From: Pseudobutyrivibrio sp.
Lineage (GTDB): Bacteria > Bacillota > Clostridia > Lachnospirales > Lachnospiraceae
NCBI GenBank assembly: GCA_017557435.1
Contig: JAFYYR010000014.1
Location: 1-61,694, forward strand
Reading direction: 5' to 3'
DNA: 61,694 nucleotides
Part shown: in pieces, positions 1 through 61,694 of the stretch
Position numbering within the stretch: the stretch's first letter is position 1
How the letters are laid out: each line of letters begins with the position of its first letter
Program-made: the position numbers and the translations under genes
The notes under the pieces: model-generated
The model's database searches: none
What the model was told of the DNA's origin: nothing
Seen by the model: only the letters and a program-made list of their open reading frames with translations

Positions 1-122
1 CGTCTTAGAAACTAAATGAATTTCAAGGATACATGTTTTAAAAACTTGTATTAATTCAAGGTTTGTTTCACTGTTCAGTTATCAATCTTCGCTTTGTTGT
101 TGCCCTCAGCAGCAACTCGTTT
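1..122 (-). other. Probable rRNA operon leader (rRNA gene beyond the left edge)
   Basis: This stretch lies downstream, on the minus strand, of three strong promoters and contains no credible ORF. Read on the minus strand it carries a small hairpin with arms GTTGCTGC and GGGCAACAAC and then GATAACTGAACAG, which resembles the conserved (A)AACTGAACA stretch around rRNA spacers and leaders in Firmicutes. The expected 16S gene would lie left of position 1. The rRNA assignment is inferred from promoter number, strength and leader; a tRNA or other highly expressed operon is the alternative. Confidence 0.5.
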
Positions 123-151
123 ATACTATCATGTCGCTAGCTTTTTGTCAA
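123..151 (-). promoter_or_regulatory. Sigma-A promoter, most downstream of three tandem copies
   Basis: On the minus strand there is TTGACA (151-146), a 17-bp spacer and TAGTAT (128-123). It is the last of three similarly built promoters and is preceded by an A-rich stretch like an UP element. It reads toward the left edge. Confidence 0.75.
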
Positions 152-225
152 CAACTTTTTTATTTATTTTTTCTTGACTTTCTTAGGAAAATCAAGGGCT
201 GAAGCTCTTTCGAGTCAGCTTGTAT

Positions 226-254
226 ATAGTATCAAGTGGATGGCTTTTTGTCAA
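226..254 (-). promoter_or_regulatory. Sigma-A promoter, middle of three tandem copies
   Basis: On the minus strand there is TTGACA (254-249), a 17-bp spacer and TACTAT (231-226), followed by ACAAGCTG, which is also found just after the upstream copy. The spacing to the neighbouring promoters is 103 and 114 bp. Confidence 0.75.
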
Positions 255-339
255 GCACTTTTTACTAAATTTTTTCAGCTGATTTTGTGAGATATCACAC
301 GCTTTTTCAAGGTGTTCTCGCTCACGCGACAGCTTGTTT

Positions 340-368
340 ATAATAGCAAGGAGACAACTAAATGTCAA
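340..368 (-). promoter_or_regulatory. Sigma-A promoter, most upstream of three tandem copies
   Basis: On the minus strand there is TTGACA (368-363), a 17-bp spacer and TATTAT (345-340). It starts only 16 bp past the stop codon of ltaE, so the intergenic space begins directly with the promoter array. Confidence 0.75.
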
Positions 369-384
369 CAGCTTTTTTCAAATT

Positions 385-1407
385 TTATAAGATTTTTTTC
401 AGTGCTTCAACAGAGGCATTTTCTGTTGCCCAACTAGTGGCAATTCTAATGACAGTATGACCCTCATCATACTTCTCCCAGAAGCCATATGCCACCTCTT
501 TTTTCAAGGCTTCCAGCTTGCTATTTTCCATTACAACAAATATCTGATTAGTAGGATTCTCCATAAAGAGATGATATCCCTTCTTTTTCAAATCCTCTCT
601 TATAGTATTAGCTTGTACAATTGCATTCTTACCCATCTTCATATAAAGATCATCTGTAAACAACGCATCGAACTGGACGCCAAGTAGTCTTCCCTTAGCT
701 AAAAGTGCTCCATGCTGCTTAATCTGTGTAATCATATGCTTAGGAGTATTGCCGTTAGTGAATACAACAGCCTCACCAAATAGAGCACCTACCTTTGTGC
801 CTCCTATATAGAAGACATCTGCATAGGACGCAATATCTTCCATAGAAAGGTCATCCTGTGCAGCAAGACCGTAAGCAAGTCTAGCACCATCAATAAATAG
901 AGGTATATCGTACTGCTTACATATAGAAGAAACACTTTCTAACTCAGCGCGAGAATAGAGTGTTCCATACTCTGTTGGATATGAAATGTAGACCATTCCA
1001 GGGTTAACCATATGCTCTGCACTATCATCAGCATAATGGTCTTCAAGCATCTGCTTGAGCTCTGCTGGATCAATTTTACCTGCATGGCCAGGAACTGTTA
1101 TTACCTTGTGACCGCTGTATTCGATTGCACCAGCCTCATGAACTGCTACATGACCTGTTGTAGCTGCTACCACACCATCATAATTAGAAAGCATAGAATC
1201 AATAACAACCTGATTAGTCTGTGTACCACCTACTAAGAAATATATATCAGCCTGAGGGCAATTTATATAATCACGAATCTTAGCCTTAGCTCTATCGCAA
1301 TACTCATCCTCACCATAACCTGGTGTAGAAACCATATTAGTTTTAGTTAGTGCCTCCAATATCTGTGGATGACATCCCTCTGCATAGTCACAAGAAAAAT
1401 ATAGCAT
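385..1407 (-). CDS. ltaE: Low-specificity L-threonine aldolase, PLP-dependent
   Basis: The product is a fold-type I PLP enzyme of the threonine aldolase family, which cleaves L-threonine or allo-threonine to glycine and acetaldehyde in the cytosol. The family's N-terminal SCDYAEGCHP-like opening and the Schiff-base lysine motif YIGGTKVGALFGEA are visible, and the length of 340 aa is normal. The ATG at 1407 is chosen because GGAGG (1420-1416) sits 8 nt upstream; a longer reading would need a TTG overlapping that SD. The gene stands alone between tRNA-Ser and the leftward promoter array. A related beta-eliminating lyase is possible, but threonine aldolase fits best. Confidence 0.85.
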   Translation of the reverse strand: MLYFSCDYAEGCHPQILEALTKTNMVSTPGYGEDEYCDRAKAKIRDYINCPQADIYFLVGGTQTNQVVIDSMLSNYDGVVAATTGHVAVHEAGAIEYSGHKVITVPGHAGKIDPAELKQMLEDHYADDSAEHMVNPGMVYISYPTEYGTLYSRAELESVSSICKQYDIPLFIDGARLAYGLAAQDDLSMEDIASYADVFYIGGTKVGALFGEAVVFTNGNTPKHMITQIKQHGALLAKGRLLGVQFDALFTDDLYMKMGKNAIVQANTIREDLKKKGYHLFMENPTNQIFVVMENSKLEALKKEVAYGFWEKYDEGHTVIRIATSWATENASVEALKKIL

Positions 1408-1438
1408 ATTTATTTCCTCCAAATTTCGTATCGAGTTA

Positions 1439-1467
1439 AGACTAGCTCAAAATTCACTAAAACACAA
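1439..1467 (-). promoter_or_regulatory. Probable ltaE promoter
   Basis: On the minus strand there is TTGTGT (1467-1462), a 17-bp spacer and TAGTCT (1444-1439), about 32 nt before the ltaE start. Both boxes deviate from consensus, suggesting moderate strength. Confidence 0.45.
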
Positions 1468-1484
1468 CCATATTTTACAAAATC

Positions 1485-1523
1485 AAAAAAGAAGCCTAAA
1501 AGATATTATCTTCTACAGCTTCT
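1485..1523 (-). terminator. Terminator-like hairpin upstream of ltaE
   Basis: On the minus strand an AGAAGC/GCTTCT stem encloses a second AT-rich stem and is followed by six T. A possible promoter (TTGTTT, 18 bp, TATAAT; 1563-1534) lies just upstream, so this could be a second stop for tRNA-Ser transcription or an attenuator in the ltaE leader. Confidence 0.4.
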
Positions 1524-1561
1524 CTACTTACTTATTATATGAATAGATTATTTATGAAAAC

Positions 1562-1589
1562 AAAAAGGCAACCACTAATGTGATTGCCT
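1562..1589 (-). terminator. Terminator of tRNA-Ser
   Basis: A 10-bp stem (AGGCAATCAC with GTGGTTGCCT, loop ATTA) is followed by five T on the minus strand, directly behind the tRNA. Confidence 0.8.
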
Positions 1590-1595
1590 GTTCAG

Positions 1596-1681
1596 CGCAG
1601 AGGGTGGGATTCGAACCCACGCGCCCTTGCGGACAAACGGTTTTCAAGACCGCCTCGTTATGACCACTTCGATACCTCTGC
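1596..1681 (-). tRNA. tRNA-Ser (anticodon UGA)
   Basis: The acceptor arms GCAGAGG and CCTCTGC pair, with discriminator G at 1596. The anticodon loop is CTTGAAA, giving UGA, which reads UCA and related serine codons. A long variable arm (TGTCCGCAAGGGCG region) and the T-loop GGTTCGAATCC are present, as expected for a class II tRNA. CCA is not encoded. Own promoter and terminator flank it. Confidence 0.95.
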
Positions 1682-1715
1682 ATATTTAATTACGTATCTC
1701 TCGGACACGAATAGT

Positions 1716-1744
1716 ATAATATCATCCCATACCCCAGATGTCAA
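1716..1744 (-). promoter_or_regulatory. tRNA-Ser promoter
   Basis: On the minus strand there is TTGACA (1744-1739), a 17-bp spacer and TATTAT (1721-1716), about 35 nt ahead of the mature tRNA 5' end. Confidence 0.85.
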
Positions 1745-1820
1745 CAAAAAAGACGTAAGTTTTTTCTAAAAACCTTGAATTCAGAAAATTGCGACAATGC
1801 TAGTATTTAGGGCTATTTTT

Positions 1821-2507
1821 CTACCTCCTTTTAAGGATTGCTTCTCCGAAAGCAGCGTCCTCTGGAGTGGTAACTTTTATGTTCATATAAGAACCTTCTA
1901 TCATATGTACTTCATGATCTGTAGCCATCTCAACTATCATAGCATCATCTGTAATAGAACTATCTGCTGTAGGGATAATTTTGTCATAGGCCCCACGTAT
2001 AAGATTGTATTCAAAGCACTGCGGAGTCTGTACAATCCACACATTACTTCTATCAGGTGTATCAAGAACCTTGCGGTGAGAGTCTGTGACCTTTACAGTG
2101 TCCTTGCTAGGCATGCCTACTACGCATGATTCATATAAAGCTACTGCGGACATGCAACGATGAATAATATCAATCGATACAAAAGCTCTAGCACAATCGT
2201 GTATCAAAACATAGCCATCATCAATAGCCTTGAGGCCTGCGTATACAGAGTCATATCTCTCCTCTCCGCCTTCAACGATAGCAACACACTTATCTATATG
2301 ATACTTCTCAATAATCTCCTTGCGGCACTTCTCAACATCACCAGGAGCAACAACAAGTACAATCTGAGTTACCTTGCTTTCTTGGAATGTACGTAAGCAA
2401 TGAACCATCAATGGCGCATCGCCGATTTTCATATACTGTTTTGGTATATCCTGTTCCATTCGCTTGCCGCTACCTGCTGCAAGAACTATTGCTGTAAACT
2501 TGTTCAT
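1821..2507 (-). CDS. ispD: 2-C-methyl-D-erythritol 4-phosphate cytidylyltransferase
   Basis: IspD joins CTP and methylerythritol 4-phosphate to form CDP-ME in the MEP route to isoprenoids. The nucleotide-binding signature LAAGSGKRM near residue 10, followed by PKQY, is diagnostic. The interior HDCARAFVS and the C-terminal MKVTTPEDAAF-like stretch (seen as NIKVTTPEDAAFGEAIL) also fit, and 228 aa is the usual size. It is the last gene of the t6A-rnz run, 44 bp after tsaD. No clear intrinsic terminator follows it before the tRNA-Ser promoter. Confidence 0.93.
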   Translation of the reverse strand: MNKFTAIVLAAGSGKRMEQDIPKQYMKIGDAPLMVHCLRTFQESKVTQIVLVVAPGDVEKCRKEIIEKYHIDKCVAIVEGGEERYDSVYAGLKAIDDGYVLIHDCARAFVSIDIIHRCMSAVALYESCVVGMPSKDTVKVTDSHRKVLDTPDRSNVWIVQTPQCFEYNLIRGAYDKIIPTADSSITDDAMIVEMATDHEVHMIEGSYMNIKVTTPEDAAFGEAILKRR

Positions 2508-2551
2508 TATTGATCCCTTTTAGTATTTATGTAAGCAAAACGATAGTAAAA

Positions 2552-3577
2552 TTAGCGCTCTCCTAATTTCAAATTAGGTATAGCGTTTAAATCCCAGCCA
2601 TCTCTACGTCCGGCTAAGTATTCATAGTATGCTGCCGCACCAATCATGGCCGCATTATCTGTGCAAAGGATTGGTGATGGGTGGTAGAATTTCACACCCT
2701 TTTCCTGACACATATTCTCCATGGCATTTCTAAGGGTCTGGTTGGAAGCCACACCACCTGCTATGGCAAATTTGTCCATGCCAAATTCATCAATAGCACG
2801 GGCTGCATGATCACACAAAGTATCAATGACAGTCTGCTGGAATGAAGCTGCAATATCCGCTTCATTTACAGTCTCACCCTTCATCTGGGCTCCATTTATA
2901 TAATTTAATACCTGTGATTTCAATCCGCTAAATGAAAAATCATAGAGCTCGTCTGTAACCTTTGGTCGAGTAAACTGGATAGCTTGAGGGTCGCCCTCGT
3001 GAGCTGCCTTTTCCACCTTTGGTCCACCTGGATATCCCAGTCCTATAGCACGAGCTACCTTGTCAAAAGCCTCTCCTGCTGCATCATCTCTAGTACGTCC
3101 AAGTATTTCGTATTTACCATAATCGGAAACACGTACAAGATGTGTATGACCGCCTGAAACCACCAGACATAAAAATGGTGGTTCTAAGTCTTTGTTCTCT
3201 ATGTAATTAGCGCTGATGTGTCCCTCAATATGGTGTACACCAATAAGAGGCTTACCTGTAGCAAAAGCAATAGCTTTTGCCTCTGCAACACCAACAAGCA
3301 AAGCGCCCACAAGACCAGGACCGTATGTGACTGCTATAGCGTCCATATCCTCCAGTCCCATATCAGCCTCTTCTAGAGCCTGTTCAATAACCTGATTAAT
3401 TCTCTCTATATGCTTTCTAGAAGCAATCTCCGGAACAACTCCTCCATATAATGTATGAAGTGGAATCTGTGTGGAAATAATATTGCTTCTAACATCCCTT
3501 CCATTTACAACCACAGCTGCTGCAGTTTCATCGCAGGAGCTTTCTATAGAAAGTATTTTTATTTCTTTAGTATCCAT
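2552..3577 (-). CDS. tsaD: tRNA N6-adenosine threonylcarbamoyltransferase
   Basis: TsaD transfers the threonylcarbamoyl group to A37 of ANN-decoding tRNAs and is the catalytic subunit of the t6A complex with TsaB and TsaE. The ASKH-fold start [15 protein letters not shown], the metal-binding HHIEGH motif near residue 110 and the C-terminal [10 protein letters not shown] and CTDNAAMIG stretches are visible; 341 aa is standard. An AAGGATG SD precedes the ATG. The start overlaps the end of the upstream membrane protein by 11 bp, implying translational coupling. tsaB and tsaE lie upstream on the same strand. Confidence 0.96.
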
Positions 3578-4151
3578 TTATTTCATCCTTTGTAGCCAAT
3601 CTCCAGGTAAGGATTTTCCAATTACCGTCTTTATCCTTCCTCAAGCAGAAGTCCTCGTAGGTTCTGTCGTATGAGCTGCCTTCTCTAATAAAATAGTAGA
3701 CTGATATGAAAGCACATTCATAACCATTAACCGTTTTATACTGGACCTCTTTGGAATCACTGATAGTCGCTGAGACTATAGTCCTAGATCTGTTGTGATA
3801 ATCCTCTATCTCCATAGATAGAGATGCCAAATATGTATCCCTAGGATTGTATGCCAAAAGTTCATCATCCATTAGCATACGCGCCTGATCTGCCATCTTC
3901 TCAAGATCTTCTTGGGAGTAATCCTCACTGTAGTAGGCTGTAATAATTCGATTGTACCATTTAACAACTGCACGGGCTGTAGCAGGATAATCTGACTTGA
4001 AATTCTTGTTGATAATTGCCTGTACCTCAGAAACCTCACCAGTCTCCTCTGCCTTGCTCTGAGAATTTCTTCTAGACAAATAGGCATAGTATCCCACCAC
4101 TAGGCATACCATACAGATTACCGCTATTCCAATTCGCAGTACCTTTCTCAT
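3567..4151 (-). CDS. Membrane-anchored protein of unknown function
   Basis: I do not recognise the family with confidence. The 194-aa product has one N-terminal membrane segment (about residues 4-25, [19 protein letters not shown]), then a short [10 protein letters not shown] linker and a soluble extracytoplasmic domain. Its C-terminal half (ERTYEDF-, [12 protein letters not shown]-like) resembles the alpha/beta cone of NTF2-like domains, which is only an impression. The ATG at 4151 is chosen because GGAGG lies 6 nt upstream; an upstream TTG would overlap the SD. It sits between rnz and tsaD with 1-11 bp junctions, so it is co-expressed with them. Confidence 0.7.
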
Positions 4152-4152
4152 A

Positions 4153-5064
4153 TTACTCCTCCGCAAAATCTAGCTCTAAGAACTTGCCGTCTTCTCCAAG
4201 CTCAGCCTGTGGGAATATATCACAGACTGCCTTCATATATCTCTTATGCCCCGTCATAGATGGGGAAAAATGAGTAAGCCAAAGCTTTGACACATCTGCA
4301 TCCTTAGCAACCTGTGCTGCTTCATAGAATGTCATGTGCTTATTCTTTTTTGCCTTTGCTAATTTTTCTTCCTCTGCGTACATACCCTCGCAGATAAGAA
4401 GGTCAGATTCTCTAGCCCCCTCAACAAGTGATGCAGTAGGTCTTGTATCGGTACAGTATGTTACCTTAATACCCTTTCTAGCAGCACCCATTACCATATC
4501 TGGGGTATATGTCTTGCCTTCAAACTCTACGTCCTGCCCCTTTTGAAGTGGATTCCAAAGCTGAATTGGAATGTCCATCTCCTTGGCTGCCTCTACATTA
4601 AAGCGGCCCTTTCTAGGAATCTCAATGCTATAGCCATAGCAAAGTACATTATGATTAACCTTGAAAGCATGGATATGATAACCCATTATTTCAATAGTAT
4701 CTTCCGGTTCAGTAATCTCGTGTAATCGAATCTCAAAAGGAAGCTCAGGAGCAATAACTCTAAGGGAATTAACCACTCGCTCTAAGCCCTTTGGTCCAAT
4801 TATTGTAACAGGCTCGGTCCTGTCTGAATTGCCCATTGATAACAAAAATCCTGGCAAACCACTTACATGGTCAGCATGATAATGTGTAAGGCAAATTATG
4901 GAAATAGGGTTGGGAGAAAAGCCAGCTTCTCTCAAAGCCACCTGAGTTCCCTCACCACAGTCTATGAGAAGCCCCTCGCCATTGAACCTCATCAAGCATG
5001 AGGTAAGCCACCTATTAGGCAAAGGAAGCATCCCGGCTGTTCCCAACAAACAAACATCTAACAT
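4153..5064 (-). CDS. rnz: Ribonuclease Z (tRNA 3' endonuclease)
   Basis: RNase Z is a zinc metallo-beta-lactamase-fold enzyme that removes 3' trailers from tRNA precursors lacking encoded CCA. The HxHxDH site (LTHYHADHVSGLPGF, near residue 60), the AxxGxKVTYCTDT-like segment and the late LTHFSP histidine motif are visible, and 303 aa is typical of the short form. Both tRNA genes in this window lack encoded CCA, which fits a need for this enzyme. It sits 33 bp after rimI and nearly abuts the next gene (TAATATG). Confidence 0.93.
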   Translation of the reverse strand: MLDVCLLGTAGMLPLPNRWLTSCLMRFNGEGLLIDCGEGTQVALREAGFSPNPISIICLTHYHADHVSGLPGFLLSMGNSDRTEPVTIIGPKGLERVVNSLRVIAPELPFEIRLHEITEPEDTIEIMGYHIHAFKVNHNVLCYGYSIEIPRKGRFNVEAAKEMDIPIQLWNPLQKGQDVEFEGKTYTPDMVMGAARKGIKVTYCTDTRPTASLVEGARESDLLICEGMYAEEEKLAKAKKNKHMTFYEAAQVAKDADVSKLWLTHFSPSMTGHKRYMKAVCDIFPQAELGEDGKFLELDFAEE

Positions 5065-5097
5065 TTTATATCCTCAAATTCTAGCTGATTTTAAAAA

Positions 5098-5544
5098 TTA
5101 TGAATCAATCTCAAGGCGCATACATATAGCATCCTCTATAGGATCAGAGTAGAAGTACTTCCGTCTGCCTATCTCTTCGAATCCCATTTTTTCATAGAGG
5201 GCCCGCGCCCTTTCATTAGAAACTCTAACTTCTAAAAAAACTGTATCAACACCTCTCAATGAAAGCTCCCTAAGGCTAGCATCAAGAAGTAACTTACCTA
5301 TACCTCGTCCTCTATAAGACTCCGATACAACGATATCTGGCAACTCTGACTCAGGGGCAGTTAAATAAAAGACTGCAAAGCCTACACAAACTCCCGCCTC
5401 ATCGGCAACCATAATAAATGCATGATCAGAATCAAGAGCTTCCTTATAAGAGTCCAAAGTCCAAGGACTGCTCATAGAGGCATTTTCTATTTCTACTATA
5501 GTATTCAGGTCCTGCTGATTTGCAAATCTGAATTCTAAACTCAT
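5098..5544 (-). CDS. rimI: Ribosomal protein S18-alanine N-acetyltransferase
   Basis: The product is a GNAT acetyltransferase of the RimI family, which acetylates the N-terminal alanine of S18. The acetyl-CoA loop RGRGIGKLLL and the ARALYEKMGFEEIGRRKYYY-type tail (here MGFEEIGRRKYFY) are family hallmarks. The start ATG overlaps the tsaB stop (ATGA), a coupling often seen for tsaB-rimI pairs. Its exact substrate in Gram-positives is less certain than in E. coli. Confidence 0.88.
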   Translation of the reverse strand: MSLEFRFANQQDLNTIVEIENASMSSPWTLDSYKEALDSDHAFIMVADEAGVCVGFAVFYLTAPESELPDIVVSESYRGRGIGKLLLDASLRELSLRGVDTVFLEVRVSNERARALYEKMGFEEIGRRKYFYSDPIEDAICMRLEIDS

Positions 5545-6254
5545 TGCAAACTACCTTTCTTTTCAAGACGCTCTCGCTCAGCCTGAGAAAGTCTAAGGTA
5601 CTCTGGTCTGTGGTCTGCAGCTGGCTCGCAATCTCCATTTGCATAATAAACAGCTCCTAGAGCTGCAACAGAAGATGCATGCTGGCGATTGACATGTGCT
5701 GGAGCGAATCTATATGGAACCTGAATAATGGATGAAATCAACTCTGCGAAAACAGGAGTGCCATCACCTAAGAATGTGACTGGCCTGCCGAGAGAATTAA
5801 TCTCTTCTGCTATATCATGAAAATCTACTGCGCACTGTTCTTTTAAAACATTAAGGTGACCTGACTGGTCAAAATCATAAAGACCTGTGTAAACCTGTCC
5901 ACGTCTAGCATCAAGAATAGGACAAATCACATCTGAACTGCCCCACATATTGTATGCTAAGGCATCCACTGTAGGCACCGAAATAATCGGACATCCCAAA
6001 GATAAGCCAAGGCCCTTGGCAGTAGCTGATGCAATTCTAAGTCCTGTAAATGAACCAGGACCTGCTGCAACTGCAATGGCATCTATTGTATTAAGATCAA
6101 GCTCAACCATCTTAGACAACTCATCAAGCATAGGAAGTAGTGTCTGAGAATGGGTCTTCTTGTATCCAGTTGTGTACTCACCAATTAAATTATCATCTTC
6201 TACAATGGCAATTGAAGCCACAAGCCCCGAGCCATCGATTCCTAATATTTTCAT
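5541..6254 (-). CDS. tsaB: t6A biosynthesis dimerisation subunit TsaB
   Basis: TsaB is the inactive ASKH paralogue that scaffolds TsaD in t6A synthesis. The opening MKILGIDGSGLVASIAI and the AAGPGSFTGLRIA motif near residue 65 are diagnostic. It has no HxEGH metal site, as expected for TsaB. The length of 237 aa is normal. It is 2 bp from tsaE and overlaps rimI by 4 bp. Confidence 0.95.
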   Translation of the reverse strand: MKILGIDGSGLVASIAIVEDDNLIGEYTTGYKKTHSQTLLPMLDELSKMVELDLNTIDAIAVAAGPGSFTGLRIASATAKGLGLSLGCPIISVPTVDALAYNMWGSSDVICPILDARRGQVYTGLYDFDQSGHLNVLKEQCAVDFHDIAEEINSLGRPVTFLGDGTPVFAELISSIIQVPYRFAPAHVNRQHASSVAALGAVYYANGDCEPAADHRPEYLRLSQAERERLEKKGSLQ

Positions 6255-6256
6255 AG

Positions 6257-6694
6257 TTATTTCTGTATCTTCTCTACCGTAATCTTACGGTAATCAAATC
6301 CTTTTTCTAAATTCTTCTCTATTGTAACCTGAGTATAAGAATCAGGTAAAATATCCTCTATTAAATTAGCCCATTCAATGAGAGATACGCCATCGCCAAA
6401 GATGTAGTCCTCGTATCCTATCTCGTCCATCTCTTCCACATCGCCTATACGATATACATCAAAATGGTAAAAAGGAAGTCGGCCTGTATCGTATACCTGA
6501 ACTATGGTGAAAGTAGGGCTACATATAGCCTCATCAATCTGAAGCCCAGTGGCAAATCCCTGAGTAAATACAGTCTTGCCAACGCCCAAGTCTCCTATAA
6601 GGGTAAATACCTGTCCTGGGGTAGCTTCCTCAGCAAGGCGCTTACCTAAGGCTTCTGTTTCTTCTGGTGAATTAGTTTCAATAATCTCTATCAT
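6257..6694 (-). CDS. tsaE: t6A biosynthesis ATPase TsaE
   Basis: TsaE is the small P-loop ATPase that drives the TsaBDE cycle. The Walker A GDLGVGKT near residue 34, the SPTFTIVQVY motif and the HFDVYRIGDVEEMDEIG stretch are classic. The length of 145 aa is normal. The start overlaps the previous stop by 4 bp, so translation is probably coupled to the YcxB-like gene. Confidence 0.95.
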   Translation of the reverse strand: MIEIIETNSPEETEALGKRLAEEATPGQVFTLIGDLGVGKTVFTQGFATGLQIDEAICSPTFTIVQVYDTGRLPFYHFDVYRIGDVEEMDEIGYEDYIFGDGVSLIEWANLIEDILPDSYTQVTIEKNLEKGFDYRKITVEKIQK

Positions 6695-7194
6695 CTTAAC
6701 TGTAATTTATAATCCTCTACATGGTTTGTAATATATTCTTTTATTGCAGAATATTCATTTTCAATATCTGACATAGGAATAATATATGCATTAACTCTGT
6801 TGGAATAAATCAAAAGGTAATCCTTCCAAGAAGTGACCTTATATATGTATTCCCATGGAAGCTCTGCAGGCTGATCAGTTGTAGGTGAACTGATTAAAAT
6901 GCCTGTCTCAATAAGCTCATATGTAAGTGGATGCTGAAATACCTCCTGAAGCATCTGGTTCTTAACTCTAAGCTTAAGGCTCATAGGAAGGTAAAGCAAA
7001 AACACCACTGCAACAGCTGGATACATCACTCTATACGCAAGAGAAAGTTGCTGAAAACGCAAAATCCACACTGTGACTAAAAGAACAAACAATAATATAG
7101 AAAGAACTCCCTGATTGGAAGTATATGTGTGATGTAAGTTGTATCTATATAAATCGTTCTCTGAAATTTTAGTGCTAAACTTAATATTAGTCAT
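6691..7194 (-). CDS. YcxB-like membrane protein
   Basis: This 167-aa product has two adjacent membrane helices at about residues 30-70 and a C-terminal soluble domain. The LPWEYIYKVTSWKDYLLIY portion matches the PH-like YcxB pattern in which a conserved tryptophan-containing strand is followed by an iP(mS)-type end (AYIIPMSDI here). Its function is unknown. The ATG at 7194 has GGGAG 8 nt upstream; an earlier start 36 nt upstream lacks an SD. It is the first gene of the tsaE-tsaB-rimI-rnz-tsaD-ispD run. Confidence 0.75.
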   Translation of the reverse strand: MTNIKFSTKISENDLYRYNLHHTYTSNQGVLSILLFVLLVTVWILRFQQLSLAYRVMYPAVAVVFLLYLPMSLKLRVKNQMLQEVFQHPLTYELIETGILISSPTTDQPAELPWEYIYKVTSWKDYLLIYSNRVNAYIIPMSDIENEYSAIKEYITNHVEDYKLQLR

Positions 7195-7220
7195 AATCAA
7201 ATTCTCCCTATATATAGTGT

Positions 7221-7249
7221 ATTTTATCATAATATACTTCTATATACAA
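7221..7249 (-). promoter_or_regulatory. Candidate promoter of the t6A-rnz operon
   Basis: On the minus strand there is TTGTAT (7249-7244), a 17-bp spacer and TAAAAT (7226-7221), about 27 nt upstream of the YcxB-like start. The -35 box overlaps the U-run of the terminator just upstream. Confidence 0.5.
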
Positions 7250-7284
7250 AAAAAGAACGAGTCGAAACCCCTTACGACTCATTC
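7248..7284 (-). terminator. Intrinsic terminator upstream of the t6A-rnz operon
   Basis: A 10-bp stem (GAATGAGTCG with CGACTCGTTC, loop TAAGGGGTTT) is followed by seven T on the minus strand. It ends the short transcript described at 7248-7332 or acts as an attenuator ahead of the YcxB-like gene. Confidence 0.8.
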
Positions 7285-7332
7285 TTAAACCATTTCTCCT
7301 AAAAAGCAAACTGTCTGTTACTTTTTCTTACT
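7248..7332 (-). ncRNA. Candidate 85-nt small RNA or attenuated leader
   Basis: A near-consensus promoter and a strong terminator bracket about 85 nt with no conventional gene. The unit contains a CTTAC/GTAAG mini-hairpin, then AGGAG followed by ATG GTT TAA, a start-Val-stop, and a second ATG whose reading frame runs into the terminator. It could be a small RNA, a regulatory mini-ORF leader for the t6A operon, or a vestige. Expression is inferred only from the signals. Confidence 0.4.
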
Positions 7333-7338
7333 AAAGTA

Positions 7339-7367
7339 AGTATATGTTTGTATGACAAGAATGTCAA
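7339..7367 (-). promoter_or_regulatory. Strong promoter of the 85-nt transcript
   Basis: On the minus strand there is TTGACA (7367-7362), a 17-bp spacer and TATACT (7344-7339). No gene with a normal ORF starts before the terminator 55 nt further on. Confidence 0.75.
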
Positions 7368-7493
7368 CAGCTTGTGCTATTCAGGGAATTATTTTGTCTA
7401 AATGCTACAAAATCACTGATGATTATGTGTTGATAATACGAAAACCTTTAAGTAGATTTACGCCCCATTTCACATAATCCCCTAATCATTGTA

Positions 7494-9644
7494 TTATTTC
7501 TTTGAAAGCTTCATTGTAAGGGCTATCCTTCCCTTCTTCTCATCTACGGAAAGAACCTCCACATCTACAATATCTCCTACAGAAACCACCTCTAATGGAT
7601 GCTTAATGTAGCGATCGGTCATCTGAGAAATGTGTACCAAACCGTCCTGGTGAACTCCGATATCAACAAAGGCACCAAAGTCGATAACATTTCTGACTGT
7701 ACCCTTAAGCTGCATGCCTGGCTTTAAATCCTTCATTTCAAGGACATCACTCTTAAGGATAGGCTTTGGCATATCCTCACGTGGATCACGTCCTGGCTTC
7801 TCAAGCTCCTTAACAATATCCTCCAAAGTCATCTCACCAACCCCAAGCTCTGTGGATAAAGCCTTGATGTTAGTGATGCTCTTGTGGATATCCTTTAAAG
7901 TACCTGCTGCAATATCCTTTGTATCAAATCCAAGTCTCTCAAGAAGAGCCTTAGCAGCATCGTAGCTTTCTGGATGAACCGCTGTGGCATCAAGAGGATT
8001 CTTGCCACCAATTATTCTCATAAAGCCTGCGCACTGTTCAAAGGCCTTTGGTCCAAGCTTTGGAACCTTTTTAAGCTCGGCACGAGAATTGAATTTACCA
8101 TTCTCCTCACGGTATGCAACGATATTTTTAGCAAGTGTTTTGTTAATACCTGAAACATATTCAAGCAATGATGCAGATGCAGTATTTAAATCTACACCTA
8201 CTGCGTTAACGCATGTCTCCACCACTCCAGCAAGTGTCTCATCAAGCTTCTTCTGATTCATGTCGTGCTGGTACTGGCCAACGCCTACAGATTTTGGATC
8301 TATTTTTACAAGCTCAGCAAGTGGATCCTGAAGACGACGAGCCATAGATGTAGCACTACGCTGTCCCACATCAAAGCTAGGGAACTCCTCTGTTGCAAGC
8401 TTGCTGGCAGAATATACTGATGCACCTGCTTCATTTACAATGATGTACTCCACCTTTTCTGGAATCTCCTTAAGCATATCTACGATAATCTGCTCAGACT
8501 CACGGCTGGCAGTACCATTTCCAAGAGAGATAAGTGAAACATTATACTTTTTAATAAGAGCCTTGATAACCTTTTTTGTCTCCTCTACCTTGTTCTGAGG
8601 TGCTGTAGGATAAACTACTGTTGTATCAAGCACCTTACCTGTGGCATCAACAACTGCTATCTTGCAGCCTGTTCTAAAGGCAGGGTCCCAGCCAAGAACA
8701 TTACGTCCTGCGATAGGTGGCTGCATAAGAAGCTGTGTAAGATTCTTACCAAATACCTTTATCGCTCCATCCTCTGCCATCTCTGTAAGATTGTTTCGGA
8801 TTTCATTTTCAATGGAAGGCGCAATAAGTCTTGTGTATGCATCCTCGATTGTAGCCTGTAAAGTCTGATTCGTATTTACGTTATCTCTGCTGATAATTTT
8901 CTTCTCTAGGTATCTGAGAATATCCTCTACAGGAGCCTCGATAGATACCTTTAAAATCTTTTCCTTTTCACCACGGTTAAGGGCAAGAATTCTATGACCA
9001 GGAAGCTTAGCAATAGCCTCGTCGTAGTCGTAGTAATTCTCATATACAGATTCTGCCTGATCATCCTTAGCCTTTGAAATAATGCGGCCATTTTTAAATG
9101 TCTTTTCACGAATCCAAGTACGATAATCTGCATCATCAGAAATGCTCTCAGCAATAATATCGCAAGCACCAGCAATAGCATCCTCTGGTGTGTTAACTTC
9201 TTTTTCTGGATTGATAAATGCCTTAGCCTCATCCTCAAGAGACTTGTCTGTCATCTGAAGAATGATTATGTTAGCAAGTGGCTCTAAGCCCTTTTCCTTA
9301 GCAATAGTAGCGCGAGTTCTGCGCTTTGGTCTGTATGGGCGATATAAATCATCAACAGCCACCTGGGTTGTTGCCTCAAGAATAGCCTTTTTAAGCTCAT
9401 CTGTAAGAAGGCCCTGCTCCTCAATGGAAGCAAGACATGTTGCCTTTTTATCCTCTAAATTTCTTAAATAGGTAAGTCTCTCTGAAAGGGCACGTAACTG
9501 CTCATCATTAAGACCACCTGTAGCCTCTTTTCTATAGCGGGAAATAAATGGAACTGTATTCCCTTCATCCAATAATTTCACAGCAGCCTCAACCTGCGCA
9601 GGTCTAACTTGAAGCTCTGTCGCAATCTGTTTAGTAATATCCAT
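7494..9644 (-). CDS. tex: Tex-family RNA-binding transcription accessory protein
   Basis: Tex is a cytosolic nucleic-acid-binding protein linked to transcription and rRNA handling. The domain order is visible: an N-terminal helical region with VPFISRYRKEATGGL, a YqgF/RNase H-like domain (GWDPAFRTGCKIAVVD), two helix-hairpin-helix motifs (around GINKTLAKNIVAYRE and FNSRAELKKVPKLG) and a C-terminal S1 domain (GTVRNVIDFGAFVDIGVHQDG). The 716-aa length is normal. It starts 9 nt after the acyltransferase stop with AGGAG ahead of the ATG, so the two are probably one operon. No obvious terminator follows, although a 9-bp GATTATGTG/CACATAATC inverted repeat with a large loop lies at about 7420-7480. 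Confidence 0.95.
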   Translation of the reverse strand: MDITKQIATELQVRPAQVEAAVKLLDEGNTVPFISRYRKEATGGLNDEQLRALSERLTYLRNLEDKKATCLASIEEQGLLTDELKKAILEATTQVAVDDLYRPYRPKRRTRATIAKEKGLEPLANIIILQMTDKSLEDEAKAFINPEKEVNTPEDAIAGACDIIAESISDDADYRTWIREKTFKNGRIISKAKDDQAESVYENYYDYDEAIAKLPGHRILALNRGEKEKILKVSIEAPVEDILRYLEKKIISRDNVNTNQTLQATIEDAYTRLIAPSIENEIRNNLTEMAEDGAIKVFGKNLTQLLMQPPIAGRNVLGWDPAFRTGCKIAVVDATGKVLDTTVVYPTAPQNKVEETKKVIKALIKKYNVSLISLGNGTASRESEQIIVDMLKEIPEKVEYIIVNEAGASVYSASKLATEEFPSFDVGQRSATSMARRLQDPLAELVKIDPKSVGVGQYQHDMNQKKLDETLAGVVETCVNAVGVDLNTASASLLEYVSGINKTLAKNIVAYREENGKFNSRAELKKVPKLGPKAFEQCAGFMRIIGGKNPLDATAVHPESYDAAKALLERLGFDTKDIAAGTLKDIHKSITNIKALSTELGVGEMTLEDIVKELEKPGRDPREDMPKPILKSDVLEMKDLKPGMQLKGTVRNVIDFGAFVDIGVHQDGLVHISQMTDRYIKHPLEVVSVGDIVDVEVLSVDEKKGRIALTMKLSKK

Positions 9645-9653
9645 GTTGTACTC

Positions 9654-10700
9654 CTAGTTTTTATTTTTCACTTTTGACGAAAGAGATTTTACCACAATGG
9701 CGCCAACCCAGGTCAATGCCATAGCAAGCAACAATAGTGTAAATGTCTCTCTTCGGCTATATAAAGAAATATCATAATGCTTAAATAACAATATGATTAT
9801 CATATGGTGAACTAAAATTATATTCCAACTGATAGCGGAAATGTAAGTGATAACTTTATAAATTCTCTTCTCAGGATTAATATCTACATCCCTTATTGCT
9901 AAGAACATAGCAAGGGACCAAATGACACATACTATTTCAAATGGCTGATTTAAAACAACAGGAAAAACTGCTGTGTATCCTGCAAGAAGTAGATATACAA
10001 AAATAACCACTGACACTACTGTGCAAATGATTCTGATATTTTTAGAGACTGCCTTCTGTCCAATTACTTCATAAAGAACCATTCCAATATAGAAATATAA
10101 AAGGACAAATAAAGGATTGTGCTCCACCTGCATATCAAATGGATTGAAAATAAAAAGCATAAATCCGCTCCAAAGTGCAAGTACTACCAGCAATACATAT
10201 TTAGCCTTTTTAACAGCTTTAGCAAAAAGTGGGAAGAATATATAGCAAAATACGATGCAAGACATAAACCATTCACCTATAAGGTAAAAGCCTAGTCCTC
10301 CGCTCATCTCCTGAACCATGGCATCAACACCAAGTATGGTAAATACCAACATGTATAAAGAAGAAGTGCTTCCTGCTGCAACATTATTTACAGCAAAATA
10401 AGCAAGAAACATTATCGTATATGCGATGTAGAAAGGAATGAATAATCCCTTAAATCTTCTAATGTAATATTCCTTTAGTGGCAACTCATTCTCACGATTA
10501 TACATAAGTGCATAGCCAGAAATAATGAATAGGAATAGGCTGGCAGGTCGTGCCCAGATATTAGCAAAATAATTGATAGATGGCATAAGAGGATCTGTGC
10601 CCTGAGCCAAATTCAAATACTCTATACAGAAGTGATATAAAAATATAAAAATAACACCGATATCTCGAAGAATATCAAGGCCTATAATTCTTTTTTTCAT
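9654..10700 (-). CDS. Membrane acyltransferase, acyltransferase-3 family
   Basis: This is an integral membrane O-acyltransferase with about ten predicted helices across 348 aa. The family opening RIIGLDILRDIGVIFIFLYHF carries the RxxxxDxLR signature and a conserved histidine. Such enzymes acetylate or succinylate surface sugars or lipids; the substrate cannot be read from the sequence. It has its own promoter and precedes tex. No polysaccharide cluster surrounds it. Confidence 0.85.
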   Translation of the reverse strand: MKKRIIGLDILRDIGVIFIFLYHFCIEYLNLAQGTDPLMPSINYFANIWARPASLFLFIISGYALMYNRENELPLKEYYIRRFKGLFIPFYIAYTIMFLAYFAVNNVAAGSTSSLYMLVFTILGVDAMVQEMSGGLGFYLIGEWFMSCIVFCYIFFPLFAKAVKKAKYVLLVVLALWSGFMLFIFNPFDMQVEHNPLFVLLYFYIGMVLYEVIGQKAVSKNIRIICTVVSVVIFVYLLLAGYTAVFPVVLNQPFEIVCVIWSLAMFLAIRDVDINPEKRIYKVITYISAISWNIILVHHMIIILLFKHYDISLYSRRETFTLLLLAMALTWVGAIVVKSLSSKVKNKN

Positions 10701-10731
10701 ATAATTTTCTCCTACGGATTTTTACTAATTC

Positions 10732-10760
10732 AGTATATATAAAATAAAACTTCTTATCAA
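10732..10760 (-). promoter_or_regulatory. Promoter of the acyltransferase-tex pair
   Basis: On the minus strand there is TTGATA (10760-10755), a 17-bp spacer and TATACT (10737-10732), 31 nt upstream of the start codon. Confidence 0.65.
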
Positions 10761-10812
10761 CTTCATGGATTTTTTATATATGAGCATTTTAAATTTTCCA
10801 ATATTTTTTCTG

Positions 10813-10841
10813 TTGACAAGATAATTTTTAAGTGTTATAAC
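10813..10841 (+). promoter_or_regulatory. Promoter of the lipoprotein gene
   Basis: There is TTGACA (10813-10818), a 17-bp spacer and TATAAC (10836-10841), 38 nt before the ATG at 10880. It is divergent from the acyltransferase promoter about 52 bp away. Confidence 0.7.
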
Positions 10842-10879
10842 CGTATTACTACAAATCATACAGTTAGGAGATGCATTAT

Positions 10880-11479
10880 ATGAAAAAGAAATTAGTAGTA
10901 TTTATTATGACAATAGCAATGGGCGTATCCATTATTGCATGTGGAAAGAATGATGATTTTTATAATGAGGATAATGGATGTGGCGTATGCTTAGAGGATG
11001 GCGAAGCAGAGTGCGAAGCAGAGTGCGAAACAGCTGATGATTCGCTTATCACTGCAGACGACGAAGTATTAGAAGTAACAGTTGAAAATGAGAATGAAGG
11101 CATTAGCTTTTCTATTTTAGATGATGGCAAGACAGTTCTTGAGAAACTTGGCGAGCCTGCTAGCACAACTGATGACGGTGATTACCACACTAGCAAATAC
11201 TATAATGCAGGAGAATTGACATATAGCACTGAAGGAGATACTACAGAGATTGTTGAGTTCAAAAGCTTTAGTGATGCTTGGAAAACAAGCAAGGGAATTA
11301 CAATTGGTTCTACTGTAGATGAAATCTTAAGCGCTTACGGTGAGTCAGCCGACGAATATGATTCAGAAGACGGAGAACATATGATAAGTTACACTTACAC
11401 AAATGGCTATAGCATTTACTTTACTTTAAATGACAACAATGAGGTAGTATGCTTCCAGATGTGTCTTGGACGTGGCTAA
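10880..11479 (+). CDS. Secreted lipoprotein of unknown function
   Basis: The 199-aa product has a lipoprotein signal peptide (KKK, hydrophobic core, lipobox SIIAC at about residue 19), so it should be tethered outside the membrane. The following 40 residues are very acidic and contain cysteines (GCGVC, AECEAECE). The rest holds two similar units, GKTVLEKLGEPA and GITIGSTVDEILSAYGES, each followed by beta strands. That layout recalls BLIP/SmpA-like repeats, but the family is not certain. A 12-bp tandem repeat (11001-11024) encodes the EAEC duplication. ATG at 10880 is chosen because AGGAG lies 9 nt upstream; an earlier ATG overlaps that SD. It is one of two plus-strand genes here. Confidence 0.8.
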   Translation: MKKKLVVFIMTIAMGVSIIACGKNDDFYNEDNGCGVCLEDGEAECEAECETADDSLITADDEVLEVTVENENEGISFSILDDGKTVLEKLGEPASTTDDGDYHTSKYYNAGELTYSTEGDTTEIVEFKSFSDAWKTSKGITIGSTVDEILSAYGESADEYDSEDGEHMISYTYTNGYSIYFTLNDNNEVVCFQMCLGRG

Positions 11480-11515
11480 AAAAATTGGAGGTGCTTAATA
11501 GCACCTCCTTTTTTA
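11478..11515. terminator. Bidirectional terminator between lipoprotein gene and glp locus
   Basis: An 8-bp stem GGAGGTGC/GCACCTCC (11487-11508) is followed by six T on the plus strand and preceded by seven A and two T, giving AATTTTTTT in the minus direction. It serves the lipoprotein gene and the convergent DUF1667 gene. Confidence 0.85.
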
Positions 11516-11554
11516 TTTCATTTTAAAACGGACCACTAACCCCGTCCCCTAGGT

Positions 11555-11920
11555 TCATATTTTTTCTACGTTTCTGGTGGCAACTACGTCGACACCTGTT
11601 CCGCAGACATTTTTAACTACTATATCACCTATGCGGATTGGAGCTTGAAGAACTGCTGCATCAATTTCTTTCATGACTGCATCAATTTTATCCTTTGGGA
11701 TATTTGATTTAGTCTTTACTGATACACGAGGCTTGTCTCCCCCAAGTATGACAGCTGTGGATGTGACTGTACGCTCAGGATGTGTAACTTCATTTCTTGC
11801 ATATTTATCACCGATACCACAGGTGTTACCTGTCACTGAAACAACTTCTCCATTTTCTAATTCTACGGTAATGGCACAACCCATAGGGCAGCCGATACAT
11901 GTTAATTCTCTTTTTTCCAT
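11555..11920 (-). CDS. DUF1667 domain protein, glycerol-3-phosphate oxidation partner
   Basis: This 121-aa protein opens with the cysteine motif CIGCPMGC and has further cysteines (TCGIGDKYA, NVCGTG), matching the DUF1667 family of small redox-type proteins. The family is commonly found beside GlpA/GlpB-like flavoproteins in Clostridia, where a role as an iron-sulfur or electron-transfer subunit is proposed but not proven. It lies 13 bp after the GlpB-like gene and is the last gene of the glycerol operon. Confidence 0.85.
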   Translation of the reverse strand: MEKRELTCIGCPMGCAITVELENGEVVSVTGNTCGIGDKYARNEVTHPERTVTSTAVILGGDKPRVSVKTKSNIPKDKIDAVMKEIDAAVLQAPIRIGDIVVKNVCGTGVDVVATRNVEKI

Positions 11921-11933
11921 TGTCTGCCGCCTC

Positions 11934-13196
11934 CTATTCCTGCTCTATCTTTACTGTTATTTTCTTAAGTCCAGGCTTTTCAGCTAATTTATCCTTAAGT
12001 AATATAACCTGCTCCATTTCACCTGGAGCCATGATACGTTTCTTGTTGTGCATAACTCGCTCATCATCAAAGTAAACACTTACGAATGAGTCCTTGTATA
12101 CCGCTCCCACACGGAATCTAACAGTGAGCTTATCATCCATTCTGTCTATATTGATTGTAGATGGCACGGTGTATCTAGCACCTTCTGTTGCTATGATTTC
12201 AACATCTGATTTTGCGTCTGAAAGCTGACCCTTTACAAACTTGGCCGCATTTTGACCAGCTCTGTCTGCTTCCTCTGAAACGTAGTCCACAAGATCATGA
12301 ACATGAAGAACATTACCGCAAGCAAACACACCAGGAATATTTGTCTCAAGGGATTCATTTACTATTGGACCACTTGTGATAGGGCTCATCTCAACTCCTG
12401 CATTTCTTGAAAGCTCATTTTCAGGAATAAGTCCGCAGGAAAGAAGAAGTGTATCACATGTGTATCTCTCTTCTGTGCCAGGGATTGGCTTGCCCTTGCC
12501 ATCAACCTCTGCGATTGTGACAGCTGTTACCTTTTCCTTTCCCTCAATATCAACAACTGTATGGGAAAGCTTAAGAGGAATTCCAAAGTCATCAAGGCAC
12601 TGAACGATATTTCTCTTAAGTCCACCTGAGTATGGCATAAGCTCTGCCACTACCTTAACCTTTGCCCCCTCAAGTGTCATACGACGGGCCATAATAAGTC
12701 CAATATCACCAGAGCCTAGGATTACAACCTCACGCCCTGGCATATAGCCTTCTATATTTACCAGGCGCTGAGCAGTACCTGCTGAGAAAATTCCTGCAGG
12801 TCTAAAGCCTGGAATATTTAAAGCACCTCTTGGACGCTCTCTACAGCCCATTGCAAGGATTACAGCTCCAGCCTTAATTTGATACATTCCGTCCTCTCGG
12901 CTCATTGCTGTAACAACTCTGTCCTCAGATATATCCATAACCATTGTATTGAGCTTGTACTCTATTTTTGCATCAAGTACTTTTTCAATAAAACGATATG
13001 CATATTCTGGTCCAGTAAGCTCCTCTTTAAATGTGTGAAGGCCAAAGCCATTATGTATACACTGATTTAAAATTCCACCTAATTCCTTATCTCTTTCCAA
13101 TATAAGGATTTTATCTACTCCGGCATTTCGTGCTGCAACAGCTGCTGCAAGTCCTGCTGGGCCGCCGCCAACAATAACAATATCATAGTTCATCAT
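11934..13196 (-). CDS. FAD-dependent oxidoreductase, GlpB-like subunit
   Basis: The 420-aa product is a pyridine-nucleotide-disulfide-type flavoprotein with an FAD-binding GGGPAGLAAA at about residue 9, a second Rossmann motif (VVILGSGDIGLIMAR) near residue 150 and the FAD C-terminal GVFACGNVLHVHDLVD. In this context it probably takes electrons from the glycerol-3-phosphate dehydrogenase subunit and passes them to NAD(P) or another acceptor. Its start overlaps the stop of the GlpA-like gene by one base (TAATG-type), so they are translated together. Confidence 0.85.
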   Translation of the reverse strand: MMNYDIVIVGGGPAGLAAAVAARNAGVDKILILERDKELGGILNQCIHNGFGLHTFKEELTGPEYAYRFIEKVLDAKIEYKLNTMVMDISEDRVVTAMSREDGMYQIKAGAVILAMGCRERPRGALNIPGFRPAGIFSAGTAQRLVNIEGYMPGREVVILGSGDIGLIMARRMTLEGAKVKVVAELMPYSGGLKRNIVQCLDDFGIPLKLSHTVVDIEGKEKVTAVTIAEVDGKGKPIPGTEERYTCDTLLLSCGLIPENELSRNAGVEMSPITSGPIVNESLETNIPGVFACGNVLHVHDLVDYVSEEADRAGQNAAKFVKGQLSDAKSDVEIIATEGARYTVPSTINIDRMDDKLTVRFRVGAVYKDSFVSVYFDDERVMHNKKRIMAPGEMEQVILLKDKLAEKPGLKKITVKIEQE

Positions 13197-14656
13197 TACT
13201 GCTCGCCTCCCTTCTGATTTTTGGTGCGTTCAATAACGATGTTTGAACGTCCACCACTCTTTGTTATTTCTTCATATTCAAGGCCGAGCTCTCTGTGAAT
13301 AATTTCCATTGTCTTTGGAGAACAGAAACCTGCCTGACATCTTCCCATTCCAGCTCTCGTTCTTCTCTTTACACCGTCCAGTGAACGAGCTCCAAGTGGT
13401 CTGTGAATTGCATCAAGAATTTCTCCCTCGGAAATAGACTCACAGCGGCAAATAATGTTACCATATGCCGGATTTTTCTTGATTAACTCATTTCTTTCTT
13501 CAATGGATAGATTTTCTGGGTTCATTACATCCTTTCTTGTGCTAATCCAATTAGCCTTTGGTGTAAGTCCCATCATATCCTTTAACATATTGCCAACCAT
13601 CTCGCCTATGGCTGGACTTGATGTAAGACCTGGTGACTCAATAGCTGCACAATCAATGAAATGCTTAGCTCCCTTTACTTCGCCAATAATGAATTCGTGT
13701 CTTGCTTCGTGGGCACGAAGTCCTGCAAAGGATGTAATTACCTTTCTCATAGGAAGATTCTTCACATGATCATTTGCCTTTGCAATCAAATCATTGATTC
13801 CCTCAGCTGTTGTATTTGTTCCTTCTTTGTCATCAATATCAATAGCTGTAGGTCCTACAATAAGATTTCCATGAACAGTAGGTGATACAAGAACACCCTT
13901 ACCAAGATTAGTTGGCTGTGGGAAGATTGTATGGCTTACATGAGTTCCTACTTCCTTATCAAGCAAGCAGTAGTCTCCACGGCGAGGAATGATTTCAATT
14001 TTATCATCATCTTCACTTACCATATTGTGGATTACGCCTGAATACACACCTGCGGCATTTACCACATATCTAGAAACATACTCACCATTATTGGTGCGAA
14101 TGTGCCACATTCCGTCTTCGCCCTTTTTAATATCTTCTACCTTGGTATTAAATCTGAAATCAACTCCATTTACATTTGCATTTTCTGCCATAGCTATACA
14201 TAGCTTAAATGGGCAGATAATACCACCAGTTGGTGCATAAAGTGCTCCTTCTACATTGTCAGAAAGATTTGGTTCCATCTCTAGGGCTTCTTCACGGCTC
14301 AAGATTTTCATATCTTTTACGCCGTTTTTAATACCTCTGTCGTAAAGGTCCTGAAGTCCTGGAAGTGCTTCCTTGTGGATACACACAACCATTGAACCAT
14401 TTCTTTTAAACGGTATGTCCAAATCACGGCAGAGGTCGTCCATCATTTCATTTCCTCTGACATTTAATTTTGCCATTAATGAGCCAGCCGGTGCATCAAA
14501 GCCTGCATGGACAATTGCCGAATTAGCTTTCGAGGTACCCTCACATACATCCTCACATTTTTCTAGTACACAGACATTTGCCTCATAGCGTGAGAGTTCT
14601 CTTGCAATTGCGCTACCAGAAACGCCTGCGCCTATGATTATGACATCATACAACAT
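13196..14656 (-). CDS. glpA: Glycerol-3-phosphate dehydrogenase, GlpA-like, with BFD iron-sulfur domain
   Basis: This 486-aa flavoprotein oxidises glycerol 3-phosphate to dihydroxyacetone phosphate. It has an N-terminal FAD motif IIIGAGVSGSAIAREL, a DAO-type middle domain and a C-terminal BFD-like [2Fe-2S] domain with CRCE and GRCQAGFC cysteines (about residues 405-460). The order with the GlpB-like and DUF1667 genes suggests a three-subunit anaerobic enzyme. A terminator hairpin at 14687-14739 lies in its leader. The symbol is by similarity; L-2-hydroxyglutarate oxidase-type proteins share this fold, but the glycerol context decides. Confidence 0.85.
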   Translation of the reverse strand: MLYDVIIIGAGVSGSAIARELSRYEANVCVLEKCEDVCEGTSKANSAIVHAGFDAPAGSLMAKLNVRGNEMMDDLCRDLDIPFKRNGSMVVCIHKEALPGLQDLYDRGIKNGVKDMKILSREEALEMEPNLSDNVEGALYAPTGGIICPFKLCIAMAENANVNGVDFRFNTKVEDIKKGEDGMWHIRTNNGEYVSRYVVNAAGVYSGVIHNMVSEDDDKIEIIPRRGDYCLLDKEVGTHVSHTIFPQPTNLGKGVLVSPTVHGNLIVGPTAIDIDDKEGTNTTAEGINDLIAKANDHVKNLPMRKVITSFAGLRAHEARHEFIIGEVKGAKHFIDCAAIESPGLTSSPAIGEMVGNMLKDMMGLTPKANWISTRKDVMNPENLSIEERNELIKKNPAYGNIICRCESISEGEILDAIHRPLGARSLDGVKRRTRAGMGRCQAGFCSPKTMEIIHRELGLEYEEITKSGGRSNIVIERTKNQKGGEQ

Positions 14657-14686
14657 AGTTTTTTCTCCTACCTTTTACATATTTTG

Positions 14687-14739
14687 AAAAAAGGAGTCGG
14701 CAATTAGACGCATCTCATCATGCGTTCAATACCGACTCC
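14687..14739 (-). terminator. Leader terminator upstream of glpA, probable GlpP target
   Basis: On the minus strand an 8-bp outer stem GGAGTCGG/CCGACTCC encloses an inner ACGCAT/ATGCGT hairpin with loop GATGAG, and six T follow. It lies between glpF and glpA, 31 nt from the glpA start. GlpP of B. subtilis acts on terminators in the glpD and glpFK leaders, so antitermination here is a direct inference. The glpP leader has the same nested design and GATGAG element. Confidence 0.75.
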
Positions 14740-14782
14740 AATCCTCAGTGTATCAATAATAAAGTTTTAAAATGGTTACAGG

Positions 14783-14801
14783 TTCAGTATTGAATACTGA
14801 A
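14783..14801. repeat. 19-bp perfect inverted repeat in the glpF-glpA spacer
   Basis: TTCAGTATT and AATACTGAA flank a single central base. It sits between glpF and the leader terminator. It may be an operator or an mRNA hairpin; no U-run follows. A smaller CACAGA/TCTGTG hairpin (14816-14834) lies right behind the glpF stop. Confidence 0.5.
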
Positions 14802-14842
14802 TTAATAATAACTTACACAGATTATATTTCTGTGAACAATGT

Positions 14843-15571
14843 TTAACCAAACATCTGAGCTGCAGCAAGTGCGTTGTAAAGAAGGGATGCAACAACACCA
14901 CCACAGATAGGTGCTACAGCTGGAATCCATCCATAACTCCAATTTCCATTCTTCTTACCAAAGTTAGGTGCTAAGCAAAGGTAAGCAATACGAGGAGCTG
15001 TATCTCTTGCTGCATTCATTGCGTATCCTGTAAGACCGCCAAATGAAGCACCACAAGCAACGATTACGCCATATACAAGTACCCAAACTGTACGGTCAGA
15101 ACCTGCAGGAATAAGTGCAAGTGTAAATACAAGAATAAATGTAGCTACGAACTCTGACATAAAGTTAAGGAACTGATTTGGTATAGAAGGTGCTGTACAG
15201 AAGCAGCCTCTAACAACATCATCTTCAGCAGTAGCTTTGATATGATCATGATAAAGAAGCATCAAAATAGCTGCACCAACGAAACCACCCAGCATCTGAG
15301 CAACTATCTGTCCTGGAACTGTGCTCCAGTCACCACTTCTGATTGCAATACCAATTGTAACTGCAGGGTTGAATGCTGAAGGGCATCCTGTGAAATTGCT
15401 CATTGCAAATGCAGGAACCATAACGGCCATTCCCCATCCAATAAGGATATGAACAGCTCCGCCGCCCTTAAATCCTGACTTATTTAAGGAAACGTTACAG
15501 CATACACCATCGCCAAGTAATACAAGAATAATTGTACCGATAAACTCACCTACATAAACTGACATATTCAT
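14843..15571 (-). CDS. glpF: Glycerol uptake facilitator (aquaglyceroporin)
   Basis: GlpF is a six-helix MIP channel for passive glycerol entry. The two pore half-helices are readable as NPAVTIG-type (SAFNPAVTIGIA, near residue 68) and NAARDTAPR (near residue 185), the latter with the D that marks aquaglyceroporins. The length of 242 aa is usual. It follows glpK by 21 bp; AGGGGG precedes ATG AAT ATG, so either methionine may be used. Confidence 0.93.
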   Translation of the reverse strand: MNMSVYVGEFIGTIILVLLGDGVCCNVSLNKSGFKGGGAVHILIGWGMAVMVPAFAMSNFTGCPSAFNPAVTIGIAIRSGDWSTVPGQIVAQMLGGFVGAAILMLLYHDHIKATAEDDVVRGCFCTAPSIPNQFLNFMSEFVATFILVFTLALIPAGSDRTVWVLVYGVIVACGASFGGLTGYAMNAARDTAPRIAYLCLAPNFGKKNGNWSYGWIPAVAPICGGVVASLLYNALAAAQMFG

Positions 15572-15592
15572 TACCCCCTTTAATGAAATTTT

Positions 15593-17134
<1,542 letters not shown>

Positions 17135-17155
17135 TTAGGAGAAGGCTTTTAGCAC

Positions 17156-17734
17156 TTATAGCTGCCAGACATCTTCATTGGTGGTAGACACTGCCAGCAC
17201 CCCATTATTAAGTGCATTCATAACATCATCTCTGTCGCTAATTAGTCCCCCCGCTAAGACAGGAACTCTACTAGCTTTGTTCACCCTCTTGATAATCTTT
17301 GGTAAGACTATTCCAGGAAGAATCTCGATGACATCTGGTGTAGATATTCCATGACGGTCTTGCTTTTCAATATTCACAAGAGCCATGCTGTCAATAACAA
17401 AATATCTAAGCACCGTGTACAAGCCCAACTCCTTGGCCCGTCCAATGAGATTGCCTTTGGTGGTGATAATACCGTCTGCCTCAGTATTATTTTTGATAAA
17501 GTCGACGGAGATTTCCTTGGTGTTATTGAGGCCTGTAATTAAATCCAGATGCACCATGGCCACCTTATCAGCTGCTTTGATTTGACGTACAATCTCCGGA
17601 ATCGTACAAACATCTCCATATAGTATGAAGATTATCTCGCAATCAGTCTTTAAGGCATGGGCCAAACCCTCGTCGTTCTTTATGGCTGCGATAACTGGAT
17701 TAACCTCCAGCTTCTCGATGAATTCTCTATGCAT
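17156..17734 (-). CDS. glpP: Glycerol-3-phosphate-responsive antiterminator
   Basis: GlpP is a TIM-barrel-like RNA-binding regulator that, with bound glycerol 3-phosphate, lets RNA polymerase pass leader terminators of glp genes. The family segments are visible: PVIAAIKND near residue 13, FILYGDVCTI, MVHLDLITGLNNTKEISVDFI, DGIITTKGNLI, and the phosphate-binding PVLAGGLISDRDDV near residue 167. The length of 192 aa is normal. It is the first gene of the glycerol operon and has a nested terminator in its own leader, implying self-control. Confidence 0.95.
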   Translation of the reverse strand: MHREFIEKLEVNPVIAAIKNDEGLAHALKTDCEIIFILYGDVCTIPEIVRQIKAADKVAMVHLDLITGLNNTKEISVDFIKNNTEADGIITTKGNLIGRAKELGLYTVLRYFVIDSMALVNIEKQDRHGISTPDVIEILPGIVLPKIIKRVNKASRVPVLAGGLISDRDDVMNALNNGVLAVSTTNEDVWQL

Positions 17735-17774
17735 TATCTACTCCTCCCTAGCACCTTTGCCTATGTTTAGGCAC

Positions 17775-17829
17775 AAAAAAAGAACATGCCTAAAGGAGCA
17801 AGAGCTCATCTCTTGTCACAGCCACATTC
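17775..17829 (-). terminator. Leader terminator upstream of glpP
   Basis: On the minus strand an outer stem (GAATGTGGC with GGCATGTTC, one mismatch and two G-U pairs) encloses a CAAGAG/CTCTTG hairpin whose loop region reads GATGAG, and seven T follow. A competing TTTAGGCA/TGCCTAAA stem spans the U-run and would break this terminator, giving a plausible antiterminated state. Confidence 0.7.
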
Positions 17830-17866
17830 TCATCTCTCACGGGCATTTATTAACTTATCTGATTAA

Positions 17867-17895
17867 ATCATAACGCAGTTATAGGTAAATATCAA
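17867..17895 (-). promoter_or_regulatory. Promoter of the glycerol operon
   Basis: On the minus strand there is TTGATA (17895-17890), a 17-bp spacer and TATGAT (17872-17867). It predicts a leader of about 125 nt before glpP. The 164 bp between it and the thrH terminator (17896-18059) show no gene or signal I can name. Confidence 0.7.
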
Positions 17896-18059
17896 CATAT
17901 ATTTTTCTCATAATTTCACTTATGTGTGCATAATTGCCTAATATTGTCATTGTCATAATATTAACAATCTGTCAACTTTGCACTAGTTAAGACGGTTTCC
18001 GAACTTTAATTATTGGACAGTCTGCCCTTTTTACCTCAAAAATCACTAAAATTAGGCAT

Positions 18060-18091
18060 AAAAAAAGCAAGTTTTGATAACAAAACCTGCT
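18060..18091 (-). terminator. Terminator of thrH
   Basis: On the minus strand GCAGGTTTTG pairs with CAAAACTTGC (one G-T) around a TTAT loop and seven or more T follow, 12 nt behind the stop codon. Confidence 0.9.
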
Positions 18092-18102
18092 TTGATTACT
18101 AA

Positions 18103-18705
18103 TTACTGCTGTAGAGCCACAATTGCATTGTATAAATCGTCGTATTCTTCGAATGCTGGATACTGTGGATAGTCATTTTTAATAGCCTCAGTAGTTCTGA
18201 AAAGGAAGCCTGCCTTTGATGCCTGAATCATAGCTAAATCATTAAAGCTATCTCCGCTGGCAATTGTCTCAAAGCCACATGACTGAAGAGCCTTAACTGT
18301 AGTAAGCTTGCTCTTGTCACATCTCATCTTATATCCTGTAATTTCGCCATTATCACCAACAATAAGCTCGTTGCAGAAAATAGTAGGCATGCCAAGCTTT
18401 TCCATTAAAGGTCCTGCAAACTGTGAGAAAGTATCACTGATAATAATTGTCTGTCCAAATGCTCTAAGCTTATCTAAGAACTCCTTAGCTCCTGGAAGTG
18501 GATCAATGCCAGCGATTGTCTCCTGAATCTCCTTAAGACCTAAGCCGTGCTCCTTTAAGATATCAATACGATATTTCATGAGCTTGTCATAATCTGGCTC
18601 ATCTCTTGTTGTCTTCTTAAGCTCAGGAATACCTGTAGCCTCAGCAAAAGCAATCCAAATCTCTGGAACCAAAACACCTTCTAAATCTAAGCAAGTAATA
18701 TACAT
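18103..18705 (-). CDS. thrH: Phosphoserine phosphatase / homoserine phosphotransferase ThrH
   Basis: ThrH is a HAD-superfamily enzyme that removes phosphate from phosphoserine and can pass it to homoserine. The ThrH-type opening YITCLDLEGVLVPEIWIAF contains the nucleophile DLEG, and the later IIISDTFSQF and ASGDSFNDLAMI supply motifs II and IV. The length of 200 aa matches ThrH. It follows hom on the same strand with a structured 84-nt element between them, so a role in threonine (homoserine phosphorylation) or serine synthesis is likely. No classical thrB or thrC lies in the window. Confidence 0.88.
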   Translation of the reverse strand: MYITCLDLEGVLVPEIWIAFAEATGIPELKKTTRDEPDYDKLMKYRIDILKEHGLGLKEIQETIAGIDPLPGAKEFLDKLRAFGQTIIISDTFSQFAGPLMEKLGMPTIFCNELIVGDNGEITGYKMRCDKSKLTTVKALQSCGFETIASGDSFNDLAMIQASKAGFLFRTTEAIKNDYPQYPAFEEYDDLYNAIVALQQ

Positions 18706-18731
18706 AACAATTCTCCAATTTCTATTAGTAC

Positions 18732-18815
18732 GCCAGTTACGGCTACAAGCCTTAGAGTCTCTCAGCTCAACTACATGTTTCGCTTGAGAGACCTAAGAGC
18801 TTGATGCCTACTGGC
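18732..18815 (-). ncRNA. 84-nt structured element upstream of thrH, copy 1
   Basis: Read on the minus strand the whole element folds into one long hairpin: GCCAGT/ACTGGC, an A/GTA internal loop, a 10-position stem with two mismatches, a single bulged T, CTTAG/CTAAG, then GTCTCTC/GAGAGAC. It ends 26 nt before the thrH ATG. Element 21819-21903 has the same layout with compensatory base changes. It may be a cis-regulatory RNA, an mRNA-stability element or a small palindromic mobile repeat; I cannot name a known family. Confidence 0.6.
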
Positions 18816-18885
18816 TCTTTTAATATTTATAGTTACATTAAGTTTTCAATTTACAGCATTACATTAGATTTATCTACCACTAATT

Positions 18886-20082
18886 TTAGTAGAAACGAAT
18901 CACTGAAATAATACCGCCAAGTGCTGCTGCACGCTCCTCGAACTCTGCCTCAGACATCTCCGCTGTAACAAAGCCTGTCTCATTGTCTAAGTCAAGGCTA
19001 GCATACTCAACTTTGCCAAATTCATTCTCGATATTAGACTGTAAAGCAGAAGTTCTAACGAAGAAACGATATCTCTGCTCTAATGGATTAGCAAGTGTAA
19101 GCTTGTCCGCATCCCAGCCTACCTTAACCTGTCTATTTGTATTTCTAGCAAGGAATACCATATCGCCAACTACTGCTGATGCTGTAGGAAGTGCACCTGC
19201 GCCAGCGCCATAGTACATAGACTCACCAAGCATATTTCCCTTTACAGAAACAGCGTTCATAACGCCTGCTACATGATAAAGCATCTGCTCTGGCTTAATC
19301 ATAAATGGAGCTACACGACATGAATATGTATCTCCCTCCTTAACGCTTCTAGCAACAAGCTTGATGCTGCATCCCATTTCCTTAGCATACTTGAAATCTG
19401 TAGAAGAAATCTTGCTGATACCCTCTGTAGGAATATCATTGAAATCAACTGTCTTTCCAGAAACAAGTGATGTAAGAATTGCAATCTTACGGCAGCTATC
19501 ATGACCCTCTACATCAGCTGTTGGGTCCTTCTCTGCATAACCAAGGGCCTGTGCCTCAGCAAGAATCTCATTATAATCGCTACCAAACTGTTCCATGTTT
19601 GTGAGCATGTAGTTAGTTGTACCATTGCAGATTGCATCGATCTCCTCGATAACATCACCTGTAAGACATGCTGTAAGTGTACGGATAATTGGAATACCGC
19701 CGCCAACTGCTGCTTCAAACACGAAGTTAACGCCGTGCTTGTCAGCGATTTCCATAAGTTCTGCGCCCTTGTCAGCTACCAGGGCTTTATTTGAAGTAGT
19801 GACAGACTTTCCAGCTTCGAGCATTTCCTTAACAAATGTGAAGGCAGGCTCCACACCACCCATAGTTTCAACGACAATCTGTACCTCTTCATCTTTTGCA
19901 ATCTTCTTGTAGTCCTTAACGAAGCAATCCTCGTGTGGGTCACCAGGAAAATCTCTCAAGTCCAAGATATATTTAAGCTCAAGTTCCTCACCTAATCTAG
20001 CCTTAATAATATCCTTGTTTGTATCAAGAACTTTTGCTACACCGGAACCAATTGTTCCGTATCCCATAATTGCTGCTTTCAT
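18886..20082 (-). CDS. hom: Homoserine dehydrogenase
   Basis: This NAD(P)-dependent enzyme reduces aspartate semialdehyde to homoserine, the branch-point step toward threonine and methionine. The Rossmann start MGYGTIGSGVAKVL, the catalytic-domain AAVGGGIPIIRTL and CNGTTNYMLTNM, and YAEKDPTADVEGHDSCRKIAILTSL-type segment are clear. At 398 aa it carries only a short C-terminal region after the catalytic domain (AEMSEAEFEERAAALGGI), so an ACT-like tail may be reduced. A separate ACT-domain protein is encoded 4 bp upstream, suggesting allosteric control in trans. Confidence 0.95.
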   Translation of the reverse strand: MKAAIMGYGTIGSGVAKVLDTNKDIIKARLGEELELKYILDLRDFPGDPHEDCFVKDYKKIAKDEEVQIVVETMGGVEPAFTFVKEMLEAGKSVTTSNKALVADKGAELMEIADKHGVNFVFEAAVGGGIPIIRTLTACLTGDVIEEIDAICNGTTNYMLTNMEQFGSDYNEILAEAQALGYAEKDPTADVEGHDSCRKIAILTSLVSGKTVDFNDIPTEGISKISSTDFKYAKEMGCSIKLVARSVKEGDTYSCRVAPFMIKPEQMLYHVAGVMNAVSVKGNMLGESMYYGAGAGALPTASAVVGDMVFLARNTNRQVKVGWDADKLTLANPLEQRYRFFVRTSALQSNIENEFGKVEYASLDLDNETGFVTAEMSEAEFEERAAALGGIISVIRFY

Positions 20083-20086
20083 GTTG

Positions 20087-20530
20087 TCACTCCCTTGCTA
20101 AAATCTTTACGTAGTTAACACCGCCAACATTCTCGATAGAATTGACTAATTCTGAGAAGTCTCCTGAATCCTCAAGGACATCCACCGAAATAGTAACTGT
20201 AGCGAATCCGTTGACTGGAATACTTTGGTGTACTGTCAAAATATTCACATGAAAATGAGCCATCTCCTCAAGTACCTTGGAAAGAATTCCAGGCTCATCC
20301 TCCAATTGAATGACCATATTAACGGTTTTCCCTTTTGCATCCTCGTGGAATGGAAAAATGTCATCCTTATACTTATAAAAAGAGCTACGACTAATTCCAA
20401 CCTGTTCTGTAGCTTCTTGAACCGAATCACACTTGCCAGTTTCAATAAGCTTCTTCGCAGCTACCACCTTAAGCAAAACCTCAGGAACCGCCTTTTCTTT
20501 TAAAACAAAATAGGTAGTCTTCTCTGCCAT
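20087..20530 (-). CDS. ACT domain protein of the PheB / UPF0735 type
   Basis: The 147-aa product has an N-terminal helix-turn-helix-like stretch (VLLKVVAAKKLIETG, then ATEQVGISRSSFYKYKDDI) and a C-terminal ACT domain (about residues 68-145, VIQLEDEPGILSKVLEEMA, VTISVDV). This two-part build matches the PheB/UPF0735 family. Next to hom it may sense an amino acid and modulate threonine-branch enzymes, which is inference. The ATG at 20530 has GGAGG 6 nt upstream; an earlier in-frame start is unsupported. Confidence 0.85.
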   Translation of the reverse strand: MAEKTTYFVLKEKAVPEVLLKVVAAKKLIETGKCDSVQEATEQVGISRSSFYKYKDDIFPFHEDAKGKTVNMVIQLEDEPGILSKVLEEMAHFHVNILTVHQSIPVNGFATVTISVDVLEDSGDFSELVNSIENVGGVNYVKILARE

Positions 20531-20581
20531 AAATCCTCCATAAGTGTCTTTAGCACAAAAACATTTGTACACGCTCAGAAG

Positions 20582-20611
20582 ATAATAACATTAAACACTA
20601 CCTAATTTCAA
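20582..20611 (-). promoter_or_regulatory. Candidate promoter of the ACT-hom-thrH operon
   Basis: On the minus strand there is TTGAAA (20611-20606), an 18-bp spacer and TATTAT (20587-20582), about 52 nt before the start. No T-box or other known threonine-sensing leader is visible in the short leader. Confidence 0.5.
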
Positions 20612-20629
20612 GTACTATATTAAATTATT

Positions 20630-20652
20630 GCCTAGTATTATTAGGCTTTTTT
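20630..20652. terminator. Weak hairpin after prfB
   Basis: A 5-bp GCCTA/TAGGC stem has six T on the plus strand and only AATAATTT on the minus strand. It may end prfB transcription, although the better U-run points the other way, toward antisense transcripts. Confidence 0.35.
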
Positions 20653-20657
20653 GATTT

Positions 20658-21795
20658 TTAGTCCTCTGCTGTTGCTCCACGGTCTGGACAACCAAGAGAA
20701 AGCCACTTCAGATAGGCATTCATAAACGGAGTAAGCTTGCCGTCTAGGACTGCATCTGCATTGCCTGACTCCTCACCTGTACGAAGATCCTTGACCATAG
20801 TATATGGCTGCAATACGTAAGAACGAATCTGATTGCCCCAACCAATTTCTGAGACCTCTCCTCTAATTCCACTGGCCTTGGCCGCATTCTCCTCCTGCTT
20901 AAGTAAAAGGAGCTTAGTCTTAAGCATCTGCATAGCCTTATCCTTGTTCTGGAACTGACTACGCTCATTTTGACAGGTTACAACTATTCCTGTAGGAAAA
21001 TGTGTGATACGTATTGCGGAGCTGGTTTTATTAATATGCTGTCCACCAGCACCTGATGAGCGATATGTATCGATACGAATATCCTCATCCTTAATCTCAA
21101 CATCTACATCCTCTTCTATATCAGGCATAACATCACATGATGCAAATGAAGTCTGTCTCTTACCCTGTGCATTGAATGGAGAAATTCTAACAAGTCTGTG
21201 GATACCCTTTTCTGATTTAAGGTAGCCGTAGGCATTTTCTCCATTAACCTGGAATGTGACTGATTTGATACCCGCCTCATCACCCTCCTGATAATCAAGC
21301 TCCTCAACAGAAAATCCTGCATCTGAAGCCCAACGAGAATACATGCGGTAAAGCATCTGAACCCAATCACAAGCCTCCACACCGCCTGCTCCAGAATGAA
21401 GTGTAACAATAGCGCTATCACCATCATACTCTCCTGATAGAAGAGTCTTCATTCTAAGTGTCTCTAAATCGTTTTCAAACTCTTCGATGAGAAGGCCAAC
21501 AGTATCAACTATCTCCTGGTCTTCCTCCTCATTGCCAAGTTCGATGTAATCTTCTATTTCCTTATATAGGTCCTCAAGCTTATCGATGATTGATACATCA
21601 TCCTTCATTGACTTAAGCTCTTTCATTTTATTAGTAGACGCTTGCGCATCTGTCCAAAAGTCTGGAGCCTCCATCTCGCGCTCAAGCTCTTCTATACGAG
21701 CTTTCTTAGCTGCGACGTCAAAGTGAATCCCTCACTTCCGTCATAGAATTTTTGTGCGACGCAAGTCGCTGTTTGAACTGATCTAGTTCTATCAC
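20658..21795 (-). CDS. prfB: Peptide chain release factor 2, programmed +1 frameshift
   Basis: RF2 releases peptides at UGA and UAA. Translation starts at GTG 21795 (GAGGTGAT 7 nt upstream) and reads 25 codons, VIELDQF to VRDSL, to an in-frame TGA at 21720-21718 in the context CTT TGA C. A +1 slip then enters the main frame with DVAAKKARIEELE. A GAGGG stretch five bases ahead of the CTT can act as the internal SD. The SPF stop-codon tripeptide (RISPFNAQ) and the catalytic GGQ (SGAGGQHINK) are intact. The total is about 378 aa. The frameshift provides the well-known RF2 self-regulation. Structured element copy 2 lies 23 nt upstream. Confidence 0.95.
21718..21723 (-). other. Programmed +1 frameshift site of prfB
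   Basis: CTT TGA followed by C is the conserved slippery codon and poorly read stop of bacterial RF2 genes. The upstream frame ends here; the downstream frame is open to 20658. Confidence 0.93.
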
Positions 21796-21818
21796 GAAAT
21801 CACCTCTTTTCATTGCTC

Positions 21819-21903
21819 GCTTGTTACGTCTACAATCCTTAGATACTCTTTGTCGGACTAGAATGTCCTTACAAAGAGCACTAAGAGATTGTAGACTACA
21901 AGC
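21819..21903 (-). ncRNA. 85-nt structured element upstream of prfB, copy 2
   Basis: On the minus strand GCTTGT/ACAAGC, an A/GTA internal loop, a perfect 10-bp stem GTCTACAATC/GATTGTAGAC, a bulged T, CTTAG/CTAAG and CTCTTTGT/ACAAAGAG form one rod capped by a GGAC/GTCC loop stem. It ends 23 nt before the prfB GTG. Compared with copy 1, at least four base pairs have changed on both sides while the internal loop, bulge and CTTAG/CTAAG stay identical. Confidence 0.6.
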
Positions 21904-21987
21904 TATTCATAAATAACTATTCCCGCTATAACTATCTCTGCCATTAGTTCCTCTAGGGCTTGCTTTGGCACAATTGCCGTTGGGTTA

Positions 21988-23271
21988 CTATTGGCGCAAT
22001 ACTTCTAAAGCCTTTTGAAGCTGGTTGTCAAATTCTACAGCATACTCATCATCCTCGCCACCTAAGAATTCATATTCAAGTACGATATCCGGTGTGATAC
22101 CCTGTCCATGGATACATTCTCCACTAGGTGTGTAATACTTATGAGTAGTCAGCTTAACTGCTGAATCATCCTGCAACTTAAAGCTAGTCTGAACTATTCC
22201 CTTGCCGTATGTCTGTGTGCCAATGATAGTTCCATACTTAAAATCACGTATAGCTCCTGTGAAAATCTCAGCGGAAGATGCTGTATTTCCATTTACAAGT
22301 ACAACAGTAGGAATCTCCTTGTGGCTGGCATCTGAATTATAATCATGTCGATTGCCTGCCTTGTCCATTGTGTACATTACTGTACCCTTTGGAAGTAAGT
22401 AATCCAAAATATTAGTAGCTGTATCTACTATTCCGCCGCCATTATTTCTCAAATCATAGATTACAGATGTCATGCCCTGAGACTCTAAATCCTCAAAAGC
22501 TTTCTCAAATTCCTTATCTGTACTTCCTGTAAATTGAGAGATCTGAATATAGCCGATGTTGTTATCAAGCATCTTATAGGCAACAGTCTCTACTTCAATA
22601 ATATCTCTAACTAATGTAAGCTCAATCTCTTCGCCTTCTCTGTCGATAACAAGATTTACCTCTGTACCCTCATCACCGCGAAGGTATTTAGATACATAGT
22701 CCTCAAGTGAATAGTTAACGCCCTTATGACCATCTGCAGATACGATAATATCTCCTTCTTTTATACCACCTTTTTCAGCTGGAGAATCTTCATATACTTT
22801 TGTAACTACAACCTCTCCTGTGTCAGCATCCTTTTGAAGACCTGCACCAATTCCTCCAAAGTTACCATTGACCACACTGCTGTATTCTTCGTATTCCTCT
22901 GGTGTAAAATACTGAGAATATGGATCTTCAAGGCTATCAAATACTCCATGATAAGCACCATTTTGAAGAGTTTCTTGATCCACATCATTAAAATAATAAG
23001 CGTTAATCAGTTCCTCCAAATATGATAACTTGTAGTCAGAATTTCCCATAAGCTTAGCATTCTGAGTATCTATATAGCTTTTGCTTATAGCCATTGTAAT
23101 AGCGATACCAACAATAATGCCTATAAATACATGTAGGGCTGTAAATACCCCCTTATGTGCTTTCTTAGGGCGTGGCTCATCCACCTCTACATGAGTATCC
23201 TTTTTAACTTCCTCTACTTCCTCTTCCTTATTGACACTTTCATTTGTGCCTTCAAATTCTTCATTCATCAT
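21988..23271 (-). CDS. ctpA: S41 family C-terminal processing peptidase
   Basis: This is a membrane-anchored carboxy-terminal serine protease. An acidic, charged cytoplasmic leader of about 45 residues is followed by one TM helix (VFTALHVFIGIIVGIAITMA), a PDZ domain (about residues 125-215, GGIGAGLQKD, GIKEGDIIVSADG) and the protease domain with serine in NGNTASSAEIFTGAI and lysine in GTQTYGKGIVQ. The unusually charged N-terminal tail (KEEEVEEVKKD) is notable. It lies downstream of ftsX behind a hairpin terminator. Such proteases often process envelope proteins; the substrate is unknown. Confidence 0.92.
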   Translation of the reverse strand: MMNEEFEGTNESVNKEEEVEEVKKDTHVEVDEPRPKKAHKGVFTALHVFIGIIVGIAITMAISKSYIDTQNAKLMGNSDYKLSYLEELINAYYFNDVDQETLQNGAYHGVFDSLEDPYSQYFTPEEYEEYSSVVNGNFGGIGAGLQKDADTGEVVVTKVYEDSPAEKGGIKEGDIIVSADGHKGVNYSLEDYVSKYLRGDEGTEVNLVIDREGEEIELTLVRDIIEVETVAYKMLDNNIGYIQISQFTGSTDKEFEKAFEDLESQGMTSVIYDLRNNGGGIVDTATNILDYLLPKGTVMYTMDKAGNRHDYNSDASHKEIPTVVLVNGNTASSAEIFTGAIRDFKYGTIIGTQTYGKGIVQTSFKLQDDSAVKLTTHKYYTPSGECIHGQGITPDIVLEYEFLGGEDDEYAVEFDNQLQKALEVLRQ

Positions 23272-23314
23272 TCTTCACCTTCAATCTAAATAGTTCATAT
23301 TGCAACTATATATT

Positions 23315-23342
23315 AAAAGTGCCTCGGCGTCTGCCAAGGCAC
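23315..23342 (-). terminator. Hairpin between ftsX and ctpA
   Basis: On the minus strand GTGCCTTGGC pairs with GCCGAGGCAC around AGAC, followed by TTTTAATA. The ctpA start is only 43 nt further and I see no promoter between, so partial readthrough is likely. Confidence 0.7.
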
Positions 23343-23363
23343 TCCCCAGATTTCATCATTATA

Positions 23364-24272
23364 CTAAACTCTAAGATGTTTGTGCAAGGTCAGTCTAGAA
23401 CCTACCCAGCCGATTCCTACACCAAGTATTAATGATATAGGAACAAGTGTGTTAAATATTGTCTTTACTGGTATGAAAGAAACCATACTGCTGAGGAAAT
23501 TGAACTCACTGGCTGCATAAGCAACTACCTTTTCATATATGAAGAACAACAGTACAAGAGGAATGATAGAACCAATCAATCCAATTGCAATACCCTCAAC
23601 TACGAATGGAGCTCGGACGAATGCATCTTTTGCTCCTATCAATTTCATAATAGCAATCTCTTCTCTACGAACAGAAATACCAACCATGACTGTATTACTA
23701 ATCAAGAATACAGATACGAATAACAGAATAATGACAATCGCCATTGAAACTATTGTAATAGCACTGTTGATATCTGTAAGTGTCTTAGCTGCTACTTCTG
23801 ATTTGTTTACCTTTCTGACTCCATCAAGTCCCTCAAGATAAGATACAAGAGTGGACTGCATAGATACATCACTGAGATATATCTCATAGTTGGCAGAATC
23901 TGCAAGAGGATTATCCTCTCTAAAACTCTCTGCCGCCTCTGGATGTCCCTCAAAATAAACTTCTTTATAGTTCTCCCAAGCCTGCTCAGCTGAGACGAAA
24001 TTATAAGATGCTACCTCTGGGCGCTTCTTAATCTCTCCTCCGATTTCATCTATTCTCTCCTGAGAGATTCCCTTGTCAAAGAAACAAGTAACTGCAACAC
24101 CTTCCTCTGCTTCCTTAAGCATAGTTTGGAAGTTGGTACCAAGTGAGTAGAATATACCAAAAAGGAAAATACAAGCTGTCATTGTGGCTATAGATGCCAA
24201 TGAAAAAAGCTTGTTTCTCCAGATATTTTTAATACCCTGGCCAATGTTATATAAGTGAGTGCTAATCTTCAT
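23364..24272 (-). CDS. ftsX: Cell division ABC permease FtsX
   Basis: FtsX forms with FtsE a membrane complex that activates peptidoglycan hydrolases during growth or division. The 302-aa protein shows a cytoplasmic start (GIKNIWRNKLFSLASIATM), TM1 to about residue 45, an extracellular loop domain of about 120 residues, and three C-terminal TM helices with the VGISVRREEIAIMKLIGA motif. The ATG at 24272 is preferred: GGAGG is 8 nt upstream, whereas the ATG at 24278 would be too close. It overlaps the ftsE end by 11 bp. Confidence 0.94.
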   Translation of the reverse strand: MKISTHLYNIGQGIKNIWRNKLFSLASIATMTACIFLFGIFYSLGTNFQTMLKEAEEGVAVTCFFDKGISQERIDEIGGEIKKRPEVASYNFVSAEQAWENYKEVYFEGHPEAAESFREDNPLADSANYEIYLSDVSMQSTLVSYLEGLDGVRKVNKSEVAAKTLTDINSAITIVSMAIVIILLFVSVFLISNTVMVGISVRREEIAIMKLIGAKDAFVRAPFVVEGIAIGLIGSIIPLVLLFFIYEKVVAYAASEFNFLSSMVSFIPVKTIFNTLVPISLILGVGIGWVGSRLTLHKHLRV

Positions 24273-24942
24273 AGTCATCACCTCCAACGTCACTTACTAC
24301 CACGCCTTTTTTGATGGTGATAACTCGTTTATTCATTGCTCTAACTATTTCCATGTTATGGGTAACTACAACAACTGTAGTGCCTCTGCGATTTATTTCC
24401 TCAAGTAGTCGCATGATTTCCCATGTATTATCGCTGTCAAGATTACCTGTAGGCTCGTCAGCAAGAATGATTTTTGGCTCATTAACAAGAGCTCTGGCGA
24501 TAGCAACACGCTGCTGCTCACCACCGGATAACTGACTAGGTCTTGACTTGTATTTTGCTGCTAGTCCAACAAGTGAAAGCATTGTAGGAACTCGCTTTTT
24601 AATCTCACGATTTGATGACTCTACAACCTTCATAGCAAATGCGATATTTTCGTATACATTTCTATCTGGAAGAAGTCTAAAGTTCTGGAATACTACGCCA
24701 ACATTTCTACGGTACATTGGAATCTTTTTATGTGTAACCTTTTTAAGATCCTGACCGTTGATGTAAATCTTGCCTTTTGTAGGCTCCAATTCCTTAAGTA
24801 GTAGTCTAATTAGTGTAGACTTTCCAGATCCAGAATCTCCTACTACAAAAACAAACTCGCCTGGATCTATGTGTATAGTCACATCCTCTAAGGCTGGCTT
24901 GCCAACCTCATAGGACTTGCTAACGTGATCTAATCGTATCAA
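24262..24942 (-). CDS. ftsE: Cell division ATP-binding protein FtsE
   Basis: FtsE is the ATPase of the FtsEX complex. Walker [10 protein letters not shown] near residue 36, the ABC signature [15 protein letters not shown], Walker [13 protein letters not shown] and the H-loop VTHN are all present; 226 aa is standard. The start is apparently TTG with AGAGGTAC upstream. It follows the CdaR-type regulator by 37 bp. Confidence 0.95.
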
Positions 24943-24979
24943 TGTAAGTACCTCTTTCTTTATTACCTAATATGAAGTG

Positions 24980-26068
24980 TTAGAATTTCTCATCTTCCAT
25001 ATACTTCATATATTTTACTACCATAAGAGCAATCTTGAATGTGATTGCATCCTCGAAAACGCGCAGGTCTAAGCCTGTGCTCTTCTCAAGCTTATCCAAA
25101 CGATATACAAGAGTATTACGGTGGATATATAACTGTCTTGATGTCTCAGAAACATTTAAGCTATTCTCGAAGAACTTGCTAATTGTAGTAAGTGTCTCCT
25201 CATCAAAATCATCTGGTGACTTATTCTCAAAAATCTCTGAAATGAACATCTTGCAAAGTGGAATAGGAAGCTGATAAATAAGACGACCAATTCCAAGGGC
25301 AGAGTATGCAATGATTCGCTTGTCAGCAAAGAAAATCTTGCCAACATCCATAGCCATAGATGCTTCCTTGTAAGAACGTGAAACTTCCTTAATCTCTCCT
25401 ACAACTGTACCATAGGAAACTCTAATGTCCTTAGAGTTCTTGTCATGGAAAGCATCAATGATAACTGCTGCTATTTTGTCAATGTCTGCATAAGTATCAT
25501 TCTCGCCAAGTTCCTTAACTACAATAATATTATGCTCATCAACAGCAGTAACAAAATCTCTAGTCTTGCCACCAAATACGGAACGAACTCTATCAAGCTC
25601 ATCTCCATCCTTATCAGGGCCAACTTCAACAATCATAACTACACGACGTGCATTGATGTCCACATGAAGCTTCTTAGAACGATTGTATATATCTACAAGA
25701 AGTAAATTATCAAGGAGTAAGTTTTTAATGAAGTTATCCTTATCAAATCTCTCCTTATATGCAATCATCAACTCCTGTATCTGGAAAGCAGCAATCTTTC
25801 CAATAGTAGAAGCCTGCTCATCATCTCCCTGGGCCAGAATCACAAACTCAAGCTGCTGATCATCAAACACCTTGAAGAAGTGACATCCAAGTGCGACCTG
25901 GCTATCTGCTTCAGAAGCAGCAAAAACCGAAACAGCATCAGTATATCCAGCAGTATCCATAAATGTGCTGGCACATACAGTACCCTCGGAATCCATTACA
26001 GCCAAATCAACTTTGGTAAGCTGATGTAAGCCTTCTATTGTATTTTGCATAATCTGATTCGAAATCAT
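24980..26068 (-). CDS. CdaR/PucR-family transcriptional regulator
   Basis: The 362-aa protein has an N-terminal sugar-diacid-recognition-like domain (QIMQNTIEGLHQLTKVDLAVMDSEG), a central GGDEF-like CdaR region, and a C-terminal PucR helix-turn-helix (about residues 295-355, NVSETSRQLYIHRNTLVYRLDKLEKSTGLDLR). In CdaR these parts sense glycerate-type diacids, but the ligand here is unknown. It sits next to ftsEX rather than sugar-acid genes. A near-palindrome ATGCAAAAT..ATTTCGCAT about 48 nt upstream could be its operator. GGAGG precedes the ATG. Confidence 0.85.
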   Translation of the reverse strand: MISNQIMQNTIEGLHQLTKVDLAVMDSEGTVCASTFMDTAGYTDAVSVFAASEADSQVALGCHFFKVFDDQQLEFVILAQGDDEQASTIGKIAAFQIQELMIAYKERFDKDNFIKNLLLDNLLLVDIYNRSKKLHVDINARRVVMIVEVGPDKDGDELDRVRSVFGGKTRDFVTAVDEHNIIVVKELGENDTYADIDKIAAVIIDAFHDKNSKDIRVSYGTVVGEIKEVSRSYKEASMAMDVGKIFFADKRIIAYSALGIGRLIYQLPIPLCKMFISEIFENKSPDDFDEETLTTISKFFENSLNVSETSRQLYIHRNTLVYRLDKLEKSTGLDLRVFEDAITFKIALMVVKYMKYMEDEKF

Positions 26069-26381
26069 ATCGAATACCTCCTATGTAATATATGCAATAT
26101 AAACAATGCGAAATCCTAATTTTGCATACTATTTCACATAACCTATGCCCATTCTAATATAAATAACCAAAAAATAAAATAGGAAACTGGGATTTTGTTA
26201 TGCAAATTTACAACTAGTATCCATTTTGCCCAAATATCCTTTGTAAATATTGATACAATTTCCTTTGTTTTCAGATAATGCTAACTTTTTTCTGACAAAT
26301 ACCATCGCTCCATTTAGTTAATCTTTTGCTACAAAATGCCTACTTTTGTAAAATTAAGACAAAACATTCGTTTTCGATGAT

Positions 26382-26497
26382 TGTGGATAACTTTTCACAA
26401 TTTTCTTCGTTTTCGGTGGATAAAGTGGATAACTCGTTTACAAGTCCGATTTTCAGCCTTGATTGTTTGACAATTTGTTGATTAATTGTTATCAACA
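26382..26497. repeat. Cluster of DnaA-box-like 9-mers
   Basis: There is one perfect consensus box TGTGGATAA (26382-26390), two one-mismatch boxes directly abutting in tandem, GGTGGATAA (26415-26423) and AGTGGATAA (26424-26432), and an oppositely oriented TTATCAACA (26489-26497). A weaker TTATCCAAT follows near 26606. The flanking DNA is very AT-rich. No dnaA, dnaN or rpmH is nearby, so this is more likely a titration or regulatory cluster than the main origin. Confidence 0.5.
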
Positions 26498-26670
26498 CCC
26501 CATATGCTATATTATATGTATTTTTAACTTCTACTATTTTTGTGCAACTTTTAAAATCTGGCTGAGTTTTACGAATTTTAATATTCTGACAATTAGTGTT
26601 TCTTATTATCCAATATTATAAAATTCCCTTTTCAAGGCATATAAATCGTTTTCGTAACATGCAAAAATTA

Positions 26671-26702
26671 TAACAACAAAGGGCACCGAAACTCCGGTGC
26701 CC
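26671..26702 (-). terminator. Terminator of the NlpC/P60 gene
   Basis: On the minus strand GGGCACCGGAGTTTCGGTGCCC forms a GC-rich stem followed by TTTGTTGTT, 16 nt behind the stop codon. Confidence 0.85.
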
Positions 26703-26718
26703 TAAATTATTTATATTT

Positions 26719-27948
26719 TTAGAAGATTCGTCTAATAGCTAAGATATTCTTATAGTTAACATTTGAGTATGTAATACCTGTTCTGTATGTAGATGCATGT
26801 AATAACTGACCATTACCAGCATAGATACCAACATGACCTGAGTAACATACAATATCACCTGGCTGCATCTCATCATATGATACACCATAACCAACGCCAC
26901 GAAGTGCACTAGATGAGTGTGGAAGACTTACACCAAATGCTGAGTAAACACTCATAACAAATCCTGAACAGTCTGTACCATTTGTAAGTGATGATCCACC
27001 GTATACATATGGGTTACCTACGAACTGTGAACCATATGAAACTACAGAGCTACCAGTAGTACCTGAAGGTGCTGCATAAGTCTTACCTGATGATGATGAA
27101 GACGAAGAAGATGATGATGACTCATTAGCCTGAACTGCCTGAGCAGTAATTGTAGCCTTCTCAGCTGCTTCCTTAGCCTTCTGCTTTTCCTCTTCCTCAC
27201 GAGCAAGTCGTGCTATCTCTGCTTCTTTAGATTCAGCTACAGTAAAGTCTGTTGAAAGGGAAATATAATCAGTGCTAACATAACCCTCTCCAGCATTACA
27301 TGTAACCTTAACCCAGCCATCTGCTGCTGTAGACTCGTCGATAACTGTTAAGTCATCTCCGTCAGGAATCATATCAATAACATCTGAATCTGTAGTAGCC
27401 TCTTCTCTAACATAAAGAGTAGTAGTATGACATGTAGCAAGACGTCTTGAAACTGACTTAGCAAGTTCAACATCGTTCTGTACTACGTACTCGCTCTTAA
27501 CATAACCTGTAACATCACCTGATGTAATCTTAAGCCATGTACCATCCTCTGCCTCTACTGTCTCTGAAACTGTAGCTGCGGAATTGTTATAAAGCTTTCC
27601 GACGTATTCGCTATCAGGAGATGCTGACTCTCGAATATATACATAGTTATCAACCTGCGCAATTGCTATATTTGCATAAGGATCATCTGCTGAGGCAACT
27701 GTATCTGCCTCGTTAGCGGCAAGCTGTGACTCTGCTGAAATAGCAGTAGCATCAGCAAGCATATAGTCAACTGTAAGCTGTGCACCTGCATATGCGCTGT
27801 ACTCTGAATCCTCTAATGTACCTGTCACACTAGATAATGCACTAGCACCTGATACGGCACTGGCAGCATCTGATGTAAGAGACACACTAGTTGCTAAAAC
27901 GCATGCAGCAAGTGAGTAGCTGACAGCTTTTGTCAATCTTAAATTCAT
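26719..27948 (-). CDS. Secreted NlpC/P60 peptidoglycan hydrolase with two SH3b domains
   Basis: This 409-aa protein is a cell-wall endopeptidase. It has an N-terminal signal peptide (MNLRLTKAVSYSLAACVLATSVSL), two SH3b wall-binding domains (about residues 85-155 and 165-235), a short charged helix (EIARLAREEEEKQKAKEAAEK), a run of ten serines as linker, and a C-terminal NlpC/P60 domain with catalytic TDCSGFV and GHVGIY plus LLHAS. The ATG at 27948 follows GGAGG; the longer reading would start inside the SD at a TTG. It has a perfect promoter and its own terminator, so it is a strong single-gene unit. With ftsEX nearby, activation by FtsEX is conceivable but unproven. Confidence 0.92.
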   Translation of the reverse strand: MNLRLTKAVSYSLAACVLATSVSLTSDAASAVSGASALSSVTGTLEDSEYSAYAGAQLTVDYMLADATAISAESQLAANEADTVASADDPYANIAIAQVDNYVYIRESASPDSEYVGKLYNNSAATVSETVEAEDGTWLKITSGDVTGYVKSEYVVQNDVELAKSVSRRLATCHTTTLYVREEATTDSDVIDMIPDGDDLTVIDESTAADGWVKVTCNAGEGYVSTDYISLSTDFTVAESKEAEIARLAREEEEKQKAKEAAEKATITAQAVQANESSSSSSSSSSSGKTYAAPSGTTGSSVVSYGSQFVGNPYVYGGSSLTNGTDCSGFVMSVYSAFGVSLPHSSSALRGVGYGVSYDEMQPGDIVCYSGHVGIYAGNGQLLHASTYRTGITYSNVNYKNILAIRRIF

Positions 27949-27996
27949 TTGTAAGAAAACCTCCAAATTTATTACAAACTTGTTACAACTGTTGAC

Positions 27997-28025
27997 ATTA
28001 TATAATCTAAAATAGCCTCTGTCAA
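27997..28025 (-). promoter_or_regulatory. Consensus promoter of the NlpC/P60 gene
   Basis: On the minus strand there is TTGACA (28025-28020), a 17-bp spacer and TATAAT (28002-27997), an exact sigma-A consensus, with a 49-nt distance to the ATG. Confidence 0.9.
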
Positions 28026-28098
28026 CCCGTAAATTACCTCAAAAGTTTTATGTTTTTTATGCCTCAAAAATACGTAATAATCGTAATATTTTAGTAAG

Positions 28099-29013
28099 CT
28101 ATTTTGCTTGCAAATATCTCTGGGCTGATGTAATTGCATTGGCTCCATCTGCGGTAGCTGTAATAACCTGCTTAAGCTGCTTAGCTCTCACATCCCCAGC
28201 AACAAATATGCCTGGAACATTGGTCTCGCAAGTCTCATCAGCTATGATATAGCCTCTCTCATCAAGCTCAGGAAGACCAGCAATCGATGCTGTATTTGGA
28301 GCAGTACCAACTGCAATAAACACTCCATCCAACTTAAGAATGGAAGTCTCTCCTGTTTTCTTATTTTTAATTGTAGCTGACTCCACAGCCTCTGAACCAT
28401 TAATGGCCTCTACTGTAGTGTCATAAATGATTTGGATCTTGTCAGACGAAAGAACCTGCTGTTGCAAAGAAGCTGCGCCTCTAAACTCATCTCTCCTGTG
28501 AATGAGATATACCTTTTCGCAAAATCTAGCAAGGTAAACTGCATCCTCAAGAGCTACATCACCGCCACCTACTACAGCCACTGTCTTGTCCTTGAAGAAA
28601 GCTCCATCACATGTAGCGCAATAAGAAACGCCCATGCCTGAGAATTCCTCTTCGCCAGGACAACCAAGTTTTGTGTTGGAAGCTCCTGTAGCAATGATTA
28701 CAGTCTTTGCTAAGAAAGTAGCCTTTTTAGTGATAAGCTCCTTGAGGCCGTCCTTTTCATTAATAGAAGTAACTCGACCTCTCGCAAACTCAACACCAAG
28801 CTTCTCGCAATGACTGCGCATACTCTCTGCTAACTCAGTGCCTGAAACACCGGGAAGGGCAGGATAATTATCTATCTCGTATGTATTAAGAATCTGTCCC
28901 CCGCTAATAGAACTGGTATCTAAGACAAGAATGTCAAGCCCCGCACGCTTGCCATAAATACCAGCTGTAAGCCCAGCTGGGCCTGCACCTATTACAATTA
29001 CATCATAAACCAT
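28099..29013 (-). CDS. trxB: Thioredoxin-disulfide reductase
   Basis: TrxB passes electrons from NADPH through FAD to thioredoxin. The FAD motif IGAGPAGLTAGIYG, the redox-active SYCATCDGAFF near residue 134, the NADPH motif VVGGGDVALEDAVYL and the C-terminal FVAGDVRAKQLKQVITA are clear; 304 aa is typical. CGGAGAA lies upstream of the ATG. It follows ridA by 21 bp. Confidence 0.95.
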   Translation of the reverse strand: MVYDVIVIGAGPAGLTAGIYGKRAGLDILVLDTSSISGGQILNTYEIDNYPALPGVSGTELAESMRSHCEKLGVEFARGRVTSINEKDGLKELITKKATFLAKTVIIATGASNTKLGCPGEEEFSGMGVSYCATCDGAFFKDKTVAVVGGGDVALEDAVYLARFCEKVYLIHRRDEFRGAASLQQQVLSSDKIQIIYDTTVEAINGSEAVESATIKNKKTGETSILKLDGVFIAVGTAPNTASIAGLPELDERGYIIADETCETNVPGIFVAGDVRAKQLKQVITATADGANAITSAQRYLQAK

Positions 29014-29034
29014 AAAACTTTATTCTCCGAAAAA

Positions 29035-29409
29035 TTACTTTGTAGCGATGGCCTCTGCCTCTAATAAAACATCCTTAGGAATACGTGCCACCTCAATACA
29101 AGAACGAGCTGGGAATGGCTCTGGGAAATATTTTGCATATACTTCATTAATAGCTGCAAAGTCTTCCATATTCTTGATGAAGACTGTAGTCTTAACAACA
29201 TTCTTCATAGATGTGCCTGCTGATTCTAAAAGAGCTGTCATGCTCTTGAATACTCTGTCTGCCTGTGCAGCTGCACCCTCTGGAATCTCACCTGTAGCTG
29301 GATCTACTGGAATGATACCTGATGTGTAAACCATTCCGTTAACCTCGATAGCCTGTGAGTATGGTCCGATAGCTGCTGGTGCCTTGTCTGTTGCAATTAC
29401 GTTTTTCAT
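29035..29409 (-). CDS. ridA: RidA family enamine/imine deaminase
   Basis: RidA hydrolyses reactive 2-aminoacrylate-type intermediates released by PLP enzymes. The compact 124-aa sequence has the family features APAAIGPYSQA near the N-terminus, YTSGIIPVDP, and the substrate-binding arginine in PARSCIEVARIPKDVLLE. GGAGG precedes the ATG by 6 nt. It lies 21 bp upstream of trxB. Confidence 0.93.
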   Translation of the reverse strand: MKNVIATDKAPAAIGPYSQAIEVNGMVYTSGIIPVDPATGEIPEGAAAQADRVFKSMTALLESAGTSMKNVVKTTVFIKNMEDFAAINEVYAKYFPEPFPARSCIEVARIPKDVLLEAEAIATK

Positions 29410-29479
29410 TACATTTCCTCCTTGTATCTACTGACTTATTTCTAGCATAAATTATATATAGTATAGCACTTATCTCAGA

Positions 29480-30304
29480 TTATAGGCGGCGAATTTTGCC
29501 ACCCTCAAGAGAAATTTTACGTTCTTTATATAAACGGCCAACTGCACGCTTAAATGCAGCCTTTGAAAGTCCTGTCTCTCGCTTTATTACTTCAGGAGAT
29601 GCTTTCTCTGTGAATGGAAGAACTCCTGCATAACTATCAATCAAATCAAGAAGTGCCTCAGCATCCTCATCCATCTGAACATATGCCTTATCCCTGATTG
29701 TTACATCGCATTTGCCGTCTTCCTTTATTCCAGTGATTCTAACCATAAGAACGTCTCCAATTCTGAATTTGGATACATCCTCATGACGAGGAATCATGGC
29801 AGAATATTTGTCCTCAAGTGCAACAAATGTACCAAAGTCATGACCGAACTCATATATTCTGGCCTCAACCTCATCTCCCACCTGGTATGGTGGCTTCTTG
29901 GAAAGCATGTCGTAGATGCCCTTCATGCTGGCGCAGAGTCTCTCGCTTTTATCGATATAAACTCTTACTAAAATCTCATCACCTTCATTTGGCTGACGAG
30001 TCATTTCCTTAAAAGGAAGGAACAAATCCTTCTCAAGGCCCCAATCCATAAATGCACCTACTTTATTTACCTGGCTAACGGTAAGCAGACCATACTGGCC
30101 TAATGTAAGCTTTGGGGTGTTGGTGGTAGCAATAAGTCTGTCCTTGGAATCCTTATATATGAAGGCTGATATCTCATCACCTATCTTATAATTCTCTGGA
30201 ACCTGCTTCTTAGGAAGAAGGACTCTATCTGTACCATCAGATAGGTAAACTCCAAACTCCACCTTTTTTTCTATTTTAAGCTTTTGTATCTCTCCTAGCT
30301 TCAT
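29480..30304 (-). CDS. cvfB: CvfB-like S1-domain RNA-binding protein
   Basis: The product is a cytosolic RNA-binding protein of the CvfB/YitL family, with three S1-like barrels in the first 210 residues (LLTVSQVNKVGAFMDWGLEKDLFLP is the clearest) and a C-terminal winged helix (GLSKAAFKRAVGRLYKERKISLEG). CvfB affects virulence gene expression in S. aureus; the role here is unknown. The start overlaps the thioesterase stop (TAATG), so both are translated together. Confidence 0.88.
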   Translation of the reverse strand: MKLGEIQKLKIEKKVEFGVYLSDGTDRVLLPKKQVPENYKIGDEISAFIYKDSKDRLIATTNTPKLTLGQYGLLTVSQVNKVGAFMDWGLEKDLFLPFKEMTRQPNEGDEILVRVYIDKSERLCASMKGIYDMLSKKPPYQVGDEVEARIYEFGHDFGTFVALEDKYSAMIPRHEDVSKFRIGDVLMVRITGIKEDGKCDVTIRDKAYVQMDEDAEALLDLIDSYAGVLPFTEKASPEVIKRETGLSKAAFKRAVGRLYKERKISLEGGKIRRL

Positions 30305-31005
30305 TATTTGTACTCCACAATTGTATAAACTTCATCATCCTTTTTAAGGACTACTTGGTAACCACTTTCTAATTCTACCAAATATACATCTAACTCATCA
30401 AATAGCAATGCTGCTTTTTTATAGTTAACTGTAATCTGAGAAAAGTCCTCCTTAGGAAGATATCTTCTGGTCACATCTATATAGAAGGAATTATTCATAT
30501 GACCATTTGTATCGATGTGATTCTCATTAACTTTGAACTTGCCTACAAGCTCTCCCTCATCCCTATACTGAAGCTTGCTTCTGTCAAATTTAAAATCAGG
30601 CTTCTCGTCATCAAGAGGATAAGCCTCTAATATCTTATCATTTAATCTGGCAGGGTGAAGGCTCTTAAGGTTCATAAGCACCCAAAGGGAATCTGCATAG
30701 ATTAAAAGTTCACCGTCATCCTCAGACTCTATCACATACACACGGCGAGCCATCATGCCACGAACCTGATACGGATAAGTGGAAATCTTAATGCGCTCCA
30801 TATATTTAGGAAGACGATTAATATGAATCTCATATGTAGTAACAAACCAGCCCAAGTCTAGTGGTGCAAGATAATGAACGCCTACTCCCACATCGTCAGA
30901 ATGGAAACAACTGCAATCCTGCATGTAATTTACCAAATTAAAATAAGTAAGATTAAGATTAGCATCTACCTCACTATAGCTGATTCTGTCACTGTACTGA
31001 TACAT
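30304..31005 (-). CDS. Acyl-ACP thioesterase
   Basis: This 233-aa protein has a double hot-dog fold of the bacterial acyl-ACP thioesterase family (PF01643-like) and releases fatty acids from acyl carrier protein. It shows the N-terminal hot dog (residues 1-130, LDLGWFVTTYEIHINRLP) and a second hot dog with the catalytic-type NENHIDTNGHMNNSFYID. The ATG at 31005 has GGAGG upstream. The start lies only 16 nt past the last T-run base of the tRNA-Gln terminator, leaving no room for a separate promoter, so expression seems to need readthrough of that terminator. Confidence 0.85.
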   Translation of the reverse strand: MYQYSDRISYSEVDANLNLTYFNLVNYMQDCSCFHSDDVGVGVHYLAPLDLGWFVTTYEIHINRLPKYMERIKISTYPYQVRGMMARRVYVIESEDDGELLIYADSLWVLMNLKSLHPARLNDKILEAYPLDDEKPDFKFDRSKLQYRDEGELVGKFKVNENHIDTNGHMNNSFYIDVTRRYLPKEDFSQITVNYKKAALLFDELDVYLVELESGYQVVLKKDDEVYTIVEYK

Positions 31006-31020
31006 TATTGTAACCTCCAC

Positions 31021-31054
31021 AAAAGAAAAAGACCTAAGCGCTATGCTTAGGTCT
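31021..31054 (-). terminator. Terminator of tRNA-Gln
   Basis: A perfect 10-bp stem AGACCTAAGC/GCTTAGGTCT is followed by TTTTTCTTTT on the minus strand, directly behind the tRNA and directly ahead of the thioesterase gene. Confidence 0.85.
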
Positions 31055-31057
31055 TAG

Positions 31058-31129
31058 CTGGCCCACAAGGATTCGAACCTTGAAATGACGGAGTCAGAGT
31101 CCGTTGCCTTACCATTTGGCGATGGGCCA
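31058..31129 (-). tRNA. tRNA-Gln (anticodon CUG)
   Basis: The acceptor arms TGGCCCA/TGGGCCA pair, with discriminator G at 31058. The anticodon loop CTCTGAC gives CUG, reading CAG. The T-loop GGTTCGAATCC and a D-arm with AATGGTAAGG are present. At 72 nt with no encoded CCA it is a typical tRNA-Gln. Confidence 0.93.
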
Positions 31130-31179
31130 ATATAGCTTATATTCGCTAGCCGACTGTCTTATCGGCGTCAACGAATGCT

Positions 31180-31208
31180 ATTATAAAGCATAGATTTTAA
31201 AATAGCAA
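31180..31208 (-). promoter_or_regulatory. tRNA-Gln promoter
   Basis: On the minus strand there is TTGCTA (31208-31203), a 17-bp spacer and TATAAT (31185-31180). The roughly 45-nt 5' leader folds into a hairpin (ATTCG/CGAAT outer, GCCGA/TCGGC inner), probably removed by RNase P. Confidence 0.8.
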
Positions 31209-31227
31209 GCACTTTTTCAAACCTTTT

Positions 31228-31881
31228 TTAAAAATTTATTAATTGCCCTTCTAGAATGGCATATTTAATCTCGTCATCCCAGGAAATTAGGGCACTTCCA
31301 GCTGTTTTATCGGCCACTGCTTTTGTAAATTCCTCTACAAATTCAGATGGTATTACAGATTTAATAACAACTTCTGCACCAAAATCCGTATTTAATATAG
31401 GAAAGTCTTTTTCACGAAGAATGTATTCTAACTTGCCGTAGCCATTATAATCGGTATTGATGTGGCAGACTCTTCCTCTTTTAGGGGCAACGAGTCTGGC
31501 ATTTTTCAGTCCCTCCTGAACAGACTTCTGATAGGCGCGGACTAAGCCACCTGTGCCAAGTAGAACACCGCCAAAATATCTGGTAACCACCACTACACAG
31601 TTATGGACATTTTCTTTTAAAAGAACATCAAGCATAGGTCTGCCTGCAGTCTGAGCCGGCTCACCGTCATCATTGCATCTGGTAATCTCGTTATTGTCTC
31701 CAATAACAAAAGCAGAGCAATTGTGTCTTGCATCCCAGTATTCTTTTTTCTTTCCATTAATAAATGAAACAGCCTCCTCCTCAGAAGTAACAGGTGCTAC
31801 GTGAGCAATGAATCGGGATTTCTTCTCTTCGATTTCACCCTGGCCTGCTTCATATACTATTTTAAACTCTTTTTCTTCCAT
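31228..31881 (-). CDS. YigZ / IMPACT family protein
   Basis: The 217-aa product has the UPF0029 (IMPACT N-terminal) domain with EKKSRFIAHV, YWDARHNCSAF and the signature DDGEPAQTAGRPMLDVL followed by VVVTRYFGGVLLGTGGLVRAY, and a small DUF1949-like C-terminal domain. Members bind RNA or ribosomes in some species; the exact role is unsettled. It is divergent from the PBP gene, with about 80 bp between the starts. Confidence 0.92.
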   Translation of the reverse strand: MEEKEFKIVYEAGQGEIEEKKSRFIAHVAPVTSEEEAVSFINGKKKEYWDARHNCSAFVIGDNNEITRCNDDGEPAQTAGRPMLDVLLKENVHNCVVVVTRYFGGVLLGTGGLVRAYQKSVQEGLKNARLVAPKRGRVCHINTDYNGYGKLEYILREKDFPILNTDFGAEVVIKSVIPSEFVEEFTKAVADKTAGSALISWDDEIKYAILEGQLINF

Positions 31882-31963
31882 ATCTGTCCTATCTTTTAAA
31901 ATACCGATTCACTTTATTATAAATGAAGAGTTTGCTATAATGAAGTCTAAATTGGAGGTTATT

Positions 31964-34615
31964 ATGAATTACGGAAAAGAAAATGCAGCTAAGCGATCCG
32001 CACAGCTTGCAGGACGTGGCAAACGAAAGCGTCACAGCGCAGGACTTGCCATTATTCGTATATCATTGATATGCATTGTCTCTGTATTTGTAGCTGGTGG
32101 TATTTTTGCTTACCTCTATGCGAAAAATCTCATCTCTCAGTTACCTGAGGATGTATCAGAAATTAATATTTCACCTACTGGTTATCTTAGTAAGGTGTAC
32201 GACTCAGATGGTCATGAAATCGAGACTCTAGCAGCCACAGGTTCCAACAGAACTTATGTAAAGCTTGAAAACATTCCCGAGAATCTTCAAAATGCTTTTA
32301 TTGCAATCGAGGATTCTCGTTTTAGAGAACACAATGGTGTAGATGTTCAGGGTATTATCCGTGCAGCATACACAGGTGTCACAAATGGTTTTGATTTCTC
32401 ACAGGGTGCCAGTACTATCACCCAGCAGTTACTTAAAAACAACTACTTTACTACATGGACTTCTGAGCATACTTTTGCAGACAGTCTTAATCGTAAGATT
32501 CAGGAGCAATACTTAGCTATTCAGCTTGAAAAGGTAGTCAGCAAGGATACAATCCTGGAGAATTATCTAAACAGTATTAACTTAGGTCAGAATACACTTG
32601 GTGTTGAATCTGCTTCCCAGAGATATTTTGGTAAGTCAGTTTCAGACCTTACACTTTCAGAATGTGCTGTTATTGCAGGTATCACCCAGAATCCTTCTAA
32701 ATATAATCCTATATATCATGCTGAGGACAATGCAAAGCGACGCAAGAAAGTTCTCAATAATATGCTTGAACAGGGATATATCACTGAGGCTGAATATAAT
32801 GAAGCAATAGCTGATGATGTATACGAGAGAATTCAGGTTGCCAATACAGATTACGGTACTTCATCTACATCTTATTTCGTAGATGCACTTACAGATCAGA
32901 TTATTGATGATTTACAAAACAAGCTTGGCTATTCTGAGACAGAAGCTTATTCACTTTTATACTCAGGTGGTCTTTCAATTTACTCTACACAGGACAGCCG
33001 AATTCAGGGTATCGTTGAAGAGGAAGTTAATAATACAGAGAACTATAACAACATTGAAAAGATTTCTTTCTCTTATAGACTTACAATCACAAAAGCTGAT
33101 GGCTCTACTGCCAACTACTCAGATATAACAATGCTTTCTTATTATCAAGCAAGTGATAAGAGTTATAATCTAGAGTTTGATTCTCAGGAAGAAGCAGATG
33201 CTGCCATTAAAGCATATAAAGAAGCCATCATGGAGCCTGGCGACGAGGTTTTAGGTGAATCCATCACCTACACATTACAGCCTCAGGCAGCTATGACAGT
33301 TATTGATCATTCAACAGGTCAGGTTGTAGCATTAGTAGGTGGTCGTGGTGATAAAAAAGCAGCTAAGACTCTTAACAGAGCTACAGGCATTACCAGACAG
33401 CCTGGTTCTACTTTCAAGGTTGTAGCATGTTATGCTGCAGCACTTGACGCAGGTGGTATGACACTTGCATCTGTTGAAAATGATATGCCTACAACATACG
33501 CTGATGGAACAAAGCTTTCCAACTATAATAAGGAATACTTAGGCTGGACTAATATTCGTACAGCTATTACATATTCTATTAATGTAGTTACAGTTGAAGT
33601 TATGCAGGATATAGGCACAAGTCTTGGTTATCAATACGCACAAGACCTTGGTATCACAACCCTGACAGATACTGATAACAATGCAGCCTTAGCACTTGGT
33701 GGTATAACACAGGGTGTTACAAACTTAGATTTGACTACAGCCTACTCAACAATTGCAAATGGCGGTGAATACAATGCACCTATCTTCTATACAACTATAG
33801 TTGATCATCAAGGAAATATAATTCTTGATAATAGAGAAAATCAGTCTAAGAGAGTTTTAAAGGAAACAACTTCTTGGTTGCTTACAAGCGCAATGGAAGA
33901 TGTTATGACAACTGGTACAGGTAAAGCTGCCAACTTCGAAGGTATGGCAGTGGCTGGTAAATCAGGTACAACAACTAAAAACAAAGATACCGTATTTGCC
34001 GGTTATACACCTTACTACACAGCAGTTATTTGGGGTGGATTCGATGATAATACACCTCAGAGCTATACCACATACTCAAAGGTTATTTGGAAGGCTGTAA
34101 TGAGCCGAATCCACGAGAATCTAGAGTACAAGGACTTCACTAAGCCTAGTGGAATTGTAACTAAGCAAGTTTGTAAGAAATCTGGAAAGCTTGCAATACC
34201 TGGTGTTTGTGATTGTGACCCTCGTGGTTCTCAGGTCTACACCGAGTACTTTGAAGAAGGTACCGAGCCTACTGAGACCTGTGATCACCATTATGTTGGT
34301 ACTGTATGTTCTGCAACTCACATGTTTGCAAATTCTGAATGCCCAGCCTACACTGGTGTATTTATCCTAGGCGCAGCTCCTGGAACAGCTGATGCAGCTT
34401 ATGGATTAGATGCTACTACATTTGGACAATATTGCCCTATCCACGGAGGATATCCGCTTCCTAACTCAGGAACTGTTGGAGGAGGTGGAGCTGTTGCTCC
34501 AGCCAATCCTGGTGGCGAAGGCACCATCGAAGTAGTACCGGCTGCTCCTGCAGCACCGCCAGCAGTGCCTCCGGCGGCACCACCGGCAGTACCACCTGCA
34601 GCGCCGGCGCAATAA
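31964..34615 (+). CDS. Class A penicillin-binding protein (PBP1A type) with cysteine-rich tail
   Basis: This bifunctional peptidoglycan synthase of 883 aa has a short basic cytoplasmic tail, one TM helix (about residues 25-50), a GT51 glycosyltransferase domain (EDSRFREHNGVDVQGI, GASTITQQLLKN) and a transpeptidase domain with SxxK (PGSTFK), SxN (SINVVTVEV) and KSGT (AGKSGTTTK). After the catalytic domain comes a stretch of about 120 residues with eight cysteines (KQVCKK, GVCDCD, ETCDHH, GTVCSA, NSECPA, GQYCPIHGG) and then a tail rich in proline and alanine. The ATG at 31964 follows GGAGG. An extended -10 TGCTATAAT lies at 31933-31941. It is the second plus-strand gene. Confidence 0.93.
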   Translation: MNYGKENAAKRSAQLAGRGKRKRHSAGLAIIRISLICIVSVFVAGGIFAYLYAKNLISQLPEDVSEINISPTGYLSKVYDSDGHEIETLAATGSNRTYVKLENIPENLQNAFIAIEDSRFREHNGVDVQGIIRAAYTGVTNGFDFSQGASTITQQLLKNNYFTTWTSEHTFADSLNRKIQEQYLAIQLEKVVSKDTILENYLNSINLGQNTLGVESASQRYFGKSVSDLTLSECAVIAGITQNPSKYNPIYHAEDNAKRRKKVLNNMLEQGYITEAEYNEAIADDVYERIQVANTDYGTSSTSYFVDALTDQIIDDLQNKLGYSETEAYSLLYSGGLSIYSTQDSRIQGIVEEEVNNTENYNNIEKISFSYRLTITKADGSTANYSDITMLSYYQASDKSYNLEFDSQEEADAAIKAYKEAIMEPGDEVLGESITYTLQPQAAMTVIDHSTGQVVALVGGRGDKKAAKTLNRATGITRQPGSTFKVVACYAAALDAGGMTLASVENDMPTTYADGTKLSNYNKEYLGWTNIRTAITYSINVVTVEVMQDIGTSLGYQYAQDLGITTLTDTDNNAALALGGITQGVTNLDLTTAYSTIANGGEYNAPIFYTTIVDHQGNIILDNRENQSKRVLKETTSWLLTSAMEDVMTTGTGKAANFEGMAVAGKSGTTTKNKDTVFAGYTPYYTAVIWGGFDDNTPQSYTTYSKVIWKAVMSRIHENLEYKDFTKPSGIVTKQVCKKSGKLAIPGVCDCDPRGSQVYTEYFEEGTEPTETCDHHYVGTVCSATHMFANSECPAYTGVFILGAAPGTADAAYGLDATTFGQYCPIHGGYPLPNSGTVGGGGAVAPANPGGEGTIEVVPAAPAAPPAVPPAAPPAVPPAAPAQ

Positions 34616-34631
34616 AAGTTCATAAATAAAA

Positions 34632-34661
34632 AATCCCCTTAGTAACTAAGGGGATTTTTTT
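34632..34661 (+). terminator. Terminator of the PBP gene
   Basis: An 11-bp stem AATCCCCTTAG/CTAAGGGGATT with loop TAA is followed by T residues to 34661. Confidence 0.9.
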
Positions 34662-34667
34662 GTCGCA

Positions 34668-34701
34668 AATAATAAATATCCCCCTAGTAACTAGGGGGAT
34701 A
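34668..34701 (-). terminator. Terminator of the glutamine synthetase gene
   Basis: An 11-bp stem TATCCCCCTAG/CTAGGGGGATA is followed on the minus strand by TTTATTATTT. It sits 16 bp from the PBP terminator and has nearly the same stem and the same loop bases. Confidence 0.8.
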
Positions 34702-34707
34702 ACATTC

Positions 34708-36828
34708 TTAAACTTCGAAAATCATATCGCCGTAGCTTGGCATTGGCCATGAGTCCTTGTCGATAATCATCTCAAGGGCATCAACAGGAGCACGAAGCTC
34801 TTCCATAGCCTTAACTACCTTGTCGTGGTAGAAGTTAGCCTTCTTGCAGCTATCAGCCTTCATAGTGTATGCCTTTTCGTTAGTCTCACGGAGATTAACA
34901 AGAGCCTCCTTAGCCTCACGAAGGTAATTAGATACCTTGATAAGGAGCTCCTTCTGAGTGCTTACATCAGCCTCAGGACATGCATCTGCGATAGTGCTGA
35001 TAGAAAGTCCAAGCTCTGTAGCATAGCTGATTACAGCTGGAATAATCTGTTTAGAAGCCATATCTATCATAGTACGTGCCTCGATATTGATTGACTTAAT
35101 GTACTGCTCGTACTCAATCTCTGCACGTGACTCAAGCTCTACCTTAGAGAATACTTTGAACTTCTCAAACATAGATACTGTTGCATCAGTTGTAAGAGCT
35201 GGAATAGCCTCTACAAGTGAATTAATGCTTGGAAGACCTCTCTTCTTAGCTTCCTTAATCCACTCATCAGCATAACCATTACCACTGAATACGATACGCT
35301 GATGCTCTGTAGCAAGCTTCTTAATCATATCATGAACTGCACTGTCAAAGTCCTTTGCCTTCTCAAGCTCATCACAAGCCTCGCAAAGTGCCTCTGCCAT
35401 AATTGTATTTAAAACTACATTTGGCTCACCAACTGAATCCTGTGAACCTGGCATTCTGAACTCGAATTTGTTTCCAGTGAATGCAAATGGTGATGTACGG
35501 TTACGATCTGTTGCATCCTTTCTGAAATCAGGAAGAGTTCTAACACCTGTAGCAAGCTTCTCGCCCTTTTTAGATTTGGTAGCTGTACCTGTTGAGATAA
35601 GCTGAGTTAATACGTCCTCGAGCTGCTCTCCAAGGTATACAGATATAATAGCTGGAGGTGCTTCATTACCACCTAATCTGTGATCATTACCTACATCAGA
35701 TGCAGACTCTCTAAGAAGATCTGCATGCTTGTCTACTGCCTTAAGTACAAGGCAAAGAATAAGTAAGAACTGAACATTCTCATGTGGTGACTTGCCTGGC
35801 TCAAATAAATTGATTCCATCATCTGTCACAAGTGACCAGTTATCATGCTTACCAGAACCATTAACACCATCAAATGGCTTCTCATGGAGTAGACACTGAA
35901 GACCGTGACGATTAGCTACCTTACGAAGTGTCTCCATAATAATCTGGTTGTGGTCAACTGCAACATTACACTGAGCATAAATAGGAGCAAGCTCGTGCTG
36001 AGCTGGTGCAACCTCATTGTGCTGTGTCTTAGATGATACTCCAAGCTTCCAAAGCTCAATATTAACATCACGCATATAGCCTGCAATACGCTCTGGAATA
36101 GTACCAAAGTAGTGGTCATCCATTTCCTGTCCCTTTGGAGGCATTGCGCCAAAGAGAGTACGACCTGTATACATTAAATCTTTTCTAGCAAGATACATTT
36201 CACGATCAATAAGGAAATACTCCTGCTCTGCGCCAACTGAAGGAATAACTCTTTTTGATGTAGTATTTCCAAATAATCTAAGCAATCTGATAGCCTGCTC
36301 TGAAACCACCTCCATAGAACGGAGAAGTGGAGTCTTCTGATCCAAAGCCTCACCTGTGTATGAGCAGAAAGCTGTAGGAATGCAAAGTGTTGCTCCTGCT
36401 GCATCCTGTCTAACAAAGGCTGGAGACGTAGGATCCCAAGCTGTGTAGCCTCTTGCCTCGAATGTGGCTCTAAGACCACCTGAAGGGAAAGATGATGCAT
36501 CTGGCTCACCCTTTATTAATTCCTTACCAGAAAAGCTCATAAGAACCTTGCCGCTAGGAAGTGGAGCCGAAATGAAGGAATCATGCTTTTCAGCTGTTAT
36601 ACCAGTAAGTGGCTGGAACCAGTGAGTATAATGTGTTGCTCCCTTTTCAATTGCCCATTCTTTCATCTCGTGAGCAATAACATCTGCTGTCTCTAAATCT
36701 AGCTCCTTACCCTCAGAAATTGTCTGTTTCAGTTTCTGATAGGTCTTCTTTGGGAGACGCTCCTGCATAACAGAATCGTTAAAAACATTCTCGCCAAAGA
36801 TGTCTGCCACATTAAAAAATTCTTCCAT
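34708..36828 (-). CDS. glnN: Glutamine synthetase type III
   Basis: The product assimilates ammonia by ATP-dependent conversion of glutamate to glutamine. The 706-aa length and the motifs [33 protein letters not shown], the glutamate-binding [15 protein letters not shown] and the nucleotide-loop [12 protein letters not shown] are those of the GSIII family found in Bacteroides and Clostridia. It is a single gene. Two small hairpins lie between it and fba (36860-36894 and 36900-36918), the latter with a short U-run that may weakly terminate fba. Confidence 0.94.
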
Positions 36829-36931
36829 TAATTTGTAATCCTTTCAAACATTATATAGAAATAGACAATCAGCAAAATACACCGATTGTCTATTCTAAAA
36901 GCTCATGTAAGAGCCATTACATCATGATTAA

Positions 36932-37795
36932 TTAAGCCTTTCCAACTGAACCGAAAAGCTCCATCTTTTCCTTAACTGTTGCCTTGATAGCGTCTGTACC
37001 AGGAGCTAAAAGCTTACGAGGATCGAAGCCCTTACCCTCAAGGTCCTTACCAGCCTCGATGTACTTACGTGTAGCATCAGCAAATGAAAGCTGGCACTCT
37101 GTGTTAACGTTAATCTTTGAAACGCCAAGCTCGATAGCCTTCTTGATCATATCAGAAGGGATACCTGTACCACCGTGAAGAACGAGTGGCATAGCACCTG
37201 TCTTCTGCTGGATAGCATCAAGTGTCTCAAATGAAAGTCCCTGCCAATTCTCTGGGTACTTACCGTGGATGTTACCAATACCTGCTGCAAGCATATCTAC
37301 GCCAAGGTCAGCGATTGTCTTGCACTCGTTAGGATCAGCGCACTCGCCCATACCTACAACGCCGTCTTCCTCACCACCGATTGAACCAACTTCACACTCG
37401 ATAGAAAGACCAAGACCGTGAGCTACGTTAACGAGCTCTGTAGACTTAGCAAGGTTCTCCTCGAATGGATAGTGTGAACCATCAAACATGATTGATGTGA
37501 AACCAGCCTTAATGCACTTGTAGCATCCTTCGTATGAACCATGATCAAGGTGAAGTGCTACAGGAACTGTGATACCAAGCTCCTCATCCATAGCTCTAAC
37601 CATAGCAGCTACTGTCTTGTAACCTGTCATGTACTTACCAGCGCCCTCAGAAACACCAAGGATTACAGGTGAGTTGAGCTCCTGAGCTGTAAGAAGAATG
37701 GCCTTTGTCCACTCAAGGTTGTTGATGTTAAACTGACCAACTGCATAGTGGCCTGCTTTTGCTTTATCAAGCATTTCTTTTGCAGAAACTAACAT
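36932..37795 (-). CDS. fba: Class II fructose-1,6-bisphosphate aldolase
   Basis: This zinc-dependent aldolase splits fructose 1,6-bisphosphate in glycolysis. Zinc ligands are seen in ALHLDHGS near residue 82 and later VLHGGTGIPSDMIKKAIELGVSKINV-type phosphate-binding stretch (LHGGTGIP, SKINVNTE). The length of 287 aa is usual. A GGAGG SD lies 7 nt from the ATG. It lies 75 bp after the lipid kinase gene. Confidence 0.95.
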   Translation of the reverse strand: MLVSAKEMLDKAKAGHYAVGQFNINNLEWTKAILLTAQELNSPVILGVSEGAGKYMTGYKTVAAMVRAMDEELGITVPVALHLDHGSYEGCYKCIKAGFTSIMFDGSHYPFEENLAKSTELVNVAHGLGLSIECEVGSIGGEEDGVVGMGECADPNECKTIADLGVDMLAAGIGNIHGKYPENWQGLSFETLDAIQQKTGAMPLVLHGGTGIPSDMIKKAIELGVSKINVNTECQLSFADATRKYIEAGKDLEGKGFDPRKLLAPGTDAIKATVKEKMELFGSVGKA

Positions 37796-37870
37796 AATTA
37801 TTCCTCCATAAAAACGTTATTTAGGTCTCTATGACCCCATCTAACGCAAATTTTAACATAACGATAAAGT

Positions 37871-38764
37871 CTATTCAATAGCTATTTGTAGGGCACTCTG
37901 CTCATCTGTAACTTCTACTGACTTATGACTTCCACCATATTCTCCATCTAAAGTCCATGGTACTTCCTCTGCGGAAGTGAATTTTATATCACTAGTTTGG
38001 AATGAATATACCATATCTGAATCAGGTATAATTCCCGTCATAAAACCAAGGATTTCATTGAGTTCCAGTGGATTTCTAGGCATCTTAATAAGAGTGACCT
38101 CGAATACTCCATCATTGAGGCCTATATCGCCTCTAATGATTCCCTGGAAGCCACCTACTGACTTGGAATTGGTAATCATTCCATATATAAATTCATCGTA
38201 AACTACGTTGCCATCGTGCTCCACCTGCATTCTAAATGATGGAATATCACGCAACTGTTTTGCACCCTCAATGATATAAGCAGCATGACCCAGCACATTT
38301 TTCAAATCCTGGGATGTAGCATAAGAAACTTCTGTAAAAATACCAAATGCAGCCACATAAACAAATGAATCTGAATTAAATCTACCTATATCACAAGGAA
38401 ATAGGTGGTCAGAAACACTAATCTGGGCTGCATTAACCATGTTCTTATCGATGCCCAGAGAATTTCCAAAATCATTTGTTGAACCAGCTGGAATATAACC
38501 AATAGGCTTTCTCTTAGATGGTTCGAGGGTCATCATACCTGTTACGACCTCGTCCAAGGTACCATCACCGCCGGAACAAACAATTCTATCAAAATTCTCC
38601 GCCTGCTCTATTGTCTGCTTTGTGGCATCTCCTCCAGCCTGTGTAATATGTACACTGACTTCAAAGCCTGCCTTAATCATAATATCGAGGATGTCTGCAA
38701 GATGTGCTTTTATTTGCCCCTTACCTGAACGGGGATTAATAATAAATAATAATCTCTTTGACAT
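37871..38764 (-). CDS. Diacylglycerol/lipid kinase, YegS/DagK family
   Basis: The 297-aa protein has the diacylglycerol kinase catalytic fold, with FIINPRSGKG at the start, the nucleotide-binding CSGGDGTLDEVVTGM near residue 62 and GYIPAGSTNDFGNSLGI. It phosphorylates diacylglycerol or a related lipid at the inner membrane face; the substrate is not specified by sequence. It lies 23 bp after the crh-like gene and probably shares its transcript. Confidence 0.9.
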   Translation of the reverse strand: MSKRLLFIINPRSGKGQIKAHLADILDIMIKAGFEVSVHITQAGGDATKQTIEQAENFDRIVCSGGDGTLDEVVTGMMTLEPSKRKPIGYIPAGSTNDFGNSLGIDKNMVNAAQISVSDHLFPCDIGRFNSDSFVYVAAFGIFTEVSYATSQDLKNVLGHAAYIIEGAKQLRDIPSFRMQVEHDGNVVYDEFIYGMITNSKSVGGFQGIIRGDIGLNDGVFEVTLIKMPRNPLELNEILGFMTGIIPDSDMVYSFQTSDIKFTSAEEVPWTLDGEYGGSHKSVEVTDEQSALQIAIE

Positions 38765-38787
38765 ATGCCTCTACCTATTAACTAAGT

Positions 38788-39036
38788 TTATTTTGTAAGA
38801 AATTCTGAAAGCTCAGCTACTGCCTTCTCCTCATCATCTCCTGCTGCATCAATTACAACTCTAGAGCCTGATGATAAAACTAAGCTCATCATTCCCATAA
38901 TACTCTTTGCATTAACTTTCTTCTCATCCATCTCAAAATAAATTGAGCTGGTAAACTGATTCGCAAGCTGCACCAAATGTGCGATAGGTGTTGCTTCCAT
39001 TGAATTCGACATCTGGATAGTAACTTCTTTTTGCAT
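38788..39036 (-). CDS. crh: HPr-like protein lacking His15, Crh type
   Basis: The 82-aa product has the HPr fold but the catalytic GLHARP segment reads SMEATP, so the EI-phosphorylated histidine is replaced by glutamate and arginine 17 by threonine. The HprK target region is kept (NAKSIMGMMSLVLSSGS, Ser46). Such a protein cannot transfer PTS phosphate but can be phosphorylated by HprK. Position directly after whiA and rapZ matches crh of Bacillus (rapZ-glmR-whiA-crh). The assignment to Crh is by motif and synteny; regulation through CcpA is inference. A GGAGG SD is present. Confidence 0.85.
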   Translation of the reverse strand: MQKEVTIQMSNSMEATPIAHLVQLANQFTSSIYFEMDEKKVNAKSIMGMMSLVLSSGSRVVIDAAGDDEEKAVAELSEFLTK

Positions 39037-39073
39037 GACGTCCTCCTGAATAACTAAATAAAACCTCTACTGG

Positions 39074-39919
39074 CTACCTGAACTCCCTAGCTATAGCCGC
39101 CAGCTTTTTTAACCTGTGATTAACTCCTGATTTGCCAATAGGTGGGTCAAGATACTGACCTAAATCTCCCAAAGGTGTGTCCGGATAATCTAGTCTGATT
39201 TGGGCTATCTCCTGTAATTGGACAGGCAATGTATCAAGGCCAAGCTTCTCATCGATAAGCTTAATGTCCTCGATCTGACGAACTGCTGCACTAACTGTCT
39301 TGCTGATATTAGCAGTCTCGCAGTTAACCTTGCGGTTGATTGTGCCACGTACTTCCTTAACTATGCGGATGTTCTCCAACTCCATTACAGAATGTGCTGC
39401 CTCCATGATACGAAGAGCCTCAACTATCTGAGCTCCCTCCTTCAGGTATACAACAATCTTACCATTTCGCTCTACTTGCTTTGCCTCTACTTCAAAGGCG
39501 CCCATTGCCTTGATGAGTAAATCAGCCTGTTTATCATCAATGCATACAATTTCGAAATGGTATCCCTTATTAGGATCTGTGATAGAGCCTGCCGCTAAAA
39601 AAGCGCCACGTATAAATGCTCTCTTGCAACATGGCTGCTGCAATACAATCTCGTCTACCGAAGTATCATCCTCCGATAACTTAAGCATTTTACGAGTCTC
39701 AAATAAGACATCCCCATTTATTGTTGTGACATCTTTCCCTATATTAAGTGTTTTATTTAATAAAGTAAAGACCTTTCTATCTAATCCATCACTTGAATCA
39801 GGTTCCAATGAATCTATTCCATGCAATGTTATAATCCCCGCAAGCTCTGCAACCATGCAGTGTCTACTCTTAGGGATTACTTTTAAAAGTTCTTCTTTTA
39901 CTTTCTTTGAAAATGACAA
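39074..39919 (-). CDS. whiA: DNA-binding protein WhiA
   Basis: WhiA has a degenerate LAGLIDADG homing-endonuclease-like N-terminal domain (MSFSKKVKEEL, AELAGIITLHG, KRAFIRGAFLAAGSI) and a C-terminal helix-turn-helix (YPDTPLGDLGQYLDPPIGKSGVNHRLKKL region). It influences division and chromosome segregation in Gram-positives. At 281 aa it is a little shorter than the usual 300-315. It starts with TTG directly after the rapZ stop, the rapZ end (AGAGGAAAA) serving as SD. Confidence 0.94.
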   Translation of the reverse strand: MSFSKKVKEELLKVIPKSRHCMVAELAGIITLHGIDSLEPDSSDGLDRKVFTLLNKTLNIGKDVTTINGDVLFETRKMLKLSEDDTSVDEIVLQQPCCKRAFIRGAFLAAGSITDPNKGYHFEIVCIDDKQADLLIKAMGAFEVEAKQVERNGKIVVYLKEGAQIVEALRIMEAAHSVMELENIRIVKEVRGTINRKVNCETANISKTVSAAVRQIEDIKLIDEKLGLDTLPVQLQEIAQIRLDYPDTPLGDLGQYLDPPIGKSGVNHRLKKLAAIAREFR

Positions 39920-40792
39920 TTATTTTCCTCTCAATGCATCTTTTCCTATATCACGATGCTCTATTTTTAATCCGTAAGACTCATCATTATTGAGGGCTTC
40001 AAAGATCTCATCAGCTAAGCATACCGAACGATGCTTGCCTCCTGTACAGCCCACTGCAATGACAAGTTGATTTTTTCCTTCCTTAATATAATTAGGAATG
40101 AGAAACTTTATCAAATCTGTAGTTTTTTCTAAAAACGTCTGAGCCTCATCATATTTTAATACAAAGTCTTTAATAGGCTGGTCGTTGCCAGTAAATGGTC
40201 GAAGCTCTGTATCATAATATGGATTTGGTAAAAATCTCACATCAAATACCAGATCTGCATCCTCTGGAATACCGTACTTGAAACCGAAGGATACTATTGT
40301 AACAAAAAGACTCTTGTAGTCTGCGTCCTCCACAAAAATCTTTTCAAGCTCTTCTTTAAGTTCTCTTGTAAGAAGATGTGTAGTGTCTATTACATAGTCA
40401 GCCTCATCCCTAAGGAAACCAATTGATTCTCTCTCCTCCTGGATACCGGCCATGATTCGCTCCTTACCAGAAAGAGGATGATTTCTACGTGTCTCCTTGT
40501 ATCTTTTTACAAGCACATCGTCCTCAGCATCCAAAAATAGTATAGAATAATGCCTCTGGTCGTTGTCTAACTCTTGCAATATATCTGGTAAAAGCTTGAC
40601 AGCGTTGCCACCTCGCACATCTATTCCGACTACAATTTTCTTATCAAAGGTACCATTTTCAGCCAATTCTACCACTGACTTAAGTAATTGTATAGGCAAA
40701 TTATCAACACAATAATAGCCCATATCCTCAAGCATTTTAAAGGCTGTGTTTTTACCTGCTCCAGACATTCCTGTCAAAATAAGTAGCTTCAA
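39920..40792 (-). CDS. rapZ: RNase adapter / nucleotide-binding protein RapZ
   Basis: RapZ (YvcJ) is a P-loop protein with Walker A GMSGAGKNT near residue 8 and the C-terminal GCTGGKHRSV ligand site near residue 250. In E. coli it controls GlmS through small RNA decay; in Gram-positives it binds nucleotides and its target is less clear. The length of 290 aa is normal. The start is a TTG overlapping the murB stop (TTGA). The glmR (yvcK) gene usually found between rapZ and whiA is absent here. Confidence 0.94.
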   Translation of the reverse strand: MKLLILTGMSGAGKNTAFKMLEDMGYYCVDNLPIQLLKSVVELAENGTFDKKIVVGIDVRGGNAVKLLPDILQELDNDQRHYSILFLDAEDDVLVKRYKETRRNHPLSGKERIMAGIQEERESIGFLRDEADYVIDTTHLLTRELKEELEKIFVEDADYKSLFVTIVSFGFKYGIPEDADLVFDVRFLPNPYYDTELRPFTGNDQPIKDFVLKYDEAQTFLEKTTDLIKFLIPNYIKEGKNQLVIAVGCTGGKHRSVCLADEIFEALNNDESYGLKIEHRDIGKDALRGK

Positions 40793-41715
40793 TGGATGTT
40801 CCTCCCAACTATTCTTACCTCTGGTGAAAGATGAACACCAAACATCTCAAATACCTTTGAATCCACATCCTTCATCAACTTAAGTACATCAGCTGCCTTA
40901 GCATCACCCTTGTTAACAACGAATCCACAGTGCTTCTCAGAAACCTGAGCTCCTCCCACACTGTAGCCTCTAAGGCCTGCATCATCTATTAATTTGCCTG
41001 CAAAGTACCCCTCAGGTCTCTTAAAAGTAGAGCCTGCACTAGGGAAATTAAGAGGCTGCTTGGCAACACGCTGCTCTCTAATGTCAGCGATTTTAGCCTT
41101 AATTTCCTCTTTATCACCTTTGCTAAGCTTAAGTACTGCTGAGAGCACATAGCCTCCCTCTTCCATTAAAGAAGAGTGGCGATATGACATATGTAAGTCC
41201 TCGGCTGTCATTACTTTCTTCTCAAGATCCTCAGTAAGGACAAGCACCGACTCAATTACATCCTTAATCTCTCCACCGTAAGCGCCAGCATTCATATATA
41301 CTGCGCCACCTATGGAACCTGGAATTCCCGATGCAAATTCCAATCCTGTAAGTCCTGCATCAGCTGCTGCATTGGCAACAGATGAAAGCATGGCACCTGC
41401 CTCTACAACCATTGTATCTCCACTGATTGTGATGCCATCTGAATTCTTGCCAAGGGAAATCACCACTCCATCTATTCCATCGTCAGATACTAGAAGGTTG
41501 CTTCCATTGCCAATGACCATAAATGGAACATCCTGCTCCTTAAGGTACTGAACCAGTGGAATAATAGATGCATAATCTGGCTCAATATAAATATCAGCAG
41601 GGCCACCAATTCTAAAAGTGGTGTGGCCCTTCATTGGTTCCTCTGTAAGAACTAGTGCCCCTGGAAATTTTTTAGTTATGTCTTCTGCTAATTTATGATA
41701 TTTCTCATTAAGCAT
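40789..41715 (-). CDS. murB: UDP-N-acetylenolpyruvoylglucosamine reductase
   Basis: MurB reduces UDP-GlcNAc-enolpyruvate to UDP-MurNAc, an early peptidoglycan precursor step. The FAD-binding MVIGNGSNLLVSDDGIDGVVI, GIPGSIGGAVYMNAGAYGGE and the catalytic serine in PSAGSTFKRP are evident; 308 aa fits the short type II form. The start overlaps the upstream aminopeptidase stop by 8 bp and its end overlaps rapZ. Confidence 0.95.
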   Translation of the reverse strand: MLNEKYHKLAEDITKKFPGALVLTEEPMKGHTTFRIGGPADIYIEPDYASIIPLVQYLKEQDVPFMVIGNGSNLLVSDDGIDGVVISLGKNSDGITISGDTMVVEAGAMLSSVANAAADAGLTGLEFASGIPGSIGGAVYMNAGAYGGEIKDVIESVLVLTEDLEKKVMTAEDLHMSYRHSSLMEEGGYVLSAVLKLSKGDKEEIKAKIADIREQRVAKQPLNFPSAGSTFKRPEGYFAGKLIDDAGLRGYSVGGAQVSEKHCGFVVNKGDAKAADVLKLMKDVDSKVFEMFGVHLSPEVRIVGRNIH

Positions 41716-43105
41716 GTTTAATAAATGCCTCGTATCCTAATAATGCCTCGTATAAATCAACCTTTGAGATAATCTCACATGGAGCGTGCATTGAAAGCAC
41801 AGCAACTCCTGAGTCGATTACCTGCATGTTGTAATTACCCATGATGTAAGCGATTGTGCCACCGCCACCCTGGTCTACCTTACCAAGCTCTGCTGTCTGC
41901 CAGAATACATTTTCTTTTTCCATGATGCTACGGATCTCGCCAACATATTCAGCTGAAGCGTCATTAGAGCCGCCCTTACCTCTGGAGCCTGTGTACTTGT
42001 TAAATACAAGACCACGTCCCAGGTAAGCTGAGTTGTTCTTCTCAAATGCTGAAGCATAAGTAGGGTCAAATGCTGCTGAAACATCTGATGAAAGAACTTT
42101 AGAATTTGTAAGTGCTCTACGAAGCTTAAGCTCAGAATAATCTCCTAAGCAATTAAAAAGCTCAGCAACAGTATTCTCAAAGAATCTAGATTCCATACCT
42201 GTTGCACCTACAGAACCGATTTCTTCCTTGTCTACAAGGATTGCGCAAGCTGTCTTCTTAAGCTGCTCCTTGCAATTAACAAGTGCCATAAATGAAGGAT
42301 ATGCACATACTCTATCATCGTGGCCATAGCCTAAAATCATAGAGCGGTCAAATCCAAAATCTCTAGCAGGACCTGCTGGAACTACCTCGATTTCTGCTGA
42401 GATGAAATCCTCTTCCTCGATGCCGTACTTATCCTTAAGAAGCTTAAGCACATTAGCCTTAACTGCTTCCTTTTCCTTTTTGCCATTCTTAGCAAATTCT
42501 GGAATACTTCCAACGATTACATTTAAATCCTCGCCTTCGATAACCTTGGCACCCTTTTTATCCATCTGGTCTGCTGCAAGATGGATAAGTAAATCAGAAA
42601 TACCAAATACTGGATCAGATGGGTCCTCACCAATATTTACAGTGACAGACTCACCATTTTTCTTAATCATTACACCGTGAAGTGCAAGTGGAATAGTAAC
42701 CCACTGATACTTCTTAATACCACCATAATAGTGTGTATCTAAAATTGCTAAATCAGTGTCTTCAAAAACTGGATTCTGCTTTAAATCCATACGTGGGCTA
42801 TCAATATGTGCCCCGAGAATATTGATACCATTCTCAAGTGATTCTGTACCAATATTGAAAAGAATAATTTCCTTACCCTTGTTAGCGATATAAACTCTAT
42901 CACCAGCCTTAAGCTTCTTGCCATCCTTGATAACCTTATCAAGATTCTTGTAACCAGCCTTCTCAGCTGTCTCGATGAAAAAGCTTACACACTCTCTTTC
43001 TGTCTTACATTCTGATAAGAACTTTCTATAATCCTCAGCAAACTTGAATACCTTTTTCTTATCCTTTTCAGCGGTATACTTTTGCCATGCGTTCTTGCGT
43101 TCCAT
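41708..43105 (-). CDS. M18 family aminopeptidase
   Basis: This cytosolic metallo-aminopeptidase of 465 aa matches family M18. Metal ligands lie in LGAHIDSPRMDLKQNP, ILVDKEEIGSVGATGM and the late SMHAPCEIISKVDLYE; a YGHDDRVCAY stretch lies between. It probably completes peptide breakdown, preferring acidic or hydrophobic N-termini as in related enzymes. It lies between hprK and murB with short spacers. Confidence 0.92.
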   Translation of the reverse strand: MERKNAWQKYTAEKDKKKVFKFAEDYRKFLSECKTERECVSFFIETAEKAGYKNLDKVIKDGKKLKAGDRVYIANKGKEIILFNIGTESLENGINILGAHIDSPRMDLKQNPVFEDTDLAILDTHYYGGIKKYQWVTIPLALHGVMIKKNGESVTVNIGEDPSDPVFGISDLLIHLAADQMDKKGAKVIEGEDLNVIVGSIPEFAKNGKKEKEAVKANVLKLLKDKYGIEEEDFISAEIEVVPAGPARDFGFDRSMILGYGHDDRVCAYPSFMALVNCKEQLKKTACAILVDKEEIGSVGATGMESRFFENTVAELFNCLGDYSELKLRRALTNSKVLSSDVSAAFDPTYASAFEKNNSAYLGRGLVFNKYTGSRGKGGSNDASAEYVGEIRSIMEKENVFWQTAELGKVDQGGGGTIAYIMGNYNMQVIDSGVAVLSMHAPCEIISKVDLYEALLGYEAFIKHA

Positions 43106-43151
43106 TATTTTTACTCCTAACTCTCTAAATTAGGCTCTAATACCTGTGAGC

Positions 43152-44087
43152 TTATTTATTCTCGTCCAAATTATCCTGAACTCGACGATAAAGCTCCTCT
43201 GCTGCATTGTAGCCCATCTTTTTCTGTCTATGATTAACTGCCGCTGTCTCACAAATAATAGCCAGATTTCGACCTGGTCTAATTGGAAGAGAATGGCAGG
43301 TAACATCAATACCAAGAATATTCATGTACTCGTCTGTCATACCAAGACGGTCATATTCCTTTTCCTTTGTCCAATCCTCAAGCTTGATTACAAGGTCAAT
43401 ACGCTGCTCGTCCTTAACAGCCTCAACACCATAGAGGGATTTAACATCGATGATACCGATACCTCTAAGCTCAATAAGATACTGAGTGATAGATGGTGCT
43501 CTACCATAAAGTCGCTCATTATTAGGACGGCGAATCTCAACCACATCATCAGAAACAAGTCTGTGACCTCTTCTGATAAGCTCCAAGGCTGCCTCTGACT
43601 TACCTATTCCAGACTCACCTGTAATAAGAAGTCCCTCACCATATACATCTACAAGTACACCGTGGATTGTAGTGTATGGTGCAAAATCCTTGTTAAGGGA
43701 GAAAATCAAAGCTGACATAAACTCTGAAGTAGCTCGCTCTGTTCCAAGTACTGGAACATTGGCCTTAACTGCTTCCTCAAGTAAAATATCTACTGGCTTC
43801 TCACCACGGCAGAAAATAATACAAGGAATGTCATAAGAGAAAAGCTTTCTAAAGCTCTGAGCCTTCTCCTCATCTGATTTCTTTGCAATATATGCTACCT
43901 CAACGTTTCCAATAACCTGGATGCGCTTTGGCTCGAAATGCTCATAGAATCCATGAAGCTGAAGGGCTGGTCTGTTAACATCAGCAACCGTCACATGGAT
44001 ATCTTCAAGATTCAGCTCTGGTGTATAGTTAATAAGATTAAATCTCTCCTGCACATTTGCTACAGTAACATATTTTGTATTAGCCAT
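43152..44087 (-). CDS. hprK: HPr kinase/phosphorylase
   Basis: HprK phosphorylates HPr and Crh on Ser46 according to glycolytic state and reverses this with pyrophosphate. The P-loop GESGIGKSE near residue 153, the HPrK signature LRGIGIIDVKSLYG and the conserved HDDVVEI-type stretch (LVSDDVVEI) are present; 311 aa is standard. The ATG at 44087 follows GGAGG. Its likely partner crh is four genes downstream in the same run. Confidence 0.95.
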   Translation of the reverse strand: MANTKYVTVANVQERFNLINYTPELNLEDIHVTVADVNRPALQLHGFYEHFEPKRIQVIGNVEVAYIAKKSDEEKAQSFRKLFSYDIPCIIFCRGEKPVDILLEEAVKANVPVLGTERATSEFMSALIFSLNKDFAPYTTIHGVLVDVYGEGLLITGESGIGKSEAALELIRRGHRLVSDDVVEIRRPNNERLYGRAPSITQYLIELRGIGIIDVKSLYGVEAVKDEQRIDLVIKLEDWTKEKEYDRLGMTDEYMNILGIDVTCHSLPIRPGRNLAIICETAAVNHRQKKMGYNAAEELYRRVQDNLDENK

Positions 44088-44140
44088 AGAAATTCCTCCC
44101 ACATTATACTATAAAGTCGTTATTAAAATTGTATATCATT

Positions 44141-45997
44141 TCAATCTGAATTAACAGGGTGAAAGTAATTGTATACATTCTCCGCTGCCTCTCTTGTCAT
44201 GGCCTCTGTGTCTGCCAAATCATCAATAGAAGCCGCCGCCATTTTCTCAGCTGAAACGTACTTTTTCATAAGGGCCTTTCTTCTCTTTGGTCCAATTCCA
44301 TCAATATCATCAAGGAAGCTTCGAACCTGTCCCTTGCTTCTAAGACTTCTGTGATACTCGATAGCAAATCGGTGTGCCTCATCCTGAAGTCTTGTAATCA
44401 ACTTGAAGCCCTCTGAGTGAGTATCTATAGGAAGCTCCACATCATTGAAATATAAACCTCTAGTCCTATGATGGTCATCCTTTACCATACCAGCTACTGG
44501 AATGTGAAGACCAAGTTCTGACAGCACCTGCTTAGCTATATGTACTTGACCCTTACCACCATCCATCATGATAACATCAGGGAACTTTGTAAAGCTGTCC
44601 TTTATGTCTCCTCCATTAGCCTCGAGCTCCTCTAAGCCGTGAGAAAAACGCCTTGTAAGCACCTCATGCATTGAAGCATAATCATTTGGTCCCTCCACGG
44701 TTTTGATTTTGAATTTGCGGTAATCTGAGCGCTTAGGCTTGCCTTTTTCAAATACAACCATTGAACCTACTGACTGGAATCCGGAAATATTGGAAATATC
44801 GTAAGCTTCCATTCTGCTGGCACCTGGAAGTCCAAGAAGCTCCGCTATCTCCTTCATAGCGCCAATGGTTCTGCCCTCTTCCTTTTTGATTTTCTCTCTA
44901 TCCTGGTCAAGAACCATCTGAGCATTTTTAGCTGCAAGCTCTACTAGTTTTTCCTTGTCCCCTCGTTTTGGAGTCCTGATGTAAACTCTTGAACCCTTTT
45001 TATCTGAAAGCCATTTTTCCAAAAGCTCTACTTCATCCATCTCAAACTGAACAAATATCTCTCTTGGAATAAATGGTGTGCCAGTGTAATAATCCTTAAT
45101 GAAATACTCCAGCAAGTCCTCTTTATTATCGTCTACTCGCACATTAATAAAGAAATGCTCTCTGCCTATCATTTTGCCTCCACGGATAAAGAATACCTGA
45201 ACAACTGCATCCTCTGCTGTCTTGGCCATAGCGATAATATCTCTATCCTCCCCATCAAGCTGGGTGGCCTTTTGTCTGCCTGCACATGCCTCTACCGATT
45301 CAATCAAATCCCTGTAGATGGCTGCTTTCTCAAAGTCCATCTCCTCAGATGCTGCAAGCATCTTTTCCTGCAAATCTTTTAAGGTGTCATTATAATCCCC
45401 ATCTAAAAATTGGATTACCTTTTCAACATTTTTGGCATATTCTTCTTTTGAAACATTGCCCTGACAAACTCCAAGGCACTGGCCTATGTGATAATTAAGA
45501 CATGGCCTGCCCTTACCAAAACTCTCCGGGAACTTCCTATTACAAGTGCGAATTTTATAAAGCTTTTGAACAAGCTCTACTGTATCATGTACTGCCCCAG
45601 CAGAAGTAAACGGGCCAAAGAACTTGCTTCCATTCTTTTTCATTCGACGAGAAAAAAGAACCCTAGGATAATCCTCAGTCAAGGTAACCTCAATATAAGG
45701 ATATGTCTTATCATCTCGAAGCATTGTGTTGTATTTCGGCCTATATTCTTTTATTAGATTGCATTCTAAAATAAGGGCCTCAAGCTCAGAATCTGTAACA
45801 ATAAACTCAAAGTAGTCTATATTTGCCACCATCTGCTTTTTCTTGAGCCCCTCATCGTGACTAGGCTGAAAATACTGGCGCACTCTGTTTTTAAGAGAGC
45901 GAGCCTTGCCTACATAAATTATCTCATCATTTCTTCCGTGCATGAGATAAACTCCCGGTTGATCCGGGAGTTTGCTAAGGTCTTTTTCTGTTACCAT
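44141..45997 (-). CDS. uvrC: Excinuclease ABC subunit C
   Basis: UvrC makes the two incisions around bulky DNA lesions. Domain order is clear: GIY-YIG nuclease ([19 protein letters not shown], residues 13-90), a UVR motif ([24 protein letters not shown], about 205-235), the RNase H-like nuclease ([19 protein letters not shown]) and a C-terminal helix-hairpin-helix ([19 protein letters not shown]). The 618-aa length is normal. It starts 3 nt after the ftsH stop. Confidence 0.96.
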
Positions 45998-46000
45998 ATA

Positions 46001-48046
46001 TTACTCGTCAAAAATACTATCATGATCATCCTTTGAATCATTATCATCAAAGATGCTCTTGTACTCATTTGTTTCTTCTACAACTGAATCCTCTTTCTCA
46101 TCTGTATCAGAGGAATTCTTTGCCTTCTCATCTTCTGGATCAGGTAATCCCTTAATCTCTCTGAAAATCTTCATGAATTCCTTACCAGTGATTGTCTCGT
46201 GCTCAAAGAGGTACTCGGAAATCTTATCAAGACACTCCATATTCTCTGCAAGAAGCTCTTTAGCCTTGGCATAGGCATCAGAAATCATCTTAAGAACTTC
46301 TTCATCAATCTGAGCTGCTGTGTTATCACCACAGATAAGAGATGCTCTTCCGTCAAGATACTGGCTCTCAACTGTAGCAAGTCCCATCATTCCAAACTTT
46401 TCTGACATACCAAAGCGTGTAACCATCGCTCTGGCAATTTTAGTAGCCTGCTCGATATCATTAGCTGCGCCTGATGTAAAGCTGCCAAACTTAATATCCT
46501 CTGCTGCACGACCACCCATGAATGTGACAATCTTGGCAATGAGCTCATCCTTAGTCTCAAGGAACTTCTCCTCCTCTGGAGTCTGAAGTGTGTAACCAAG
46601 GGCTCCCATTGTACGTGGTACAATTGTAATCTTCTGAACTGGCTCTGCATCCTTTTGAAGAGCAGAAACAAGTGCATGACCAACCTCGTGATAAGAAACG
46701 ATCTTGCGTTCTTTCTCACTCATGGCTCTGTCTTTCTTTTCCTTACCACCTACAGCAACAAGCTCAAATGCTTCGAATAAATCCTTTTGGTTAACATATT
46801 TGCGCTTGTCCTTAACGGCAAGAATAGCTGCCTCATTAATGATATTAGCAAGGTCTGAACCTACCAAACCAACTGAAGCAAGTGCCATAGCATCTAAATC
46901 TACCGACTCATCCATCTTAACATCCTTGGCATGTACCTTAAGAATCTCAAGACGGCCCTTCTGATCTGGTCTATCAACAATAATACGTCTATCAAAACGT
47001 CCTGGACGAAGAAGTGCCTTATCAAGTACCTCTGGTCTATTTGTAGCTGCAAGAATCAAAAGACCCTTGTTAGAATCGAAACCATCCATCTCTGAAAGAA
47101 GCTGGTTAAGTGTCTGCTCACGCTCGTCATTACCTCCGCCATAATGAGCATCACGGCTCTTACCAATGGCATCAATCTCATCAATAAATACGATACAAGG
47201 TGCTACCTTTTGAGCCTCTTTGAAAAGGTCTCTTACTCTAGATGCACCTACACCTACAAACATCTCTACGAAATCTGAACCTGCAAGTGAGAAGAAAGGA
47301 ACTCCAGCCTCACCGGCAACTGCCTTGGCAAGAAGTGTCTTACCTGTTCCAGGAGGTCCTACAAGAAGGGCTCCCTTTGGAAGCTTAGCACCAATCTCTG
47401 TATATTTCTTAGGATTGTGGAGGAAATCAACCATCTCCTGCACAGATTCCTTAGCCTCGTCCTGACCAGCTACGTCCTTAAATGTAACGCCTGTGGCCTT
47501 TTCCATGTTGTAGAGCTTAGCATTTGATTTGCCAACTCCCATTGGGCCACCGCCCATCTTTCTCATTATAAATCCAAGTACTACCCAAAGAAGTACAAGT
47601 GGAAGAATAAATGAAAGAATATTGTATATAATAGCTGCTGTAGAATCAGCCTCTGTGCCCTCAAATTCTACCTTGTGTTCTTTTAAAAGTGGAACAAGGT
47701 CGTCATCTCTAACATAAGCTGTGTAAAGCTTAGTCACAGCCTTCTGACCTGTAGACTCGTAAAACTGCTGCATTAAATTAGCTTCTTCTTCGCTAAGGCC
47801 GTATGTTTCACCTTTTTTAAGTGTAATATTGATTAAGTCATCCTTAAATGTGACTTCAGCAACCTTGTCCTCCTCTACTAAATTCAAGAACTCAGAGTAC
47901 TTAATCTCCTGAGAAGAATTAGAAGATGCACCTTTATACACCATGCTAGTAAAGAAAAGTGCTATAAGCACCAGAATTCCCAATGTATAAAATGGCTGAT
48001 GATTCTTCTTATTATTACCATTTTGGTTGTTATTATTCTCGTTCAC
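46001..48046 (-). CDS. ftsH: ATP-dependent zinc metalloprotease FtsH
   Basis: FtsH is a membrane-bound AAA+ protease for quality control and regulatory turnover. An asparagine-rich N-terminus precedes TM1 (about residues 20-40), an extracytoplasmic domain, TM2 (about 140-160), the AAA module with Walker A GPPGTGKT and Walker [13 protein letters not shown], and the zinc site [10 protein letters not shown]. The acidic C-terminal tail ([14 protein letters not shown]) is typical. The start is GTG with GGAGG 5 nt upstream. A weak TCGACA..GATAAA promoter may lie in the 48047-48170 gap. Confidence 0.96.
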
Positions 48047-48169
48047 ATCTGCCTCCGTATTATCTAAAAATCGTCTACTCTAATTTATCATATATTGATG
48101 AAAAAATGTCGATTTTAATAAATTTTTAATACAAATTAATGGTAAACAATCTTTATTAATTTAGTAACT

Positions 48170-48205
48170 AAAAAAACAGCTTGTATCATTAAGAAACAAG
48201 CTGTT
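48170..48205 (-). terminator. Terminator of the ABC importer operon
   Basis: A 10-bp AACAGCTTGT/ACAAGCTGTT stem is followed by seven T on the minus strand, just behind the ATPase gene. Confidence 0.9.
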
Positions 48206-48216
48206 TTATATGTCAT

Positions 48217-49014
48217 TTATTTAGACAATATCTCTGTGTCGTTAGTGAACTCTTCGCCTGATACTTCCTCAAACTTATGAAGGAGATCTTCGATTGTAAG
48301 TTTCTTTTTCTCCTCACCACTGATATTAAGGATAACCTTACCCTCGTTCATCATGATAAGTCTATTGCCGTATCTGATGGCATCACGCATATTATGAGTT
48401 ACCATCATAGCTGTAAGATTATGCTCCTTAATAAGCATGTCTGTTATCTCAAGGACCTTGGCTGCTGTCTTTGGATCAAGGGCTGCTGTGTGCTCATCCA
48501 AAAGTAAAAGCTTTGGCTTTTGAATTGTAGCCATAAGAAGTGTAAGAGCCTGTCTCTGTCCACCGGAAAGTAGACCTACCTTAGCTGTAAGTCTATCTTC
48601 AAGACCAAGTCCTAACTCCTTAAGCATCTCATGATACTTTCCACGCTCCGCCTTAGTAACGCCCCAACTTAAGCCTCTAGACTTGCCTCGTCTAGCAGCA
48701 AGAGCCATATTCTCATCAATCTGCATGCTAGCAGCTGTACCTGTCATTGGATCCTGGAATACACGTCCCAAGTATTTTGCTCTCATATGTTCTGGAAGTC
48801 CAGTAACATCTGTGCCGTCGATTAATATCTGACCGCCATCTACTGGCCAAACACCAGCTACCGCATTAAGAAATGTAGACTTACCTGCTCCATTTCCTCC
48901 GATTACTGTACAAAACTCTCCTTCCTCAAGGTGAAGTGTTGCGCCTGCCAAGGCTACCTTTTCATTGATTGTGCCTGGGTTGAAGGTCTTCTGTAAATTA
49001 ATGGCATTAAGCAT
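48217..49014 (-). CDS. ABC transporter ATP-binding protein
   Basis: This 265-aa ATPase drives the importer encoded with the two upstream genes. Walker A GGNGAGKST near residue 40, signature LSGGQRQALTLLMA and Walker B LLLLDEHTAALDPK are visible; the DEHTAALDP form is typical of the YnjD/TrpZ-like group paired with PF04392 binding proteins. The ATG at 49014 follows GGAGG and overlaps the permease end by 8 bp; a longer reading would lie inside the permease gene. Confidence 0.9.
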   Translation of the reverse strand: MLNAINLQKTFNPGTINEKVALAGATLHLEEGEFCTVIGGNGAGKSTFLNAVAGVWPVDGGQILIDGTDVTGLPEHMRAKYLGRVFQDPMTGTAASMQIDENMALAARRGKSRGLSWGVTKAERGKYHEMLKELGLGLEDRLTAKVGLLSGGQRQALTLLMATIQKPKLLLLDEHTAALDPKTAAKVLEITDMLIKEHNLTAMMVTHNMRDAIRYGNRLIMMNEGKVILNISGEEKKKLTIEDLLHKFEEVSGEEFTNDTEILSK

Positions 49015-49936
49015 TATTCTTACCTCCTTCCCTAGCAGCCTTTCTAAATGAGCTGTTTGCCTTGTTCTTAAGGTAAGGAACGGCAAGGAAAATAGCAACA
49101 ATTATAGCTGTAAATAACTTCATATCATTAGCTGGCATCTTCATCCAAAGTACTATTGCAATGAACAGATAATAAAGAATACCACCAAATACTACAAATG
49201 AAAGTGTAGAGATGAAGTTTCTCTTCTTTCTAAATATTGCATTGCAAAGTACATCTCCGATAATTATAGATGCAAGACCGATAACGATAGCACCACGACC
49301 CATATTTACATCGGCATTACCATTGAACTGAGCAAATAAAGCGCCTGCAAATGCAACGATAGCATTGGAAATAACAAGACCTAATGCCTTCATAAAATTG
49401 ACATTGATACCCTGTGCCTTAGCCATAGCAGGATTAGTTCCTGTGGCTCTAATTGCTGAACCTAGCTCTGTACCAAAGAACCAGTACATAATTGCAATAA
49501 TGATAACTGCAAAAATAAGCACTGTGATAAGAGCATCTTCCTTGTATCTAAGAGATACAGCTAAGTTGTACTTATCAACTGAAATAGGTGTATTAGGCTG
49601 GTTGTTAGCAATTCTAAGATTGATAGAATACAGTGCCAGCTGTGTCAAAATACCTGCCAAAATATCAGGTATACCAAGCACTGTATGAAGAATACCTGTA
49701 ATCAAGCCTGCCGCTGCTCCTGCAACAAATGCAAGTACCAACGCCAAAACCCACGACTTGCCTGATACGATAACCATAGCTGCCACAGCTCCACCTGTAG
49801 CAAAAGAGCCATCAACTGACAAATCTGCAAAATTCAATAATTTAAATGTAATAAAAATGCCTAGTGCCATAATTCCATAGATGATACCCTGTGCAACGGT
49901 ACCAGGCATTCCTGCTATTAATGTTTCGATTCCCAT
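49007..49936 (-). CDS. ABC transporter permease
   Basis: The product is a hydrophobic 309-aa permease of the branched-chain-amino-acid (LivH) type with about eight TM helices; the segments LNFADLSVDGSFATGGAVAA and ATGTNPAMAKAQGINV are characteristic of the permeases that accompany PF04392 binding proteins. The ATG at 49936 has GGAG 6 nt upstream. It lies 73 bp after the binding-protein gene. Confidence 0.9.
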   Translation of the reverse strand: MGIETLIAGMPGTVAQGIIYGIMALGIFITFKLLNFADLSVDGSFATGGAVAAMVIVSGKSWVLALVLAFVAGAAAGLITGILHTVLGIPDILAGILTQLALYSINLRIANNQPNTPISVDKYNLAVSLRYKEDALITVLIFAVIIIAIMYWFFGTELGSAIRATGTNPAMAKAQGINVNFMKALGLVISNAIVAFAGALFAQFNGNADVNMGRGAIVIGLASIIIGDVLCNAIFRKKRNFISTLSFVVFGGILYYLFIAIVLWMKMPANDMKLFTAIIVAIFLAVPYLKNKANSSFRKAAREGGKNNA

Positions 49937-50009
49937 TTTAAACTCCAAAGAGCAAGGTCAGTTAATGACCTTGCCCGCATTTTAATATTTTATGTAGAAG
50001 AGATTTCTT

Positions 50010-51035
50010 CTAGTCTTCCATTTCGATTGCAACGTAATCGTCTGGTAACTCAATATTAAGTGTCTCTGCAATTACTGGATTATATTCCTTAGTAAAGTCG
50101 CTTGCATACTTAATCTCATATGATGCTGGATCTGCACCGTTAACTAAGATGTCGTAAGCCATAAGACCTGCTTCGTGTCCGATGTCATAGTATTGAATTG
50201 AAAGTGTAGCGATACCACATCCCTTGCAGATACCCTCTTCACCTGCAACAATTGGAACACCTGCTGAAAGTGCTACGTTGTTGATTGTCTCTGCGCAGCT
50301 AGCTGCAACATTGTCAGTAGGAACATAGATAACATCTGATGAACCACATGCTGTCTGAACTACTGTAGAAACATCTGCAGAATCTGAGAATGTATATGCG
50401 CTTACATTGTAGCCATACCCCTCTAAGTACTCTGTCATCTTATTTGCCTGATATAATGAATTGTCCTCACCAGAGCAATAGATAATACCAACTTCCTTAG
50501 CATCAGGGAAAAGCTCATTGAGCATCTGTGCCTGACCATCAAGTGGTGCTAAGTCAGAAGTACCTGTTACATTAATTCCTGTAGAACCCTTCCAGTCGCT
50601 AATTCCAAGTGCTGTAGCGTAATCTGTAATAGATGTAGCTACGATTGGGATATCACTTGTAGCTGTCTGAGCAGCCTGAAGTGCTGGTGTAGCATTTGCC
50701 ATGATAAGATCAACATTGTCAGATACGAATGTATTGGCGATTGTAGCACATGTAGCATTGTCACCAGATGCGTTCTCAACTGTGACCTCTACATTATCCC
50801 CAAGCTTTTCCTTAAGAGCATCCTCAAAGCCCTGAGTAGCCGCGTCAAGCGCTGGATGCTGTACAAGCTGAATAACTCCTACTTTGTAAGTCTGACCATC
50901 AGTAGACTCTGCTGTAGTCTCTGTAGCTGCACTGTCTGAATTTGCTTCTGTACGTTCCTTAGCTGAGTCAGTGCCGCATGCAACTAAACCAACAGCCAAA
51001 ACTGATGCTGTGACTAATCCGAGAAATTTCTTCAT
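50010..51035 (-). CDS. ABC transporter substrate-binding lipoprotein (PF04392 type)
   Basis: The 341-aa product has a lipoprotein signal (MKKFLGLVTASVLAVGLVAC) and a periplasmic-binding-type fold. The segments VGVIQLVQHPALDAATQGFEDAL and GIIYCSGEDNSLYQ are family hallmarks (TrpX-like). Some such systems carry tryptophan or tyrosine; the ligand here is not known. The ATG at 51035 follows GGAG; the longer reading lacks an SD and would precede the signal peptide. The promoter carries an inverted repeat suggesting repression. Confidence 0.92.
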   Translation of the reverse strand: MKKFLGLVTASVLAVGLVACGTDSAKERTEANSDSAATETTAESTDGQTYKVGVIQLVQHPALDAATQGFEDALKEKLGDNVEVTVENASGDNATCATIANTFVSDNVDLIMANATPALQAAQTATSDIPIVATSITDYATALGISDWKGSTGINVTGTSDLAPLDGQAQMLNELFPDAKEVGIIYCSGEDNSLYQANKMTEYLEGYGYNVSAYTFSDSADVSTVVQTACGSSDVIYVPTDNVAASCAETINNVALSAGVPIVAGEEGICKGCGIATLSIQYYDIGHEAGLMAYDILVNGADPASYEIKYASDFTKEYNPVIAETLNIELPDDYVAIEMED

Positions 51036-51069
51036 AATATTTTCTCCTCCTCTTTCGCTTATGGTGAAC

Positions 51070-51098
51070 ACTTTAGCACTTTTAATGGCTAAAGTCAA
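51070..51098 (-). promoter_or_regulatory. Promoter with overlapping operator, ABC importer operon
   Basis: On the minus strand there is TTGACT (51098-51093), a 17-bp spacer and TAAAGT (51075-51070). A perfect inverted repeat ACTTTAGC/GCTAAAGT (51095-51088 and 51077-51070) overlaps the -10 box and reaches the -35 box, the layout of a repressor-binding site. Confidence 0.7.
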
Positions 51099-51115
51099 TA
51101 ATTAAAAGACAATGT

Positions 51116-51142
51116 AAAAAAGCCTTACCTTACGGTAAAGCT
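51116..51142 (-). terminator. Terminator of the MATE exporter gene
   Basis: A 9-bp AGCTTTACC/GGTAAGGCT stem with loop GTAA is followed by six T on the minus strand, isolating the MATE gene from the importer promoter. Confidence 0.85.
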
Positions 51143-51173
51143 CTTACATTAATCATTTTATGAAATCTGCCTT

Positions 51174-52538
51174 CTATAGATGATGGCAATTGTCCTCGCA
51201 GAACTTATGCTCAAGCTTACGACAACAAGAATAGAATCCTGGAATAAGGAAGAATACTGCAAACAACCAAGCAACAGGGCTAGCCCATATAGCTCCTGCG
51301 TAACCAATCATAGGTACAAGTGTAAATGCAACAAGAATTCGAGCCACCATCTCCATTACGCCGGAATAAATGGCAAATCCAGAAAATCCCATGCCCTGTA
51401 TTGCAAATCTAAATATATTAACGGCTGCAAGCAAAGTGTATGTCACTGCATTGGCAAGTAAAAACATCATTGCCTGATTAATTACTACTGATGTATCAGT
51501 AAACATTCTAAGCATGTATCTTCCACTGAAGAATAACACTACAAGAATTATCACAGCATAAATTGTTCCAATAAGCTGGGCAGTCCATACACCCTTTCTA
51601 ACCCTAGGAATATTCTTCGCACCAACGTTTTGTCCTGCATACGTAGCCATAGTGCCACCCAAAGCATCAAATGGACATACTACAAACATGGAAACCTTGG
51701 CACCTGCTGTCATTGAAGCCACGGCAGTAGTACCAAGCCCGTTAACCGCTGTCTGCAATACTACCGAGCCAATGGCGGTAATAGAATACTGCAATCCAAA
51801 TGGAATTCCCATTGTAATAAGCACATTACAATGATGTGGACCTAGCTTCAAATCCGACTTTTTCATCTTTAGAATTGGGAATTTAAGCTTCATATATATC
51901 AGGCAACTAAGTCCAGCAATCAGCTGGGATATAACAGTTGCAAGCGCAGGTCCATTTACGCTTGTTTTCAACACAATAATAAATACTATATCAAGGACGA
52001 TATTAATACCTGCTGCCATTATCAAAAAGTAGGTAGGTGTCTTACTATCCCCCAGTGACCTGATTATTCCTGCTGTTAAGTTATAAAGAAAAGTAACTGG
52101 AATACCAAAGAATATTATTGAAATATAGGAATATGCCAAATCAATAATATCATCTGGAGTCTGCATAACAGATAGTATCTGATAGCAAAATATACTAACT
52201 AATGTTGTGATTACAGCTGAGAAAATAATAGATAGTATGATTGAATTTCCAACAAACTTTCTCATGGAATCATAGCTCTCTGCACCAAATCGCTGAGCCA
52301 CAGGAATAGCAAAGCCAGAGCACATACCCATGCAAAAACCATTAATTAGAAAGTTAATAGAGCCTGTAGACCCAACTGCAGCTAGAGCACTATCTCCAAG
52401 TGTCTGCCCAACAATAATTGTATCTACCAGGTTATACATCTGCTGGAATAATAAACCAGCTAACATAGGGATTGAAAAGCCAAGAATTAAAGATAGTGGA
52501 TTACCCTCTGTCATTTTAGTAATTGTGCTTCTTGCCAT
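51174..52538 (-). CDS. MATE family efflux transporter
   Basis: This 454-aa integral membrane protein has twelve predicted helices in two homologous halves (PMLAGLLFQQMYNLVDTIIVGQTLG in the first, IPFGLQYSITAIGSVVLQTAVNGLG in the second). These are the hallmarks of Na+- or H+-coupled MATE exporters. The substrate is unknown. It has its own terminator and AT-rich upstream DNA and does not appear to be part of either neighbouring operon. Confidence 0.93.
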   Translation of the reverse strand: MARSTITKMTEGNPLSLILGFSIPMLAGLLFQQMYNLVDTIIVGQTLGDSALAAVGSTGSINFLINGFCMGMCSGFAIPVAQRFGAESYDSMRKFVGNSIILSIIFSAVITTLVSIFCYQILSVMQTPDDIIDLAYSYISIIFFGIPVTFLYNLTAGIIRSLGDSKTPTYFLIMAAGINIVLDIVFIIVLKTSVNGPALATVISQLIAGLSCLIYMKLKFPILKMKKSDLKLGPHHCNVLITMGIPFGLQYSITAIGSVVLQTAVNGLGTTAVASMTAGAKVSMFVVCPFDALGGTMATYAGQNVGAKNIPRVRKGVWTAQLIGTIYAVIILVVLFFSGRYMLRMFTDTSVVINQAMMFLLANAVTYTLLAAVNIFRFAIQGMGFSGFAIYSGVMEMVARILVAFTLVPMIGYAGAIWASPVAWLFAVFFLIPGFYSCCRKLEHKFCEDNCHHL

Positions 52539-52634
52539 ACTATTCCTCTTATCCTTTAATAATTATTTACCCTCTTATGCACATAATACAACAATACATA
52601 AATAAAAAATACTTATTTTTAATCAATTTATAAT

Positions 52635-52664
52635 AAAAAAAATCCCAGGACATTAGTCCTGGGA
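52635..52664 (-). terminator. Terminator of the ribosomal alpha operon
   Basis: A 9-bp TCCCAGGAC/GTCCTGGGA stem with loop TAAT is followed by eight T on the minus strand, 16 nt behind rplQ. Confidence 0.92.
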
Positions 52665-52680
52665 AATAAGTCAATATTTA

Positions 52681-53205
52681 TTATACTAACTCAAGAACAA
52701 CTTCCATAGCTGCATCGCCCTTACGTGGTCCGATCTTAACGATACGTGTGTAACCACCCTTGCGATCAACGTACTTTGGAGCGATCTCATCGAATACGAA
52801 GTTAGCCATATCAACCTTGTGAGACTGGCTCTTCTTCTCACCCTTAGCTGTAGGAGTGTAAAGAACCTGCATCATCTGACGACGAGCGTGAAGTCTAGAA
52901 GCTGAATCCTTCTTGATCTTCTTGTCTACTGTATCGTATACAGTAACCTTCTTGCCATCAACAACTTCCTTTACTCTCTTACCATCTTTATCCTTACGAG
53001 CAACCTTTGCCTGAACTGTAACTTCCTCGAAGTTATCCTTTTCCTTTACACCAAGTGTAATGATGTGCTCAGCAATCTTCTTTACTTCCTTAGCCTTAGC
53101 CTCAGTTGTAACGATCTTACCATGATAAAGAAGCTCAGTTACCTGATTTCTTAAAAGTGCTTTTCTCTGTGAAGATGTTCTGCTTAACTTTCTGTACTTT
53201 GCCAT
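52681..53205 (-). CDS. rplQ: 50S ribosomal protein L17 with internal insertion
   Basis: L17 helps form the peptide exit region of the 50S subunit. The conserved N-terminus (KYRKLSRTSSQRKALLRNQVTELL region) and C-terminus (DRKGGYTRIVKIGPRKGDAA) are intact. Between them, after HIITLG, lies an extra lysine-rich segment of about 50 residues (KVARKDKDGKRVKEVVDGKK part), making 174 aa against the usual 115-130. The ATG at 53205 follows AAGGAG. It is the last gene of the operon. Confidence 0.95.
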   Translation of the reverse strand: MAKYRKLSRTSSQRKALLRNQVTELLYHGKIVTTEAKAKEVKKIAEHIITLGVKEKDNFEEVTVQAKVARKDKDGKRVKEVVDGKKVTVYDTVDKKIKKDSASRLHARRQMMQVLYTPTAKGEKKSQSHKVDMANFVFDEIAPKYVDRKGGYTRIVKIGPRKGDAAMEVVLELV

Positions 53206-53234
53206 TTCTTTTCTCCTTATAACTGGCGTCACAG

Positions 53235-53301
53235 GTGCTCATCGGTCTTATCCCGTAACTTGATTATGGAAAGGCTTACGCAGATGTGCTCATCGGTCTT
53301 A
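53235..53301 (-). repeat. Two 16-bp direct repeats between rpoA and rplQ
   Basis: The 16-mer TAAGACCGATGAGCAC (minus strand) occurs at 53301-53286 and 53250-53235, 51 bp apart and preceded in both cases by a G-rich triplet. Each can form a small GATG..CATC-like hairpin only in the first copy, so the sequence itself seems conserved rather than the fold. The spacer is 134 bp, unusually long for two ribosomal-operon genes. It may be an L17-related regulatory RNA or processing site; I know no family with this sequence. Confidence 0.55.
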
Positions 53302-53339
53302 CCCTCCACGTATTATTTCCTGTAACTATATTAGGCGAT

Positions 53340-54299
53340 TTAGTCCTCTACCATTCTAAGTGAAAGACCAAGCTCGCTAAGCTTCTGCTCTACTTCTTCC
53401 ATAGACTTGCGACCAAGGTTACGTACCTTCATCATGTCATCAGGTGACTTGTCGCAAAGCTCTGCAACAGTGTTGATACCAGCTCTCTTTAAGCAGTTGT
53501 ATGAACGAACTGAAAGCTCAAGCTCATCAATGCTCATCTCAAGAGTCTTACCTGTTGTATCATCCGGCTTGTCAGCGATAACTGAAAGATCCTGTGCAGC
53601 CTCTGAAAGATTAACAAAAAGATTTAAATGCTCGCTGAGTACCTTAGCAGCCATAGAAACAGCCTCATCAGGACCCATTGTGCCATTTGTATATACATCA
53701 AGTGTAAGCTTATCGTAATCTGTTACCTGTCCTACACGAGTGTCTTCTACTGTCATGTTTACACGCTCAACTGGTGTGTAAATTGAATCAACTGCAATCT
53801 TGCCGATTGGAGTATCTGGAGTCTTGTTCTTATCTGCAGAGATATAACCACGATTCTTAGTGATAGTAAGCTCCATGTAGAGCTTGCAATCATTACCACC
53901 ATTAAGATGTGCAATAACTAAATCTGGGTTAATAATCTCGATATCTGAATCTACCTGGATATCAGCAGCTGTTACAACTCCCTCACCTTCGAACTCAATA
54001 TATGCTGTCTTAGGTTCATCAGAGCTACTGTTATTTCTAATAGCAAGCTCCTTGATATTCATAACGATCTCAGTAACATCTTCCTTAACACCTGGAATGG
54101 CGCTAAATTCATGAAGAACACCCTCGATCTTAATCTGGCTAACTGCAGCTCCTGGCAGAGATGAAAGCATAATTCTACGAAGAGAATTACCAAGTGTTAT
54201 ACCATATCCTCTCTCAAGAGGTTCTACAACAAATCTGCCGTATTTTTTGTCCTCAGAAATCTCTACGATTTCAATGTTTGGGTTTTCAAAATTTAACAC
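53340..54299 (-). CDS. rpoA: RNA polymerase alpha subunit
   Basis: The alpha subunit nucleates RNA polymerase assembly and contacts UP elements and activators. The N-terminal domain ([28 protein letters not shown]) and the C-terminal domain ([35 protein letters not shown]-like) are both intact; 319 aa is normal. The start is GTG with GGAGG 7 nt upstream; an ATG four bases earlier is followed at once by TAG. Confidence 0.97.
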
Positions 54300-54333
54300 T
54301 ACATTGCCTCCTTAATATAATGTAATAGACTCT

Positions 54334-54361
54334 AAAAAACAGAATATTTAAAAATATCCTG
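54334..54361 (-). terminator. Terminator-like hairpin between rpsD and rpoA
   Basis: On the minus strand CAGGATATTT/AAATATTCTG forms an AT-rich stem with a G-T pair, followed by six T, 35 nt before the rpoA start. It could lower transcription into rpoA-rplQ. Confidence 0.5.
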
Positions 54362-54401
54362 CTAAATTGCTCATTGTCGCATAGTAAAATTGTAACAAAT
54401 C

Positions 54402-54436
54402 GCACTTATACAAGCAAGCTTGTATAAGTGCTTTTT
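54402..54436. terminator. Long perfect hairpin behind rpsD
   Basis: A 13-bp perfect stem (GCACTTATACAAG with CTTGTATAAGTGC) has a 4-nt loop. On the plus strand five T follow; on the minus strand, the direction of the operon, GATTTG follows. It may be an RNase III or stability site in the operon mRNA, or an antisense terminator. Confidence 0.5.
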
Positions 54437-54457
54437 GTAAACATCTACTAAAATTTA

Positions 54458-55051
54458 TTATTTTGAATATAACTCGACGATAAGCATCTCGTCTACAGGA
54501 ACATCAATCTGCTCTCTATTAGGAAGCTCCTTAACTGTACCCTTAAGGTTCTCAGCATCAACCTCAACCCACTCAGGAGTTGTTCTGCCTGCTGTAATCT
54601 CTGTAATGTCCTTAAATCTCTGAAGGCTCTTTGACTTCTCGCGAACCTCAATAACATCTCCAGCCTTTACAAGGTATGAAGGAATGTTAACTGGCTTGCC
54701 GTTTACAAGGAACATCTTGTGATCAACAACCTGACGAGCTTCTTTTCTTGTACGAGCGAATCCCATACGGAATACTACGTTATCAAGACGGCTCTCAAGC
54801 ATTGTCATAAGGTTCTCACCTGTCATACCCTTCTGACGGTCAGCCTTCTCATAATAATTACGGAAAGGCTTCTCAAGTACGCCATAGATGAACTTAGCCT
54901 TCTGCTTCTCCTGAAGCTGAAGAGCGTACTCAGACTTCTTGCCTCTTCCTCTATTCTTCTGTCTACGTGACTTTTTATCATATCCTAAAAATGTAGGATC
55001 TAAATCAAGAGATCTACATCTTTTAAGAACTGGTGTCTTATTAACTGCCAT
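54458..55051 (-). CDS. rpsD: 30S ribosomal protein S4
   Basis: S4 is a primary 16S rRNA-binding protein and, in many bacteria, a translational repressor of its own operon. The RNA-binding S4 domain is clear ([38 protein letters not shown]). It is the cysteine-poor form with one N-terminal Cys. At 197 aa its length is normal. It lies inside the alpha operon here (as in E. coli), not alone as in B. subtilis. Confidence 0.97.
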
Positions 55052-55067
55052 TAGATTTTCCTCCTAA

Positions 55068-55460
55068 TTAGACTCTTCTACGCTTTGGTGGACGACATCC
55101 GTTATGTGGAACTGGAGTAACATCCTTGATTGTAAGAACCTGAACGCCGTTAGCGTCAATCGCTCTGATTGCTGCCTCACGTCCTGAACCTGGTCCCTTT
55201 ACGAATACATCTACACTCTTTAATCCGTGAACTAATGCAGCCTTAACTGCTGTCTCTGCTGCCATCTGTGCAGCATAAGGAGTAGATTTCCTTGAACCTC
55301 TAAATCCTAGACCACCAGCACTTGCCCATGAAAGAGCATTACCCTGAGCATCTGTAATAGTTACGATAGTATTATTGAAAGATGCCTGAACATGTACCTG
55401 TCCGTGTTCAACGTTTTTCTTTACACGCTTTTTTGTTGTCTTCTTTGCAACTTTAGCCAT
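55068..55460 (-). CDS. rpsK: 30S ribosomal protein S11
   Basis: S11 binds the 16S platform near the mRNA exit. The signature sequence [22 protein letters not shown] and the C-terminal [18 protein letters not shown] are nearly invariant. It is 130 aa and lies 34 bp after rpsM and 16 bp before rpsD. Confidence 0.98.
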
Positions 55461-55494
55461 AATTAAACTAACCTACTTTCTTTCTATTGAATAA

Positions 55495-55863
55495 TTACTT
55501 CTTCTTATTTGCTACTGTACGCTTTGGACCCTTGCGAGTACGAGCGTTTGTCTTAGTCTTCTGTCCACGAACAGGAAGACCCTTTCTGTGACGGATTCCT
55601 CTATAGCATCCGATTTCCTGAAGTCTCTTGATATCAAGAGCAACTTCTCTTCTAAGATCACCTTCAACAGTTAATGTCTCATCGATAACTGTGCTAATCT
55701 TTTTAACTTCTTCATCAGTTAAGTCCTTGACACGTGTGTTAGGATCAACACCAGCTGCCTCAAGAACCTTGTTTGAGCTTACTCTACCAATTCCGTAAAT
55801 GTAAGTTAAACCAATTTCAATTCTCTTGTCTCTTGGTAAATCTACACCTGCAATACGAGCCAT
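55495..55863 (-). CDS. rpsM: 30S ribosomal protein S13
   Basis: S13 sits in the 30S head and contacts the P-site tRNA and the 50S subunit. [25 protein letters not shown] and the C-terminal [15 protein letters not shown] are diagnostic; 122 aa. GGAGGTG precedes the ATG. A structured leader of about 200 nt lies upstream. Confidence 0.98.
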
Positions 55864-56067
55864 GTGTGTTTACACCTCCATAAAAATTCTACAATTAATA
55901 ATCGATACAAGTAATACAGCTCCGATCACTCGGCCTGAAATGTGTGTACACCCATATCTTGTCCTGATTGGCCTCGGTATGATAGGCCTTTTTATTATGA
56001 ACAGTCTAAATTAGATACACTTTAGACTGCAGCCGCACATAATAAATGCTAAATAAGCTGCTCAGAA
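55864..56067 (-). promoter_or_regulatory. Structured leader between rpmJ and rpsM
   Basis: Read on the minus strand this spacer holds several hairpins: CAGTCTAA/TTAGACTG, GGCCT/AGGCC with a 9-nt loop, a GTGTACAC self-complementary stretch, and CCGA/TCGG closed by a GTGA (GNRA) tetraloop. GGCC occurs several times and allows alternative pairing. In E. coli, S4 represses the alpha operon through a pseudoknotted rpsM leader; an analogous role here is inferred from position only. Confidence 0.5.
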
Positions 56068-56181
56068 TTAACCCTGACGCTGCTTATGCTTTGGGTTTTC
56101 GCAAATAATACGAATGCTACCCTTTCTTTTGATGACCTTGCACTTCTCGCACATAGGCTTTACAGAAGATCTTACTTTCAC
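56068..56181 (-). CDS. rpmJ: 50S ribosomal protein L36
   Basis: L36 is the smallest 50S protein, 37 aa: it begins [20 protein letters not shown] and ends NPKHKQRQG. The zinc ligands CEKC, the later Cys in IICEN and His in PKH make it the C+ zinc form. The start is GTG with GGAGG 6 nt upstream. Confidence 0.97.
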
Positions 56182-56242
56182 GATTTTCCTCCTTTCCATG
56201 CCCTTTTTTCAAAGGTTGTGGTCAATCTATAATATGAACATT

Positions 56243-56280
56243 CTAAAAACGTCCGTATAACAGTATAGCGGGCGTTTTAG
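56243..56280 (-). terminator. Hairpin overlapping the rpmJ promoter
   Basis: On the minus strand CTAAAACGCCCG pairs with CGGACGTTTTTAG (one mismatch) and its 3' arm contains five T. It would end transcripts from infA, and the -10 box of the rpmJ promoter lies in its loop. Confidence 0.55.
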
Positions 56281-56290
56281 TGTATGTCAA
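56262..56290 (-). promoter_or_regulatory. Strong internal promoter ahead of rpmJ
   Basis: On the minus strand there is TTGACA (56290-56285), a 17-bp spacer and TATACT (56267-56262), 81 nt before rpmJ. It gives the rpmJ-rplQ genes a second entry point for RNA polymerase. Confidence 0.8.
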
Positions 56291-56297
56291 CAAAAAT

Positions 56298-56516
56298 TTA
56301 TTTATCTCTCCAAATAATTCTTCCCTTAGAAAGATCATAAGGACTCATCTCAATTGTTACCTTATCACCAGGTAAGATTCGGATGTAGTTCTGTCTCAAC
56401 TTTCCACTGATATGAGCAAGAATCTGGTGACCATTTTCAAGCTCTACCTTAAACATTGCATTTGGAAGCTTCTCAACAACTACTCCCTCAACTTCAATAA
56501 CATCTGCCTTAGACAT
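56298..56516 (-). CDS. infA: Translation initiation factor IF-1
   Basis: IF-1 is a 72-aa S1-like OB-fold protein that binds the 30S A site during initiation. [35 protein letters not shown] are family hallmarks. The ATG at 56516 follows GGAGG. It overlaps the end of the KOW-protein gene by 8 bp. Confidence 0.96.
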
Positions 56517-56775
56517 CTTCGTTCCTCCTATTATAACTTTTAAGAATTCTTTTAATTGAAATATCATCAAGTGCTTTGATGTCTTTTATTTCCTCAAGCA
56601 CATCTGATGGAATATTTTTTATAAGCTGTAAATGAATTTTCTTCTTTTTCTTAGGCTTGGCAACCGTCTTTGTAGTTCCATTGGCGAGAATGAAATATTC
56701 ATCAACCTCGTCGATAACTACGTATACTTTTTTCTGGTCGTGACCTGCCTTTGAAGTAGCAAGCATTAAATCCAT
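56509..56775 (-). CDS. KOW domain RNA-binding protein (L14e/L27e-like)
   Basis: The 88-aa product starts with a KOW-like beta segment ([28 protein letters not shown], in which GHD is the typical turn) and ends in a lysine-rich helical tail ([15 protein letters not shown]). Small KOW proteins of this sort are commonly found between map and infA in Clostridia; the role is presumed ribosomal but unproven. GGAGGG precedes the ATG. It overlaps map by 10 bp and infA by 8 bp, so the three are coupled. Confidence 0.85.
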
Positions 56776-57566
56776 GTATTTCCCTCCGGATTAGCAAGCT
56801 CAGAAGGTGTTAATGTTAAAATCTCTGGTGCACCATCTGTAATAACAATTGTATTTTCATAGTGAGCTGATAACGACTCATCCATTGTAACAACTGTCCA
56901 CTCATCATCCATCCAAGCCACATCGTAGCTTCCAGCATTAATCATTGGCTCAACAGCAAGTGTCATTCCCTTTAAAAGCTTTGGTCCTTTTCTAAACTTT
57001 CTTCTGAAGTTTGGAATCTCTGGAGCCTCATGTAATGACTTGCCAATACCATGACCAACCAAATCTCTAACTACTCCATATCCGAAGCTCTCAGCATAAT
57101 CTCCGATTGCTCCTGATATATCATAAAGATGATTTCCGGCCTTTGCATATTTCATACCCTGGAAGAAAGACTGACGAGTTCTTTCTATAAGAAGTCTTGC
57201 CTCTTCAGAAATCTCACCTACGCCAACTGTTCTAGCTGCATCTGAATGATATCCCTTGTATAAAACACCAGTATCTAAACTAACAATGTCTCCATTTACA
57301 AGGATGTGATCAGCAGTAGGTATACCGTGAACAACTTCATCATTTACAGAAACACATACGCTAGCAGGATAACCATATAGTCCTTTGAAGTTTGGCTCAC
57401 AGCCATAGCTTCGAATAACTTCTTCCCCGAGTCTATCTACATCTAATGTAGACATTCCTTCATGAATCTCTTTTGCAAGAGTCTCGTGAACCTGAGCAAG
57501 AATCTTGCCTGCCTCACGCATCAATTGAATTTCTTCTTCAGTTTTAATAGTAATTGCTTCTGACAT
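56766..57566 (-). CDS. map: Methionine aminopeptidase, type I
   Basis: Map removes the initiator methionine from nascent proteins. The metal ligands lie in SLDTGVLYKGYHSDAARTVGVG, the GHGIGKSLHEAPEIPNF stretch and LAVEPMINAG, with the final glutamate in HYENTIVIT. At 266 aa it is slightly longer than the usual 250. It is one base pair after adk and overlaps the KOW gene. Confidence 0.96.
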   Translation of the reverse strand: MSEAITIKTEEEIQLMREAGKILAQVHETLAKEIHEGMSTLDVDRLGEEVIRSYGCEPNFKGLYGYPASVCVSVNDEVVHGIPTADHILVNGDIVSLDTGVLYKGYHSDAARTVGVGEISEEARLLIERTRQSFFQGMKYAKAGNHLYDISGAIGDYAESFGYGVVRDLVGHGIGKSLHEAPEIPNFRRKFRKGPKLLKGMTLAVEPMINAGSYDVAWMDDEWTVVTMDESLSAHYENTIVITDGAPEILTLTPSELANPEGNTWI

Positions 57567-57567
57567 C

Positions 57568-58236
<669 letters not shown>

Positions 58237-58251
58237 TTACGTTAAAAATAT

Positions 58252-58298
58252 TCTCTTAAAAACACCTTAAGAGATACGCGGTATAACCCACGTATCTC
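58252..58298 (-). promoter_or_regulatory. Mutually exclusive hairpins between secY and adk
   Basis: On the minus strand GAGATACGTGG pairs with CCGCGTATCTC (58298-58271). The end of that 3' arm, TCTC, can instead join TCTCTTAA/TTAAGAGA (58274-58252), which is followed by ATATTTTTAA. This is the pattern of a weak attenuator with an alternative fold. Confidence 0.45.
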
Positions 58299-58318
58299 CT
58301 TCGATGCATTAATGACCA

Positions 58319-59632
58319 TTAGTCATTTAAAAATCCTTTGTAATTACGAACCATCATCTGTGATTCAACTTGCTTTAATGTCTCAATGATTACACCAACA
58401 ATAATGATAATTGATGTGCCACCGAATGAAACATCTGTGCCAAGTAAACCATCAAATACGATTGGGAGTAATGCTACAATCGAAAGACCAACTGCACCAA
58501 TAAAGATTACATGCTTAAGAATAGAAGCAAGATAATCTGAAGTTGGCTTACCAGGTCTGATACCAGGAATAAATCCGCCTGAGCGCTTTAAGTTCTCTGC
58601 AATTTCAAGTGGATTGAATGTTATCTCTGTATAGAAATAAGCAAATCCAATAATCAAAAGAACATATACAAGTGCTCCGATTGAATTAACCCAATTTGTA
58701 GGATCGAACCAATTCTTCTGATTCATAACATTAAGAATCTTAGCCCAAACACCTGTCAAATTCTTGTTAAACATTGAAACAATCATGATTGGTGTCTGAA
58801 GTAAAGACTGAGCAAAAATGACTGGGATAACACCAGCTGTATTAACCTTCATAGGAATTACAGATGAGTTACCGCCAACCTGTCTGCGGCCCTGAATCTT
58901 GTTTGAGTACTGAACTGGAATTCGTCTCTCAGCGCTCTGTAAGATTACTACAAATACTACAATAAGAACAATTATAACTGCGATAATAATCGCTGCCAAA
59001 GTTGCCTTTGGAATTGTCTTGCCCTGCATGTACTGAGTATAGAGAGCCTGTAAATCAGCAGGTATACGGCTGATGATATTAATTGTAAGAACAATAGAAA
59101 TACCATTTCCGATACCCTTTTCAGTGATTCTCTCACCGATCCACATTAACACTGCTGAACCAGCTGTAAGAGATGCTACTACTAAGATTACGTATAATGG
59201 ACTAAACTTTAAAAGATAGCCACTCTTTCCAAATGCGATAGCCATAGCAATTGATTCACCCAAAGCTAAAGCAATAGTAAGATAACGAGTAATCTGTGTC
59301 ATCTTCTTTCTGCCTGCTTCACCATCACGCTGCATCTCTTCAAGCTTTGGAAAAGCTATTGTAAGAAGCTGCATAATGATAGAAGAAGTAATGTATGGTG
59401 TGATATTCAATGCAAATACTGACATTGATGAGAAAGAACCACCAGTGATTGAATCAAAGAAATTCAATCCTGTATTGCTATTTTCTTTGAAATAGCGCGC
59501 AACTTCACTTCCGTTAATGCCCGGAGTTGGAAGCAAGCTTCCAAGTCGGACAATAACGAGCATAAAAAGTGTAAAGCCAATGCGTCTTCTTAAATCTTTA
59601 ATTTTTAAAGCATCTCGAAGTGTCTGAAACAT
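58319..59632 (-). CDS. secY: Protein translocase subunit SecY
   Basis: SecY forms the membrane channel for protein export. The 437-aa sequence has ten predicted TM helices, the plug region after TPGINGSEVARYF, and the conserved cytosolic loops RRIPVQYSNKIQGRRQVGGNSS and NPLEIAENLKRSGGFIPGIRPG. Its ATG overlaps the rplO stop by one base (TAATG). Confidence 0.98.
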   Translation of the reverse strand: MFQTLRDALKIKDLRRRIGFTLFMLVIVRLGSLLPTPGINGSEVARYFKENSNTGLNFFDSITGGSFSSMSVFALNITPYITSSIIMQLLTIAFPKLEEMQRDGEAGRKKMTQITRYLTIALALGESIAMAIAFGKSGYLLKFSPLYVILVVASLTAGSAVLMWIGERITEKGIGNGISIVLTINIISRIPADLQALYTQYMQGKTIPKATLAAIIIAVIIVLIVVFVVILQSAERRIPVQYSNKIQGRRQVGGNSSVIPMKVNTAGVIPVIFAQSLLQTPIMIVSMFNKNLTGVWAKILNVMNQKNWFDPTNWVNSIGALVYVLLIIGFAYFYTEITFNPLEIAENLKRSGGFIPGIRPGKPTSDYLASILKHVIFIGAVGLSIVALLPIVFDGLLGTDVSFGGTSIIIIVGVIIETLKQVESQMMVRNYKGFLND

Positions 59633-60075
59633 TAGATCACCTCTACTGTTCCGCCTAAGGCCTCAATCTTCTCCTTTGCGCTAGCACTGAATGCATTAGC
59701 CTGAACGTTGAGCTTCTTTGTAAGCTCGCCGCCGCCAAGAATCTTAACGCCATCGCGAGGGTTCTTGATGATACCGCTCTCGATGAGAGTATCAACAGTT
59801 ACAGTAGCACCATTATCAAATCTCTCTAAATAAGAAACATTGATACCAACGATTTCCTTTGTATTTCTATTCTTGAAACCACGCTTAGGAAGACGTCTGT
59901 ATAAAGGCATCTGTCCACCTTCGAATCCAAGTCTGATGCTTCCGCCAGAACGAGCCTTCTGTCCCTTATGACCCTTACCAGCAGTCTTGCCATTTCCTGA
60001 ACCGTGACCACGGCCTCTTCTGAAATTATCGCTGTGCTTTGAGCCTTCTGCTGGCTGTAAGTTAGATAAATCCAT
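59632..60075 (-). CDS. rplO: 50S ribosomal protein L15
   Basis: L15 is a 23S rRNA-binding protein in the late 50S assembly. The glycine-rich basic N-terminal arm ([31 protein letters not shown]) and the globular end ([31 protein letters not shown]) are typical. It is 147 aa with GGAGGTG upstream. Confidence 0.97.
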
Positions 60076-60092
60076 TATGGCACCTCCTTCTA

Positions 60093-60275
60093 TTAAATTT
60101 CTTCAACTTTTACTAAGTGATTGACCATTCTAAGCATTCCGCGAACGCTATCGTTGTCAGGAAGCTCAACAGTCTTATTGACCTTTCTAAGGCCAAGTGC
60201 TTCTACAGTCTTCTTGTTCTTAGGAACAGCACCGATTGTAGACTTTACGAGTGTTACTCTTAACTTCTTTGCCAT
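60093..60275 (-). CDS. rpmD: 50S ribosomal protein L30
   Basis: This short 60-aa protein has the L30 pattern: [28 protein letters not shown] followed by [20 protein letters not shown]. The ATG at 60275 follows AAGGAGG; the longer reading would overlap rpsE. It lies between rpsE and rplO in the usual spc order. Confidence 0.96.
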
Positions 60276-60288
60276 TTTACTTTCCTCC

Positions 60289-60798
60289 TTAAGCAAGAAT
60301 GTCTTCAACCTTCTTGCCACGAGCCTTAGCTACTTCTTCAGGAGACTTAAGAGCTCTAAGTCCCTCGATAGTAGCAAGAACAACGTTCTGCTTATTTGAT
60401 GATCCAAGTGACTTTGTACGGATGTTTCCGATACCTGCAAGCTCACATACGGCACGTGCTGGACCACCAGCGATGATACCAGTACCTTCTGGAGCCTTCT
60501 TAAGAAGTACAGAAGCACCAGTGTGCTTGCCCTGGATGTCATGTGTAATACTGTGGTTGTTATCAAGCTTAACTGCAATAAGCTTCTTCATAGCATCTTC
60601 CTTACCCTTGCGGATAGCTTCAGGAATTTCAGCTGCCTTGCCAAGTCCGGCGCCAACGTGTCCGTTCTTATCGCCTACTACAACAAGAGCTGTGAAACGC
60701 ATGTTACGTCCACCCTTAACAACCTTTGTTACACGCTTAATTTCTACAACCTGCTCAGTTAATTCTAACTGGCTAGCGTCAATGATTTCACGTTTCAT
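60289..60798 (-). CDS. rpsE: 30S ribosomal protein S5
   Basis: S5 acts in decoding fidelity and mRNA unwinding. The double-stranded-RNA-binding-like N-terminal domain ([27 protein letters not shown]) and the C-terminal fold ([23 protein letters not shown]) are conserved; 169 aa. GGAGG precedes the ATG. Confidence 0.98.
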
Positions 60799-60809
60799 GT
60801 GTTCTCCTC

Positions 60810-61178
60810 CTAGAATTCTAATCCAGCTTCTCTAGCTGCGTCTGCAAGAGCTGCAACCTTGCCGGCATAAATGTAACCACCTCTGTCGAATACGACTTCC
60901 TTGATTCCCTTTTCCTGTGCCTTCTTTGCAATAACTGTACCAAGCTTTGAAGCAGCTTCTACGTTATTTGTCTTTGCAAGATCTGCCTTAACGTCTGCGT
61001 CAAGAGTAGATGCTGAAACGAGTGTATTTCCGCATGTATCATCAATAACCTGAACATACATGTGATTGTTGCTTCTGAACACTGCAAGACGTGGTCTTTC
61101 TGCTGTACCGGCTAGAGTGTTACGAAGTCTTCTATGCTTTGTCTGGCGAACTACTTGTCTAGATTTCTTACTTACCAT
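60810..61178 (-). CDS. rplR: 50S ribosomal protein L18
   Basis: L18 binds 5S r[37 protein letters not shown]-type segment ([24 protein letters not shown]) and the C-terminal [23 protein letters not shown] are characteristic. It is 122 aa and lies 18 bp after rplF. Confidence 0.98.
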
Positions 61179-61196
61179 TTTACATTCACTCCTTTA

Positions 61197-61694
61197 CTAT
61201 TTCTTACCGGTCTTACCGACTTTACGTCTAATAACTTCATCAGCGTACTTAATACCCTTACCCTTGTATGGCTCAGGTCTTCTCTTATCTCTAATGTTGG
61301 CAGCGTACTGTCCAACCTTTTCCTTGTCGATACCCTTGATGATAATTTTATTTCCGTCAACAGTTGACTCGATACCCTCTGGATCTTCCATCTCAACTGG
61401 GTGAGAGTAACCAAGGTTAAGAGTAAGCTTCTTACCAGCCTTTGATGCTCTGTAACCTACACCGTTAACTTCAAGAGTCTTCTCATAGCCTGTTGTAACA
61501 CCAACAACCATGTTGTTGATAAGTGTTCTTGTAAGACCGTGTAAAGACTTCATCTTCTTTAAATCATTAGGTCTAGTAACAACAACTTCTGCACCCTCAA
61601 GCTTAATATCCATCTCTGATGGAAGTGTTCTCTCAAGAGTACCCTTAGGACCTTTTACAGTCACATGATTATTTTCTGCAATCTCAACTGTAAC
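61197..61694 (-). CDS. rplF: 50S ribosomal protein L6, 5' end outside the window
   Basis: L6 sits near the factor-binding site of the 50S subunit. The frame is open to the right edge, beginning [18 protein letters not shown], so the true start lies beyond 61694 and perhaps 15 residues are missing. The C-terminal [27 protein letters not shown] is the conserved L6 end. Confidence 0.96.

Follow-up and report, generated by a model that had tools for sequence, protein, structure and literature searches.

The rod-like hairpin in the spacer between hom and thrH belongs to a group of related hairpins that recur throughout the genome of the window (the whole stretch of 61,694 nucleotides that was analysed) and in other genomes of its genus. 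We consider it reasonably probable that these rods form a dispersed family of non-autonomous palindromes, restricted to one genus and with a unit of about 85 nt, which are or were mobile, whose fold is under selection in the sense RNA, and which exert a cis effect on the mRNA. Mobility is deduced from the patchy occupancy of sites, from nesting and from the dispersed copies, whereas the cis effect is argued by analogy with the ERIC and NEMIS repeats as extracts of PMC2229807 describe them.

The two window copies and their fold

The original prediction had placed a hairpin between hom and thrH, which both lie on the minus strand, and its coordinates were right, as was the gap of 26 nt between the rod (from 18732) and the start codon of thrH (18705); a Shine-Dalgarno-like GGAG lies in this gap at 18713-18716 (Table 1). 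Both window copies were folded as plus strand with 10 nt per side; the rod is nearly self-complementary. The minimum free energies were -46.1 kcal/mol for the thrH copy (z -7.5) and -43.4 kcal/mol for the copy at 21819-21903 (z -8.5), and none of 200 shuffles did as well in either case, which bears out the predicted hairpin. For both copies the minus strand is the best-scoring strand of the covariance model (cmsearch 18715-18830, 122.9 bits, with 31.0 bits on the plus strand; 21802-21918, 91.0 bits). On this strand, the thrH rod runs through GCCAGU, an A x GUA internal loop, GGC, CAAGC, a bulged U and CUUAG, and returns through CUAAG, GCUUG and finally ACUGGC.

Table 1. Positions of the two rods and of the features around them in the window
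Feature	Positions	Strand	Remark
Rod-hairpin element, hom-thrH spacer copy	18732..18815	-	Sense = hom/thrH transcript
Spacer from rod to thrH ATG	18706..18731	-	Read from the sequence
thrH (name from the original prediction)	18103..18705	-	Gene downstream of the rod; ORF list
hom (name from the original prediction)	18886..20082	-	Gene upstream of the rod; ORF list
Second rod copy	21819..21903	-	Between gene 21988-23271 and prfB; 23 nt before prfB GTG
prfB	20658..21795	-	Main ORF 20658-21674; PCRF and RF-1 domains (Pfam)

The thrH protein has no Pfam match at 1e-10, and its best named relatives are five Pseudobutyrivibrio loci with 84-92% identity. For prfB, the probable start is the GTG at 21793-21795, and a frameshift-like CTTTGAC lies at 21717-21723 (both by eye), similar to the site at which release factor 2 genes undergo programmed frameshifting; a script scan detected one of the two forms CTTTGAC and CTTTGAT at 28 of 29 prfB loci. 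Two tRNA genes on the minus strand (1596-1681 and 31058-31129) are the only matches in the window at the Rfam gathering score. The rod itself stays below the gathering threshold of Rfam 15 (best sub-threshold family mir-306, 27.3 bits against 52); the original prediction had named no riboswitch or ribosomal leader with this layout.

Family size and conservation of pairing

BLAST returned 42 matches within the own genome at an E value of up to 10. The best of these and the second window copy made up an alignment of 21 copies, from which the covariance model R1 was built. R1 found at least 80 matches in the own genome at E up to 1 (the best 150 of 895 candidates were scored), and a rescan of the stretches around the matches, with an E limit of 0.01, yielded 81 rows, or 77 after removal of 4 antisense duplicates. 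Matches also occur in 26 of 28 genomes of the same genus, with 6 to at least 60 per genome when 60 candidates were scored in each, so that the further copies anticipated by the original prediction do exist. Deeper scoring at E up to 1e-4 brought the number to 71 in G012 and 104 in G013; the two genomes of the genus without R1 match are G007, with a completeness of 86%, and G020, with one of 83%. None of 32 other genomes (8 from other genera of the family, 24 from elsewhere in the order) was matched, and among 397 genomes of the family only two were, both of the same genus, at a depth of 9 candidates per genome at which weak relatives could be missed. The 80 named thrH loci contain a single rod match, in an uncultured Pseudobutyrivibrio. 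The family appears limited to one genus, probably Pseudobutyrivibrio.

While the sequence of the rods changes, their pairing is kept. The two window copies differ on both sides at 9 of 30 predicted pairs with pairing retained, and all the changes listed beforehand (C-G to T-A, A-T to T-A, and G-C to T-A twice) are among these nine. In the 21-copy alignment, standard pairs fill 97.5% of 646 cells; the share falls to 82.1% once columns are shuffled and to 27-41% once the partner is slid. Double changes are found at 21 of 31 pairs, and the proposal of a structured element with real covariation is thereby supported. The 77 own copies comprise 2139 Watson-Crick, 79 G-U, 10 A-C and 93 other combinations in 2321 cells read on the sense strand. 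At a median pairwise identity of only 61%, at least 90% of the pairs are kept in 73 of the 77 copies (lowest value 80%), although a structure-based search favours folding copies and decayed ones are therefore under-counted. The two most similar own copies are 95% alike and the next pair 92%, which gives no sign of a recent burst.

These pairs also carry information about the strand. G-U and A-C are mirror mutations, and the excess of G-U on the sense strand therefore points to the sense RNA. The excess recurs in copies from other genomes (68 to 20), and although more than a third of the wobbles fall on just two pairs, it persists after removal of the two richest ones (44 to 10 in the own genome, 40 to 18 in 86 copies from other genomes). 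It seems that the RNA strand is under selection, and of the two forms originally proposed, RNA or cruciform, the asymmetry favours the former. The ratio is 15 to 8 in antisense copies against 91 to 17 in sense copies (Fisher p 0.044, with G013 copies that are not independent of the own ones), a contrast that is only suggestive as a sign of RNA selection in place.

A palindrome acting at the DNA level, in which pairing is kept by a cruciform function or by template-switch correction between its arms and transcription is incidental, is accordingly a distinctly unlikely explanation. It would account for the common G-C to C-G or A-T to T-A changes with few intermediates, for the inversion of a rod within one stem at cysK and for tandem and inverted neighbouring rods. 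However, arm correction predicts no G-U excess of 79 to 10 or 68 to 20, of which a leading-strand mutation bias could explain a part (about 1.3 to 1 by our estimate, at a GC skew near 0.12), and such correction should have eliminated the conserved bulged U and A x GUA loop.

Gene context and turnover of sites

Based on simple longest-ORF calls, 66 of the 77 own copies and 54 of 71 in G012 lie between co-directional genes, the placement expected of an ERIC-like element. In the own genome these comprise 52 sense and 14 antisense copies, besides 8 flanked by convergent genes, 2 flanked by divergent ones and 1 with one side unknown; the 71 copies of G012 divide into 47 sense, 7 antisense, 16 convergent and 1 divergent. 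The median distance from the rod to the start codon on the sense side is 23 nt (quartiles 14 and 51; 113 own and other copies), and from the rod to the stop codon of an antisense next gene 20 nt (quartiles 11 and 30; 47 copies). A special anchoring of the 3' end of the rod to start codons was considered and found weak, as upstream spacers in G012 are often as short. In G012, by our reading, 61 of the 71 copies follow the leading strand (13 of the 16 between convergent genes) and most neighbouring genes do likewise, so that replication and transcription are inseparable as causes of the sense bias. Neighbouring rods in inverted order with facing 5' ends were seen at C24:47038-47257 and C11:548374-548651 of G013 and at C18:59391-59607 of the own genome.

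The genes behind the rods encode, among others, a dihydroxy-acid dehydratase, phosphoglycerate kinase, PolC, a 5'-3' exonuclease, an Era-like GTPase, a formyltransferase and a FabA-like protein. Of 20 downstream proteins submitted to Pfam (19 of 47 listed and prfB), 19 were matched, nearly all to different families, and the unmatched one is thrH. A riboswitch or protein-responsive leader with control over thrH (and prfB) would be favoured by the conserved internal loop and by a sense rod lying immediately ahead of a Shine-Dalgarno-like site. It is nevertheless extremely improbable: the 77 detected copies adjoin genes of many families that share no common pathway, 14 copies are antisense between co-directional genes, Rfam gives no match at the gathering score, and no rod match lies at thrH in 20 of 28 relatives. 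The rod is not a ligand sensor, and the idea of a cis-regulator tied to thrH or to one pathway finds no support. A general caution follows, namely that covariation among paralogues need not imply a pathway-specific riboswitch.

Occupancy of orthologous sites is patchy. Upstream of thrH, a rod is present in 9 of 29 genomes; in G005, G009 and G022 among others, only a few nt separate the end of hom from the Shine-Dalgarno site of thrH in a rod-free arrangement, and in G008 and G023 the spacer holds a different hairpin. Another hairpin repeat, rich in G+C and bearing a motif similar to CAAGCGCGAG, is present in some of the same spacers (in L103 and L104 ahead of thrH; in L194 and L199 of G013). 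The 29 prfB loci show 14 rods and one collapsed remnant (G026, L135) upstream of the gene and three further rods 3' of it. Neither a duplicated target site nor a clean empty one could be fixed; rod-free spacers exist, with diverged flanks.

For a comparison with G013, 38 of the 77 own sites were alignable in 20 G013 stretches chosen for their rods, and by our reading most sites carry a rod or remnant in both genomes, an outcome that this choice favours. At the 17 sites whose rods are at least 90% alike, the rod is 97.4% identical, the adjoining 30 nt 86-89% and the distant flanks 91.5%, while at the 21 sites below 90% these values are 72.4% for the rod and 91.2% for the distant flanks. With flanks near 91% in both groups, rods are thus either kept or much changed; a deletion between tandem copies is a likely event behind the changed rod at L142:2627. 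Pair changes were counted where at least 80% could be aligned, which holds for 33 of the 38 sites; 16 of the 17 most alike among these also belong to the group at or above 90%. These 17 sites show 9 one-sided changes that kept and 14 that broke a pair, 3 compensated and 1 both-sided broken; the corresponding numbers are 12, 33, 17 and 5 for the 10 sites of 75-90% identity and 8, 11, 38 and 3 for the 6 sites below 75%. At pairs, the own thrH copy and that of the nearest relative differ by one-sided changes only (3 kept, 4 broken, 0 compensated). Compensation is dominant only among the least similar rods, a pattern compatible both with stepwise selection and with replacement by another folded copy. 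A similar ambiguity applies to the rod upstream of cysK in seven genomes, where 6 pairs vary, one being U-U in six and 5 standard in all seven, among the latter one with C-G, U-G and U-A forms: most of the changes co-occur in G025, so that block replacement is possible.

One-sided changes, many of which break a pair, in the thrH copy and in the orthologous pairs of higher similarity, the collapsed remnant at prfB and the patchy occupancy are what a selfish or relic palindrome family would leave, that is, one without host function, which required its structure for past movement alone and whose copies now decay. We regard this as rather unlikely in view of the sense bias (52:14 and 47:7), of the most alike sites, where the rod exceeds both its adjoining 30 nt and the farther flanks in identity, albeit in a group picked for rod identity, and of the fact that most detected copies still fold, though the search favours folded ones. 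A non-autonomous palindromic repeat, the second possibility raised originally, fits better than the cis-regulator, with the reservation that copies adjoin gene boundaries and that no target-site duplication has been demonstrated.

Nesting, possible mechanism and relation to known repeats

Some rods are found within rods. At prfB of G008 and G025, a central rod is flanked by 5' halves in tandem on one side and by a mirror series of 3' halves on the other, giving three levels by eye. Under a strict rule, nested copies number 2 of 77, 4 of 86 and 2 of 18 in three sets, against shuffled-flank means of 0.2, 0.3 and 0.2, or 8 of 181 rows against a summed mean of 0.7; at least 2 of the 18 prfB rows recur in the other sets, and variant motifs, as in the G008 copy, escape the rule. 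Other rods sit on terminator-like stems. After guaB, the 24 readable loci divide by eye into 10 with a bare short hairpin, 11 with a rod atop such a stem (2 sense, 9 antisense) and 3 with another long hairpin; one more locus is cut off, and a second G024 copy also bears an antisense rod. After cysK, the rod is inverted between the own genome and G013 within the same stem. A U run follows the stem of the guaB and cysK copies but was not seen at the two window copies (by eye).

The apex of three own copies contains about 70 extra nt, and two of them share an insert. This insert has two strong matches in G013, at the sites orthologous to own L155:15934 and to own L147:10467, at the latter of which the own rod lacks it. 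It therefore looks like a different hairpin that entered rods, and a longer parent element was dropped as an explanation on the same grounds. A second small element of two hairpins and about 70 nt is thus found at the rod apex in own L155:15934-16118 and L162:2620-2806 and, in G013 rods whose own orthologues lack it, in L182 (compared to own L172:2592-2708, with no duplication of flanking bases evident by eye) and L180 (compared to own L147:10467-10583).

Taken as a mobile palindrome family with a selected sense-RNA fold, the rod unit would be, or have been, able to move and to enter the loop of an existing hairpin, its own included, and its sense RNA would have to fold, either for spreading or for function. 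In an operon spacer, the rod may then act as a cis structural element of the mRNA just upstream of the ribosome-binding site; its most likely effect, judged from ERIC and NEMIS, would be to set the processing or stability of the flanking cistrons, and an alternative fate would be to cap a terminator. A more radical version, an RNA-borne mobile hairpin whose sense RNA is joined into the loops of other RNA hairpins (terminators, leaders or itself) and returned to DNA, we consider very doubtful. If it were true, selection would act on the RNA fold, nesting would lengthen hairpins step by step, and the rods would be a counterpart of the mitochondrial palindromic clusters. In this genus, tens of gene junctions per genome carry a stable rod directly before the ribosome-binding site or on a terminator-like stem. 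The rods thereby offer a natural experiment on intercistronic hairpins and on the spread of palindromes without a known enzyme, and the entry of hairpins into hairpins is a possible route to long structured RNAs.

None of the PMC papers listed in our literature search describes such a repeat in Pseudobutyrivibrio or Butyrivibrio in its title or abstract. According to extracts of PMC3733652, GTAG-tagged REPs with their RAYT transposases are palindromes with a GTAG motif, alternative complementary stem residues between subfamilies and G-T pairs. They measure 20-40 bp with a terminal unpaired GTAG, whereas the rod has about 85 nt with GUAG inside the stem, where all 21 aligned copies have its G and T in pairs. 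A RAYT-driven REP is ruled out, as PF01797 (Y1/RAYT) is absent from 19 of 29 genomes including the own one (10 have one), and G000, G012 and G013 lack it and yet carry about 77 or 71-104 rods. The search for a mobilising enzyme, which covered PF01797, thus brought up no candidate in the own genome, and no junctions of the unit were found either. The GC clusters of yeast mitochondria (GC42) are likewise mobile palindromes, which occur by themselves or fused to a second cluster at one homologous site (extracts of PMC4478555); they are organellar with AG target-site nucleotides, and no homology is implied.

For NEMIS/Correia, small repeats whose transcript stem-loops are proposed targets of RNase III (extracts of PMC2229807), the difference is that no target duplication was fixed for the rods. 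In lifestyle the rods resemble ERIC/IRU, and they probably affect the processing or stability of neighbouring mRNA. As the same extracts report, ERIC/IRU is an intergenic repeat of 127 bp that is co-transcribed with its neighbours and whose orientation affects transcript stability, and its mobilising enzyme is not established. The rods share about the same size class and the intergenic position. They differ from ERIC/IRU in sequence (compared without alignment) and in host phylum, and in that they keep their pairing at 61% identity, that some of them nest, and that some crown terminator-like stems.
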